A stretch of 40,155 bases of DNA from Acidimicrobiia bacterium (GTDB lineage: Bacteria; Actinomycetota; Acidimicrobiia; IMCC26256; PALSA-555): the NCBI GenBank assembly GCA_035948415.1, contig DASZJD010000126.1, positions 1 to 40,155 on the forward strand, given 5' to 3'. Below, one piece after another: positions 1 to 40,155 of the stretch (position 1 is the stretch's first letter; the number at the start of each line of letters is the position of its first letter). The notes beneath the pieces were generated by a model, which did no database searches, was not told the origin of the DNA, and saw only the letters and a list, made by a program, of their open reading frames with translations. Both the position numbers and the translations under genes were made by a program.

Positions 1-162
1 GACCTCGACGCCGACGTCCTCGCGGCCCAGGCCGCCGGCCTCACGGGAGTCCTGGTGCGGACGGGGAAGTTCCGGGCTGACACGCTCGCGGGAGCCGCCG
101 CCGAGCCCGACTACGTCCTCGACTCCTTCGCCGACCTGCCGACGCTGCTCGGCCTCACTTGA
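1..162 (+). CDS. HAD-family hydrolase, C-terminal end only
   Basis: The window opens inside this gene; the last 53 codons and the TGA at 160-162 are present. The visible segment has the pattern of the C-terminus of HAD-IIA type phosphatases: an Asp-rich start, AAQAAGLTGVLVRTGKF, then a short stretch and a final PDYVLDSFADLPTLL. In the family this is the last Rossmann strand-helix unit, where the conserved aspartates bind Mg2+ and the 'GVLVRTGK' segment follows. The catalytic nucleophile lies upstream of the window, so the substrate cannot be judged. It reads in frame from base 1 with no break. Confidence 0.75.
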   Translation, partial: DLDADVLAAQAAGLTGVLVRTGKFRADTLAGAAAEPDYVLDSFADLPTLLGLT

Positions 163-255
163 CGCCGCCGTCGTCGTGTGTTGCCGTGGCCGGCCAGACC
201 ACGTCGGCACGCGCTGCACGACGTCGTGCGAACGGCTCCTGGGGGGAGGACACGG

Positions 256-1251
256 ATGACGCCGCTGCCGGCCCGCTGTCGAGTCGGCGCTGGAGGCCTG
301 GCCGTGCTCCTCGGCGCCGCCGCCACCGGGCTGTCGCCGGGCGCGGCCGAGAGCGCGCGCGCGACGCCCGCCGCCCCGACGTTCGCGGTCGGGGCACGCC
401 TCGAGACGTTCGTCGACGCCACCCGTCCGACCCCGGCGAACGGGTCCTTCGCCGGGAGCCCGACTCGCACCCTCCCGACGCTCGTGCTCTACCCGGCGGT
501 GGGGCCGGCGGGCCCCACCGACCGCACCGGCGCCGCGCCGGCCGGCCGCGCCCTCCCGCTCATCGTGTTCTCGCACGGCAGCAATTCGGACGGCCCCACG
601 TACGAGCCCCTGCTGCGCCAGTGGGCCGAGGCGGGGTTCGTCGTGGCCGCGCCGACCTTCCCGCTCTCGAGGCACGGGGCGCCCGGCGGCGACACGGTCG
701 CCGACTACCCGCACCAGCCCGGCGACGTCAGCTTCGTCATCACCTCGATGCTGCGCCTGAGCCGCGACCCCCGAGCGCGGTTCCGGAACGTGATCGACGC
801 CCGCCGGGTGGGCGTGGTCGGGCACTCGCTCGGCGCGATCACGACCCTCGGCGTGGCGGTGAACAGCTGCTGCGCCGACGCTCGCATCCGCGCCGCGGTG
901 TCGATCGAGGGGATCGAGCTCCCCTTCGGCAGCGGGACCTTCTTCCGCGGTCCCGCGGTTCCGCTCCTCCTGTTCCACGGCGACGCCGACCAGACCATCC
1001 CCTACTCGGCGAGCCAGCGCCTGTTCGCGGACGCACCGAGCCCGAAGTACTTCGTGACCCTCCACGGTGCGCCCCACACCCCGTTCCGCCAGACCGACAC
1101 CGCCACCCGACCCGCGCCCTCGTGGGAGCCGGTCGTCGTCACTTCCGTCGTCGACTTCCTCCACCGGTACCTGCGGGGGCAGCCGGCCGGGCTCACCCGA
1201 CTCCGCGTCGACGCCACCGTGCCCGGCGTGGCGTCGATCCAGGTCGGCTGA
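256..1251 (+). CDS. secreted alpha/beta hydrolase (PAF-acetylhydrolase / dienelactone hydrolase-like)
   Basis: The protein has 331 residues. ATG 256 is chosen because GGGGGGAGGA (241-250) sits just upstream; a further in-frame start at 178 has no such site. Residues 1-32 look like a signal peptide, so the enzyme is probably exported. The fold is a classic alpha/beta hydrolase: oxyanion-side motif IVFSHGSNSD, nucleophile elbow GHSLG with Ser191, acid Asp245 in HGDADQTIP, and His274 in HGAPHTPF. This arrangement matches chlorophyllase/PAF-acetylhydrolase and polyester-hydrolase-like esterases, which cleave ester bonds in lipids or polymers. The substrate is not predictable. It is a single gene; the next one starts 72 bp downstream. 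Confidence 0.8.
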   Translation: MTPLPARCRVGAGGLAVLLGAAATGLSPGAAESARATPAAPTFAVGARLETFVDATRPTPANGSFAGSPTRTLPTLVLYPAVGPAGPTDRTGAAPAGRALPLIVFSHGSNSDGPTYEPLLRQWAEAGFVVAAPTFPLSRHGAPGGDTVADYPHQPGDVSFVITSMLRLSRDPRARFRNVIDARRVGVVGHSLGAITTLGVAVNSCCADARIRAAVSIEGIELPFGSGTFFRGPAVPLLLFHGDADQTIPYSASQRLFADAPSPKYFVTLHGAPHTPFRQTDTATRPAPSWEPVVVTSVVDFLHRYLRGQPAGLTRLRVDATVPGVASIQVG

Positions 1252-1323
1252 CCTCGATCGGCGGACCCCGCGCGGCCGACCCCCGGCGCCGCGGGACGCA
1301 CGGGGCGATGGCACGATGGGACC

Positions 1324-1686
1324 GTGCCGTCGTCGCTCGGCCTCGTCCTCGACTGCCGGGACCCGGACCAGCTGGCCCCCTTCTGGTCGGCGGCGCTCGA
1401 CTACACGACTGCCGGCGGCGCCGGCGGCTACGTCCTGCTCGTCCCCGCGGGACGGCCGGGCCCGCACCTCCTCCTGCAGCGCGTCCCGGAGGCCCGGGTG
1501 GGCAAGAACCGGATGCACCTCGATCTCCACACGCCGGACATCGAGGCCGAGGCGACGCGCCTGACCGGGCTCGGGGCGCGGCGCCTCGCCGCCGTGCCGC
1601 TCGAGGAGCACGGCAGCCACTGGATCGTCATGGCCGACCCGGAGGGCAACGAGTTCTGCGTCTGCGACGGCGGCGGGGGCTGCTAG
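1324..1686 (+). CDS. VOC superfamily protein (glyoxalase/bleomycin-resistance-like)
   Basis: This 120-residue protein starts at GTG 1324. There is no Shine-Dalgarno; CACGAT ends 6 nt upstream, resembling the leaderless-type boxes elsewhere in the window. It opens with LGLVLDCRDPDQLAPFWSAAL and ends with the typical VOC close, WIVMADPEGNEFCVC. It resembles the actinobacterial glyoxalase-like subgroup, in which HLDL (here MHLDLHTPD) and the final Glu are candidate metal-side residues. Such proteins range from dioxygenases to resistance proteins, and the family alone does not give the reaction. It is one of five VOC genes in the window. Confidence 0.75.
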   Translation: MPSSLGLVLDCRDPDQLAPFWSAALDYTTAGGAGGYVLLVPAGRPGPHLLLQRVPEARVGKNRMHLDLHTPDIEAEATRLTGLGARRLAAVPLEEHGSHWIVMADPEGNEFCVCDGGGGC

Positions 1687-1758
1687 CCGTCCCCACCGCC
1701 ACCGGGCGCAGCGGCGCGGCACCTCGCCTTCCTCCGTCCGGTCGGGGCCGGCGTGGGC

Positions 1759-2830
1759 TCAACCGGCACGCACTCCGGGCGCGACCTCCTCGAGGAAGCA
1801 GCGCGCCGCTTCCGGCGCGGCTCCGCCGCCGTCCGGGTTCGGGCCGACCACGACGAGGCGGTCGAGCCCGAGGGCCACGAGCGCGGCGAGACGCGCCGCG
1901 CAGTCCGCCGGGGTGCCGACGACGCCGAAGCGGGTCATGAACGACGCGGGGGAGGACCGCGCCTTCGTCCTCCCGGTGGCGGAAGTGTCGCGTCATGTCG
2001 TACGCGCGCGGGATGCGCTCGAGCACGGCGCGGTCCGCTTCGGAGGCGGGTCCGACCGCGGCGCCGTGCATCGCCGAGAAGCGGGCGAAGGACAGGAGCG
2101 CAGGGCGGGCGAGCCGCAGCGCCTCGGCCGGCTCGGGGTGCGCGGCAACGTTCACGTACGCGCCGAACGAGACGCCGGCCGGGTCGAGGTCGGCTGCCTC
2201 CCGGGCCCGGCGCGCGGTCTGGATCGCCCACGAGACCCGCGTCGGGTCGGCGCCGACACTCACGGTGAGCCGGTCGGCGGTGCGGGCACCGAGGGCGAGG
2301 ACCCGAGGACCCGTGGCCACCACGTCGACCGGGACCTTCGGGAGCGACGACCGGGCCAGCCACTCGAGCCGCCGGCCCGGCCGGCGGCCGAGCGGCAGCG
2401 AGCCGGCGTCGATGCCGGGGAGCGCCTCGTCCGGGGCCGTGGGCTCGTCGCCGCGCAGGTACGCCTGCACCCGCTCCACGTACGACCCGAAGACGGCGAC
2501 CGGCGCGGGCGCGAGCCCGAGGTAGGCGAGCGACGAGTCGCCCCGACCGATCCCGAGCACGGCCCGGCCCTCCGAGAGCTCCTGGACGCTGGCGATCGCC
2601 GCGGCGGTGACCGCGGGGTGACGTGTGTACGGGTTCGTCACGCCGGTCCCGAGCCCGAGCCGACCGGTGGCGGTGGCCGCGAGGGCCAGCGCCGCGTAGA
2701 CGTCGCCGGCCAGGTTCTGGGAGTCGGGGAACAGGATCCCGTCCCAGCCCCCAGCTTCGGCGCGCTCGGCCTGGAGCGCGGCGTAGCGCGGCAGCGGGAG
2801 ACCCAAGGTCCACAGCTCGACGGCTGCCAC
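1759..2830 (-). CDS. LLM-class F420-dependent oxidoreductase, frameshifted
   Basis: The gene reads on the minus strand from GTG 2830. The N-terminal frame gives a luciferase-like TIM barrel: AVELWTLGLPLPRYAAL, then LGLGTGVTNPYTRHP, then VLGIGRGDSSLAYLG, all typical of LLM flavin/F420 enzymes. After residue ~294 (EDEGAVLP) this frame degenerates into Arg/Pro-rich text. The neighbouring frame continues exactly where expected, with SFMTRFGVVGTPADCAARL and then LGLDRLVVVGPNPDG, ending at TGA 1761-1759. The switch falls at a run of five G (plus strand 1948-1952); removing one G restores a 356-residue protein. This is either a sequencing error or a recent inactivation. If the error is ignored the N-terminal frame stays open to 1628. 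Members reduce or oxidise small organic molecules with coenzyme F420. Confidence 0.85.
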
Positions 2831-2933
2831 CGGGTCAGTCTGGCCGCGGGATGGGTGCGGCGCCGGACGATGCCACCGCGAAGCGTCGGAGCCGACGGCC
2901 CGAACGCCCTTGAGTCGCGGTCCTCGTCGCCCG

Positions 2934-3782
2934 ATGAACCGTGGCATCGGTCACGGAGACGCGTTGGCAGGCCCGATTGCGGCCCCGCCGGAGCGTGCGG
3001 GGGTCTGGGTCTGGCGCCGCTGGACCCGCTGGCCGCTGACGCCCGGCATCCTGGTCGTCGCCGCGCTCGCCGTCGCGGTGGACGCGGTCACGGCGTGGCA
3101 GAACGTGTCGATCGGCTCGCTCGGTCGGGTGGCGATGTCGCCCGCGCTCCCGCTCGGCGTCCTCCTCGCCTGTCTCGTGGGCCCGCGCCGCCTCGGGCTG
3201 GACCGCGCCAACCTCATGGCCTGGCGCGAGTTCCTCGCCGTCAGCGGCCTGGTCCTGATCCTCGGCGTGTGGCACTACATCGTGCGGGTCGCGGGCACGC
3301 GCGAGGGGATCGGGCTCGTCCTCGCCGCCTTCGACGAGGAGCTCATCTATCGGCTGGCGGTCTTGATCGTCGTCGGCGCCGCCGCGGCCGCGCTCCTGCG
3401 GCGCGACTGGCACAACCCAGAGGACTGGGGGCTGGTGCCCGGCCTGGTGGCGCTCGCCGGCTCCGGGCTCGTCTTCACGCTGCTGCCCGGCCACGTCGCC
3501 CAGATGAGCAACACGTTGCACGCACTGCCGTTCGTGTCGCTCGGGATCGTCCTCGGGTACGTCGTGCTCCGGACTGGCGCCCTGTTCCCCGCGGTCGCGG
3601 TGCACGCGTCGCTCAACCTCGTCACCATCGCCGCGCTGAGCAGCGACACACCGGGCACGTGGCGCGCCGCGTTCGCGGCCACCGCCCTCGTCACCCTCGT
3701 CGTCGCCACGATCGTGGCCGGCATCCGGCTCGGGATCCTGCAGCGGCGCTGGGTCCGCTCATCGTGGCCGCGCGCCGCATGA
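2934..3782 (+). CDS. CPBP-family intramembrane glutamic endopeptidase
   Basis: The protein has 282 residues from ATG 2934; TTG 2910 is a less likely alternative in the same frame. It is very hydrophobic, with about eight membrane segments. CPBP (Abi/Rce1-like) motifs are visible: EELIYR (EExxxR) in the middle, a Phe/His region at LVFTLLPGH, and HASLN (HxxxN) near the C-terminus. In this family the Glu and His residues form the active site inside the membrane, and members cleave prenylated or peptide substrates or act in bacteriocin self-immunity. Nothing nearby indicates a substrate. The second motif is less canonical than usual. Confidence 0.8.
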   Translation: MNRGIGHGDALAGPIAAPPERAGVWVWRRWTRWPLTPGILVVAALAVAVDAVTAWQNVSIGSLGRVAMSPALPLGVLLACLVGPRRLGLDRANLMAWREFLAVSGLVLILGVWHYIVRVAGTREGIGLVLAAFDEELIYRLAVLIVVGAAAAALLRRDWHNPEDWGLVPGLVALAGSGLVFTLLPGHVAQMSNTLHALPFVSLGIVLGYVVLRTGALFPAVAVHASLNLVTIAALSSDTPGTWRAAFAATALVTLVVATIVAGIRLGILQRRWVRSSWPRAA

Positions 3783-3891
3783 CCGCGCCGCCGCCGTGCC
3801 GGCACGGTAAAGACGCCGGCGCGTCGTGGTCGACCAGTAGGGTCTCCGACTCGGCCGGGACCCACCCCAGCGCGCACGGAGGACATCGACG

Positions 3892-4515
3892 ATGACCCGA
3901 GCAGCAGAGCTGATCGCGATCCGAGCCACCGGTCGACGCCGGCGCGCACGGCTGCTCGGGCTGGCGATGGCCGGCACCATCGTGATCGGTCTCGCGCCCA
4001 GCGCGGCGGCCGGCGCGAGCGCGCCGGCGAAGGCGGTCTCGCCCGCGCGCTGGTCCCGACAGACGTGCCAGGCGCTGGCGTCGTACAAGAGCGACGTGAC
4101 GAAGCTCGAGCAGAGCTTCACGGCCAAGCTCAAGCACCCGAAGTCGCTCGGGCAGATCCGGTCGCGCTTCTCCACGTTCCTCCAGGACGTGACCGCCCGG
4201 ACCAGCAAGCTGGTCGCCGCGCTGCGGAGCGTCGGCGACCCGACGGTGTCGAACGGCTCGCAGGTCAACGTCGCGATCCAAAACGGGTTCCTCCAGCTCC
4301 GCGACGACTTCCACTCGCTCTTCACCGAGTCGCAGCAGATCCCGACCACCGATCCGGCGGCATTCCAGGCCGCGCTGCAGACGCTCGAGACCAACCTCAA
4401 CCAGGCCGAGAGCCAGAACCAAGCCTTCTTCCATCTGGCGAGCCAGTTCGACTCGCCCGAGCTGACGCGGGCGTTCAACGCCGAGCCGTCCTGCAAGCCG
4501 CTCCGGAGCAGCTAG
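3892..4515 (+). CDS. secreted helical protein of unknown function
   Basis: The protein has 207 residues and starts at ATG 3892 behind GGAGGACATCGACG. A basic N-terminus followed by LLGLAMAGTIVIGLAPSAAA is a clear signal peptide. The mature part is almost wholly helical, rich in Ser, Gln, Leu and Lys, with only two cysteines (one near the start, in RQTCQAL; one near the end, in PSCKPL) that could form a disulfide clamping the helical bundle. A TAGGGT box at 3838-3843 may be the -10 of its promoter. A bulged hairpin starts right after the stop codon. I do not recognise a family. Confidence 0.7.
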   Translation: MTRAAELIAIRATGRRRRARLLGLAMAGTIVIGLAPSAAAGASAPAKAVSPARWSRQTCQALASYKSDVTKLEQSFTAKLKHPKSLGQIRSRFSTFLQDVTARTSKLVAALRSVGDPTVSNGSQVNVAIQNGFLQLRDDFHSLFTESQQIPTTDPAAFQAALQTLETNLNQAESQNQAFFHLASQFDSPELTRAFNAEPSCKPLRSS

Positions 4516-4545
4516 GCGCCCACCGGCGTTGTCGATCGGTGGCGC
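4516..4545 (+). terminator. hairpin after the secreted helical protein
   Basis: GCGCCCACCG (4516-4525) pairs with CGGTGGCGC (4537-4545): nine base pairs with one bulged C and an 11-nt loop. It begins at the base after the stop codon. There is no T-tract, so it may be a Rho-assisted or weak terminator or simply an mRNA-end stabiliser. Confidence 0.35.
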
Positions 4546-4602
4546 GGGCGACGCGGCCGAGCCGGGTCCGGCGGGCCAGCGCGCCGCGAGCGGCGGTGCG
4601 GC

Positions 4603-4608
4603 TACCGT
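4603..4608 (+). promoter_or_regulatory. -10-type box TACCGT, leaderless-type start
   Basis: TACCGT matches the TAnnnT pattern of actinobacterial -10 elements and ends 7 nt before GTG 4616. That gene has no Shine-Dalgarno, so transcription probably starts at or next to the start codon. No good -35 is visible. Confidence 0.4.
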
Positions 4609-4615
4609 TCCGCCC

Positions 4616-4996
4616 GTGCCGAGCGAGGATCAGATCCGTGAGACCGTCGAGCGCTACCTGAAGACCTTCAGCGCCGGAGATCGGGAGGGCTGGCTCGACC
4701 TGTTCACGGCCGACGCGACCATCGAGGACCCGGTCGGCAGCGACGTCTGCCGGGGCCGCGACGAGATCGGCGGCTTCTGGGACCGCAGCCGGGCCGCCGC
4801 TGACCACATCACGCTGCGCCTCGTCCAGGGCCCCGGCGGGAACGACCGCGAGGCGGCCTTCGCCATGGAGGCCCACGCGGAGCTCGGTGGGGCCACCATG
4901 ATCGTCCCGACCATCGACGTCATGACCTTCGCCGACGACGGCCGGATCGCGAGCCAGCGCGCCTTCTGGCACGCGTCCGGGGTCCGGACCGCCTGA
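4616..4996 (+). CDS. SnoaL/NTF2-like protein (steroid delta-isomerase-like)
   Basis: The frame is open from 4529, but the family alignment begins at VPSEDQIRETVERYL, so GTG 4616 is taken as start, giving 126 residues. The protein shows the NTF2-like cone fold: helix-rich N-terminus, FSAGDREGWLDLFTADATIEDPVGSD, then alternating strands to the end. The 'DPVGSDVCRGRDEIGGFW' segment is shared with ketosteroid isomerase-like proteins in actinobacteria, where the Asp/Glu pocket promotes proton shifts. The exact substrate cannot be inferred. It stands alone between two unrelated genes. Confidence 0.75.
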   Translation: MPSEDQIRETVERYLKTFSAGDREGWLDLFTADATIEDPVGSDVCRGRDEIGGFWDRSRAAADHITLRLVQGPGGNDREAAFAMEAHAELGGATMIVPTIDVMTFADDGRIASQRAFWHASGVRTA

Positions 4997-5122
4997 GCGG
5001 TCCGAGCCGAGGGCCTCGGAGGCCCGGCGGCGGCCCTTCAGTCGCCGTCCGGAACGGCCGAAACAGTGGGGCCGGCACGTCGCGGGCGCCTGGGCGGGCC
5101 GTGAGCGACAAAGAAGGTCTCG

Positions 5123-6097
5123 ATGGGGAAGAAGTGGACCGTGCGCCGAAAGGAACGGCGCGACTCGCGCCGCTCCGAGCAGCTGCTCTACCCGGTCGAA
5201 GCCCAACCGGAGCCCTCGATGCGGTGGGCCGCCGCGGACGAGGCTGAGCGAGCCGGGAAGGGACCCGAGCCCGCCGCGGCACCGACGCCGCCCGGAGCCC
5301 CGACCGGCCCCGAGGCGGCCGCGCCCGTCCCGCCCGAGCCCGCGCCCGTCCCGCCCGAGCCCGTCCCGGTCCCGCCCGCCACTCCGACCGCGGTCGCAAT
5401 GGGCGAGCGCGTCGCCGAGTCGATCGGCGCGTGGCTCGCGCTCGTGACGGCCCTCGTCGACCAGGTCGACCGCACCGCCGCGGAGCAGGTCGGCCGGCTG
5501 GAAGCCGTCGCCGCGCACCGCCACCGGGAGCTCTCGGACGCCGTGACGCACGCCCGGTCGGCTCTCGACCGGCAAGCCGCCGACTGCGCCAGCGCGCTCG
5601 AGCGTCAGGCCACCGAGCTCCTCGCGGGGGTCGAGGAGCGCTTTCGGGGCATCGCCCAGGAGTGCGCCAGCACCGTCGCCGTCGCGGAGCAAGCGGCCGA
5701 GGCGTGGCGGGTCACCGTCGACAACGCGGGCACGGCCAAGCAGTCAGAGCTGGACGCGACGATGGCGAAGCACCGCGTCGGGATCGAAGACATGATGCGC
5801 CGCACTCGCCAAGACCTCGAGAAAGCCGTCGCCGCGCAGATCGCCCGCCTCCAGTCTCAGGTGGCGGCGCTCAAGGAGGACCTCCGTCGCGAGGTCAGCG
5901 ACCAGACCCTGGCGTTCGAGGACCTGGCCGCGCTGCGGCTGGTCGAGCTCGAGGAACGCCTCGGTCACGCCGCCGAAGCGAGGCTCGCCGGCACGACCGA
6001 GAAGCCGGGCGAGGTCGGAGCCCCGCCGGCGACGAACGGGGACAACCCGCTCCACGGGTTCCGCGTCCCGGGACCCACGACCAACCTCCCCTCCTAG
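5123..6097 (+). CDS. coiled-coil protein with proline-rich linker, unknown function
   Basis: The protein has 324 residues from ATG 5123, with GAAGGT 7 nt upstream as a weak ribosome site. Residues 1-20 are strongly basic (KKWTVRRKERRDSRR). Residues ~50-90 form a Pro/Ala/Glu linker with heptad units PVPPEPA. From ~95 to ~290 the sequence is helical, with long runs of Ala, Glu, Gln, Arg and Val and spacing typical of coiled coils. No signal peptide or membrane segment is visible. It resembles filament- or apolipoprotein-like actinobacterial hypothetical proteins. A cytoplasmic structural or scaffold role is a guess. Confidence 0.65.
   Translation: MGKKWTVRRKERRDSRRSEQLLYPVEAQPEPSMRWAAADEAERAGKGPEPAAAPTPPGAPTGPEAAAPVPPEPAPVPPEPVPVPPATPTAVAMGERVAESIGAWLALVTALVDQVDRTAAEQVGRLEAVAAHRHRELSDAVTHARSALDRQAADCASALERQATELLAGVEERFRGIAQECASTVAVAEQAAEAWRVTVDNAGTAKQSELDATMAKHRVGIEDMMRRTRQDLEKAVAAQIARLQSQVAALKEDLRREVSDQTLAFEDLAALRLVELEERLGHAAEARLAGTTEKPGEVGAPPATNGDNPLHGFRVPGPTTNLPS
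5321..5362 (+). repeat. two tandem 21-bp units encoding PVPPEPA-type heptads
   Basis: Bases 5321-5341 and 5342-5362 are identical copies of a 21-bp unit; a third degenerate copy follows to about 5380. The repeat encodes the proline linker of the coiled-coil protein and is a likely site of slippage-driven length variation. Confidence 0.8.
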
Positions 6098-6221
6098 CGA
6101 TCCGATCGGTCGCACCGAGGCCAGGGCGGGACGGCACCGGCACGCAGCCGCGCCGCCGGCCGGACCCTTGCTCGCGGCCGTCCCACCGGCCAGGCTCACC
6201 CGGCACACCGAAGGAGCATCG

Positions 6222-6917
6222 ATGTCACAACTGCCGCCTCCGCCCCCTCCACCGCCGCCGGGCTCGCAGCCGCCGCCTCCGCCGTCGCCCTCGACCGGAG
6301 GATCGTTCAGCGTCGGCGAGGCGATCTCCTACGGCTGGAGCGCGTACTGGAAGAACGTCGGCCCGCTCGTCGTCATGGCCCTCATCATCCTCGTCGTGAA
6401 CCTCTTCATCGTGCTGATCGGCTCCGGCGTCTCCGGTGTCGCCGGTCGGCTGGTCCTGCAGCTCATCAGCTTCGTCGTCGGGATCGTCCTGGCGATGGGG
6501 TTGATCCGAGCCTCGCTCGCCGTCGTCGAGGGCCGCAGCCCCGAGGTCGGTCTCCTGTTCCGCAGCGACGGCTTCGGGCCGTACCTCGTCGCCGCGGTCC
6601 TCGTCACCCTGGGCGTGGCGGTTGGTCTGGTCCTCTGCGTCGTACCCGGGATCATCCTGGCCGTCATGTGGCACTTCTTCGGCTTCGTGATCGTGGAGAA
6701 CCCCGACACGAGCCCGGTCGACGCCATCCGACGGTCGGCCGAGATCACCCGCGGCTACCGCTGGCAGCTCCTCGGCCTCGGCCTGCTGCTGATCGGGATC
6801 AACATCGTGGGCGCGCTGGCCTGCGGGGTCGGTCTGCTCTTCACCTACGGCATCACCGCGGTGACGGTCGCGTACGCGTACAAGACCTTGAGCGGACAGC
6901 CCGTCGTCCCCGCGTAG
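6222..6917 (+). CDS. proline-rich N-terminus membrane protein
   Basis: The protein has 231 residues. ATG 6222 is preceded by AAGGAG 7 nt upstream, which rules out the open frame that extends further upstream. Residues 4-25 are nearly all proline (polyproline tract, then SQPPPPP). A soluble FSVGEAISYGWSAYWKNVG segment leads into four or five hydrophobic segments. This layout is common in actinobacterial integral membrane proteins resembling the membrane domain of glycerophosphodiester phosphodiesterase or DUF975; residues NPDTSPVDAIRRSAEITRG match the 'sA...r.s..l.kG' loop of that group. Its role is unknown. It lies 31 bp upstream of the nitroreductase and could be co-transcribed with it. Confidence 0.7.
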   Translation: MSQLPPPPPPPPPGSQPPPPPSPSTGGSFSVGEAISYGWSAYWKNVGPLVVMALIILVVNLFIVLIGSGVSGVAGRLVLQLISFVVGIVLAMGLIRASLAVVEGRSPEVGLLFRSDGFGPYLVAAVLVTLGVAVGLVLCVVPGIILAVMWHFFGFVIVENPDTSPVDAIRRSAEITRGYRWQLLGLGLLLIGINIVGALACGVGLLFTYGITAVTVAYAYKTLSGQPVVPA

Positions 6918-6948
6918 GAGCTGCTGGCCGCGACGAAGGAGCGCGCCC

Positions 6949-7644
6949 GTGGAGCTCAGCGAAGCCATCCGCACCACCGCCGCCGTCCGCGACTTCACCG
7001 ATCAGGCGGTGTCCGACGAGGAGGTCTACCGCCTCCTCGATTCGGCTCGCTTCGCGCCGAGTGGCGGGAACCGCCAAGGCTGGCGCGTCGTCCTCGTCAA
7101 GGATCGAGCCCTGCGGCGGTCGCTGCGCGACGTCTACACGCGGGTGTGGTACGAGTACGTGGCGCAGGCGTCCGCCGGTCTGGTGCCGTGGGCGCCGATC
7201 ACCGATCGGGACGCCGAGCGGCGCGCCCTGGCCCGGGCGCCGGAGATCGCGGTCCAGGCCGCAGCCGGGCCCGGCGGGTTCGCCGAGCACCTCGACGCTG
7301 TGCCGGTGCTGCTCGTCGTGCTCGCCGACCTCCGCGTCCTCGCCGCCACCGACCGGGATGGGGGCCGCTACACGATCGTCGGAGGGGCGTCCGTCTACCC
7401 CTTCGCGTGGAGCCTGCTGCTCGCGGCCCGAGACGCCGGCTTGGGCGGCGTGGTGACGACGATGGTGACCCGGGAGGAGCCCGAGGTCCGACGGCTGCTC
7501 TCGGTACCGGACGAGTACGCGGTGGCGGCGCTCGTCGCCCTCGGGCGCCCGAGCGACCAGCCGACCCGGCTCCGACGCGCCGCGGTCGCCGACTTCACCA
7601 CCATCGACCGATTCGACGGAGCTCCGCTCGGTCCCGCGCCGTGA
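6949..7644 (+). CDS. nitroreductase-family FMN oxidoreductase
   Basis: The protein has 231 residues from GTG 6949, with AAGGAG upstream. The N-terminal block ELSEAIRTTAAVRDFTDQAV and the segment FAPSGGNRQGWRVVLV are the FMN-binding signature of the nitroreductase fold (Arg near position 14, SGGNRQ phosphate loop). The C-terminal block ASVYPFAWSLLLAARDAGLG contributes the dimer interface and flavin contacts. Members use NAD(P)H and FMN to reduce nitro compounds, quinones or enones, or act as dehalogenases or flavin destructases. The natural substrate is not evident. It ends 46 bp before a convergent small gene. Confidence 0.85.
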   Translation: MELSEAIRTTAAVRDFTDQAVSDEEVYRLLDSARFAPSGGNRQGWRVVLVKDRALRRSLRDVYTRVWYEYVAQASAGLVPWAPITDRDAERRALARAPEIAVQAAAGPGGFAEHLDAVPVLLVVLADLRVLAATDRDGGRYTIVGGASVYPFAWSLLLAARDAGLGGVVTTMVTREEPEVRRLLSVPDEYAVAALVALGRPSDQPTRLRRAAVADFTTIDRFDGAPLGPAP

Positions 7645-7690
7645 GCACCACGCCGTCGACCCGGCGGCCCGCGCCGCCACGTCGCCGGGA

Positions 7691-7993
7691 TCACTTCCGC
7701 CGCCGGCGCCGGAACCGCACGGTGGCCAGCGCCGCCACGATCGCGGCGCCGGTGAGGCCGCCGATGATGACCCCGTTGCGAAGTCGTATCCGTGACCGAG
7801 CGCCCCCGGGCTCGTCGTCGACGCCTTGGATGTCCTCGAGAAACAGGCTCTCGTCCTCGAGCGTGATGTGAGCGCCGTCGTCGGCGTGTTGTCGGGCGAC
7901 CTGTTCCAGGTGCTCCCGGAACATCCCGGGCCCGACCCCTTCTGGGACCTCGCCGTGCGTGTGCTCGTGCTCTAGGTCGTCCACCGCGCCCAT
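7691..7993 (-). CDS. small protein with C-terminal membrane anchor, unknown function
   Basis: This minus-strand frame gives 100 residues from ATG 7993. The first ~65 residues are acidic and His-rich (LEHEHTHGEVPEGVGPGMF, then LEQVARQHADDGAHI), followed by one hydrophobic helix at ~73-92 and a basic tail RFRRRRRK. This is a tail-anchored or N-out topology. The ATG has no well-spaced Shine-Dalgarno, whereas a short overlapping frame just upstream has an excellent one. Adding a single G near 7997 would fuse them into a 121-residue protein. The true N-terminus is therefore doubtful. I do not recognise the family. Confidence 0.6.
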   Translation of the reverse strand: MGAVDDLEHEHTHGEVPEGVGPGMFREHLEQVARQHADDGAHITLEDESLFLEDIQGVDDEPGGARSRIRLRNGVIIGGLTGAAIVAALATVRFRRRRRK

Positions 7994-8055
7994 CCCTCGG
8001 CCGGGCGCTCGATCCGGTCGAGCACCGTCACCCGGACCCGGGCCGAATCAGCCAT
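7972..8055 (-). CDS. 27-residue ORF overlapping the anchored protein
   Basis: ATG 8055 is preceded by a perfect AGGAGGT (8061-8067, spacing 5), among the strongest ribosome sites in the window. It encodes 27 residues: MADSARVRVTVLDRIERPAE followed by GWARWTT. It overlaps the start of the following 100-residue frame by 22 bp. It could be a coupling leader, or the real N-terminus of the downstream protein separated by a missing base. Confidence 0.4.
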   Translation of the reverse strand: MADSARVRVTVLDRIERPAEGWARWTT

Positions 8056-8195
8056 CGGCGACCTCCTGCTCCCGCCTCCAGCCTCCCACCGGCCGAGCCC
8101 AGGGAGCGGCCCGCCGGCCGCCGTTCGCCCGGCGCGGGTCCCGATCGCCGGCGCCCGCCCACCGGCGCCCGCACTCGATGCTCGCCCGGGGGCCC

Positions 8196-8411
8196 TCAGC
8201 GAGCGCGGGTCGGCTTCGGCGTCAGGGGGTTGGGCGCGGCCGTCAGGTGCTCGCCCAGATGAACGCCGGCGTGGTTCGCGGCCAGCCAACAGACGAAGGG
8301 GGTGACGCCATCCTCCGCGGTCCCCATCAGCGTGCCGCAGATGCGATGGTCGGCGTTGGCCTGCACGCGAGAGCGCTCACGCCTGAGAGCAGCGGCTTTG
8401 TCGGCGTTCAT
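8196..8411 (-). CDS. small conserved-looking hypothetical protein (71 residues)
   Basis: ATG 8411 gives 71 residues on the minus strand. The N-terminus is a basic helix (NADKAAALRRERSRVQANAD), followed by a compact Cys/His/Trp-rich segment, HRICGTLMGTAEDGVTPFVC and WLAANHAGVHLGEHL. Two cysteines and four histidines in 45 residues suggest a small metal-binding or disulfide-stabilised domain. It is divergent from the VOC gene at 8514; a perfect palindrome lies two bases upstream of its start. The same frame runs on upstream, but that part is antisense to the VOC gene and is not used. Confidence 0.5.
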   Translation of the reverse strand: MNADKAAALRRERSRVQANADHRICGTLMGTAEDGVTPFVCWLAANHAGVHLGEHLTAAPNPLTPKPTRAR

Positions 8412-8412
8412 G

Positions 8413-8429
8413 GTCCGATGGTATCGGAC
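8413..8429. promoter_or_regulatory. perfect inverted repeat between divergent genes
   Basis: GTCCGAT-GGT-ATCGGAC has 7-bp arms around a 3-bp centre and lies directly upstream of ATG 8411. It could be an operator for a dimeric regulator or an mRNA hairpin masking that start codon. Confidence 0.45.
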
Positions 8430-8500
8430 GACGTGCGTCGACCGGCAACGTATCGCACGATGCTTGCGGCAACCTGGGTGTCCGACCGGGCGGGTCTCGC

Positions 8501-8506
8501 TACCCT
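8501..8506 (+). promoter_or_regulatory. -10-type box TACCCT, leaderless-type start
   Basis: TACCCT ends 7 nt before GTG 8514; no Shine-Dalgarno is present. The geometry is the same as at 4603, 26667 and 35408. Confidence 0.4.
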
Positions 8507-8513
8507 CTTCGGC

Positions 8514-8873
8514 GTGATCACGAGCACGCACGCCATCATCTACGCCGAGGACGCCGAACGGGCCCGAGCCTTCTTCCGGGACGTGCTCGAGCTTCCCCAC
8601 GTCGACGCCCACGACGGTTGGCTCATCTTCCGGTTGCCCCCGGCGGAGCTCGGGATCCACCCCACCGAGGCGGGGCCGAACAGCGGTCGTCACGAGCTGT
8701 TCCTGATGTGCGACGACATCCATCGCACCGTCGAGGACCTGCGCAGCAAGGGGGTCGAGTTCGCGACACCGGTCGAGGACCAGGGCTTCGGGCTCGTCAC
8801 CACGCTGCGAGTCCCCGGAGGCGGGAGTTTGGGCCTGTATCAGCCCAAGCACGCGACCGCCTACGAACGCTGA
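8514..8873 (+). CDS. VOC superfamily protein
   Basis: The protein has 119 residues from GTG 8514. The open frame reaches much further upstream but crosses the opposite-strand small genes and lacks family similarity there. The sequence begins ITSTHAIIYAEDAERARAFF and continues RDVLELPHVDAHDGWLIFRL, the usual first beta-alpha-beta-beta-beta module; ELFLMCDDIHRTVEDL and VPGGGSLGLYQP form the second. The metal-site positions are plausibly His8, the Glu of HELFLM and a residue near the C-terminus. The function within the glyoxalase/dioxygenase/resistance superfamily is open. Confidence 0.8.
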   Translation: MITSTHAIIYAEDAERARAFFRDVLELPHVDAHDGWLIFRLPPAELGIHPTEAGPNSGRHELFLMCDDIHRTVEDLRSKGVEFATPVEDQGFGLVTTLRVPGGGSLGLYQPKHATAYER

Positions 8874-8900
8874 CGCGTCTGGATCCGACGCCCTCGCTCC

Positions 8901-10580
8901 TTACCGGGCGCCGCTCCGCAACACCCGACCCGCCAGCGCACCGGTGTGCTGCCCGTCCTCCATGAACACCTCGCCGTTCACGATGGTCCAGGCGTACCCG
9001 CGCGCTCGCTGGACGTAGCGCCCGGCACCGGCCGGGTAGTCGTGCACGTACTCGGGTTGGGGCAGCCCGAGCCCCTCGAGGTCGATGACGTTGACATCCG
9101 CGTGGGCGCCAGGGACCAGGGCGCCGCGGTCCTCGATCCCGAACAGGCGGGCGGGATCGGACGTCAGCCGGCGGACGGCGTCGGTCACCGACAGCAACCC
9201 CTGCTCGCGGACCCAGTAGGTCAGGAGGAACGTGGGCTGGCTCGAGTCCATGATCAACCCGACGTGCGCCCCAGCGTCAGCGAGGCCCATCACGGTGTGA
9301 GGATGACGCAGCATCGTGGCGACCGCGTCCAGGTCGTCGTTCAAGAAGGGCCAGTTGAACAGCGTGTGACCGTCACGCTCCAGCGTGAGCGTGACGAAGG
9401 CCTCCGCCGGTGAGACGCCGAGCCGCCGGGCGTGGCCGGCCAGGCTGTCGGCCGGACCCAGGTCGTAGCGAGCGTCGCCCGGCGGCAGCACGAAGAGCTC
9501 CTCCGGCGGGATCGTCGCCAGGTCACGCGTGGCGTCGATGAGCGCGGCCCGCCGAACCGGGTCGCGCAGGGCGTCGAGTCGCTCGTCGAGGCCCAGCTCC
9601 CGCAGCGCCTGCCAGGCCGGCGCTCGGTCGTAGGGCGTGCGGTGCACGATGCCGAAGAGCATTCCGATGCCGCGGGCCGTGGTCTGCGGCGAGAGCAGGG
9701 CGCCTCGCCTTCGCGCCGCCTCGACGACGTCCAAGGCCTCCTCGTGGAGCTCGGGCGACCGCTTCGTCTGGGTCAGCCCGAACGTGACCGGGCGGCCGGT
9801 CGCGATGGCGATCTCGCCGAGCAGCTCCACCTCGGCCCGCGTGCGCCCGGTCCCGTTCTCGTCGCGCTCACCGAGCGCAGGCGCGGCCTCGAACGTGCCG
9901 GCACCTCGGGCGCGCAGCACGTCGGCGATCGCGAGGAGCTCCCGCGCCTCCGCGTGCGTCCCCGGCACCGCTCGACCGTCGGGGACGCGGTGCAGCATCG
10001 TGCGTGAGGTCGAGAAGCCGAGCGCACCTGCGGCCATCGCCTCATCGACGAGCGCGCGCATCGCCGCGAGGTCCTCCTCGGAGGCCGGCTCGTCCTCGAG
10101 GCTTCGCTCGCCCATCGCGTGGTAGCGAACCGCGCAGTGGCCCACCATCCCGCCGACGTTCACGCCCTTCGCCCACGCGGCGACCGAAGCGAGGTAGTCG
10201 CCGTAGGTCTCCCAGTCCCAGCCGATGCCAGCCATGATCGAGTCGGCGGGGACGTCCTCGACCGACTCCATGAGCTCGGCGAGATAGCGGCGGTCCTCGG
10301 GTCGACAGGGTGCGAACGTCACGCCGCAGTTCCCCAGCACGAGCGACGTCACGCCGTGCCAGCACGACGAGGTGGCCAGCGGGTCCCACGCGAGCTGGGC
10401 GTCGAGGTGGGTGTGGATGTCGACGAACCCCGGCGTCACGAGGCGTCCGTCGGCGTCGAGCTCCTGCCGCCCCCGCTCGGCCACCCCTCCGATGCCGGTG
10501 ATCCGACCGTCGTCGATCGCGACGTCGGCGGCGACGGGCTCGTGGCCGAGACCGTCGACCACGATTCCGCCGCGGATCAC
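8901..10580 (-). CDS. N-acyl-D-amino-acid deacylase-type amidohydrolase
   Basis: The protein has 559 residues from GTG 10580. It carries the amidohydrolase beta-sandwich start MIRGGIVVDGLGHEP, the metal motif FVDIHTHLDAQLAWDP (His56, His58), the NCGVTFAP segment (Cys85, near the position of the metal-ligand Cys in D-aminoacylases), the later GHCAVR and TMLHRVPDGR blocks, and the end block HADVNVIDLEGL. These features fit the D-aminoacylase/N-acyl-D-glutamate deacylase group, zinc enzymes that hydrolyse N-acyl-D-amino acids. Many homologues of this exact type are annotated only as amidohydrolase family. TATCGT about 22 nt upstream of the start may be its -10. Confidence 0.85.
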   Translation of the reverse strand: MIRGGIVVDGLGHEPVAADVAIDDGRITGIGGVAERGRQELDADGRLVTPGFVDIHTHLDAQLAWDPLATSSCWHGVTSLVLGNCGVTFAPCRPEDRRYLAELMESVEDVPADSIMAGIGWDWETYGDYLASVAAWAKGVNVGGMVGHCAVRYHAMGERSLEDEPASEEDLAAMRALVDEAMAAGALGFSTSRTMLHRVPDGRAVPGTHAEARELLAIADVLRARGAGTFEAAPALGERDENGTGRTRAEVELLGEIAIATGRPVTFGLTQTKRSPELHEEALDVVEAARRRGALLSPQTTARGIGMLFGIVHRTPYDRAPAWQALRELGLDERLDALRDPVRRAALIDATRDLATIPPEELFVLPPGDARYDLGPADSLAGHARRLGVSPAEAFVTLTLERDGHTLFNWPFLNDDLDAVATMLRHPHTVMGLADAGAHVGLIMDSSQPTFLLTYWVREQGLLSVTDAVRRLTSDPARLFGIEDRGALVPGAHADVNVIDLEGLGLPQPEYVHDYPAGAGRYVQRARGYAWTIVNGEVFMEDGQHTGALAGRVLRSGAR

Positions 10581-10732
10581 CAGGTCGTGGGTCAGAGCGC
10601 CTGACGATACGGGCCTGCGAGCAGTCGCGCTTCAGGGGCCGGAGCGGCGTGCCGATTGCTCCGCTGAGAGCGGCGGGTGCCGGAGCCGGTCTCTCCGTTC
10701 GGATCCCGAACCGGTCCCGCCAGGGGTTGAGC

Positions 10733-11686
10733 ATGGGCGGCATCTCCACCCGACAAGAGATGCGGTTCTCGGCCGCGATGTGGACCATCGGGGCCGTGAC
10801 GGGGCTCGTCGGCTCCTTCGTCCCCCACGGCCCCGGCGTGAACGCCGACGGCTGGCTGGCGCTGAGCGGAGCGGCGGCCATCATCGCCATCTGGTCGTGG
10901 CGTCACGACGTCGAGATCCCGCTGAAGGTTCAGTACGTGCTCTCGGTCCTCGCCGCCGCCGCGGTTGGCACCGCCCTGTTGTGCGCGCACCACAGCCCCG
11001 CGATCTTCGTGGCCGCGAGCCTCTACGTGTTGCCCACCATCTACACGGCGGCGTTCTACGACAGCCGGCCCTTCGGCCTCTACCTCGTCTCGCAGGCCAT
11101 CATCCTCGGCGTCCTCCTGTTCACGTCCGGCCAGCCCGCTGCGCCGGCGGCGTGGGTGTTCGAGACGACCACGATCAGCGCGCTCGGCGTCGTGGTCCAC
11201 CGCCTGCGGGCCGCGCTCATCGAGATGGCCACCACCGACCCGCTCACTGGGTTGGCCAACCGCCGAGCGTTCGAAGCCATCCTCGAACGCGAGCTCGCCC
11301 AGCGCCAGCGCAACGGCCGTCCGCTGTGCATCGCGGTCATCGACCTCGACCACTTCAAGGCGATCAACGACGAGCACGGGCACGTCGTCGGCGATCAGGT
11401 GCTCACGGACGTCGCCACCGCGTGGTGCCGGCGACTGCGCAAGTTCGACGTGCTGGCCCGCTACGGCGGCGACGAGTTCGTCGTCATGTTCCCGGCCGCG
11501 TCAGTGACTGAAGCGACCGACATCCTGGCCCGAATGCGCACGTCGGCGGCCCACCAGTTCTCGGCCGGTGTGGTCGAAGCGAACGGCCACCCGAACCCAC
11601 CAGAGCTGTTGAGGGCGGCGGACAGGGCCTGCTACCTCGCCAAGGAGAGCGGTCGCGGGCACATCCAGATCGCCGGCGAGCTGTGA
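10733..11686 (+). CDS. membrane diguanylate cyclase (GGDEF domain)
   Basis: ATG 10733 gives 317 residues; upstream in-frame starts precede a basic, non-conserved stretch. Residues ~12-160 contain about six hydrophobic segments, probably a membrane sensor. After a short linker (RAALIEMATTDPLTGLANR) comes a complete GGDEF domain: DLDHFKAINDEHGH for substrate and metal binding, and RYGGDEF at residues 243-249 as active site. RKFD at residues 236-239 is placed five residues before GGDEF, the exact position of the inhibitory RxxD I-site. The protein should make c-di-GMP from two GTP and be product-inhibited. Its signal is unknown. Confidence 0.9.
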   Translation: MGGISTRQEMRFSAAMWTIGAVTGLVGSFVPHGPGVNADGWLALSGAAAIIAIWSWRHDVEIPLKVQYVLSVLAAAAVGTALLCAHHSPAIFVAASLYVLPTIYTAAFYDSRPFGLYLVSQAIILGVLLFTSGQPAAPAAWVFETTTISALGVVVHRLRAALIEMATTDPLTGLANRRAFEAILERELAQRQRNGRPLCIAVIDLDHFKAINDEHGHVVGDQVLTDVATAWCRRLRKFDVLARYGGDEFVVMFPAASVTEATDILARMRTSAAHQFSAGVVEANGHPNPPELLRAADRACYLAKESGRGHIQIAGEL

Positions 11687-11696
11687 CGCCGGCGTC
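11685..11696. other. 12-bp perfect palindrome in a convergent gap
   Basis: GACGCCGGCGTC overlaps the stop codon of the diguanylate cyclase and fills most of the 15-bp gap to the end of the convergent acetyltransferase gene. It could help to end both transcripts, but it has no loop or T-tract. Confidence 0.25.
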
Positions 11697-11701
11697 CCGC
11701 C

Positions 11702-12388
11702 TCAAGGAGCGTCGGGAGCGCGGAGACCAACGAACCTGAGGGTCCGCACGGTCTGGAACCCGAGGGCCTCGTAGAGGCGGATGGCGCCGACGTTGTCAGC
11801 GGCCACGTGGAGCAGCGGACGCTCGTCGCGGTGGCGGATGCGGCGGGCCAGGCTGCGCACGAGCGACGTCGCCAGGCCGCGGCCCCGAACGGCCGCATCG
11901 GTGCACACGGCGCTGATCTCGGTGTGCTCCGGCAGCCGCATTCGCTCCCCCGCCATCGCGACGAGGGCGTTGCCCTCGAAGACGCCGAGGTAGGTCCCGA
12001 GCTCGATCGTCCGCGCCGCGAAGGGCCCCGGCCGCGTGCGCTCGACGAGGTCGAGCATCGCCGGCACGTGCGTCGGTGTGAGGCACGTCAGCCCCGCCTC
12101 CGGCGTCCCGTCGTCGTCGTCCTCGCGAGCGACCATCTGCACCCCGCTGCCGCTGAACAGCTCCGTCCATCCCGGCGGTGCCGACATCGCGGGACCGAAC
12201 AGCAAGGCGACCCCCCGCCCGCCGACGAGCGCCGCCAGGTCATCCCACGCTTCACGGGTCGGCGCGTCGGGCAGGGCCGCGAATGGCGCCACCGCGGGCT
12301 CGTAGCGGACCGCGAGCCCGACCCGCTCGGCGGCGGCGCGCTGCCGTCCCGTCAACGCGTGCCACAACGGGTTGGCGAGCGGGTCCAC
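11702..12388 (-). CDS. GNAT-family N-acetyltransferase
   Basis: The protein has 228 residues from GTG 12388, with GAGG 8 nt upstream. The C-terminal half is a GNAT fold: LGTYLGVFEGNALVAMAGER, then the acetyl-CoA pyrophosphate loop VRGRGLATSLVRSL (motif A, R/Q-x-x-G-x-G/A), then LHVAADNVGAIRLYEALGF, a very typical motif B ('N..a..lY..lGF'). The N-terminal ~110 residues look like the degenerate half found in FR47-like acetyltransferases. Members acetylate amines of small molecules or proteins. The acceptor is unknown. The gene is convergent with the diguanylate cyclase. Confidence 0.85.
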   Translation of the reverse strand: MDPLANPLWHALTGRQRAAAERVGLAVRYEPAVAPFAALPDAPTREAWDDLAALVGGRGVALLFGPAMSAPPGWTELFSGSGVQMVAREDDDDGTPEAGLTCLTPTHVPAMLDLVERTRPGPFAARTIELGTYLGVFEGNALVAMAGERMRLPEHTEISAVCTDAAVRGRGLATSLVRSLARRIRHRDERPLLHVAADNVGAIRLYEALGFQTVRTLRFVGLRAPDAP

Positions 12389-12564
12389 CAGCCGATCCTC
12401 GCACGCGCCGAGGTCGCGGCGGCCGAGAATTGCGTCGGACCGCGCGCTCCGAGCCGCGACGCGCGTGATCCGGGCTCATTGCTCGCGGGACTCGTCCACC
12501 CGGCCGGGGGGCCGCGGCCCGCTCCCGGATCGGTCGAGCGCTGCGGGCGCGCCCTCCCCGCCGA

Positions 12565-12876
12565 TCAGCGCGAGAGCTTGTAGCGGGCCAGGTGCTCGAC
12601 TTGCTCGACCGACTCTGGGCCCCGGCGGAAACGCCGAGAGAGCTCGGTGAGGTCGGTGCCCTGGTCTCGCCACCGCAGGACCCGACGCTCGATCGGTCGG
12701 AGCTGACCGGACGGCGACACCGCGGCCCGGTCGGGGAGCTCGCTCAGCTCGATGACCTGACGGATGAACGCCGGGCTGCGCCGAAACCGGCTGGCGATCT
12801 CGGCCTCGGGCACGCCGTCGCTCAGCAGCCGGCGTATTCGTCGCTCGAGCGGCCGGAGATGTTGATCCTCGGGCAT
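12565..12876 (-). CDS. small DNA-binding-like protein with two HTH-type repeats
   Basis: The protein has 103 residues from ATG 12876, with GGGAGGGA upstream. It is built from two similar ~42-residue units: LRPLERRIRRLLSDGVPEAE with IASRFRRSPAFIRQVIEL (residues ~7-46), and LRPIERRVLRWRDQGTDLTE with LSRRFRRGPESVEQVEHL (~58-98). Each has the 'ERR...G....eia.rF.rsp..i..v' pattern of a helix-turn-helix similar to sigma region 4 or LuxR recognition units. The protein probably binds DNA, perhaps as a single-chain pseudo-dimer. It is divergent from the PAS-GGDEF-EAL gene 265 bp away. A TAGCCT box about 19 nt upstream of the start may be its -10. Confidence 0.7.
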   Translation of the reverse strand: MPEDQHLRPLERRIRRLLSDGVPEAEIASRFRRSPAFIRQVIELSELPDRAAVSPSGQLRPIERRVLRWRDQGTDLTELSRRFRRGPESVEQVEHLARYKLSR

Positions 12877-13076
12877 GGCGTCCCTCCCGCCTAGAGGCTA
12901 TCGACTGACGAGAGCGACCGGGGAGCGCCGGGACGACGTTCTCCCGGCGGTCCGACCATCGAGCGCTCATCCCGCGGTCATCGGGCGTGAGCGCGCTGGG
13001 CACCGTCGCCTCCAGCTGCGGTAGTTTCCAGGTCGACTCAAGCGCGGCGCGTCGCGAGTCGATGCTCTGGCGGGGG

Positions 13077-13096
13077 TTGCAGGGGCTTGCAGGGGC
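13077..13096 (+). repeat. tandem 10-bp direct repeat upstream of the PAS-GGDEF-EAL gene
   Basis: TTGCAGGGGC occurs twice in perfect tandem, 45 bp upstream of GTG 13142. Two one-turn-spaced copies could bind a regulator on one DNA face. Confidence 0.4.
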
Positions 13097-13141
13097 TTTG
13101 GTCGAAAGCACGCGAGCCCGACGCGACCGCTGGGAGAGCGA

Positions 13142-15277
13142 GTGGCAGAGCACCAGCAACCGGCGATCTCCGAGCCCCCCACGGAGAGGAGCGGTTTTAG
13201 CCGCGACGAGGTGCGGGCTGGAGCCCTCGTGGAGTACTCCAGCGACATCATCACCGTGCTGGATGCCGAGGGGCGGGTCCTCTACTCGAGTCCCGCGGCG
13301 ACGCGCCTCTTCGGCTACGAGGTCGGGTTCATGAAGGGTCGATCCGCGTTCGAGCTCGTCCATCCCGACGACCTCGACCGCGTGTTGTCTCAGTTCCTCG
13401 CCGAGCTCCTCCGTCCCGGTCCCGGTGAACCGGTCGAGTTCCGCATGCGGCACGCCGATGGGTCCTGGCGACACGTCGAGGCGGTCGGCCACAACCGGCT
13501 GGACGACCCGACCGTCCGAGGCGTGGTCATCAACACCCGAGACGTCACGGAGCGGGTGCAGGCCGAGGAGGCACTCCGCGAGAGCGAGGAGCGCTTCCGC
13601 GGCGCGTTCGAGCACGCGCCGATCGGGATGGCGGTCGTCGGACAGGACACGCGGATCGTCCGCTGCAACCAGGCCCTCGCCGACATGCTGGGCTACACAC
13701 AGGATGAGCTCATCGGCATGGACGGAACCCAGCTGACGCATCCTGAAGACCTGGCCGAGACTCAGGAGAAGCTTCGCGCGCTCTTCGCGGCCGAGATTGA
13801 GGGGTACCAGCTCGAGAAGCGGTTCGTGCACGCCGACGGCCACGCGGTCTTGGTATCCGTCAGCGTCTCAGCCATGTTGAGCACCGACGGCAAGCCTCAG
13901 TACTCGATCGGTCACATTCAGGACGTCACCGAGCGCAAGGCCTTCGACGAGCTGCTGACGTATCAAGCGATGCATGATCCGTTGACGGGACTCCCAAACC
14001 GCAGCGCGTTCCTTGATCGCTTGAGCCTGGTCCAAACGACCGCCAAGGGACAGGCGGGAAGAATCGCGGTGCTGTTCTTAGACGTCGACCACTTCAAGGT
14101 CATCAACGACAGCCTCGGCCACGGCGCCGGTGATCAGCTGCTGATCGCGATTGGGGAGCGGCTGCGACGCACGCTCCGCCCGAACGACTCGGTGGCCCGG
14201 TTCGGTGGCGACGAGTTCACCGTCCTCTGTCGAGACGTTCGTCAGCCGGCCGCGGCGATGCGGATGGCCGAGCGGATCCTCGAAGCGGTGGCCCGACCTG
14301 TCCTCCTGCCCCAGGGCGAGGTGTTCGTGACCGCGAGCATCGGCATCGCGCTGTCCGGGCGCCGGAACCCGGCCAGCGAGACCCTGGTGGGAGACGCCGA
14401 CGCCGCGATGTATCGAGCCAAGCGCAGCGGCCGGGCCCACGCCGAGTTCTTCGAGAGCGACTTGCGCGACCGCAACCTCGAACAGCTCCACACCAACGCG
14501 GCCTTACACCGAGGGCTCGAGCGCGACGAGTTCCAGGTCCACTACCAGCCGGTCGTGCACCTGGAGACCGGGCAGATCACCGGCCTCGAGGCGCTCCTCC
14601 GTTGGCAGCACCCGGATCGGGGTCTCGTCCAGCCCGGCGAGTTCATCGCCTACGCCGAGGAATCCGGCCTCATCGTCCCCATCGGCACCTGGATCCTCGA
14701 GCAGGCGTGCAGCCAGCTCGCACGCTGGAGGGCCGAGAGCGAAGGCCGTCACCTCACGATCAGCGTGAACCTGTCGCCCCGCCAGCTCGTCGAGCCGTCA
14801 CTCCAGAACGCCATCGCCCAAATACTCAAATCCACCAAGGTCCCGCCCGACGCGCTCTGGCTCGAGATCACCGAGACGACGCTCATGTACGACACCGACT
14901 CGGCCACCCATGCGCTGCAAGCCCTGCGCCGACAGGGCGTCCACTTCAGCATCGACGACTTCGGGACTGGCTACTCATCCCTGACCCACCTCAAGGGCCT
15001 CCCGATCGAGGCCCTGAAGGTCGACCAAGCCTTCGTCGACGGCCTCGGGCGCGACCCGGAGGACACCGCGATCGTGACCGGTGTCGTCCGCCTCGCCAAC
15101 GCCCTCGGGCTCACCACCACCGCCGAAGGGGTGGAGACCCCGGAACAGCTCGACCACCTCCGCCGCCTCCGCTGCACCTACGGGCAGGGCAACTTCCTCG
15201 CTCCCGCCCAGCCCGCGCCCGGTCCCGGCGGGCCGCCGGTGCTGCAGCTGGCCGAACGCGCCGCCACCCACTGGTAG
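13142..15277 (+). CDS. PAS-PAS-GGDEF-EAL c-di-GMP signalling protein
   Basis: The protein has 711 residues from GTG 13142 (GGGAGAG upstream). Domains: PAS 1 (~22-140, ALVEYSSDIITVLDAEGR); PAS 2 (~150-265, FRGAFEHAPIGMAVVGQD); GGDEF (~275-440), with RFGGDEF at 353-359 and the I-site RPND five residues before GGDEF; EAL (~455-700), with LEALLRWQHP (Glu483), the Asn of ISVNLSPRQL, LEITETTLM, DDFGTGYSSL, LKVDQ and AEGVETPEQL. All known phosphodiesterase metal and catalytic residues appear present, so both synthesis and hydrolysis of c-di-GMP are possible. No membrane segment is visible; the PAS domains would sense a cytoplasmic signal. Confidence 0.92.
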   Translation: MAEHQQPAISEPPTERSGFSRDEVRAGALVEYSSDIITVLDAEGRVLYSSPAATRLFGYEVGFMKGRSAFELVHPDDLDRVLSQFLAELLRPGPGEPVEFRMRHADGSWRHVEAVGHNRLDDPTVRGVVINTRDVTERVQAEEALRESEERFRGAFEHAPIGMAVVGQDTRIVRCNQALADMLGYTQDELIGMDGTQLTHPEDLAETQEKLRALFAAEIEGYQLEKRFVHADGHAVLVSVSVSAMLSTDGKPQYSIGHIQDVTERKAFDELLTYQAMHDPLTGLPNRSAFLDRLSLVQTTAKGQAGRIAVLFLDVDHFKVINDSLGHGAGDQLLIAIGERLRRTLRPNDSVARFGGDEFTVLCRDVRQPAAAMRMAERILEAVARPVLLPQGEVFVTASIGIALSGRRNPASETLVGDADAAMYRAKRSGRAHAEFFESDLRDRNLEQLHTNAALHRGLERDEFQVHYQPVVHLETGQITGLEALLRWQHPDRGLVQPGEFIAYAEESGLIVPIGTWILEQACSQLARWRAESEGRHLTISVNLSPRQLVEPSLQNAIAQILKSTKVPPDALWLEITETTLMYDTDSATHALQALRRQGVHFSIDDFGTGYSSLTHLKGLPIEALKVDQAFVDGLGRDPEDTAIVTGVVRLANALGLTTTAEGVETPEQLDHLRRLRCTYGQGNFLAPAQPAPGPGGPPVLQLAERAATHW

Positions 15278-15371
15278 TGAGCCCATCGCCGTCGGAGGGG
15301 ACGGCGGCGCGTGGGACCAGGTCAACAAGATCGGCCAGTCCGGGGTCGAGGCACCGGCGGACCTGCACGCC

Positions 15372-15578
15372 ATGCGAGCAGTCGGGAGCCCCGACGTCAG
15401 CGGCGCCACGCTCCACGAGTTCGACGTCATGGTCCGACCGTCGGTCATGGACGCCTTCGACACGACGATCCAGCAGAGCATGCTGCCGATGCAGATGCAG
15501 GGTCTCTCCGAGGGCACGGCCGTCGCCGTGAAGTACGACCCCGACAACCCGACCGCCGCACTCCTGGACAGCTGGTAG
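15372..15578 (+). CDS. broken or 5'-truncated small gene, unknown domain
   Basis: From ATG 15372 this frame gives 68 residues: a beta-rich domain with HEFDVMVRPSVMDAFDTTI, QQSMLPMQMQGLSEGTAVAV and KYDPDNPTAALLDSW. Protein-like sequence extends upstream of this ATG in the same frame (WDQVNKIGQSGVEAPADLHA) without any start codon. If one G were missing from the G-run at 15297-15300, the gene would begin at GTG 15277, overlapping the stop of the EAL gene, and give about 100 residues. The end of the domain resembles actinobacterial SHOCT-associated or DUF3592-like segments ('v.V.YDP.nP..a.l'). Its function is unknown. Confidence 0.5.
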   Translation: MRAVGSPDVSGATLHEFDVMVRPSVMDAFDTTIQQSMLPMQMQGLSEGTAVAVKYDPDNPTAALLDSW

Positions 15579-15660
15579 CCACGGGCGAGGGCCCGGCCCG
15601 ACCGGGTTCGCGCCGGAGCCGCCGGCCCCTCCCAGCGGATACCGTCGTCCCGGGATCGGC

Positions 15661-15668
15661 GAGGGGGG
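15661..15668 (+). promoter_or_regulatory. ribosome-binding site that supports a CTG start
   Basis: GAGGGGGG lies 5 nt before CTG 15674. No ATG, GTG or TTG exists in that frame between 15311 and the first membrane segment of the exporter, so this site is the main argument for a CTG start. Confidence 0.4.
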
Positions 15669-15673
15669 ACCTC

Positions 15674-18133
15674 CTGCAGCAGTTCTGGCGCTGGCTCGGC
15701 CTGAATCTCGGCAAGCATTGGATCGTCGTCCTCGTCGTCGGCGGGCTGGCCACCCTCGTCCTGGGGTACGGGGCCACGAACCTCAAGTTCACGACCGGCC
15801 AGGACAGCTACCTCAACAAGAGCGATCAGGTCTACAAGGACAGCGTCGCGTACCAGAAGCTGTTCGGGGGCGAGGCCATGGTCGTGCTGGTCACGATGGA
15901 CCGCGGGCACACCGTGCGCGAGCTCTTCACTGCGAAGGACATCGCGCAGTGGAAGGCGATCGAGCAGGAGCTCCGTCAGAGCGGACTGATCAAGAGCGTC
16001 GTCAGCCCCCTCACCGCCCTCGAGTTCAACCACGCACTGGTGTCGAGCCCGACCGGCGACCCGACCCAGAGCGTCGCCGGCAAGATCCTCGTCAGCGCCA
16101 CCGCTCTTGACCCATCGGCCGCCGGCCGGGCGGCGCGCAACGCCGACTCGGTCACGACCCTCCAGCGCCTCAACGCAGTCCCGAGCTCGGGGCGGACCCT
16201 CGATAACCCCGCCTACCTGGACTTTCTGCTCCACGACAACCAAGGAAAGATCCGCAAACCCCTGCTCGCGAACTTCCCCGATGACCGCCACGCCCAGATC
16301 GTCGTCCGCCTGCCCGGCAACGAATCGATCAAGGCTGAAGGCACCGCGTCGGTCTTCGTGCAGAACGTCGCGAACCGAATCAGGTTCGGCTCGTCCTCCG
16401 TCGTGGCGACCGGGGCGCCGGCGCTGCTCAAGAACGTCAATGACTACCTGACCGGCGGCATGCTCACCCTCGGCGCCATCGCCCTCGCCGTCATGGCCTT
16501 GATCCTGCTCGCGCTCTTCAGCGTCCGGTGGCGGCTCCTCGCCCTCGGCGTCGTCGTCATCGGCGTGATCTGGGCCTTCGGGATCGTCGGCTACCTGGGC
16601 CTCCCACTCACGATCGTCACGATCGCCGGTCTCCCCGTGATGCTCGGGATCGGGATCGACTACGCCATCCAGCTGCACGCTCGGGTCGAGGAAGAGGTGG
16701 TCGTCGACCGAGCGGCGCACCCGATCCAAGAGACGGCCCGCAACCTCGGCCCGGCGCTCCTCGTCGTCACCTTCGATGCCATCTTCGCCTTCGCCGCGCT
16801 GCGCTTCGCGAAGGTGCCGATGCTCCGCCAGTTCGGTTTGCTGCTCGCCGTGGGCGTCGCCGCGATCTGCTTCAACAGCATCATGGGCACCCTCGCCGTC
16901 CTCGGCATTCGCGAGTACAAGTCGCCGAGCAAGCGCAAGGACTTCCGGGCCGGTCCCCTCGGGCGGCTCGTCGTCTGGCTCGGCAAAGTCCCGTCGAAGT
17001 TCGCGGTCGGCCTCGCCGTCGCCAGCCTCGTGGTCTTCGTCGCCGGGATCTCGGTCGAGGGCAAGCTCGTCCTGCAGACCGACCCGCTGCAGTGGGTCAA
17101 CCAGCACTCCCAGGTCATCCGGTCCCTGAACGTGCTGAATCGGGAGACGGGGTCGTCGAGCGAGCTCGGCGTCTACCTGCAGTCGAAGGAGGCCTTCAGC
17201 GACACCACCGTCGGCTACCTCGACCGCTTCACGCGCGGCCAGCTGCAGCAGTACCCCACGACCCTGCTCACCGGCACGAGCATGGTGGAGGTGGTGAGCG
17301 ACCTGAGCGACGTGCCCGGTGGCCAACACGTGACGCCGACCGGCGCTGAGGTCCGCGCCGCGTACGACGTCGCGCCGAGAGACATCCAGCTCTCGACGGT
17401 GGCGAACCGACAGAACGCCATGAACCTCATCTTTCGAACCGGCCCGAGCGGGCTCGACGCCCGCGCGAGGGTGGTGCGAGAGATTCGCAAGACGTCGCAT
17501 CCGCCCGCGGGCGTGCGGGCCACCCCGTCGGGGCTTGCGGTCGTCGGCGTCGGCCTGCTCGACAACCTCGAGGCGAACCGGGTCGAGCTCACCTACCTGG
17601 CGATCCTGTTCGTGTTCCTCTTCCTCTCCGTGCGGCTGCGCAGCGTCATCCGCGCGCTGCTCTCGCTGGTCCCGGTCCTCATCGCGGTGGGGGCCGCGTC
17701 GCTCATCGCCTACGCGCTCAGCCTGAAGCTGAGCCCGCTGACGGCCGTCGGCGGGCCGCTGGTCGTAGCGGCGTGCACCGAGTTCACCTCGCTGATCCTG
17801 CTGCGCTTCGTCGAAGAGCGGCGGCGAGGGTTCTCGCCGCGCGCGGCCGTCGACGTCACCGCGTCTCGCACCGGGCGCGCCTTCTTCGTGTCCGCGCTCG
17901 CAGCGGTCGCCGGAGTGGCGGTGATCGGCACGTCGTCGTTGCCGCTGCTCCGCGGCTTCGGCATCGTCGTCGGCCTGAACGTCGCCATCGCGCTGCTGAG
18001 CGCGCTCAGCGTCCTCCCGCCGATCCTCGTGTGGGCCGAGCGGCGTCGCTGGGTCACACGGGGCCTCGTTCCCGAAGCCGTCGTGAACCAGGCGCAGGCG
18101 ACCGAGGACACGGTTCCGGTGGCGTCGGCGTGA
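15674..18133 (+). CDS. RND-superfamily exporter, HAE3/MMPL type
   Basis: The protein has about 819 residues if translation starts at CTG 15674; the frame itself stays open back to GTG 15311, but that part looks non-coding. Topology is the RND pattern: one membrane segment (residues ~15-38), a periplasmic-type loop (~40-250), five to six segments, a second large loop, and six more segments. GLPVMLGIGIDYAIQLHARV is the TM4 signature with the proton-relay Asp seen in HAE3 transporters. Each half has such a unit; the second (VGGPLVVAACTEFTSLILLR) has Cys/Thr/Glu instead of Gly/Asp. Relatives export lipids, hopanoids or siderophores. No fusion-protein or lipid-synthesis gene is adjacent, so the cargo is unknown. 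Confidence 0.85.
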   Translation: MQQFWRWLGLNLGKHWIVVLVVGGLATLVLGYGATNLKFTTGQDSYLNKSDQVYKDSVAYQKLFGGEAMVVLVTMDRGHTVRELFTAKDIAQWKAIEQELRQSGLIKSVVSPLTALEFNHALVSSPTGDPTQSVAGKILVSATALDPSAAGRAARNADSVTTLQRLNAVPSSGRTLDNPAYLDFLLHDNQGKIRKPLLANFPDDRHAQIVVRLPGNESIKAEGTASVFVQNVANRIRFGSSSVVATGAPALLKNVNDYLTGGMLTLGAIALAVMALILLALFSVRWRLLALGVVVIGVIWAFGIVGYLGLPLTIVTIAGLPVMLGIGIDYAIQLHARVEEEVVVDRAAHPIQETARNLGPALLVVTFDAIFAFAALRFAKVPMLRQFGLLLAVGVAAICFNSIMGTLAVLGIREYKSPSKRKDFRAGPLGRLVVWLGKVPSKFAVGLAVASLVVFVAGISVEGKLVLQTDPLQWVNQHSQVIRSLNVLNRETGSSSELGVYLQSKEAFSDTTVGYLDRFTRGQLQQYPTTLLTGTSMVEVVSDLSDVPGGQHVTPTGAEVRAAYDVAPRDIQLSTVANRQNAMNLIFRTGPSGLDARARVVREIRKTSHPPAGVRATPSGLAVVGVGLLDNLEANRVELTYLAILFVFLFLSVRLRSVIRALLSLVPVLIAVGAASLIAYALSLKLSPLTAVGGPLVVAACTEFTSLILLRFVEERRRGFSPRAAVDVTASRTGRAFFVSALAAVAGVAVIGTSSLPLLRGFGIVVGLNVAIALLSALSVLPPILVWAERRRWVTRGLVPEAVVNQAQATEDTVPVASA

Positions 18134-18246
18134 CTCGCGATCACTCGAACCGCGAGCCGTCCGCGAGGCCGCCCCCGTGCCGCTGACTCTCGTCGCCGTC
18201 GCCCACGATCGCCGGACCGGTACCCAACGTCCCCAGGAGGCCCGCC

Positions 18247-18543
18247 GTGCCGTTCATCCAGACCATTGAGTTCCAGACCACTCAAATCGATGAGTTCGAT
18301 GCCGCGATCCAAGCCTGGCTGGCCAAGTCCGCGGCCTGGCGGTCCACGAACCGATCGGTCCGAACCAAGGACCGCGATCGGCCCGACACCTACGTCCAGA
18401 TCGTCGAGTTCCCGTCCTACGAGGCCGCGATGGAGAACTCCAGCCATCCCGAGACCGCCGAGCTGGCCGAGCAGCTGGCGAAGCTCTGCGACGCGCCCCC
18501 AGCGTTCCGCAACCTCGACGTCATCCGGGAGGAGCTCACCTAG
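18247..18543 (+). CDS. small ferredoxin-like-fold (ABM-like) hypothetical protein
   Basis: The protein has 98 residues from GTG 18247 behind AGGAGG (spacing ~6). Its layout is strand-helix-strand-strand-helix: PFIQTIEFQTTQIDEFDAA, then DTYVQIVEFPSYEAAMENSS, then a helix and a final short strand. This resembles dimeric alpha/beta-barrel proteins (antibiotic biosynthesis monooxygenase / EthD class), especially 'Y.qIvEFpSyeaAM.NS'. Such proteins bind small hydrophobic molecules. The catalytic role is unknown. It lies 113 bp after the exporter and could be transcribed with it. Confidence 0.65.
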   Translation: MPFIQTIEFQTTQIDEFDAAIQAWLAKSAAWRSTNRSVRTKDRDRPDTYVQIVEFPSYEAAMENSSHPETAELAEQLAKLCDAPPAFRNLDVIREELT

Positions 18544-18712
18544 CCCGGCCCCGTCGACCGGCCCGGACCGGCCCGCGGCGCTCCGGCCCCGAGCCTCCGC
18601 CGCGGCCCGAGCGGCGTGCACTCACGTCAGGGTCTCGACCGGTGCGTCGTCGGCCGCTCGGGGCGGTTCCGGACCACGGATCTCCGGCCGGCTCCCTCCG
18701 GGTTCGGCCGAG

Positions 18713-19891
18713 TTACCGAAGCTGTGGGCAGTGGTTACTGGCCGCCTGGGCCAGGTCGTCCGTGGGCGTGAACTGGAGCGTTGTCCGGTCGACGTTCCAG
18801 GTGAAGACCTGGGTGTCGCCATCGGTCGTGTGATCCGTCACCTGCAGGACGAACGTGTTCGAATCAGGCCCCGGGGGAGTCGCGAAGTCCTGCGACGCCG
18901 CCTGCTTGATCGGCGGCGGGAACGGCGCACACTGAGACGCCGCGTTCTGCAGCTTGCTGATCGCGCGCTGCTCCGCGGTCGGGCCGGCGGCGCTGCTGGG
19001 CGGCGGGGCCGGCGCCTGGGTCTGTGGAGTCGTTGCCGGCGTGGTGTTGGGGGTGGTCGCTCCGACCGGCGTGTCGTCCCCGGGTTGGCTGCCGTCGGTG
19101 CCCCGCCTGCGGTTGAACGGCTTCCCGCTGCTCGGGTCCACCAGCGTGAACGTGTCGATGATGATCGTGGTCTTCTGGATGATCGTGATCGAGGTGCCGG
19201 TGAAACCTGACCACCTCGGTCCGTAGTACGTCGGGGTGTAGCCAGGGGTGTAGTAGGTCGGCGGCGTGAGCGGGTTCCCGCAGTAGCACTTCGTCACGGG
19301 CTCACCCTTGTCGTCGACGAGGACAGCGGTGCCGGCCTCCAGGACCGAGCGAATGGTGGTGGCCCGACCGTTGGCGTAGCCGTGGTTGGTGACCAGTGTG
19401 TCGCTGCGCAGGAGCACCGGGGTCAGCCCGTTGACATAGGACGGGATGTCGGTGGTCGTGATGCCAAGCACGGAAGCCCACGCCGCGGCCTTGCTGGGGT
19501 TCTGCTCCAGGTACAGGACCAGCTGGTTGCGGTCGCAGGTCCTGGTGTCGAGGGTGCCTCCGTAGAGGCCGACGTGGGACCCGTCGACGGTGGTCGCGCC
19601 GGCAGGCTGAACCGGCGGAACGCGCTGGTCGGCGCCGACCGGAGGTGCAAACGGGTCACTGGCTGAGTTGAGCGGCTCGGCGCGAAGCGAGGCACCGGCG
19701 CTGCTTCCACCCGACAGCCCCACGACCAATCCGACCGTCCCGCCGATGACCAGCAGCAACACAACGAGACCGATGAGCAGGTTGCGGTACAGGTTCGAGG
19801 GCCGGCGCGGTGGCCCGGCCGTTGGCGCGCCGTAAGCCATCGTCGGCGGACCGGTCGGCGGCCCCGTCGGCGGACCTGTCACGTTCCCCAC
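18713..19891 (-). CDS. DUF6777-type membrane-anchored protein
   Basis: The protein has 392 residues from GTG 19891. The N-terminus contains GPPTGPPTGPPT repeats, then one membrane helix (LLIGLVVLLLVIGGTVGLVV, ~39-60), placing the rest outside the cell. Residues ~100-215 hold the recognisable domain: GLYGGTLDTRTCDRNQLVLY, then KAAAWASVLGITTTDIPSYV, then LTPVLLRSDTLVTNHGY and VTKCYCGNPLTPP. This matches DUF6777, an actinobacterial extracellular domain often fused to Ser/Thr kinases; here no kinase is present. A Thr/Pro-rich linker (~265-300) and a Cys-bearing C-terminal module follow. Four conserved-looking cysteines (TCDRN, CYCGN, QCAPF) suggest disulfides. Its role is unknown. It is divergent from the SH3-repeat gene. 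Confidence 0.8.
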   Translation of the reverse strand: MGNVTGPPTGPPTGPPTMAYGAPTAGPPRRPSNLYRNLLIGLVVLLLVIGGTVGLVVGLSGGSSAGASLRAEPLNSASDPFAPPVGADQRVPPVQPAGATTVDGSHVGLYGGTLDTRTCDRNQLVLYLEQNPSKAAAWASVLGITTTDIPSYVNGLTPVLLRSDTLVTNHGYANGRATTIRSVLEAGTAVLVDDKGEPVTKCYCGNPLTPPTYYTPGYTPTYYGPRWSGFTGTSITIIQKTTIIIDTFTLVDPSSGKPFNRRRGTDGSQPGDDTPVGATTPNTTPATTPQTQAPAPPPSSAAGPTAEQRAISKLQNAASQCAPFPPPIKQAASQDFATPPGPDSNTFVLQVTDHTTDGDTQVFTWNVDRTTLQFTPTDDLAQAASNHCPQLR

Positions 19892-20076
19892 CCCCTAGCC
19901 ATCGCCGAAGGAGGTTCGGCTGGCTGCAACCCGACGACGAACCTACCGGGCTGGGGCCCGGAGGAGCAAGCGAGCCGCCACCCTCCCGCGCCTCGGCCGG
20001 AGCGCGCGGCGACATTTCGCGCCGTTTGGCCGCCCAGTTTCGTTTGGTCGGCCCGCATGCGCGTGGGATCGCTGTC

Positions 20077-20082
20077 TAGAGT
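20077..20082 (+). promoter_or_regulatory. candidate -10 (TAGAGT) for the SH3-repeat gene
   Basis: TAGAGT lies 89 nt before ATG 20172 in the 280-bp divergent region. No convincing -35 is visible, so this is only a weak candidate. Confidence 0.25.
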
Positions 20083-20171
20083 CCGCAGGACGCCGAGGGG
20101 TCCGCCGTGGCGCGCGCGTGCCGCGGCAGTCGAGCCAACCCCCGTACCGCGGGGGGAACTGAGGATCGCTG

Positions 20172-20837
20172 ATGGGCGAAGCGTTCGTCCCGACCCACGC
20201 GGTCCCCGACGACGGCCTGCCGGCGTGGTCCACGCCGGTCGCGACCGCCGCGCCGGTCGCGACCCTCGAGCCTCACCTGCGCGTCCGAGCCCTCCAACGA
20301 CGAGACGACGGGTGGGCTCGTTTTCTGTGCTCGAACGGCTGGTCGGCGTGGACGGACGGGCGCCGCCTTCGCGATCTGCGGTCGCTGTGGCTCGTCCCCG
20401 TCGGCGGGTTGCCGGCCTGGAACGATCCGAACCCGGCGCTCCCGTCCCGCGCGGCGCTGAACCCGGGACTCGAGGTGCAGCTCCTCGCGCTACGGGATGA
20501 CGGTTGGGCCGCCGTCCTCTGTTCGAACGGCTGGTCGGCTTGGGTCGATGGTCGCCGCCTGACTCCCGTCCTGGGTGCTGACGCGCCCACGGCGGACCTC
20601 GCCGGAGGCTGGGATCAAGAACTCCGGGAGGCGTGGTCGCGGCATCGTGCCCTCGTACAAGACCTGCAGGCTGGTCGCATCGACAACGACGCCTTCTCGC
20701 GGCGCGGGGTCCAGGCGGGCACGGTCATCCGGGGGGCCGAAGTCCTGCTGCTGGACTCGGTCACCGCGGGCTGGTGGCGCTACGACGGGATGCGCTTGGC
20801 CCCGAGGTCCGGCGGCGCCGCATCGGACCCGGGATGA
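20172..20837 (+). CDS. protein with tandem 64-residue SH3-like repeat
   Basis: The protein has 221 residues from ATG 20172 (GAGGATC upstream). Residues ~9-66 and ~73-130 are two copies of one domain: 'GLPAW..P....A.L.P...V..L.RRDDGWA..LCSNGWSAW.DGRRL'. The copies are exactly 64 residues apart and share CSNGWSAW and DGRRL word for word. The strand-rich pattern with a conserved Trp pair resembles bacterial SH3-like (SH3b) domains. A third part (~146-215) contains a helix (ALVQDLQAGRIDNDAFSRRG) and a short TAGWWRYDGMRL ending. No signal peptide or membrane segment is visible, so it is probably cytoplasmic. It is divergent from the DUF6777 gene; this pairing may indicate a shared system. I do not recognise a named family. 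Confidence 0.7.
   Translation: MGEAFVPTHAVPDDGLPAWSTPVATAAPVATLEPHLRVRALQRRDDGWARFLCSNGWSAWTDGRRLRDLRSLWLVPVGGLPAWNDPNPALPSRAALNPGLEVQLLALRDDGWAAVLCSNGWSAWVDGRRLTPVLGADAPTADLAGGWDQELREAWSRHRALVQDLQAGRIDNDAFSRRGVQAGTVIRGAEVLLLDSVTAGWWRYDGMRLAPRSGGAASDPG
20331..20539 (+). repeat. intragenic duplication, 192-bp period
   Basis: The bases TCGAACGGCTGGTCGGC occur at 20331-20347 and again at 20523-20539, exactly 192 bp apart and in frame. They mark the two SH3-like copies and suggest a fairly recent duplication or strong constraint. Confidence 0.75.
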
Positions 20838-21043
20838 CCTGACTGCGACGGCTCCCGGCCCGCACCCCGAGTGGTCGCCGAGGCGCCCGCCGCGGCGATG
20901 CGGTGCGGCGAGCGCTCGCTCCCGGCCGCTGGGCACCAGGCGCGCCCGGCTCCGGTCGATCGGCGCTCGCGGGTCAAGCCCCACGCCCTGCGCCAGACCC
21001 AAGTGGCAACATGCAGCGATCGTGGCCCGACGAGGAGGGTGCT

Positions 21044-21451
21044 GTGCCGATCACTCCGAATCGCGATCAGTTCGCGGCGCTGGCGTCGGCAGCCGAGGCC
21101 GACGACGCCCCGGTCACCATGCTGAACCTGCTGAAGTTCAAGGAGGTTGCGACCGACGGCGGGAGCGGCGTCGCGTCCTACAACCGGTACGGCGACTCGG
21201 TCGTCCGGATGGTCGAGGAACGCGGCGGCCGAGTGCTCTGGAGCGGCCGGGTCGATCAGGTCCTGATCGGCGACGAGGCCGCCCACGGCTGGGACGCGAT
21301 CGCGCTGGTTCAATATCCGTCACGGAAGGCCTTCCTGGACATGGTCTCCGACGAGCGCTACCTGAAGTCGCACGAGCACCGTGAAGGCGGGCTGGCCGAG
21401 ACCGTGCTCCTCGCCTGCGCGGCACGGCCACCCGGGGGGCCTCCGGACTAA
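21044..21451 (+). CDS. DUF1330-family protein
   Basis: The protein has 135 residues. GTG 21044 is chosen because GAGGAGG (21032-21038) lies 5 nt before it; ATG 21011 has no such site. The core has PVTMLNLLKFKEVA near the start and IALVQYPSRKAFLDMVSDER later, with SHEHREGGL; these are the typical blocks of DUF1330, a dimeric alpha/beta-barrel family of unknown function. The stop codon TAA overlaps the start ATG of the sulfatase (TAATG), so the two are almost certainly translated together, pointing to a role in the same catabolic or esterase step. Confidence 0.85.
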   Translation: MPITPNRDQFAALASAAEADDAPVTMLNLLKFKEVATDGGSGVASYNRYGDSVVRMVEERGGRVLWSGRVDQVLIGDEAAHGWDAIALVQYPSRKAFLDMVSDERYLKSHEHREGGLAETVLLACAARPPGGPPD

Positions 21452-23061
21452 TGGGCCGCAAGATCCTCTTCGTCACGACCGACCAGCAGCGGTACGACTC
21501 GCTGGGCTGCACTGGCAACACCATCGCTCGCACTCCCGTGGTCGACCGGCTCGCCGCCGACGGAATCGTCTACCGGCGTGCGTACAACCAGAACACGGTG
21601 TGCATGCCCGCGCGCTCGACGATGCTCACGGGCCAGTACGTTCGAACCCACGGCGTCGTCGCGAACGGCATCCCGCTCCCAGCGGACGCGCCGAGCGTCG
21701 CGGCACATCTGTCGGAGCACGCCGGCTACCGCACCGCTCTCCTCGGGAAGGCCCACTTCGAGCCGGGTTTCGACCTGACCGGGCGCTTCGAGGAGAACGC
21801 CCGCGCCATCCGCGGTGACATCGGCCCCTGGCGGGGGTTCGAACGCTCCGTGCAGGCGATGCACACCGCGGCCGCCGTGCTGGTCACGACCGACGGCCCA
21901 CAGGTCAGCGGGCCCATTGCCCACTACGGCCGCTGGTTGGAGCGCAACCATCCCGAACACCTCACGAGCTTCGCACCGCTTCTGTCCGCACGCGGCGGCG
22001 GCGACACGAGCGCGCCCGAGACCAAGAACAACCCGATCCCGCGGGCCTGGTATCACACCGACTGGGTCGCGGACCTGGTCATCGACTGGCTCGACACGCT
22101 GGAGGCTGACGAGGACTGGTTCTGCTGGATGAGCTTCCCGGATCCGCACCATCCGTGGGACCCGCCGGCCGAGGAGCTGGGCCGAATCGACTGGCGCGAC
22201 CTCGACCTCCCGCCTGGACACCCGGGCTCGGACGAAGCGATCCGCACGGTGCTGTCCCGGAAGCCCGCGCACTGGCTCGCGTGGTGGGAGGGGCGCTGGC
22301 AGAACCGTGAGGGTGGGCCGGGTGGCTTCTGCCCCGGTTCCCTGACGCCGGATCAGGTCCGCGAGATCAACGCCAAGGTGCACGTGATGAATGAACTCGT
22401 GGACGAGGCTCTCGGCCGCGTGCTGCGGCATGTCCGCCAGCGTGGCTGGGAGGGCGACACCGACGTCATCTTCACCACCGACCACGGCGAGCTCCAGGGC
22501 GACTACGGCCTCCTCTTCAAGGGTCCGTTCCCGACCGACGCCCTCATGCGCCTCCCGCTCGTCTGGCGCCCGGCACCGTCGGCGGGGATCCCACCCGCTG
22601 CGATCAGCGATCCCGTCGGCCAGGTGGACCTGGCGCCGACCTTCTGCACGATCGCCGGGGCCTTGCCTCCGGCGTGGATGCAGGGCGCTCCGCTCCCGAC
22701 CGCCTCCGGGTCGGCTCGCGAGCGAGTGCTCTGCGAATGGGACAGCCAGTTCCCGAGCCACGGCATGCACCTTCGCTCCATCTACCGCGACGACTGGCTC
22801 TGCACCGTGTACGAACCGAGCACCGACGGTCAGGCAACCGGTCTCGAAACGATCGTCGGCGATCGGGTGCTGAAGCCGTGCGGCATCCACTACGACGGCA
22901 CGGAGGGTGAGCTCTACAACGTCGAAGACGACCCCTACCAGTTCTACAATCTCTGGGACGATGCGGGCTTTCGGTCGGTGCGGGCCGATCTCACCGCCGA
23001 CCTCTACGACCATCTCCCCGAGCCTCGCGGGGACCCGTTAGCGGTCGAAGCACCCGCGTGA
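21451..23061 (+). CDS. type I (formylglycine) sulfatase-family hydrolase
   Basis: The protein has 536 residues from ATG 21451. TTDQQRYDSLGC at the N-terminus holds the metal-binding Asp11; NTVCMPARSTMLTGQYV carries the C-x-P-x-R signature (Cys51, Arg55) that the formylglycine-generating enzyme converts to the catalytic residue. TALLGKAHF supplies the Lys, and FTTDHGELQGDYGL the Asp-His metal pair. The C-terminal part ends in a sulfatase-type GELYNVEDDPYQFYNLW block. No signal peptide is present, so it is probably cytoplasmic. It may hydrolyse sulfate esters, or phosphonates/choline sulfate as in some relatives. It is coupled to DUF1330. Confidence 0.9.
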   Translation: MGRKILFVTTDQQRYDSLGCTGNTIARTPVVDRLAADGIVYRRAYNQNTVCMPARSTMLTGQYVRTHGVVANGIPLPADAPSVAAHLSEHAGYRTALLGKAHFEPGFDLTGRFEENARAIRGDIGPWRGFERSVQAMHTAAAVLVTTDGPQVSGPIAHYGRWLERNHPEHLTSFAPLLSARGGGDTSAPETKNNPIPRAWYHTDWVADLVIDWLDTLEADEDWFCWMSFPDPHHPWDPPAEELGRIDWRDLDLPPGHPGSDEAIRTVLSRKPAHWLAWWEGRWQNREGGPGGFCPGSLTPDQVREINAKVHVMNELVDEALGRVLRHVRQRGWEGDTDVIFTTDHGELQGDYGLLFKGPFPTDALMRLPLVWRPAPSAGIPPAAISDPVGQVDLAPTFCTIAGALPPAWMQGAPLPTASGSARERVLCEWDSQFPSHGMHLRSIYRDDWLCTVYEPSTDGQATGLETIVGDRVLKPCGIHYDGTEGELYNVEDDPYQFYNLWDDAGFRSVRADLTADLYDHLPEPRGDPLAVEAPA

Positions 23062-23062
23062 C

Positions 23063-23110
23063 GGGACCTCGCCGCCCGCGCTCGGAGCGGCGTCGTGGGA
23101 TCTCGCCGCC
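23063..23110 (+). repeat. imperfect direct repeat in a convergent gap
   Basis: GGGACCTCGCCGCC (23063-23076) recurs as GGGATCTCGCCGCC (23097-23110), 13 of 14 bases identical, between the sulfatase stop and the convergent small gene. Its purpose is unknown. Confidence 0.3.
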
Positions 23111-23123
23111 GGGAATCCTCGGG

Positions 23124-23378
23124 CTACGGCGAACCGTCCTCCGGGATCGCTTCCCACCACTGGCACCACCATTGCGCGCCAACCAGGATGCGCAGTTTCG
23201 GGTGCCAGCAGTACGAGATCTCGGCCGTGTTCTCCAGGTAGTAGCGGCAGTTCTCACACTGCTCCGCGCCTGACGGCTGGCCCTTCAGCACCGCGTTCTC
23301 GGCGAGATGGCGCAGCTCGATGGCCTGCTTCTCGTCGATCTCCTTGGGTTCAGGCTCGGGGATGACGTAGTCGGTCAC
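23124..23378 (-). CDS. small four-cysteine protein, HiPIP-like
   Basis: The protein has 84 residues from GTG 23378. It has an acidic N-terminus and a compact C-terminal domain with four cysteines: C41-x2-C44-x12-C57-x14-C72, in QCENCRYY, SYCWHPKLRI and QWWCQWWE. The order, spacing and aromatic residues around the last Cys resemble high-potential iron-sulfur proteins (CxxC ... C ... WC..W) and the HiPIP-like small subunits of benzylsuccinate synthase-type enzymes. It could bind a [4Fe-4S] cluster or zinc. There is no Tat signal, unlike periplasmic HiPIPs, so it would be cytoplasmic. TAGATC lies 6 nt upstream of the start. Confidence 0.65.
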   Translation of the reverse strand: MTDYVIPEPEPKEIDEKQAIELRHLAENAVLKGQPSGAEQCENCRYYLENTAEISYCWHPKLRILVGAQWWCQWWEAIPEDGSP

Positions 23379-23491
23379 CGCTGTGATCTACCCAGTTTGA
23401 GCCTTCGGATGCAAACCTCCCGACGCAACGGCGTCCTCCCGACACCTGGAGCCGAGCTGCCGATGCGGGCGTGTCGGAGCGACGTGATCCG

Positions 23492-24136
23492 CTACGCACC
23501 AGGCCGGCGACCGGGCGTCGACCGGAGCTGGCGGGTCACCCACCCACGGGCCGGGACCTGCACCGGATGCCCGGTCGCGGTGCTTCGGACGACGTAGGTC
23601 CCGGCGATGAAGTCACCGACCCGTCGATGGCCGTTCGTGACGATCACGAGCCAGAGCCCGACGGGAAGGCCGATCGCCAGGCCGTCGATCGCCCACGCCG
23701 CGACACGAAGGAAGGAGCGAAGGAGCCCGGGCGAGCTGCCGTCCGCCCGGACGACGCGAACACCGAGCAGCGCCTTGCCGGGCGAGCGGCCGAGGGTGCT
23801 CTGCGGCACGATGAAGACGAAGATCACCAGGCCGACGACGGCGACCGCGAACCAGACGAAGGCGCGGTCGCGCACGAGATAGCCGACCGAGCGGAACTCA
23901 AAGCAGGCATGACCGCTCGGCACCTTCGTCGGGCCACCCGACTTCAGCGTGTGCCAGTCCCCTGCAGCCAGCAGCGTCGCGGCCAGGACCAACGCCATGA
24001 GCAGGAGGTCCGCGGCGTAGGCGAGGCACCGACGCCAGACGACCCGGGTCGGGTCGCGGTTGGGCTCTCGATCATCCTGACGGGGCCAGCCGGCGGCTCG
24101 ACCGCGCTTCGACGCTCCCCACCACTTCGCGGACAT
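23492..24136 (-). CDS. RDD-family membrane protein
   Basis: The protein has 214 residues from ATG 24136; the frame is open further upstream, but that part has no protein character. After a charged N-terminus (~40 residues), VVWRRCLAYAADLLLMALVL is the RDD hallmark (Arg...Asp in TM1), followed by a loop with one Cys, TM2 (FVWFAVAVVGLVIFVFIV), the conserved QSTLGRSPGKALLGVRVVRA, and TM3 (WAIDGLAIGLPVGLWLVIV) with GHRRVGDFIAGTYVV. RDD proteins are three-helix membrane proteins, some linked to Na+/H+ exchange. Convergent neighbours give no clue. Confidence 0.8.
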   Translation of the reverse strand: MSAKWWGASKRGRAAGWPRQDDREPNRDPTRVVWRRCLAYAADLLLMALVLAATLLAAGDWHTLKSGGPTKVPSGHACFEFRSVGYLVRDRAFVWFAVAVVGLVIFVFIVPQSTLGRSPGKALLGVRVVRADGSSPGLLRSFLRVAAWAIDGLAIGLPVGLWLVIVTNGHRRVGDFIAGTYVVRSTATGHPVQVPARGWVTRQLRSTPGRRPGA

Positions 24137-24447
24137 GGTCGCACTCGACCTGCATGGCAACACGCAGGAAGAACCAGACCACGAGCGACTCCGATCGACT
24201 CGAACCCATCGGCTCGGGCCGGCGAGCCTACGGTCTCCACCGCCGATGCTGGAGCGCCGGGCGCGCTCCTTCGATTGCGCTCCCGCCCTCCCCGTCGGTG
24301 CTCGGCGCCTGCCGCCCGACCGGAGCTCCTCGGAGCTGCGCGTCCACGAGCTCGGAGCGCTCACCGCCACGATCGACTGAACCGAAGGGAGGCACCGCGA
24401 GCCGCTCGCCAGATCCGCACGATCGTCGCAGTACGATCCGCGTCGAG
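24137..24447. other. 311-bp divergent intergenic region
   Basis: This region lies between the RDD and ParB-like genes. I see no protein-like reading in any frame. The only signal is a -10-type box near the plus-strand gene. The open frame upstream of ATG 24136 crosses it but reads as low-complexity Arg/Ser/Gly. Confidence 0.5.
24432..24437 (+). promoter_or_regulatory. -10-type box TACGAT before the ParB-like gene
   Basis: TACGAT ends 10 nt before ATG 24448, which has no Shine-Dalgarno. The leader would be absent or only about 3 nt long. Confidence 0.35.
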
Positions 24448-25281
24448 ATGGCTGAGCGATCCACGCCAGTACCCCAGGCGACCTCGGAGGCTCACCTCAC
24501 CTTCAAGGACCCAGCAGAGGGGCGTGACCTCACCTTCGCGGTGCTGCCGATCACCAGCTTGGAAGTCATCTCGCACCAGCGAAAGCCCAGCGACTCGCAC
24601 GTGAAACGGCTCGTCGACTCGGTCCGGCGAGTTGGGTTCCTCGCCCCTGTGGTCGTCGTCGAACAGCAAGACCGAGACGGATACCTCATCATCGACGGCC
24701 AGCACCGGCTCCTGGCGGCGAGAGAACTCGGGCTCCGCCAGATCCCGGCCGTGATCGCGCCGCCCCCGCTGGCGCGGCGCATGCTCGCCCTCAACGTCGA
24801 GAAGGAACCGAACATTCGTGAGCGATCGGGGGTCGCGCTCTCGATCTACCGGGAACTTGTCGCGACCGAGCCGCAGGCTCCGGAGGATGATGAGGAGGTG
24901 GTCGAAGCCGTCCAGCAGGCGCACTACGTCACGCTGGGCCTCGGCTACGCGCAGTCCGGCCGGTTGGCCGGCAGCTCGTTCGAGCCCATCCTTCGAAAGT
25001 GCGACGGGTTCATGGACCAGCCGCTCAGCGCCTGCCTCCCGACCCGAGAGGCCCGCGCCGGGAAAGTGGTCGAGGCGCACCAGCTCGTGCGCTCGGTCAC
25101 GGACCGGCTCAAGGAGCTCGGAGCCTGGCACGAGTTCGTCGGTGCCCAGATCATCTCGTTCGCTAACCCGCTCAAACGGGCGCGGAAGCAGCACTCCTTC
25201 GACGACACGTTCGACAAGATGATCGCGAAGCTCCAGGAGCTCGAAGAGAATCCACAGAAGGTGCTCCGCGAGGCGGTCTGA
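24448..25281 (+). CDS. solitary ParB/sulfiredoxin-like nucleotide-binding-fold protein
   Basis: The protein has 277 residues from ATG 24448. Residues ~30-115 form the ParB/Srx N-terminal domain: AVLPITSLEVISHQRKPSDS, RLVDSVRRVGFLAPVVVVEQ and YLIIDGQHRLLAARELGLRQ. 'DGQHRLLAA' is the variant of the ParB GxxRxxA nucleotide (CTP) motif. The remaining ~160 residues are helical and lack the ParB/KorB helix-turn-helix pattern (RNVEKEPNIRERS is only loosely like it). No ParA or parS site is nearby, so chromosome partitioning is unlikely; members outside par loci act as regulators or nucleases. Confidence 0.75.
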   Translation: MAERSTPVPQATSEAHLTFKDPAEGRDLTFAVLPITSLEVISHQRKPSDSHVKRLVDSVRRVGFLAPVVVVEQQDRDGYLIIDGQHRLLAARELGLRQIPAVIAPPPLARRMLALNVEKEPNIRERSGVALSIYRELVATEPQAPEDDEEVVEAVQQAHYVTLGLGYAQSGRLAGSSFEPILRKCDGFMDQPLSACLPTREARAGKVVEAHQLVRSVTDRLKELGAWHEFVGAQIISFANPLKRARKQHSFDDTFDKMIAKLQELEENPQKVLREAV

Positions 25282-25419
25282 AGCCTCGGCCACCGCCATC
25301 GTGGACCGACGCTTGCCCGGACGGGCGATCCTGCCGCCCCATCGCCGGGTCACGGCCACGCCGCAGGTGATCGCGAGGACCTATCGGCGCCCGTGCCCAC
25401 TCACGAGTCGCGGGTGGTC

Positions 25420-26601
25420 CTACGGACGAAAGACGACCTTGATGGCGTGGGAGCCGCCCCGATCAATCGCGGTGGCGACCGCGTCGCGGTACTCATCGAG
25501 TGGGAACTCGTGGGTCACGACGACATCTTGCGGGAGCAGCCCCGCGGCGAGGACATCGAGGGCGCGGTCGACGGAGTGACGGTCCGGGCCGCCAGCAAGC
25601 CCAGGCGCCGAGCCGGAGTCCACGGTGTGGTCGATCGACCCCACGAGGGCGGCCTCCTTGTACCAGACCGGCGTCAGGTCCACTTCGCTCACGCCCGCCG
25701 CGCCGAGCAACAGGACGGTGCCGCGGTGAGCCACCGCGCGCAGCGCCTCGCTGACCGACTGCGGGGCGCCGACCGCCTCGACGACGTAGGGGAAGCCACC
25801 CATCAGCATGACGTTCGACTTCCGGCCGACGACGCGGACGCCGGCCAGCCGGGCGAGCTCGTCGAAGTGGGCGCTGCCAGCGTCGGTCCGAACCACGTGA
25901 TCGGCGCCGCACGCGGCCGCGGCCTCAGCCTGGTGGGGATGCCGGGCGAGCACCGTGACCGGACATCCCGGGAACAGCCCCTTGAGGGCGGCCAAAGTCG
26001 CCAGCCCGATGATTCCTCCGCCGACCACGAGCACCGGCTCGCCGTCGCGGGGCGGGACGCGGAGCAGGCCGTGGCACGCGATTGAGACCGGCTCGTGCAG
26101 GCTCGAGCCGCGGTCAGGCACGGTGTCGGGGATGGCGTGCAGCATCGAGACGTGGGCGAGCGCCTGCTCACCCCAACCGCCACCGAGGTCTTGGGTGAAC
26201 CCCAGCGAGCGTCCACCGGTGAGGACCCGGCTGTCGAGGTTGAGACACGACGACGTCCATCCCCGCGCGCAGTTCTCGCACGGCGGCTCGATCCCCCGGG
26301 CCGCGCACGGGATACACGGATCGACTGCGACTCGCGTCCCCACCGCCTGGGCGCACTCGGGCCCGGCTTCGATCACCCGGCCGGCGATTTCGTGGCCGAG
26401 CACGAACGGAAACGACGCCAGCGACACGAGCGTCGGCGACGGGCCGGTGTTGTGGGCGAAGAGGTGGAGGTCGCTGCCGCAGATCCCGCCCGTGGTCACG
26501 GCGACGCGTGCCCAGGCCGGCCCGGGCAGCTCGGGCTCGGGCAGATCGATGAGCGACGCCGGGAAGGCGGGATCGGCCAGGTCGAACTGGACGGCGCGCA
26601 C
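25420..26601 (-). CDS. zinc-dependent alcohol dehydrogenase (MDR family)
   Basis: GTG 26601 begins MRAVQFDLADPAFP, the usual start for the family; ATG 26634 and GTG 26658 are in-frame alternatives. The product has 393 residues. The GroES-like part holds GGICGSDLHLF (catalytic Cys) and FPFVLGHEIAGRV (His, Glu). The structural-zinc lobe is long, with CIPCAARGIEPPCENCARGW then SSCLN. The Rossmann part shows VLVVGGGIIGLATLAALKG for NAD(P). The product is a medium-chain dehydrogenase of unknown alcohol or polyol substrate. It is divergent from the PhyH-type gene across 79 bp, so the two may serve one pathway. Confidence 0.88.
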   Translation of the reverse strand: MRAVQFDLADPAFPASLIDLPEPELPGPAWARVAVTTGGICGSDLHLFAHNTGPSPTLVSLASFPFVLGHEIAGRVIEAGPECAQAVGTRVAVDPCIPCAARGIEPPCENCARGWTSSCLNLDSRVLTGGRSLGFTQDLGGGWGEQALAHVSMLHAIPDTVPDRGSSLHEPVSIACHGLLRVPPRDGEPVLVVGGGIIGLATLAALKGLFPGCPVTVLARHPHQAEAAAACGADHVVRTDAGSAHFDELARLAGVRVVGRKSNVMLMGGFPYVVEAVGAPQSVSEALRAVAHRGTVLLLGAAGVSEVDLTPVWYKEAALVGSIDHTVDSGSAPGLAGGPDRHSVDRALDVLAAGLLPQDVVVTHEFPLDEYRDAVATAIDRGGSHAIKVVFRP

Positions 26602-26666
26602 ACCGGCAGCGTACGCGTGCTCGCGACGCGACATCCCGACGGCAGACCGACCGAACACCCCCGGCG

Positions 26667-26672
26667 TACAGT
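26667..26672 (+). promoter_or_regulatory. -10-type box TACAGT, leaderless-type start
   Basis: TACAGT ends 8 nt before GTG 26681. There is no Shine-Dalgarno. It lies in the 79-bp region shared with the divergent dehydrogenase. Confidence 0.4.
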
Positions 26673-26680
26673 GCCGAGTT

Positions 26681-27607
26681 GTGCGCGTCCCAGACGCCGT
26701 CCTGGATGAGGTTCGCGAGCGCGGGTTTGCGCTGATCGAGGGCTTCCTCGCTCCCGACGAGCTGAAGGCGGCGCAAGCGGCACTCTGGCTGCACTTTCCG
26801 AGGCCCGAGGACTACTTCGCCCAGCCCGCGAGCTTTCCGGAGTACGCCACCAGCCAGTTCGCCGGCGTCGAGGAGTTTCCCTACCGGTCGTGGGACCTCA
26901 ATCGTTTGGCCTTCCACCCCGACCTCGTCGACACCGCGGAGCGCTTCCTCGCCACGCGAGAGCTCCACCTCTACAAGGTCGAGCTGTGGGCGAAGTACGC
27001 CGGTGCCGCCAACTACGAACAGCCCCTGCACCGTGACTACGGCAGCCACAGCCTCGTCGTCCCACGGCGAGACGGTCGGTACCAACAGTTGACGACGTTC
27101 ATCTTCCTCTCGGACGTCACGCTCGAGGACGGACCGACGCGGATCGTTCCCAACGACCGCGGCAAGGACGTCCCCTTCACGCCCCTGTACATCGAGTTCG
27201 GAGCCCTCGCCGACGTCGAGGTGGCCGCCACCGGTCCCGCCGGGAGTCTGCTCCTGTACCGCACCGACATCCTCCACCGAGGGTCGGATCTCGTCGGCGC
27301 CGCACGTTCTCGCTTCTCGTTGCTGGCGGACTACCAAGCGAGGGGAACGACGTGGGGCGGGAAGATGGCATGGCCGAAGCAAGCGCCCGAGCGATGGGCC
27401 AAGCTGATGCCGCAGTGCTCAGTCCGGGAACGAGATCTCTTCGGCTTCCCGAGGCCGGGCGATGCGTACTGGAACGAGCAGACGCTGTCGGACGTCGCCC
27501 TCCGCTACCCCGGGATGGACATGACGCCCTACGGGGCGACCAAGCCCTCCCAGCCGGCTCGTGGCGCGCCGGGCGGCGTCGGAACGGATGGCACGAGCGG
27601 CCCATAG
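26681..27607 (+). CDS. phytanoyl-CoA dioxygenase (PhyH)-family Fe(II)/2-oxoglutarate oxygenase
   Basis: The protein has 308 residues from GTG 26681. The double-stranded beta-helix core is visible: QPLHRDYGSHS gives the HxD iron ligands (His117, Asp119), TTFIFLSDVTLEDGPTRIVP is the typical middle segment, and LLLYRTDILHRGSDL supplies the distal His199, with an Arg about 10 residues later (Arg209/211) for 2-oxoglutarate. All catalytic residues are present. Members hydroxylate lipids, terpenoids or natural products at the cost of 2-oxoglutarate and O2. The divergent alcohol dehydrogenase could oxidise the alcohol product. The C-terminal 20 residues are a low-complexity tail. Confidence 0.88.
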   Translation: MRVPDAVLDEVRERGFALIEGFLAPDELKAAQAALWLHFPRPEDYFAQPASFPEYATSQFAGVEEFPYRSWDLNRLAFHPDLVDTAERFLATRELHLYKVELWAKYAGAANYEQPLHRDYGSHSLVVPRRDGRYQQLTTFIFLSDVTLEDGPTRIVPNDRGKDVPFTPLYIEFGALADVEVAATGPAGSLLLYRTDILHRGSDLVGAARSRFSLLADYQARGTTWGGKMAWPKQAPERWAKLMPQCSVRERDLFGFPRPGDAYWNEQTLSDVALRYPGMDMTPYGATKPSQPARGAPGGVGTDGTSGP

Positions 27608-27715
27608 GTTGCGCGTCGCGGGCTGGTCGCCTCAGCACGGGATGCTGCGCCCTGCGTCAGCAGGACGAGACCGAACGGCCGAATCGCATGCCGTGCGGAG
27701 AGCCTGGCGCCGGAC

Positions 27716-28678
27716 TCAGGTGCCGGGGTCGACGTGTCCCTCCCGCTCGTCGCGCGCGGCCCACTCGAGCAGCGTGTCGAGCGAGTACACCGCGTCATCG
27801 ATTCCCTCGTGGAGGTCGCCCAGACTGGCGAAGCGCCTCGGAACCGTCTCCATCGTGCAGTCGTGCGGCTCGACATCGTCAATCTCGTCCCAAGTGATCG
27901 GGGTCGACACCGTCGCCTCGGGGACCCCGCGCACGGAATACGCGCTGGCGATCGTGTGGTCCCGGGCGTTCTGGTTGTAGTCGACGAACAGCTTCCCGGG
28001 CTCCCGATCCTTTCGCCACCAGACAGTCGTGACGTCGTCCGGCGCTCGGCGCTCCACGGCTCGAGCGAACGCCAGTGCCGCTCGACGCACGTCCGCGAAG
28101 TCCCAACGTGGTTGGATTCTGACGTAGACATGGAGGCCTGACCCGCCCGATGTCTTTGGCCACCCGACGGCCCCGAGCTCATCGAGGACCTCGTGCGCTA
28201 CGTGGGCAACGCGCCGAACGGTGTCAAAACTGCACCCGGGCATCGGATCCAGGTCGATCCTCCACTCGTCGGGTCGCTCGGTGTCTCGGCGGCGGGAGTT
28301 CCAGGGGTGGAACTCCACCGTCGACATCTGCACCGCCCAGATGACGCTGGCGAGCTGGGTCACGCAGAGCTCGTCGGCATGTCGTCCGGACGGGAAGTCA
28401 ACCCGCACCGTCTCAACCCATGGCGGGGCACCGCGTGGAAGCCGCTTCTGGTGCACCTTCTCGCCGCTGACTCCCTCAGGGAAGCGATGCAACATGCACG
28501 GTCGCTCCCGCAGGGCTCGGACGATGCCGTCGCCGACGCTGAGGTAGTACCGGGCGAGGTCGAGCTTCGTTGCTCGACGCAACGGGAAGTAGACGCGGTC
28601 GGGATTCGAGATCCGGACGACGCGATCTCCGACTGGAAGATCGACCGCCGGCACTCGGCGCGTTTCGCCGGGGCTCAC
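27716..28678 (-). CDS. stand-alone LigD-type polymerase/primase (AEP family)
   Basis: The protein has 320 residues from GTG 28678. It matches the polymerase domain of bacterial LigD: ISNPDRVYFPLRRATKLDL, YYLSVGDGIVRALRERPCML, KRLPRGAPPWVETVRV, then ERPDEWRIDLDPMPG (Asp142, Asp144), KTSGGSGLHVYV (Gly-Ser-His) and KLFVDYNQNARDHTIASAYS (Asp233). The three aspartates form the metal site. In non-homologous end-joining this domain fills gaps, prefers ribonucleotides, and acts with Ku and a ligase. Here no ligase or phosphoesterase domain is attached and no ku gene is in the window. Confidence 0.9.
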   Translation of the reverse strand: MSPGETRRVPAVDLPVGDRVVRISNPDRVYFPLRRATKLDLARYYLSVGDGIVRALRERPCMLHRFPEGVSGEKVHQKRLPRGAPPWVETVRVDFPSGRHADELCVTQLASVIWAVQMSTVEFHPWNSRRRDTERPDEWRIDLDPMPGCSFDTVRRVAHVAHEVLDELGAVGWPKTSGGSGLHVYVRIQPRWDFADVRRAALAFARAVERRAPDDVTTVWWRKDREPGKLFVDYNQNARDHTIASAYSVRGVPEATVSTPITWDEIDDVEPHDCTMETVPRRFASLGDLHEGIDDAVYSLDTLLEWAARDEREGHVDPGT

Positions 28679-28684
28679 CCGGCG

Positions 28685-28690
28685 AGGCTA
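28685..28690 (-). promoter_or_regulatory. -10-type box TAGCCT, leaderless-type start
   Basis: On the minus strand TAGCCT ends 6 nt before GTG 28678 of the polymerase gene; no Shine-Dalgarno is visible. Confidence 0.4.
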
Positions 28691-28946
28691 GGCGGGGGAG
28701 GCTGCACACTCGGAGGAAGACGAAAGGTCTGAGACCCCAGAACGGCGGCCCCGAGCCTGCTGCTCGCGAGCCACCGGTTGAGCGCTCGTTGCACGGCTAT
28801 CGGAGTCCGACTCCTCGAGGCCCATCGGGCAGCGCATGCCCGGCGCAAGACTGGCGTCGCGGCGCTCGCTGCCCGCAGGACCCACAAGCGCAGCGAGGCC
28901 CGGCTCCACACACCGACGGAGCCGGCCCTCAGGCGCATGCCGGCCT

Positions 28947-29663
28947 CTACTGCTGGTTCTGGTTGACACGCTGCTCGCACGCCAGCCGGTACGCCTCAAG
29001 GCGGTCCACCAGCTCTCCCGGCTGGCTGAGTGCGGGCAGGTGACCAGCGTCCAGCTCGTCTGGAGTGATTCCGAGACGCTCGTCGACGACCCGCCGCAAG
29101 AACTCGGGCGGAAAGAAGCGGTCGTTCCGACACAGGATGAACCGGGTCGGGACCTCCGGCCATGCGTCGAGCGGCCACGCCTTCTCGAACGGCGTGCCGG
29201 ATTGGATCCGCTCGCCCCTCGCCATGGCCTCCGACACAAGGTCGGGCGGTACATCATGAAAGAACTCCGCCATGGGGTCGATGTCGGCTGCGATCGGGCG
29301 GCCGTCGAGCTCGGCCTGGCGGCGGCGGGCTTCCGCCCACCGGGTGTGGACCCACCACTCCCCCGGTGGCTCGCCAGGCATCGGGACCATCGCGGCAACG
29401 AGAACCAGGAGGCTCACCGGCACCTGAGCACAAACGAGCGGCGCGGTGAATCCTGCGAGTGACTGCCCCACCACGATCAGGTCCGAGCGACCTCCGATCG
29501 CATCGAGAACAACCTCGACGTACTCGGCCAGGCCGGCCGAGTCGTCGTCGGACGGGAGGTCTGGTGCAACCACGTCGTGACCCCGGGCACGGAGCCGGGG
29601 AGCGACGAGGTGCCAGTACCACGAGTCGGATCCCGCGCCGTGAATCAGGACGTAGGTGGCCAT
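28947..29663 (-). CDS. alpha/beta hydrolase (salicylate-esterase/methylesterase-like)
   Basis: The protein has 238 residues from ATG 29663 with GAGGAG 10 nt upstream. It starts directly with the oxyanion strand TYVLIHGAGSDSWYWHLVAP. The nucleophile elbow is VVGQSLAGFTAPLV (Ser in GQSLAG), the acid lies in FILCRNDRFFPPEF, and the His in DAGHLPALSQPGEL. This compact form without signal peptide resembles plant-type methylesterases and bacterial hydrolases acting on small esters or lactones. It is complete; no partner gene is obvious. Confidence 0.85.
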   Translation of the reverse strand: MATYVLIHGAGSDSWYWHLVAPRLRARGHDVVAPDLPSDDDSAGLAEYVEVVLDAIGGRSDLIVVGQSLAGFTAPLVCAQVPVSLLVLVAAMVPMPGEPPGEWWVHTRWAEARRRQAELDGRPIAADIDPMAEFFHDVPPDLVSEAMARGERIQSGTPFEKAWPLDAWPEVPTRFILCRNDRFFPPEFLRRVVDERLGITPDELDAGHLPALSQPGELVDRLEAYRLACEQRVNQNQQ

Positions 29664-29839
29664 CGCTCGCGCTCTCCTCGCCCGGTCAAGCGAATCTTCG
29701 AGACGTACGACGACCTCCCGAGTCGGGAATCATCGCTGCCGGCTCGCGGTCGTCTCCAATCTCCGGATCACGACCGCAAGCCGAGCCGATGCTGTATCGG
29801 CCCTGGTGGGGTGCGGGATCCCCATTCGAGACCGGCGCG

Positions 29840-30679
29840 TTAGCCCGTGAACCTCGGGGCCGCGACGATCGGCGCCACGGCCGGGGTCGGCGCCACGGCG
29901 GCGAAGACTGTTCCCGTCAGCTGAGCGATCGACGGCACGGTCGCGGCATCGAGGGTGACGGTGATCGCCTGCGCCCCCTGGTCGGCAATGATCGACGGGC
30001 TCTGCACCGGGACGTATCGGCCGGTCGCGGCGTCGAAGAACATCAGGCGCGGGGAGCCCGACACGCCCCGATAGTGGAAGACCACCACGAGCGTCGCCGT
30101 GGGACCGCCCCCGACGACCCGCACGTCGTAGAACCCGCCCGCGTTGACCGGATCTGACTCCGGATTGGCCCCGTAGACCGCCACGAACAACGTGGCCGGC
30201 CCAGTCGGCCGTTGCAGCGTGGCGGTGAGCCCCGGACCGGGCGACAGAACACTGGCCGTTCCCGCGCCCCCGTCCGGGACTGTCGTCGCGTCGGATCCCA
30301 CGAGAACCGCCCCCTGACTGGGGGTGAGGACAACGGCCGTCGAGTGGCCGACGACGGCCCCGGACGTCAGCGTGATGCCGAAGTCGCCCTCCGCGGTGTA
30401 CGTGTGGGTACCCGAGATCGAGCCGCCGGCCGCGATCGAGCCTGTGGTGACGATGCCGTCGCCCCAGTCCACGGACACCTCACCGACGGGCAGCGTCGAG
30501 GTTGCGATCACGCCCGAGAACTGGGCCCCGACCGTAGCCACGATGTTCGTGCCCGTGATGCTGTCGGTTTGTGCAGCGACGACGGTGGGGATCGCGAGGG
30601 CGAGCAGGACTCCGACTGCGATGGCCGCGGACGTCCGACCGACGCGGGAGTGGCGCCGGCGCGGCGGCGGATCGCTCAC
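29840..30679 (-). CDS. secreted protein with PKD-like domain
   Basis: The open frame extends to 30886, but the most likely start is GTG 30679, giving 279 residues. The first ~40 form a twin-basic N-terminus plus hydrophobic core (TSAAIAVGVLLALAIPTVVA) with cleavage near AQT. Residues ~60-115 are a PKD/Ig-like fold: VGEVSVDWGDGIVTTGSIA and GTHTYTAEGDFGITL ('WGDG...HtY...G.f'). The rest is beta-rich with Val/Thr/Ala strands, and a segment FFDAATGRYVPVQSP. The protein probably works outside the cell as an adhesion or carbohydrate-binding protein. No anchor motif is visible. Confidence 0.65.
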   Translation of the reverse strand: MSDPPPRRRHSRVGRTSAAIAVGVLLALAIPTVVAAQTDSITGTNIVATVGAQFSGVIATSTLPVGEVSVDWGDGIVTTGSIAAGGSISGTHTYTAEGDFGITLTSGAVVGHSTAVVLTPSQGAVLVGSDATTVPDGGAGTASVLSPGPGLTATLQRPTGPATLFVAVYGANPESDPVNAGGFYDVRVVGGGPTATLVVVFHYRGVSGSPRLMFFDAATGRYVPVQSPSIIADQGAQAITVTLDAATVPSIAQLTGTVFAAVAPTPAVAPIVAAPRFTG

Positions 30680-30803
30680 GGCTCGCGCCGCGGGGCGAGC
30701 CGGCCAACCTCGACGTGAGCCGCCGAGGAGGTCGGGAGTCGGGATCGGTTTGGGCTGTGCTCCTGGTCCGGCCGCACTGCGATCCGCCGACGCGGCCGCA
30801 GGG

Positions 30804-31232
30804 TCACGGATGCATGTCTTCGGGGGCGACGTCGCGGACATGCTGGGCGAAGGACCACTGGTGGCCCTCGGGGTCCTCGGCGCCATAGGTGCGGTCGCCG
30901 TAGAACTGGTCGGCGGGCTCGTTCAGGATCCGGGCGCCGCCGGCTTTGGCCGCCTGGCAGTGCTTGTCGACGTCGTCCACGTAGACGTAGACGAGCTGGG
31001 TCACGCCGCCTCGGTGCTTTGGGTTCTGGTAATCAGATCCCGGGTGGCCCATCATCACCACTCCGTCGCCCAGTTTGAGCTCGGCGTGGACGGCCTTACC
31101 GTCCGGGCCCGTCATGCGAACCTGCTCGTTGAACCCGAACGCCCCGATCAGCCAGTCGACGGCGGTGTCGAGGTCCTCGTAAAGCAAGTACGGCGTGATG
31201 CGGGGGAAGCCTTCCGGCGGGTTCTGAACCAC
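30804..31232 (-). CDS. VOC protein, PhnB/bleomycin-resistance-like
   Basis: The protein has 142 residues from GTG 31232, with GGAAGGA upstream. FPRITPYLLYEDLDTAVDWL then IGAFGFNEQVRMTGPDGKAV and HAELKLGDGVVMMGHPGSDY form the typical PhnB-like first half; the C-terminal half has LVYVYVDDVDKHCQAAKAGG and DRTYGAEDPEGHQWSFAQHV. The 'yg.rtyg..DPeGh.W.f' close is diagnostic for this subgroup, whose members bind aromatic or glycopeptide ligands. The function is unresolved. Confidence 0.85.
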   Translation of the reverse strand: MVQNPPEGFPRITPYLLYEDLDTAVDWLIGAFGFNEQVRMTGPDGKAVHAELKLGDGVVMMGHPGSDYQNPKHRGGVTQLVYVYVDDVDKHCQAAKAGGARILNEPADQFYGDRTYGAEDPEGHQWSFAQHVRDVAPEDMHP

Positions 31233-31519
31233 AGCGGTCCTTCCAGTCTTGGCCCGAGCATCTCACCGGCCCGGGATCGACTGCCCCGTGACTGTTCTCG
31301 GTCCGGTCCTCGAAGACCTCAGTGCCCCCGACCTTGGAGTGGACGGTACACGGGCAGACCCCGCTGGCTGATCCCGGAGCCCGCCGCTCCCGGCCTCGTG
31401 CGGGCGGTCTTGCGGATGAAGGGCCGCGCCGGGCGACGAGGCGCGACTCACACACCGAATCGAGAGCCCCCAGCGAGTCGGTCGGAGCGACGACGGGAAC
31501 GGTGTGCGGGACCGGCGTG

Positions 31520-32029
31520 TCAGCTGTGGGCGGGCGCCGGATCTCTGTCGAGCCACAGGTTGGCACATGCCTCGCAGACGGTCTCGGGAATGACCCCGAG
31601 CCGCATGAGCTGTGCGAACACCAGGCAGCCCAAACAGATCGCGAAGACTGACTCCAGCGTGGCCGCCACCACCAGCACGCCGAGGAGCGCGGACGTGACG
31701 ATCGGGCTTCCGAGGCCGTACCAGGTGATGACGCCGGCCACAGAGATCGTGGCGCCGATGCCCTGGGCGAAGCGCTCCGGCGGACCGGGCACGTAGCGGT
31801 GCTGGAGCGGCAGTCGCGGGGTCACAAGCCGGGTGACGACGATCGCCAGCGGGCTGAGCCTGGGGCCGGTGAGGACCCGGGCGACGAACCCGAAGGCGAT
31901 CACCGCGACCAGCCACAGTTGGTCGAAGACGAGAGCCGACGCGCTCATGACCACCACGCCGGCGGCCACGAGGCGAGCCGACGTCTCGTTCACGGGGTTC
32001 GGGAACCGAAATAGGGCTCGGAAGTCCAT
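31520..32029 (-). CDS. DUF4395-family membrane protein
   Basis: The protein has 169 residues; ATG 32029 is chosen because GAGGTGATC sits directly upstream. MDFRALFRFPNPVNETSARL is the standard start of DUF4395. Four membrane segments follow. FAICLGCLVFAQLMRLGVI carries a conserved CxGC-like pair and PETVCEACANL a second CxxC. Such proteins are often neighbours of thioredoxins or rhodanese proteins, and the cysteine pairs suggest membrane redox or sulfur work. Here the nearest thioredoxin-like gene is 2.7 kb away. A sigma-70-like promoter lies just upstream. Confidence 0.85.
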   Translation of the reverse strand: MDFRALFRFPNPVNETSARLVAAGVVVMSASALVFDQLWLVAVIAFGFVARVLTGPRLSPLAIVVTRLVTPRLPLQHRYVPGPPERFAQGIGATISVAGVITWYGLGSPIVTSALLGVLVVAATLESVFAICLGCLVFAQLMRLGVIPETVCEACANLWLDRDPAPAHS

Positions 32030-32055
32030 GATCACCTCAGACCTTCGCTCCCCCC

Positions 32056-32084
32056 AAAATATGACCAAAAAACTCGGGAATCAA
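32056..32084 (-). promoter_or_regulatory. sigma-70-like promoter for DUF4395
   Basis: On the minus strand TTGATT (32084-32079) and TATTTT (32061-32056) are separated by exactly 17 bp. This is the best -35/-10 pair in the window. The start of transcription would be near 32049, giving a leader of about 20 nt with GAGGTGATC before ATG 32029. Confidence 0.6.
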
Positions 32085-32403
32085 GGCCGGGGGATCGAGG
32101 GCGGCGCTCAGCGGGCGCGCCAAGGAGGGAGGTGGACGGCCAGGGGCCGCACGTGTCAACCCGGGAACGTGAGCCCCGAACCGGGCCAGCCCCAGGGTCG
32201 AGCGAGGCCCATCCGGCTCGACCACGAGTGCCGGGGGACAGCACGGACGTGCCCGGACGCGCTGGCGAACCACGCGATCAGTTCGCCGGTCTGCGGTCGT
32301 CCTAGCGTGGCGAAGACCGCGGCTCAGCGGACTAGCGGGAGGAGTTCCGGGGCGCATCTGGCTCGTTCGGGTCGCCGAACCGGTTGAGGCGGCCACCGGA
32401 TAC

Positions 32404-32408
32404 GGAGG
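32404..32408 (+). promoter_or_regulatory. ribosome site deciding a TTG start
   Basis: GGAGG lies 8 nt before TTG 32417. It favours that start over the open-frame start at 32384. Confidence 0.5.
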
Positions 32409-32416
32409 TTCGACAA

Positions 32417-33532
32417 TTGAGCGGCGTACGGGTGCTAGTCGGAACCCGCAAGGGCCTGTTCATCCTCACGTCGGACGGCACGCGCGATCGGTGGGAGGTC
32501 GACGGCCCCTCGTTCGGGGGATGGGAGCTCTACCACGTCAAGGGGTCCCCCGCTGACCCCGATCGCCTGTACGCGTCGCAGTCCACAAGTTGGTTCGGCC
32601 AGCTGATCCAGCGGTCGAACGACGGCGGCCAGACCTGGGAGCCCGTCGGGAACGAGTTCCGCTACGACGGCGCGACCGGCACTCACCAGTGGTACGACGG
32701 CACGCCACACCCGTGGGAGTTCGCCCGCGTCTGGCACCTCGAACCGTCGCTCACCGATCCCGACACCGTGTACGCCGGCGTCGAAGACGCGGCGTTGTTC
32801 CGCTCGGTCGACGGCGGCCTGGAGTGGCGGGAACTGCCCGGGTTGCGAGGCCACGGCTCGGGCTCGGCGTGGCAGCCCGGAGCCGGTGGGATGTGCCTCC
32901 ACACGATCATGCTCGACTCCAGCGACCCGAGCCGAATGTTCGTCGCGATCTCGGCTGCCGGCGTCTTTCGAACCGACGACGAAGGCAAGTCGTGGCACCC
33001 CGCGAATCGCGGCCTGCACTCCGAGGGCATCCCGGACCCGGACGCTGAGGTGGGCCACTGCGTTCACCGCATCGCCGCCCATCCCTCCCGCCCGGCCGTG
33101 CTCTTCATGCAGAAGCATTGGGACGTCATGCGCAGCGACAACGGCGGCGCGTCCTGGCATGAGGTCAGCGGCAACCTGCCGAGTGACTTCGGCTTCCCGA
33201 TCGAGGTTCACGCGCACGATCCGGAGACCATCTACGTCGTTCCGATCACGAGCGACGCGGAGCACTACCCGCCGGAGGGAAAGCTTCGTGTCTACCGCAG
33301 CCGGACAGGCGGGAACGAGTGGGAGGCCCTCACCAGTGGGCTCCCGCAGCGTCACTGCTATGTCAACGTCTTGCGCGATGCGATGTCGATCGATGCTCTC
33401 GAGCCCTGCGGCGTCTACTTCGGCACGACCGGGGGGCAGGTGTATGGATCATCCGACGCTGGAGACACGTGGGAACCCATCGTCCGCGACCTACCCGCCG
33501 TGCTCTCGGTCGAGGCACAGACGTTGCGATGA
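32417..33532 (+). CDS. BNR/Asp-box beta-propeller protein (sialidase-like or sortilin-like)
   Basis: The protein has 371 residues from TTG 32417. It begins [20 protein letters not shown], a typical first blade. Six Asp-box-type turns follow: [55 protein letters not shown] and [10 protein letters not shown], spaced along a six- or seven-bladed propeller. No signal peptide is present. Annotators usually call this 'exo-alpha-sialidase' or 'WD40/YVTN/BNR-like', but the sialidase catalytic Arg triad and FRIP motif are not visible, so enzymatic activity is doubtful. The last codon overlaps the next ATG (ATGA), so it is translationally coupled to the MoaD-like gene. Confidence 0.82.
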
Positions 33533-33825
33533 TTCGAGTGCTGCTCCCGGCACCTCTGCGGACGCTCGCCTGCGTTCAGGGGGAAGTGGAGCTCCACGTC
33601 GATGGCGCCGTGACCCAGCGCTCGCTCCTTGACGCGCTCGAGACCCACTACCCGGTCTTGCGGGGGACCGTTCGTGACCGCGTCACCCAGCGGCGTCGAG
33701 CCTTCGTGCGGTTCTTTGCCGGCGAGGATGATGTGTCCCACGAACTGCCCGACGCCCCGTTGCCCGAGTCGGTCGCGACGGGGATCGAACCGTTCGTGGT
33801 CATCGGAGCGATGGCCGGCGGCTAG
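33529..33825 (+). CDS. MoaD/ThiS-like ubiquitin-fold protein ending in Gly-Gly
   Basis: The protein has 98 residues; ATG 33529 overlaps the propeller's stop. [20 protein letters not shown] gives the first beta-hairpin, [20 protein letters not shown] the helix, and [20 protein letters not shown] the following strands of the beta-grasp fold; the C-terminus is [10 protein letters not shown] free C-terminal Gly-Gly is the feature that sulfur-carrier proteins need for adenylation and thiocarboxylation by a MoeB/ThiF-type enzyme. The adjoining gene is not a molybdopterin or thiamine gene, so the usual cofactor pathways are not implied. A role in sulfur transfer or protein modification together with the propeller is an inference. 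Confidence 0.82.
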
Positions 33826-34197
33826 CGATCGCGAACTCGTCCAACCCTGCCCGCTACGGCAGGACTCGGGGCAAGAAGCGTCGTTCATCGCTTGAGCAGG
33901 AGGCCGGGCGACCGCGCGTCCGTGACGAGCGAACGCCTGGCTCACACGCGTAGACCTGAGCGTTTCCGAGGCACCTCCCGTCGCCCGAGGAGGCCTGCGA
34001 ACGGAACTCCGCGCTCCCCCTCTCGCCGGCGTTCGCCCTACGGTCCCGCGAGTCGGTCGGTTCGCCTCGCTCGCGCCGGCAGCGGCGCCGCCGTGCCCCC
34101 CGCGCGCCGTGACGATCGCGGCCCACTCACCCGATTGCACGGTGCCCGGAGCCAAGCGATGATCTGGATGGCCGTCGGGGACCGGGGAGCGCGGAGT
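33826..34197. other. 372-bp intergenic region
   Basis: No protein-like reading is visible in any frame. It holds one hairpin near its left end and, at its right end, the region before ATG 34198 (GGGGAGCGCGGAG). I see no recognised regulatory element in the middle. Confidence 0.5.
33846..33863 (+). terminator. hairpin after the MoaD-like gene
   Basis: CCTGCC-cgctac-GGCAGG: a perfect 6-bp stem with a 6-nt loop, 20 nt after the stop codon. It lacks a T-tract, so termination is uncertain. Confidence 0.35.
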
Positions 34198-34590
34198 ATG
34201 AGTTGGTCTCGCATGCCCTTGGTGGCCGCGGCGGCGATCGCCGTGGCTGGCATGCCCGGCTGTGGAGGTCCCAGCGGCAGTGCCGAGCGGTCGAGCGCGA
34301 CCTCACAATCGGTCAAGGCCACCGCTCCCCCAGCAACGATCGCGACTCCGACCCTGCCCACCTTTGCCAGCCCGAGCACGGTGCCGCTCGCCCAGCAGGC
34401 ACCCGCGGGTGCTCCCTGCCCCAATGGGACCTACGTCAACTCAGCCGGAAACACCGAATGCTCCCCCTTCCCGAGCCCGAGTGGTCCGCCACCCGGGGCG
34501 ACAGCCCTGTGCGGCGACGGCACGTACTCGTTTTCACGATCGCGCCCGGTTGCCTGCTCCGGACACGGTGGTGTCGTGCAGTGGCTCTGA
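34198..34590 (+). CDS. DUF3761-type secreted lipoprotein
   Basis: The protein has 130 residues from ATG 34198. MSWSRMPLVAAAAIAVAGMP followed by GCGG is a lipoprotein-like signal (Cys24; the lipobox is imperfect, with Met-Pro-Gly before Cys). A Ser/Thr/Pro linker leads to the DUF3761 domain: CPNGTYVNSAGNTECSP, then PPGATALCGDGTYSFSRSRP and CSGHGGVVQWL, with five cysteines. In this family the pattern 'C.dGtyS.S.srsGtCS.HGGV..wl' is strongly conserved; its function is unknown, but it is extracellular. It stands alone. Confidence 0.8.
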   Translation: MSWSRMPLVAAAAIAVAGMPGCGGPSGSAERSSATSQSVKATAPPATIATPTLPTFASPSTVPLAQQAPAGAPCPNGTYVNSAGNTECSPFPSPSGPPPGATALCGDGTYSFSRSRPVACSGHGGVVQWL

Positions 34591-34735
34591 TCGGCACCCG
34601 CTGGCCGCTCACGGGCACTCCCAGCAATGACCTACGAACGAGAGAAGTCACGCCATTGGAGACCGCGCGGGCGGCGTCAGCCCGCGGACCTACGATCCGT
34701 GGCTGGGTAGGCACGGAATCGGAAGGAGACTGAAG

Positions 34736-35314
34736 GTGGTCGCCACGCCATCGACGATGCTGCCGCTCGGCACCCCGGCGCCCGATTTCCGGCTGCCGGA
34801 CTTTGACGGTCACGAGTACGCACTGGCCGACTTCGCCAAGGCAGCAGTCCTCGTCGTCGGGTTCATCTGCAATCACTGCCCATACGTGCGCCACATCCGG
34901 TTTGCGCTCGCTCGCGTCGCGGCGGACCTCCAAGAGCGCGGGATCGCGGTGATCGGGATCAACAGCAACGATGCATTAGCCCACCCGGATGACGCACCCG
35001 ACGCGATGCGAACCGAAGCCAAGGACGTCGGCTACCCCTTTCCCTACCTCGTCGACGAGTCGCAGGAGACGGCCAAGGCGTACCGGGCGGCGTGCACACC
35101 CGACTTCTTCGTCTTCGACCGTGATCGACGACTCGCCTACCGCGGCCAGTTCGATGGCAGCCGGCCGTCCAACGACGAGCCGACGACCGGCGCGGACCTC
35201 CTCGCCGCGGTCGACGCGCTCCTGGAGGGAGCCGGCGTCCCCGAACCGCAGCGTCCGAGCCTCGGCTGCAACATCAAGTGGAAGCCGGGGAACGCGCCCG
35301 ACTACGCCGGCTGA
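34736..35314 (+). CDS. thioredoxin-fold AhpC/TSA-family protein
   Basis: The protein has 192 residues from GTG 34736, with AAGGAG 7 nt upstream. LPLGTPAPDFRLPDFDGHEY starts the redoxin domain; VGFICNHCPYVRHI holds a CxxC redox pair, and AYRAACTPDFFVFDRDRRLA contains a third, conserved cysteine with the cis-Pro region. The C-terminal SLGCNIKWKPGN is typical of this 'thioredoxin family, CNHC' group, which carries a Cys near the C-terminus too. The protein is probably cytoplasmic and acts as a thiol oxidoreductase or peroxidase-like enzyme. Confidence 0.88.
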   Translation: MVATPSTMLPLGTPAPDFRLPDFDGHEYALADFAKAAVLVVGFICNHCPYVRHIRFALARVAADLQERGIAVIGINSNDALAHPDDAPDAMRTEAKDVGYPFPYLVDESQETAKAYRAACTPDFFVFDRDRRLAYRGQFDGSRPSNDEPTTGADLLAAVDALLEGAGVPEPQRPSLGCNIKWKPGNAPDYAG

Positions 35315-35341
35315 GCGCCACCGCCGGGCGCCGCCTTTCAA

Positions 35342-35360
35342 ACCGGGATATTGCCCCGGT
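35342..35360 (+). terminator. inverted repeat after the thioredoxin-like gene
   Basis: ACCGGG-atattgc-CCCGGT: a 6-bp perfect stem with a 7-nt AT-rich loop, 27 nt past the stop. It could be a weak terminator, or an operator for the DUF2277 gene downstream. Confidence 0.3.
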
Positions 35361-35407
35361 CCAGGCACTAGCGGACCGGAGGATGCCCGCTCCTTCAACG
35401 GTGGTCC

Positions 35408-35413
35408 TACGAT
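35408..35413 (+). promoter_or_regulatory. -10-type box TACGAT, leaderless-type start
   Basis: TACGAT ends 6 nt before ATG 35420, which has no Shine-Dalgarno. This is the tightest example of the recurring leaderless arrangement. Confidence 0.45.
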
Positions 35414-35419
35414 GCCGGC

Positions 35420-35698
35420 ATGTGCCGGAACATCACAGAGCTGCGCGGCCTCGAGCCGCCGGTGACACGAGAAGAGATCGAGGCCGCCGCGAGCCAGTAC
35501 GTGCGCAAGGTCACCGGGCTCGTAAGGCCCCGCCCCGAGCTCTCGAAGCTCTTGGACGAGGCCGCGCTCGAGGTGGCGGAGATCACCGAGCGGTTGTTGG
35601 CGAGCGTCCCTGCCCGCCGGCAGCCGCCGAAGACCGTCCCGCCGCTGCGACGTCCCGAGGTGCGGAAGCGGATGGGTCTCAGCCCGCTCGCCTCCTGA
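35420..35698 (+). CDS. DUF2277-family protein
   Basis: The protein has 92 residues from ATG 35420. The start MCRNITELRGLEPPVTREEI and the segment AAASQYVRKVTGLVRPRPEL match DUF2277 ('MCRnI..L...epPat.eEi.aAa.QyVRKvsG...P'). The C-terminus is a helix plus a basic tail. The family is small, cytoplasmic and helical, with an N-terminal Cys-Arg motif, and has no assigned function. A short perfect hairpin follows the stop. Confidence 0.9.
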   Translation: MCRNITELRGLEPPVTREEIEAAASQYVRKVTGLVRPRPELSKLLDEAALEVAEITERLLASVPARRQPPKTVPPLRRPEVRKRMGLSPLAS

Positions 35699-36021
35699 GC
35701 CGACGCCCGCGTCGGAACGCCTGCGACCGAGCGGATCCTCAGCAGCGGTGCAGAAGGCGGGCGCAGCTGACGGGGTCGGAAGCGTGGGTGTTACCGCGTG
35801 ACCCGCATCTGAGCGGCAAGCGGCCCCAAATCCTAAGCCCGAGACGACGCACTCCAGATCACGCGCACGGCGGGGCGAGTGGCTGCGTCGGGTTCGGGAC
35901 CTTCAGAACCAGGGAGCCTGCGTCGGCTTCGTCCAAGACGGGAAAACGAGACGACGCGGGTAATGTCCGTTGACATCGTCGGGCGTCGGCCCGAACCCAG
36001 GTGACTTGCGGGGGTGACGTG
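35699..36021. other. 323-bp intergenic region
   Basis: It holds a hairpin at its left edge, a TAATGT box (35961-35966) that could serve as -10 for the GDSL gene, and TTGACA at 35970-35975 that has no -10 at the right distance. No coding signal is visible. Confidence 0.45.
35700..35715 (+). terminator. hairpin after DUF2277
   Basis: CCGACGC-cc-GCGTCGG (effectively a 6-bp stem with a 4-nt loop) begins 2 nt after the stop codon. It is a compact GC stem without T-tract. Confidence 0.4.
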
Positions 36022-36885
36022 ATGGGCACCGTGCGGGCGCTGGGCCGGTCTCCGGTCCTGAGAATCGTGTTGGCTGCGAGCGCGTTGATTCTCGTCGCTG
36101 GCTGCGTGCCCTACGTGGGCCTCGGTGACTCCTACACCGCGGGGCCGGTGATCCCAGTCCAGCAAACGAACCCCACCGGATGCTTGCGGTCGGATCACAA
36201 CTACCCTCACCTCGTCGCGCTTTCTTTGAGTGGCTCGGTCCTCAACGACGTGAGCTGCAGCGGTGCGACGACAGACAACATGACGCAGAGCCAGAGCGTG
36301 CAGGGCGGCTCGAACCCGCCGCAGTTCAACGCTCTGGGTCCGAGTATCCAGGCAGTCAGCCTGACGATTGGCGGGAACGACATCGGTTTCGTGAGCATCG
36401 CCGAGAACTGCTCGAGCCCAGTCAACTCGGGAACGCCGTGTCAGAACAAGTACGTGATCAACGGCGACGACACGATCGCAGACCGTATCTTCGCGACAGC
36501 CCCGAAGGTGGGGGCGGTCCTCCAAGGGATCCATGACCGGTCGCCGAAGGCAAAGGTGTTCGTGCTCGGCTACCTCGACATCCTTCCGGACAGTGGCGTC
36601 GGCTGTTACCCCCAGATGCCGATCACCGACGGTGACGTTCCATATATGCGGGACAAGGAAAAGCAGCTCAACGCCATGCTGGCGTTCATGACCGCTGCGA
36701 ACAACGACATCTACGTCGACACCTACGCGCAGAGCATCGGCCGCGACGCCTGCCAGCTGCCAACAGTCCGGTGGGTCGAGCCGGTCGTCCCCGTGAACCC
36801 GGCTGCGCCGATCCACCCCAACGGAGCCGGCATGCAGGCCAGCGCCAGCATGCTCGTCGCTGCCATGCACCAGAACGGCTTCTAG
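36022..36885 (+). CDS. secreted SGNH/GDSL-type lipase or esterase
   Basis: ATG 36022 is favoured by GGGGGTGA upstream; GTG 36001 is an alternative. The protein has 287 residues. The N-terminus RIVLAASALILVAGC is a lipoprotein signal with lipobox VAGC. The mature part shows the SGNH blocks: VGLGDSYTAGP (Ser), NDVSCSGATTDNM (Gly), SLTIGGNDIGF (Asn) and NPAAPIHPNGAGM (His). The four catalytic-site residues are present; the usual D-x-x-H at the end is A-P-I-H here, so the Asp of the triad is unclear. Several Cys pairs suggest disulfides. Actinobacterial homologues hydrolyse acyl esters outside the cell. Confidence 0.87.
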   Translation: MGTVRALGRSPVLRIVLAASALILVAGCVPYVGLGDSYTAGPVIPVQQTNPTGCLRSDHNYPHLVALSLSGSVLNDVSCSGATTDNMTQSQSVQGGSNPPQFNALGPSIQAVSLTIGGNDIGFVSIAENCSSPVNSGTPCQNKYVINGDDTIADRIFATAPKVGAVLQGIHDRSPKAKVFVLGYLDILPDSGVGCYPQMPITDGDVPYMRDKEKQLNAMLAFMTAANNDIYVDTYAQSIGRDACQLPTVRWVEPVVPVNPAAPIHPNGAGMQASASMLVAAMHQNGF

Positions 36886-36938
36886 CCACGACGCCGCCCG
36901 AGCAGTCATCGGTCTCACCGACATAGAAGGGCGGCACT

Positions 36939-37328
36939 GTGGTGGTTCGGGAACTGTCCAATCTCGCGGTCAAGGTGCGCGACCTCGACGCGGCGCTGGG
37001 GTTCTACCAATCAGCGGGTTTTGTAGCCACCGAGCCCATCGAATGGGAGGGAAGCAAGCGCGCCGACGTCTTCCTGGGGCCAGTCCAGCTGACATTGTTC
37101 ACGAGGGCGATCTACGAAGACGCCTGCGCGCTCCCCGACGACTGCTTCCTCCACCCGGCCCTGCTCTGCGACGATCTCGATGCCCAGCTCCGCGGCCACA
37201 CCGTGCTGTGGGGCCCTGAGGTCGTTGAAGGACCATTCGGGGTTCGGCGCATCGCCTTTGTCGAGGCGCCGGGAGGCATCAGACTGGAGTTCATGGAGCA
37301 GCTTGCAGGGTCCGAGCCCGCCCAATGA
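36939..37328 (+). CDS. VOC superfamily protein (first of a coupled pair)
   Basis: The protein has 129 residues from GTG 36939 (GAAGGG upstream). VRELSNLAVKVRDLDAALGF then YQSAGFVATEPIEWEGSKRA are the first module; CDDLDAQLRGHTVLWGPEVV and FVEAPGGIRLEFMEQL the second, with the C-terminal Glu of LEFME as a likely metal ligand. Its stop codon overlaps the start of the next VOC gene by ATGA, so the two are translated together and may form a heterodimer. Confidence 0.82.
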   Translation: MVVRELSNLAVKVRDLDAALGFYQSAGFVATEPIEWEGSKRADVFLGPVQLTLFTRAIYEDACALPDDCFLHPALLCDDLDAQLRGHTVLWGPEVVEGPFGVRRIAFVEAPGGIRLEFMEQLAGSEPAQ

Positions 37329-37696
37329 GAGTCACTCGGATCCTCCACGTATCAGTGAACGTCGCCGGCTGCCTTGCGCCGACGAGCGACTTCTACTCCA
37401 GGCTCTTTGAGATGGACACGGCTCCGCGGCCGACGATCCCAGGTGTCGATGGCCACTGGTTCACGATCGGAGACGCTCAGTTGCACCTCGTCGACGCGCC
37501 ACACCGAGGTCCGCAGCACATCGACCCGACCGGTCCCCATGTGTGCTTTGCGGTCGCTGACCTCGATGAAGCCATTCGTGAGCTTGAGGCAGCATCCGTG
37601 CCGTACGAGCAGGCGAGACAGGGCGAGATCGTCCAGATCTGGGTCGCCGATCCCTCGGGCTTCACCATCGAGCTTCAGGAGGACCGCCAGCTCTGA
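37325..37696 (+). CDS. VOC superfamily protein (second of a coupled pair)
   Basis: The protein has 123 residues from ATG 37325. MRVTRILHVSVNVAGCLAPT with FYSRLFEMDTAPRP and IPGVDGHWFTIGDAQLHLVD form the first half; PTGPHVCFAVADLDEAIREL and IWVADPSGFTIELQED the second, with His8, His54 and Glu119 as candidate metal ligands. The order of residues is close to glyoxalase I / extradiol-type VOC proteins. The gene overlaps its upstream partner and ends 27 bp before the amidase. Confidence 0.85.
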   Translation: MRVTRILHVSVNVAGCLAPTSDFYSRLFEMDTAPRPTIPGVDGHWFTIGDAQLHLVDAPHRGPQHIDPTGPHVCFAVADLDEAIRELEAASVPYEQARQGEIVQIWVADPSGFTIELQEDRQL

Positions 37697-37723
37697 ACGA
37701 ACACCGACGGCCGGGACCATCAG

Positions 37724-39250
37724 ATGGCTGAGGCTCCCTGGTCAGGCGACGCGTGCTCGCTTGTCGAGGCGTTCCGCGCGGGTGAGCGCTCACCCGTGGA
37801 GGAGCTCGACGCCAGCCTGGCAGCCATCAACGCCAGCGAACTGAACGCTTTCGGCTTCCTCGATGTCGAGCGGGCCCGAGCGGCGGCCGCACGCGCAGAC
37901 GTCTCGAAGCCGTTCGGTGGCGTTCCCGCTGGGATCAAGGAGCTCGAGCCGCTCCGGGGCTGGCCGCACACCGAGGCGTCGCTCGTGTTTCGCGACCGTG
38001 TCGCGACGTATACGACGGCTCACGTTGAACGCCTCCTCACTGATGGCGGAGCCGTCCCCGTCGGCCAGACCACCGCGAGCGAGTTCGGAGGGCTCAACGT
38101 CAGCGTCAACAAGCTCGACGGTGTGACCCACAACCCCTGGCGGCACGGCCGTACCGCGGGTGGTTCATCGGGGGGCTCTGCGGCCGCGGTGGTCGGTGGC
38201 CTCGTCACGCTCGCGACGGGCGGCGACGGCGGCGGATCGATCCGCATCCCCGCCGGCTATACCGGCCTCCTCGGGATGAAGGGCACGTTCGGGCGCATCC
38301 CTCGGAGCCCTCGGGCGTACTCACGGCCCAACACGGTCGTGTTGGGCAACCTCGCCCGCTCTGTCCGTGACGCTGCCCGCTACTACGACGCCTGCAGCGG
38401 CTATCACTCCGCCGACCCATCCAGTCTTCCGAAGCATCCTGGATACGAGGCCGTGCTCGGCACCCACGAGCTCACCCGGCGGCGCGTCGCGATCGTTCCC
38501 GGGCTCGGCGGCGTGTCGCTCGACCCAGGGGTCGAGGAGCACCTCCGGACCGAGGCGGCAGCGCTGATCGAGGCAACGGGCATGGTGGAAGTCGACCTCC
38601 GCGTCGAGCTGCCGAACGTGGCCCCCCACTGGATGATGGGAAACCTGGCCACTCTCCTGGCCGATCTCGGCAACCGCTGGCCGGGATCCGCATCCGAGAT
38701 GACACGAGACGTCGCGCTCGGGCTGTACATGGCGCAGTCCCTCTACAACCTGCAGACGGCCGCGGTCGCGGAGTCCCTTCGCATCCAGCTCAACGAAGCC
38801 ATGGCGGCGGTGTTCGACCAGGTCGACTTCGTGATCGCCGCCACCAACCCCGGCGTCGCCTTCGCCGCAGAGGCGGAGCACAGCGGTCGAGAGGCGAGCT
38901 TCATCGATTGGGCCAAGTCGAGCACCCCGGCCCTCTATGCGTTCCGCGGCCTCCTTCTCGCGACTCGCCTCGCAAGCGTGGCCGCGCCCAGGCTCCCGAG
39001 TCTCCTGATCGACCACGCCGCTCGCCGGTTTCCCGAGCTTGTGAACATGGGCGGCCTCACGATCGTCTCGAACATCTACGGCAACCCGGCGATCTCGATT
39101 CCCGCCGGTACCGTCGACGGCCTTCCCATCGGGATGCAAGTCCTGGCGCGGCACCACGCCGACGAGCTGCTCTTTGACGTCGCCCTCGCAGTCGAGCGGA
39201 CCCGACCCTGGCCGATGATCGCCCCGGGGCCCGCGCTGGCCGACGCCTGA
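37724..39250 (+). CDS. amidase-signature family hydrolase
   Basis: The protein has 508 residues from ATG 37724. The amidase triad is complete: Lys72 in GGVPAGIKEL, cis-Ser148 in RTAGGSSGGSAAAVVGG and nucleophile Ser172 in GGDGGGSIRIPAGYTGLLGM. The spacing of 24 residues between the two serines is as in fatty acid amide hydrolases and bacterial amidases. A minor difference is GGDGGGS where GTDTGGS is usual. The C-terminal half ends with NIYGNPAISIPAGTVDGLPI and GMQVLARHHADELL. The enzyme should hydrolyse carboxamides in the cytoplasm. It follows the two VOC genes closely and may be in their transcript. Confidence 0.92.
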   Translation: MAEAPWSGDACSLVEAFRAGERSPVEELDASLAAINASELNAFGFLDVERARAAAARADVSKPFGGVPAGIKELEPLRGWPHTEASLVFRDRVATYTTAHVERLLTDGGAVPVGQTTASEFGGLNVSVNKLDGVTHNPWRHGRTAGGSSGGSAAAVVGGLVTLATGGDGGGSIRIPAGYTGLLGMKGTFGRIPRSPRAYSRPNTVVLGNLARSVRDAARYYDACSGYHSADPSSLPKHPGYEAVLGTHELTRRRVAIVPGLGGVSLDPGVEEHLRTEAAALIEATGMVEVDLRVELPNVAPHWMMGNLATLLADLGNRWPGSASEMTRDVALGLYMAQSLYNLQTAAVAESLRIQLNEAMAAVFDQVDFVIAATNPGVAFAAEAEHSGREASFIDWAKSSTPALYAFRGLLLATRLASVAAPRLPSLLIDHAARRFPELVNMGGLTIVSNIYGNPAISIPAGTVDGLPIGMQVLARHHADELLFDVALAVERTRPWPMIAPGPALADA

Positions 39251-39366
39251 CGCATCAACACGGGGCCGGCACTCTGAGCCGCATTGCCGCTCCGCGCGCT
39301 CCTTCATAGGATCCGGGGCTCGGAACGCAGCTTCCACAGGGCGGGGGATGCGAAGGGGGGCGGAGG

Positions 39367-40155
39367 ATGCGTCGATGGTCTCGGATCGCGCTCGCTTCGG
39401 CGGTCGTGGTCGCCGCGAGCGCGCTGGCGGCCGTGCCGAGCGGCGCGAGCTGGGACCGGGTTTCTAGCGCGCCGGCCGGAGCCGGACACAGGCCCGGATC
39501 GCCCACCGCGGCGGGCTGCGATCCGCTCGATCCGTCGCTCTGCCTGCTGCCCTTCCCCGACAACTACTTCACCGTGGCCGACCCGAGCTCGCCGACCGGT
39601 CTGCGACTCCACTTCACCACCGACCAGCTTCCGTCGAACGTCTCGGGCGTACCAATCGACCCGACGGACTGGAACCGCAGCGACGGCTTCAGCCCCGGTT
39701 CGCTCATCATGACGCTCGTGCCCGGGATCGATCTGCAGCGGAGCGGCCTCGCGCCGATCACCGACATCGGCCGGTCGCTGGCGCCGAGTGCTCCCGCCGT
39801 GCTGCTCGATACCGTCACACGCCAGCGAGTGCCGTACTGGGCCGAGCTCGACACCTGGAACAACAATCCGGCGACACGAGCGCTCGTAATCCGCCCGGCT
39901 CGTGACTTCACCGAGGGCCATCGGATCGTCGTGGCCCTGCGCAACCTCCGGGATTCGTCCGGCGAAACCATCCCGGCGTCGGACGCATTCACGGCCCTGC
40001 GTGATCACGAGCCGCGCCAGGAAGCCGAAGGGGTTCGCTCGCGCCGACCGTCGATGGAACACATCTTCGCTGACCTCGCGCGTTCTGGTGTCGAACGGCA
40101 GGATCTCTATCTTGCGTGGGACTTCACCATTGCGAGCGAGCAGGGGCTCGCGGGC
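39367..40155 (+). CDS. large secreted protein, N-terminal part (lipase/Ig-like group), runs off the window
   Basis: ATG 39367 opens a frame that continues without stop to base 40155 (263 codons). MRRWSRIALASAVVVAASAL is a signal peptide. The mature part has CDPLDPSLCLLPFPDNYFTV, then PIDPTDWNRSDGFSPGSLIM, then PITDIGRSLAPSAPAVLLDT, RVPYWAELDTWNNNPATRAL, and later FTEGHRIVVALRNLRDSSGE and YLAWDFTIASEQGLAG. This series of blocks is widely conserved in a class of actinobacterial secreted proteins that resemble the bacterial virulence-factor lipase N-terminal region or Ig-like repeat proteins. The catalytic part, if any, is beyond the window. Confidence 0.78.
   Translation, partial: MRRWSRIALASAVVVAASALAAVPSGASWDRVSSAPAGAGHRPGSPTAAGCDPLDPSLCLLPFPDNYFTVADPSSPTGLRLHFTTDQLPSNVSGVPIDPTDWNRSDGFSPGSLIMTLVPGIDLQRSGLAPITDIGRSLAPSAPAVLLDTVTRQRVPYWAELDTWNNNPATRALVIRPARDFTEGHRIVVALRNLRDSSGETIPASDAFTALRDHEPRQEAEGVRSRRPSMEHIFADLARSGVERQDLYLAWDFTIASEQGLAG

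Follow-up and report, generated by a model that had tools for sequence, protein, structure and literature searches.

A DUF6777 membrane protein and a divergent SH3-repeat protein in an Acidimicrobiia genome: a reduced version of a wider actinobacterial gene module

The gene pair and its surroundings

The window (the whole stretch of DNA analysed, 40,155 nucleotides of contig DASZJD010000126.1 in assembly GCA_035948415.1, from an Acidimicrobiia bacterium) encodes a DUF6777 membrane protein (P0001) and an SH3-repeat protein (P0002), arranged head-to-head. Both genes are present in the open reading frame listing where an earlier reading of the letters alone (the sequence-only reading) had placed them, and the spacing of 280 bp that it gave is borne out by the two start codons, a GTG at 19891 and an ATG at 20172. 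The features are as follows.

18713..19891, minus strand: P0001, DUF6777 membrane protein, 392 aa (open reading frame; PF20568, E 5.4e-54)
18716..18991, minus strand: C-terminal extension of P0001, 92 residues (phmmer)
19100..19591, minus strand: DUF6777 domain, with cysteines C119 and C202 (family alignment)
19715..19789, minus strand: predicted single transmembrane helix, residues 35-59 (structure model and hydropathy)
19799..19879, minus strand: proline-rich N-terminal cytosolic tail (GPPTGPPTGPPT...AGPPRRP), proposed SH3 ligand (sequence, proline fraction)
19892..20171, no strand: intergenic region, 280 bp, separating the divergent starts (open reading frame coordinates)
20172..20837, plus strand: P0002, SH3-repeat protein, 221 aa (open reading frame, homologues)
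20184..20372, plus strand: SH3 unit 1 (profile search; model block pLDDT 88-98 over residues 1-70; Z 9.5)
20382..20564, plus strand: SH3 unit 2 (profile search; model confidence lower, 36-72 per block)
20616..20822, plus strand: C-terminal domain of P0002, two helices and four short strands, WWRYDG motif (phmmer, model)

Read by eye, the GTG at 19882 may be the true start of P0001. A search for sigma-70-type promoters and terminators in 19842-20250 returned no match. Small DUF1330-type genes lie on both sides of the pair (18247-18543, E 0.0032, below the cut-off; 21011-21451, E 1.1e-5), and the MMPL gene adjoining the pair has counterparts of 40% identity in G001, a genome of the window's genus, and 38% identity in G003.

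The DUF6777 protein

P0001 is a member of the Pfam family DUF6777 (PF20568), which it matches with 182.8 bits against a cut-off of 27 (E 5.4e-54). This match, the one predicted helix and the placement of the domain after that helix uphold the earlier description of a membrane-anchored DUF6777 protein. The structure model of P0001 is poor (mean pLDDT 53.8) and the helix at residues 35-59 is of low confidence in it (blocks of 55-65), with hydropathy as a second basis for this assignment. The family DUF6779 (PF20570) was considered as well, and nothing in the genome matched it. C119 and C202 are invariant in 64/64 aligned DUF6777 proteins of the class. The C-terminal extension is common to the DUF6777 proteins of G003 (L081; phmmer E 8.4e-30), G024 (L080; 6.8e-31) and G029 (L064; 9e-21).

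The sequence-only reading had taken a kinase to be the usual state of a DUF6777 protein, which proved wrong: a fused Pkinase domain was identified in only 11 of the 64 class proteins scanned, along with TIR in 2/64 and Hsp70 in 1/64. The TIR_2 domains stand at the N-terminus of DUF6777 proteins encoded on minus strands at L116:9087-11312 (E 1.3e-19) and L122:9097-11421 (E 1.6e-19). In the open-licence literature searched, no paper mentions DUF6777.

The repeats of P0002 are bacterial-type SH3 domains by predicted fold

Compared with itself at an offset of exactly 64 residues, P0002 is identical at 34/64 positions, and none of 20,000 shuffles scored as high (maximum 15). Thus, the precise 64-residue tandem repeat of the earlier reading stands. 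In a structure prediction built on a 39-sequence alignment, unit 1 forms a five-stranded SH3 barrel (strands 16-19, 30-32, 37-43, 48-53 and 58-62); the SH3-like barrel that had been suggested for checking is therefore predicted with confidence for unit 1 and with less certainty for unit 2. The top row for unit 1 in the VIA list, which covers mainly P0002 residues 2-75, is an SH3b endolysin (Z 9.5, rmsd 2.5, 68 aligned). The leaders of that list (Z 8.6-9.5) are SH3b-type domains of a phage endolysin and of NlpC/P60-type proteins (two from Trichomonas), and eukaryotic SH3 domains, such as that of JIP1 (Z 7.6), follow just behind. Foldseek on its own gave one match at E <= 0.001.

Among 29 aligned units of the SH3 family, P18, W44, W56 and L62 are invariant. 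Scanned singly in Pfam at E <= 1, 25/29 of these units match SH3_4 and 24/29 match SH3_3. P0002 and its unit 1 gave no SH3 match in Pfam, and relatives at L113 (48.9 bits) and L135 (24.2 bits) score above the SH3_4 cut-off of 24.1. The weak names returned for P0002 itself, DUF2793 (E 0.0026), RAMA (E 0.83) and TIGR04211 SH3_and_anchor (E 0.0014), are all below their cut-offs and were rejected. Because the VIA leaders are of SH3b type and unit 1 is predicted to be a barrel, we conclude that the repeat belongs, on the modelled fold, to the bacterial SH3 superfamily as one of its branches. The family that the sequence-only reading could not name can be named from the fold prediction and the unit scans as a bacterial-type SH3 domain.

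Known SH3b domains bind the cell wall, outside the cell. Those of endolysins, NlpC/P60 enzymes and internalin B share the predicted barrel of P0002 (Z 7.5-9.5). Unlike these wall-binding domains, the SH3 units of the P0002 family are cytosolic by topology, because they are placed ahead of membrane helices in related proteins (before one helix in L089 and before several in L064 and L113). No signal peptide or membrane helix of P0002 is visible by eye or in the model, so the protein is probably cytoplasmic and does not look like an exported protein of the wall-binding kind.

In some relatives (L064:3430-4176, L135:6985-7773) the SH3 unit follows an N-terminal domain that has no name in Pfam, and a similar-looking domain stands ahead of the unit at L139:8880-10040, L140:9107-10279, L142:8887-10077 and L278. 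In such proteins membrane helices sometimes follow the SH3 unit. A label of 'YbjN-like' for the domain ahead of some SH3 units has no Pfam match behind it.

The C-terminal domain and the paralogues in this genome

Residues 149-217 of P0002 form a C-terminal domain separate from the repeats. In phmmer this domain matches that of the Streptomyces operon protein described below (E 1.7e-5); searched alone, the C-terminal domains gave nothing over a Pfam cut-off. An anti-phage role was weighed with PADLOC, in which P0002 residues 129-205 (20556-20786) gave one weak hit, to a model of a 2TM effector (20.2 bits, E 7.2e-5). On the Streptomyces module proteins PADLOC returned kinase and ATPase matches.

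The genome encodes six SH3-family genes, five of them on other contigs and none of those five with DUF6777. Two genes away from a paralogue with SH3 and C-terminal domain, L131 (G000:C94:1-17000) encodes two FHA proteins, a kinase and a PP2C phosphatase (PF13672, E 7.5e-13). A similar protein of ~265 residues follows both paralogues that combine SH3 and C-terminal domain (L131:5719-6522, L132:9108-9899). It is a candidate second partner of such proteins; its L131 copy has no Pfam match over the cut-off. In Saccharopolyspora oryzae (L144:5910-8810), the genes for an SH3-membrane protein and for an RDD-family protein stand head-to-head, and the N-terminal part of the RDD-family protein looks by eye like the C-terminal domain of P0002.

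Proline-rich tails ahead of the membrane helix

With the membrane helix set by a hydropathy rule, 37/64 class DUF6777 proteins have at least 24 residues ahead of it. The median proline fraction of these 37 tails and linkers is 0.25; for 72 single-helix controls taken at the same loci it is 0.06 (p 3e-12). The 38-residue tail of P0001 has a fraction of 0.26. Near SH3 genes the value is 0.33 (n=9, five of them kinase linkers) versus 0.18 elsewhere (n=48; p 0.015). The seven tails read in family f19 are proline-poor (0-0.14), and in that family SH3 genes do not lie next to DUF6777. Streptomyces DUF6777 tails have a median of 0.28 (n=54), some being glycine-rich with little proline. Proline-rich tails may be common among actinobacterial membrane proteins. 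Because the DUF6777 tails are proline-rich relative to the controls, we propose that the SH3 protein acts as an adaptor that reads the tail of the sensor.

The SH3 protein could instead partner DUF6777 without binding its tail, with the units dimerising or binding the kinase, the exporter or something else. D58 in A1 is nearly invariant at the position where eukaryotic SH3 domains have their ligand-binding proline, which favours a partnership of this sort, as do the several glycine-rich tails in Streptomyces. Against it stand the proline-rich tails and linkers near SH3 genes and a comparison of the SH3-unit profile with solved structures: the best match, not significant, is the Abl2 SH3 domain (E 0.067), in which the W of GEWSEV aligns with the invariant W of the unit. 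We regard a partnership without tail binding as unlikely, though far from negligible, and retain the adaptor reading.

The full module in Streptomyces and relatives

A wider gene set was found around SH3 genes elsewhere. Named genomes yielded 454 relatives, and the best 80 loci, 74 of them titled Streptomyces, were analysed with a simple codon-usage gene caller; 78 of the 80 have a called SH3 gene. Among these best 80 of 454, an FHA-ABC exporter lies directly upstream of the SH3 gene on the same strand in 73/78 (an ABC gene without detected FHA in 3, another gene in 2), and the gene after the SH3 gene is a Ser/Thr kinase in 65/78 (another gene in 8, the end of the stretch in 5). DUF6777 is within the fetched stretch in 53/78 of the same loci, at a median gap of 2568 bp, and is absent from 25/78, 14 of which had at least 7 kb of room. 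Pfam resolves the exporter at L165 into two FHA domains, an ABC ATPase and an ABC2 membrane domain. Kinase and DUF6777 are usually separated by an opposite-strand protein, whose L165 copy has no Pfam match.

In one genus of the window's class (5 genomes; L085, L087, L089, L093 and L094), a kinase-DUF6777 fusion, an FHA-ABC gene and an SH3-membrane anchor stand in a row, followed by genes for a secreted-looking protein and then a small membrane protein. No published description of this module was found in the open-licence literature searched (titles, abstract starts). Of the 'undescribed pair' put forward by the sequence-only reading, the partnership with DUF6777 stands, given the adjacency and the Streptomyces loci; 'pair' is too narrow, as exporter and kinase join elsewhere.

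Compared with the full module, the window retains the protein with SH3 and C-terminal domains, with DUF6777 280 bp away. Lacking is a kinase beside the pair (the five kinase matches in the genome are all on other contigs). The exporter search gave 65 matches in this genome; not one of them spans the FHA part together with the ABC part, and the window's contig has none. The window therefore holds a reduced version of the wider module.

Such a reduced set might be a relict, the remains of a decayed operon that lost its exporter and kinase and has ceased to work as a unit. The missing full-length FHA-ABC match and neighbouring kinase would fit this, as would G001, of the same genus, where neither DUF6777 nor the SH3 family was identified. 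However, the reading frames of P0001 and P0002 are open and their conserved residues are retained, the genome holds the five further SH3-family genes, and three other class genomes in which the two genes are close and the exporter is locally absent (G005, G029 and G057) likewise keep DUF6777 and SH3 while showing no full-length FHA-ABC match. In G017 a full-length match is present, beside a kinase-DUF6777 gene (L071). We consider decay improbable and favour a working sensor and adaptor.

Co-occurrence and adjacency of the two families

In the class sample of 395 genomes, DUF6777 is present in 56, the SH3 family in 28 (matches with E up to 2e-10; 36 genomes at E <= 1e-3) and both in 20 (hypergeometric 5e-13). 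The genes are <=3.5 kb apart in 9 of these 20, where 0.096 would be expected under random, uniform gene placement with kinship ignored, 5 of the 9 being of one genus; the remaining 11/20 have them on separate contigs. With the window's genome left out, 8/19 are adjacent, in four genera (0.084 expected).

Because 9/29 rows of the SH3 profile were drawn from DUF6777 loci, the test was repeated with P0002 alone as query. A match was found in 11/100 relatives; besides the window's genome, 6 of these have DUF6777, which is adjacent in 3 (G005, G029 and G057; 0.042 expected). The phylum sample of 396 genomes, which overlaps the class sample, has DUF6777 in 22, SH3 in 13 and both in 10 (7e-12). Here 8/10 genomes with both have them <=4.3 kb apart, 6 of the 8 being one genus and another, G550, ambiguous (a contig end cuts its DUF6777 piece, and the SH3 unit is at the end of a long frame). 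The count of how often the repeat occurs beside DUF6777, suggested with the sequence-only reading, thus gives co-occurrence and adjacency above chance in both samples. That reading had named two outcomes that would speak against it, absence of co-occurrence in other genomes and a match of the repeat to a known, unrelated family; the two families occur together in 20/395 class genomes, and the repeat does belong to a known family, bacterial SH3.

The association is strong but one-sided: among genomes with DUF6777, 36/56 in the class and 12/22 in the phylum sample gave no match to the SH3 family at this level. Among them are G003 and G024, both draft genomes, whose DUF6777 proteins are among the closest to P0001 and share its C-terminal extension. 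The head-to-head order recurs in G005 (L113), of another genus of the family, and two DUF6777 and two SH3 genes are grouped in G029. Gene starts and labels at the loci were derived by script; the DUF6777 label is absent at L283 despite a match there, and the gene is unlabelled in six class loci with a DUF6777 match.

That the two are chance neighbours with no joint function, one of the six SH3-family genes (the other five being on other contigs, none with DUF6777) having landed here by luck, is very improbable and was rejected, since adjacency is far above random placement in the class and phylum samples and the Streptomyces loci hold the SH3 gene in an operon (kinship ignored).

A proposed envelope-signalling module

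Our main reading, to which we give a probability of about 0.5, is that P0001 and P0002 are the sensor and the adaptor of a conserved actinobacterial envelope-signalling module. The full module would consist of an ABC exporter with two FHA domains, an adaptor with SH3 and C-terminal domains, a Ser/Thr kinase and a single-pass DUF6777 protein. On the outer side of the membrane, the DUF6777 domain would read the state of the envelope; such sensing is plausible. The SH3 domains of the adaptor would grip the cytosolic proline-rich DUF6777 tail, and its C-terminal domain would connect to the kinase and the exporter, whose FHA domains could read phosphothreonine. From the joining of DUF6777 to cytosolic signalling parts and from the proline-rich tails, we infer the binding of SH3 to the tail and the passing of the signal to phosphorylation and export. 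Since this genome has no full-length FHA-ABC match and no kinase adjacent to the pair, the partner to which the SH3 protein couples DUF6777 would here have to be an unlinked kinase or another target.

In domain set, the Streptomyces operon resembles pknF-Rv1747 of M. tuberculosis, for which the available part of the source describes a two-gene operon of a Ser/Thr kinase and an ABC exporter with two FHA domains, the kinase positively modulating the exporter (PMC3908365). According to the portion available of a second report, loss of Rv1747 lowers phosphatidylinositol mannosides (PMC5549992). The accessible text on pknF-Rv1747 mentions no SH3 adaptor or DUF6777 protein (PMC3908365), whereas the window has neither kinase nor exporter. 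A protein of Synechocystis, as presented in the part of the source available, combines a Ser/Thr kinase, a membrane segment and SH3b (PMC1262709). As in the module, a bacterial SH3 domain is tied there to Ser/Thr kinase signalling; it is fused to the kinase across the membrane segment, whereas the SH3 units of P0002 are in a separate protein.

Significance

A more general reading is tentative, and we would at present bet against it: that from Acidimicrobiia to Streptomyces a bacterial cytosolic SH3 adaptor recognises proline-rich tails on single-pass sensors of the envelope, connecting them with Ser/Thr kinases and phospho-gated exporters, and is a counterpart of eukaryotic SH3 adaptors, whether through descent of the fold or through convergence. 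For DUF6777, the findings provide a first functional context, tying the family to FHA-ABC, kinase, SH3 and TIR partners and linking it to a gene cluster of streptomycetes and the window's class. Binding of the proline-rich tails by the SH3 units, if it occurs, would amount to SH3-proline signalling inside bacterial cells, coupled to Ser/Thr kinases and FHA-gated export.
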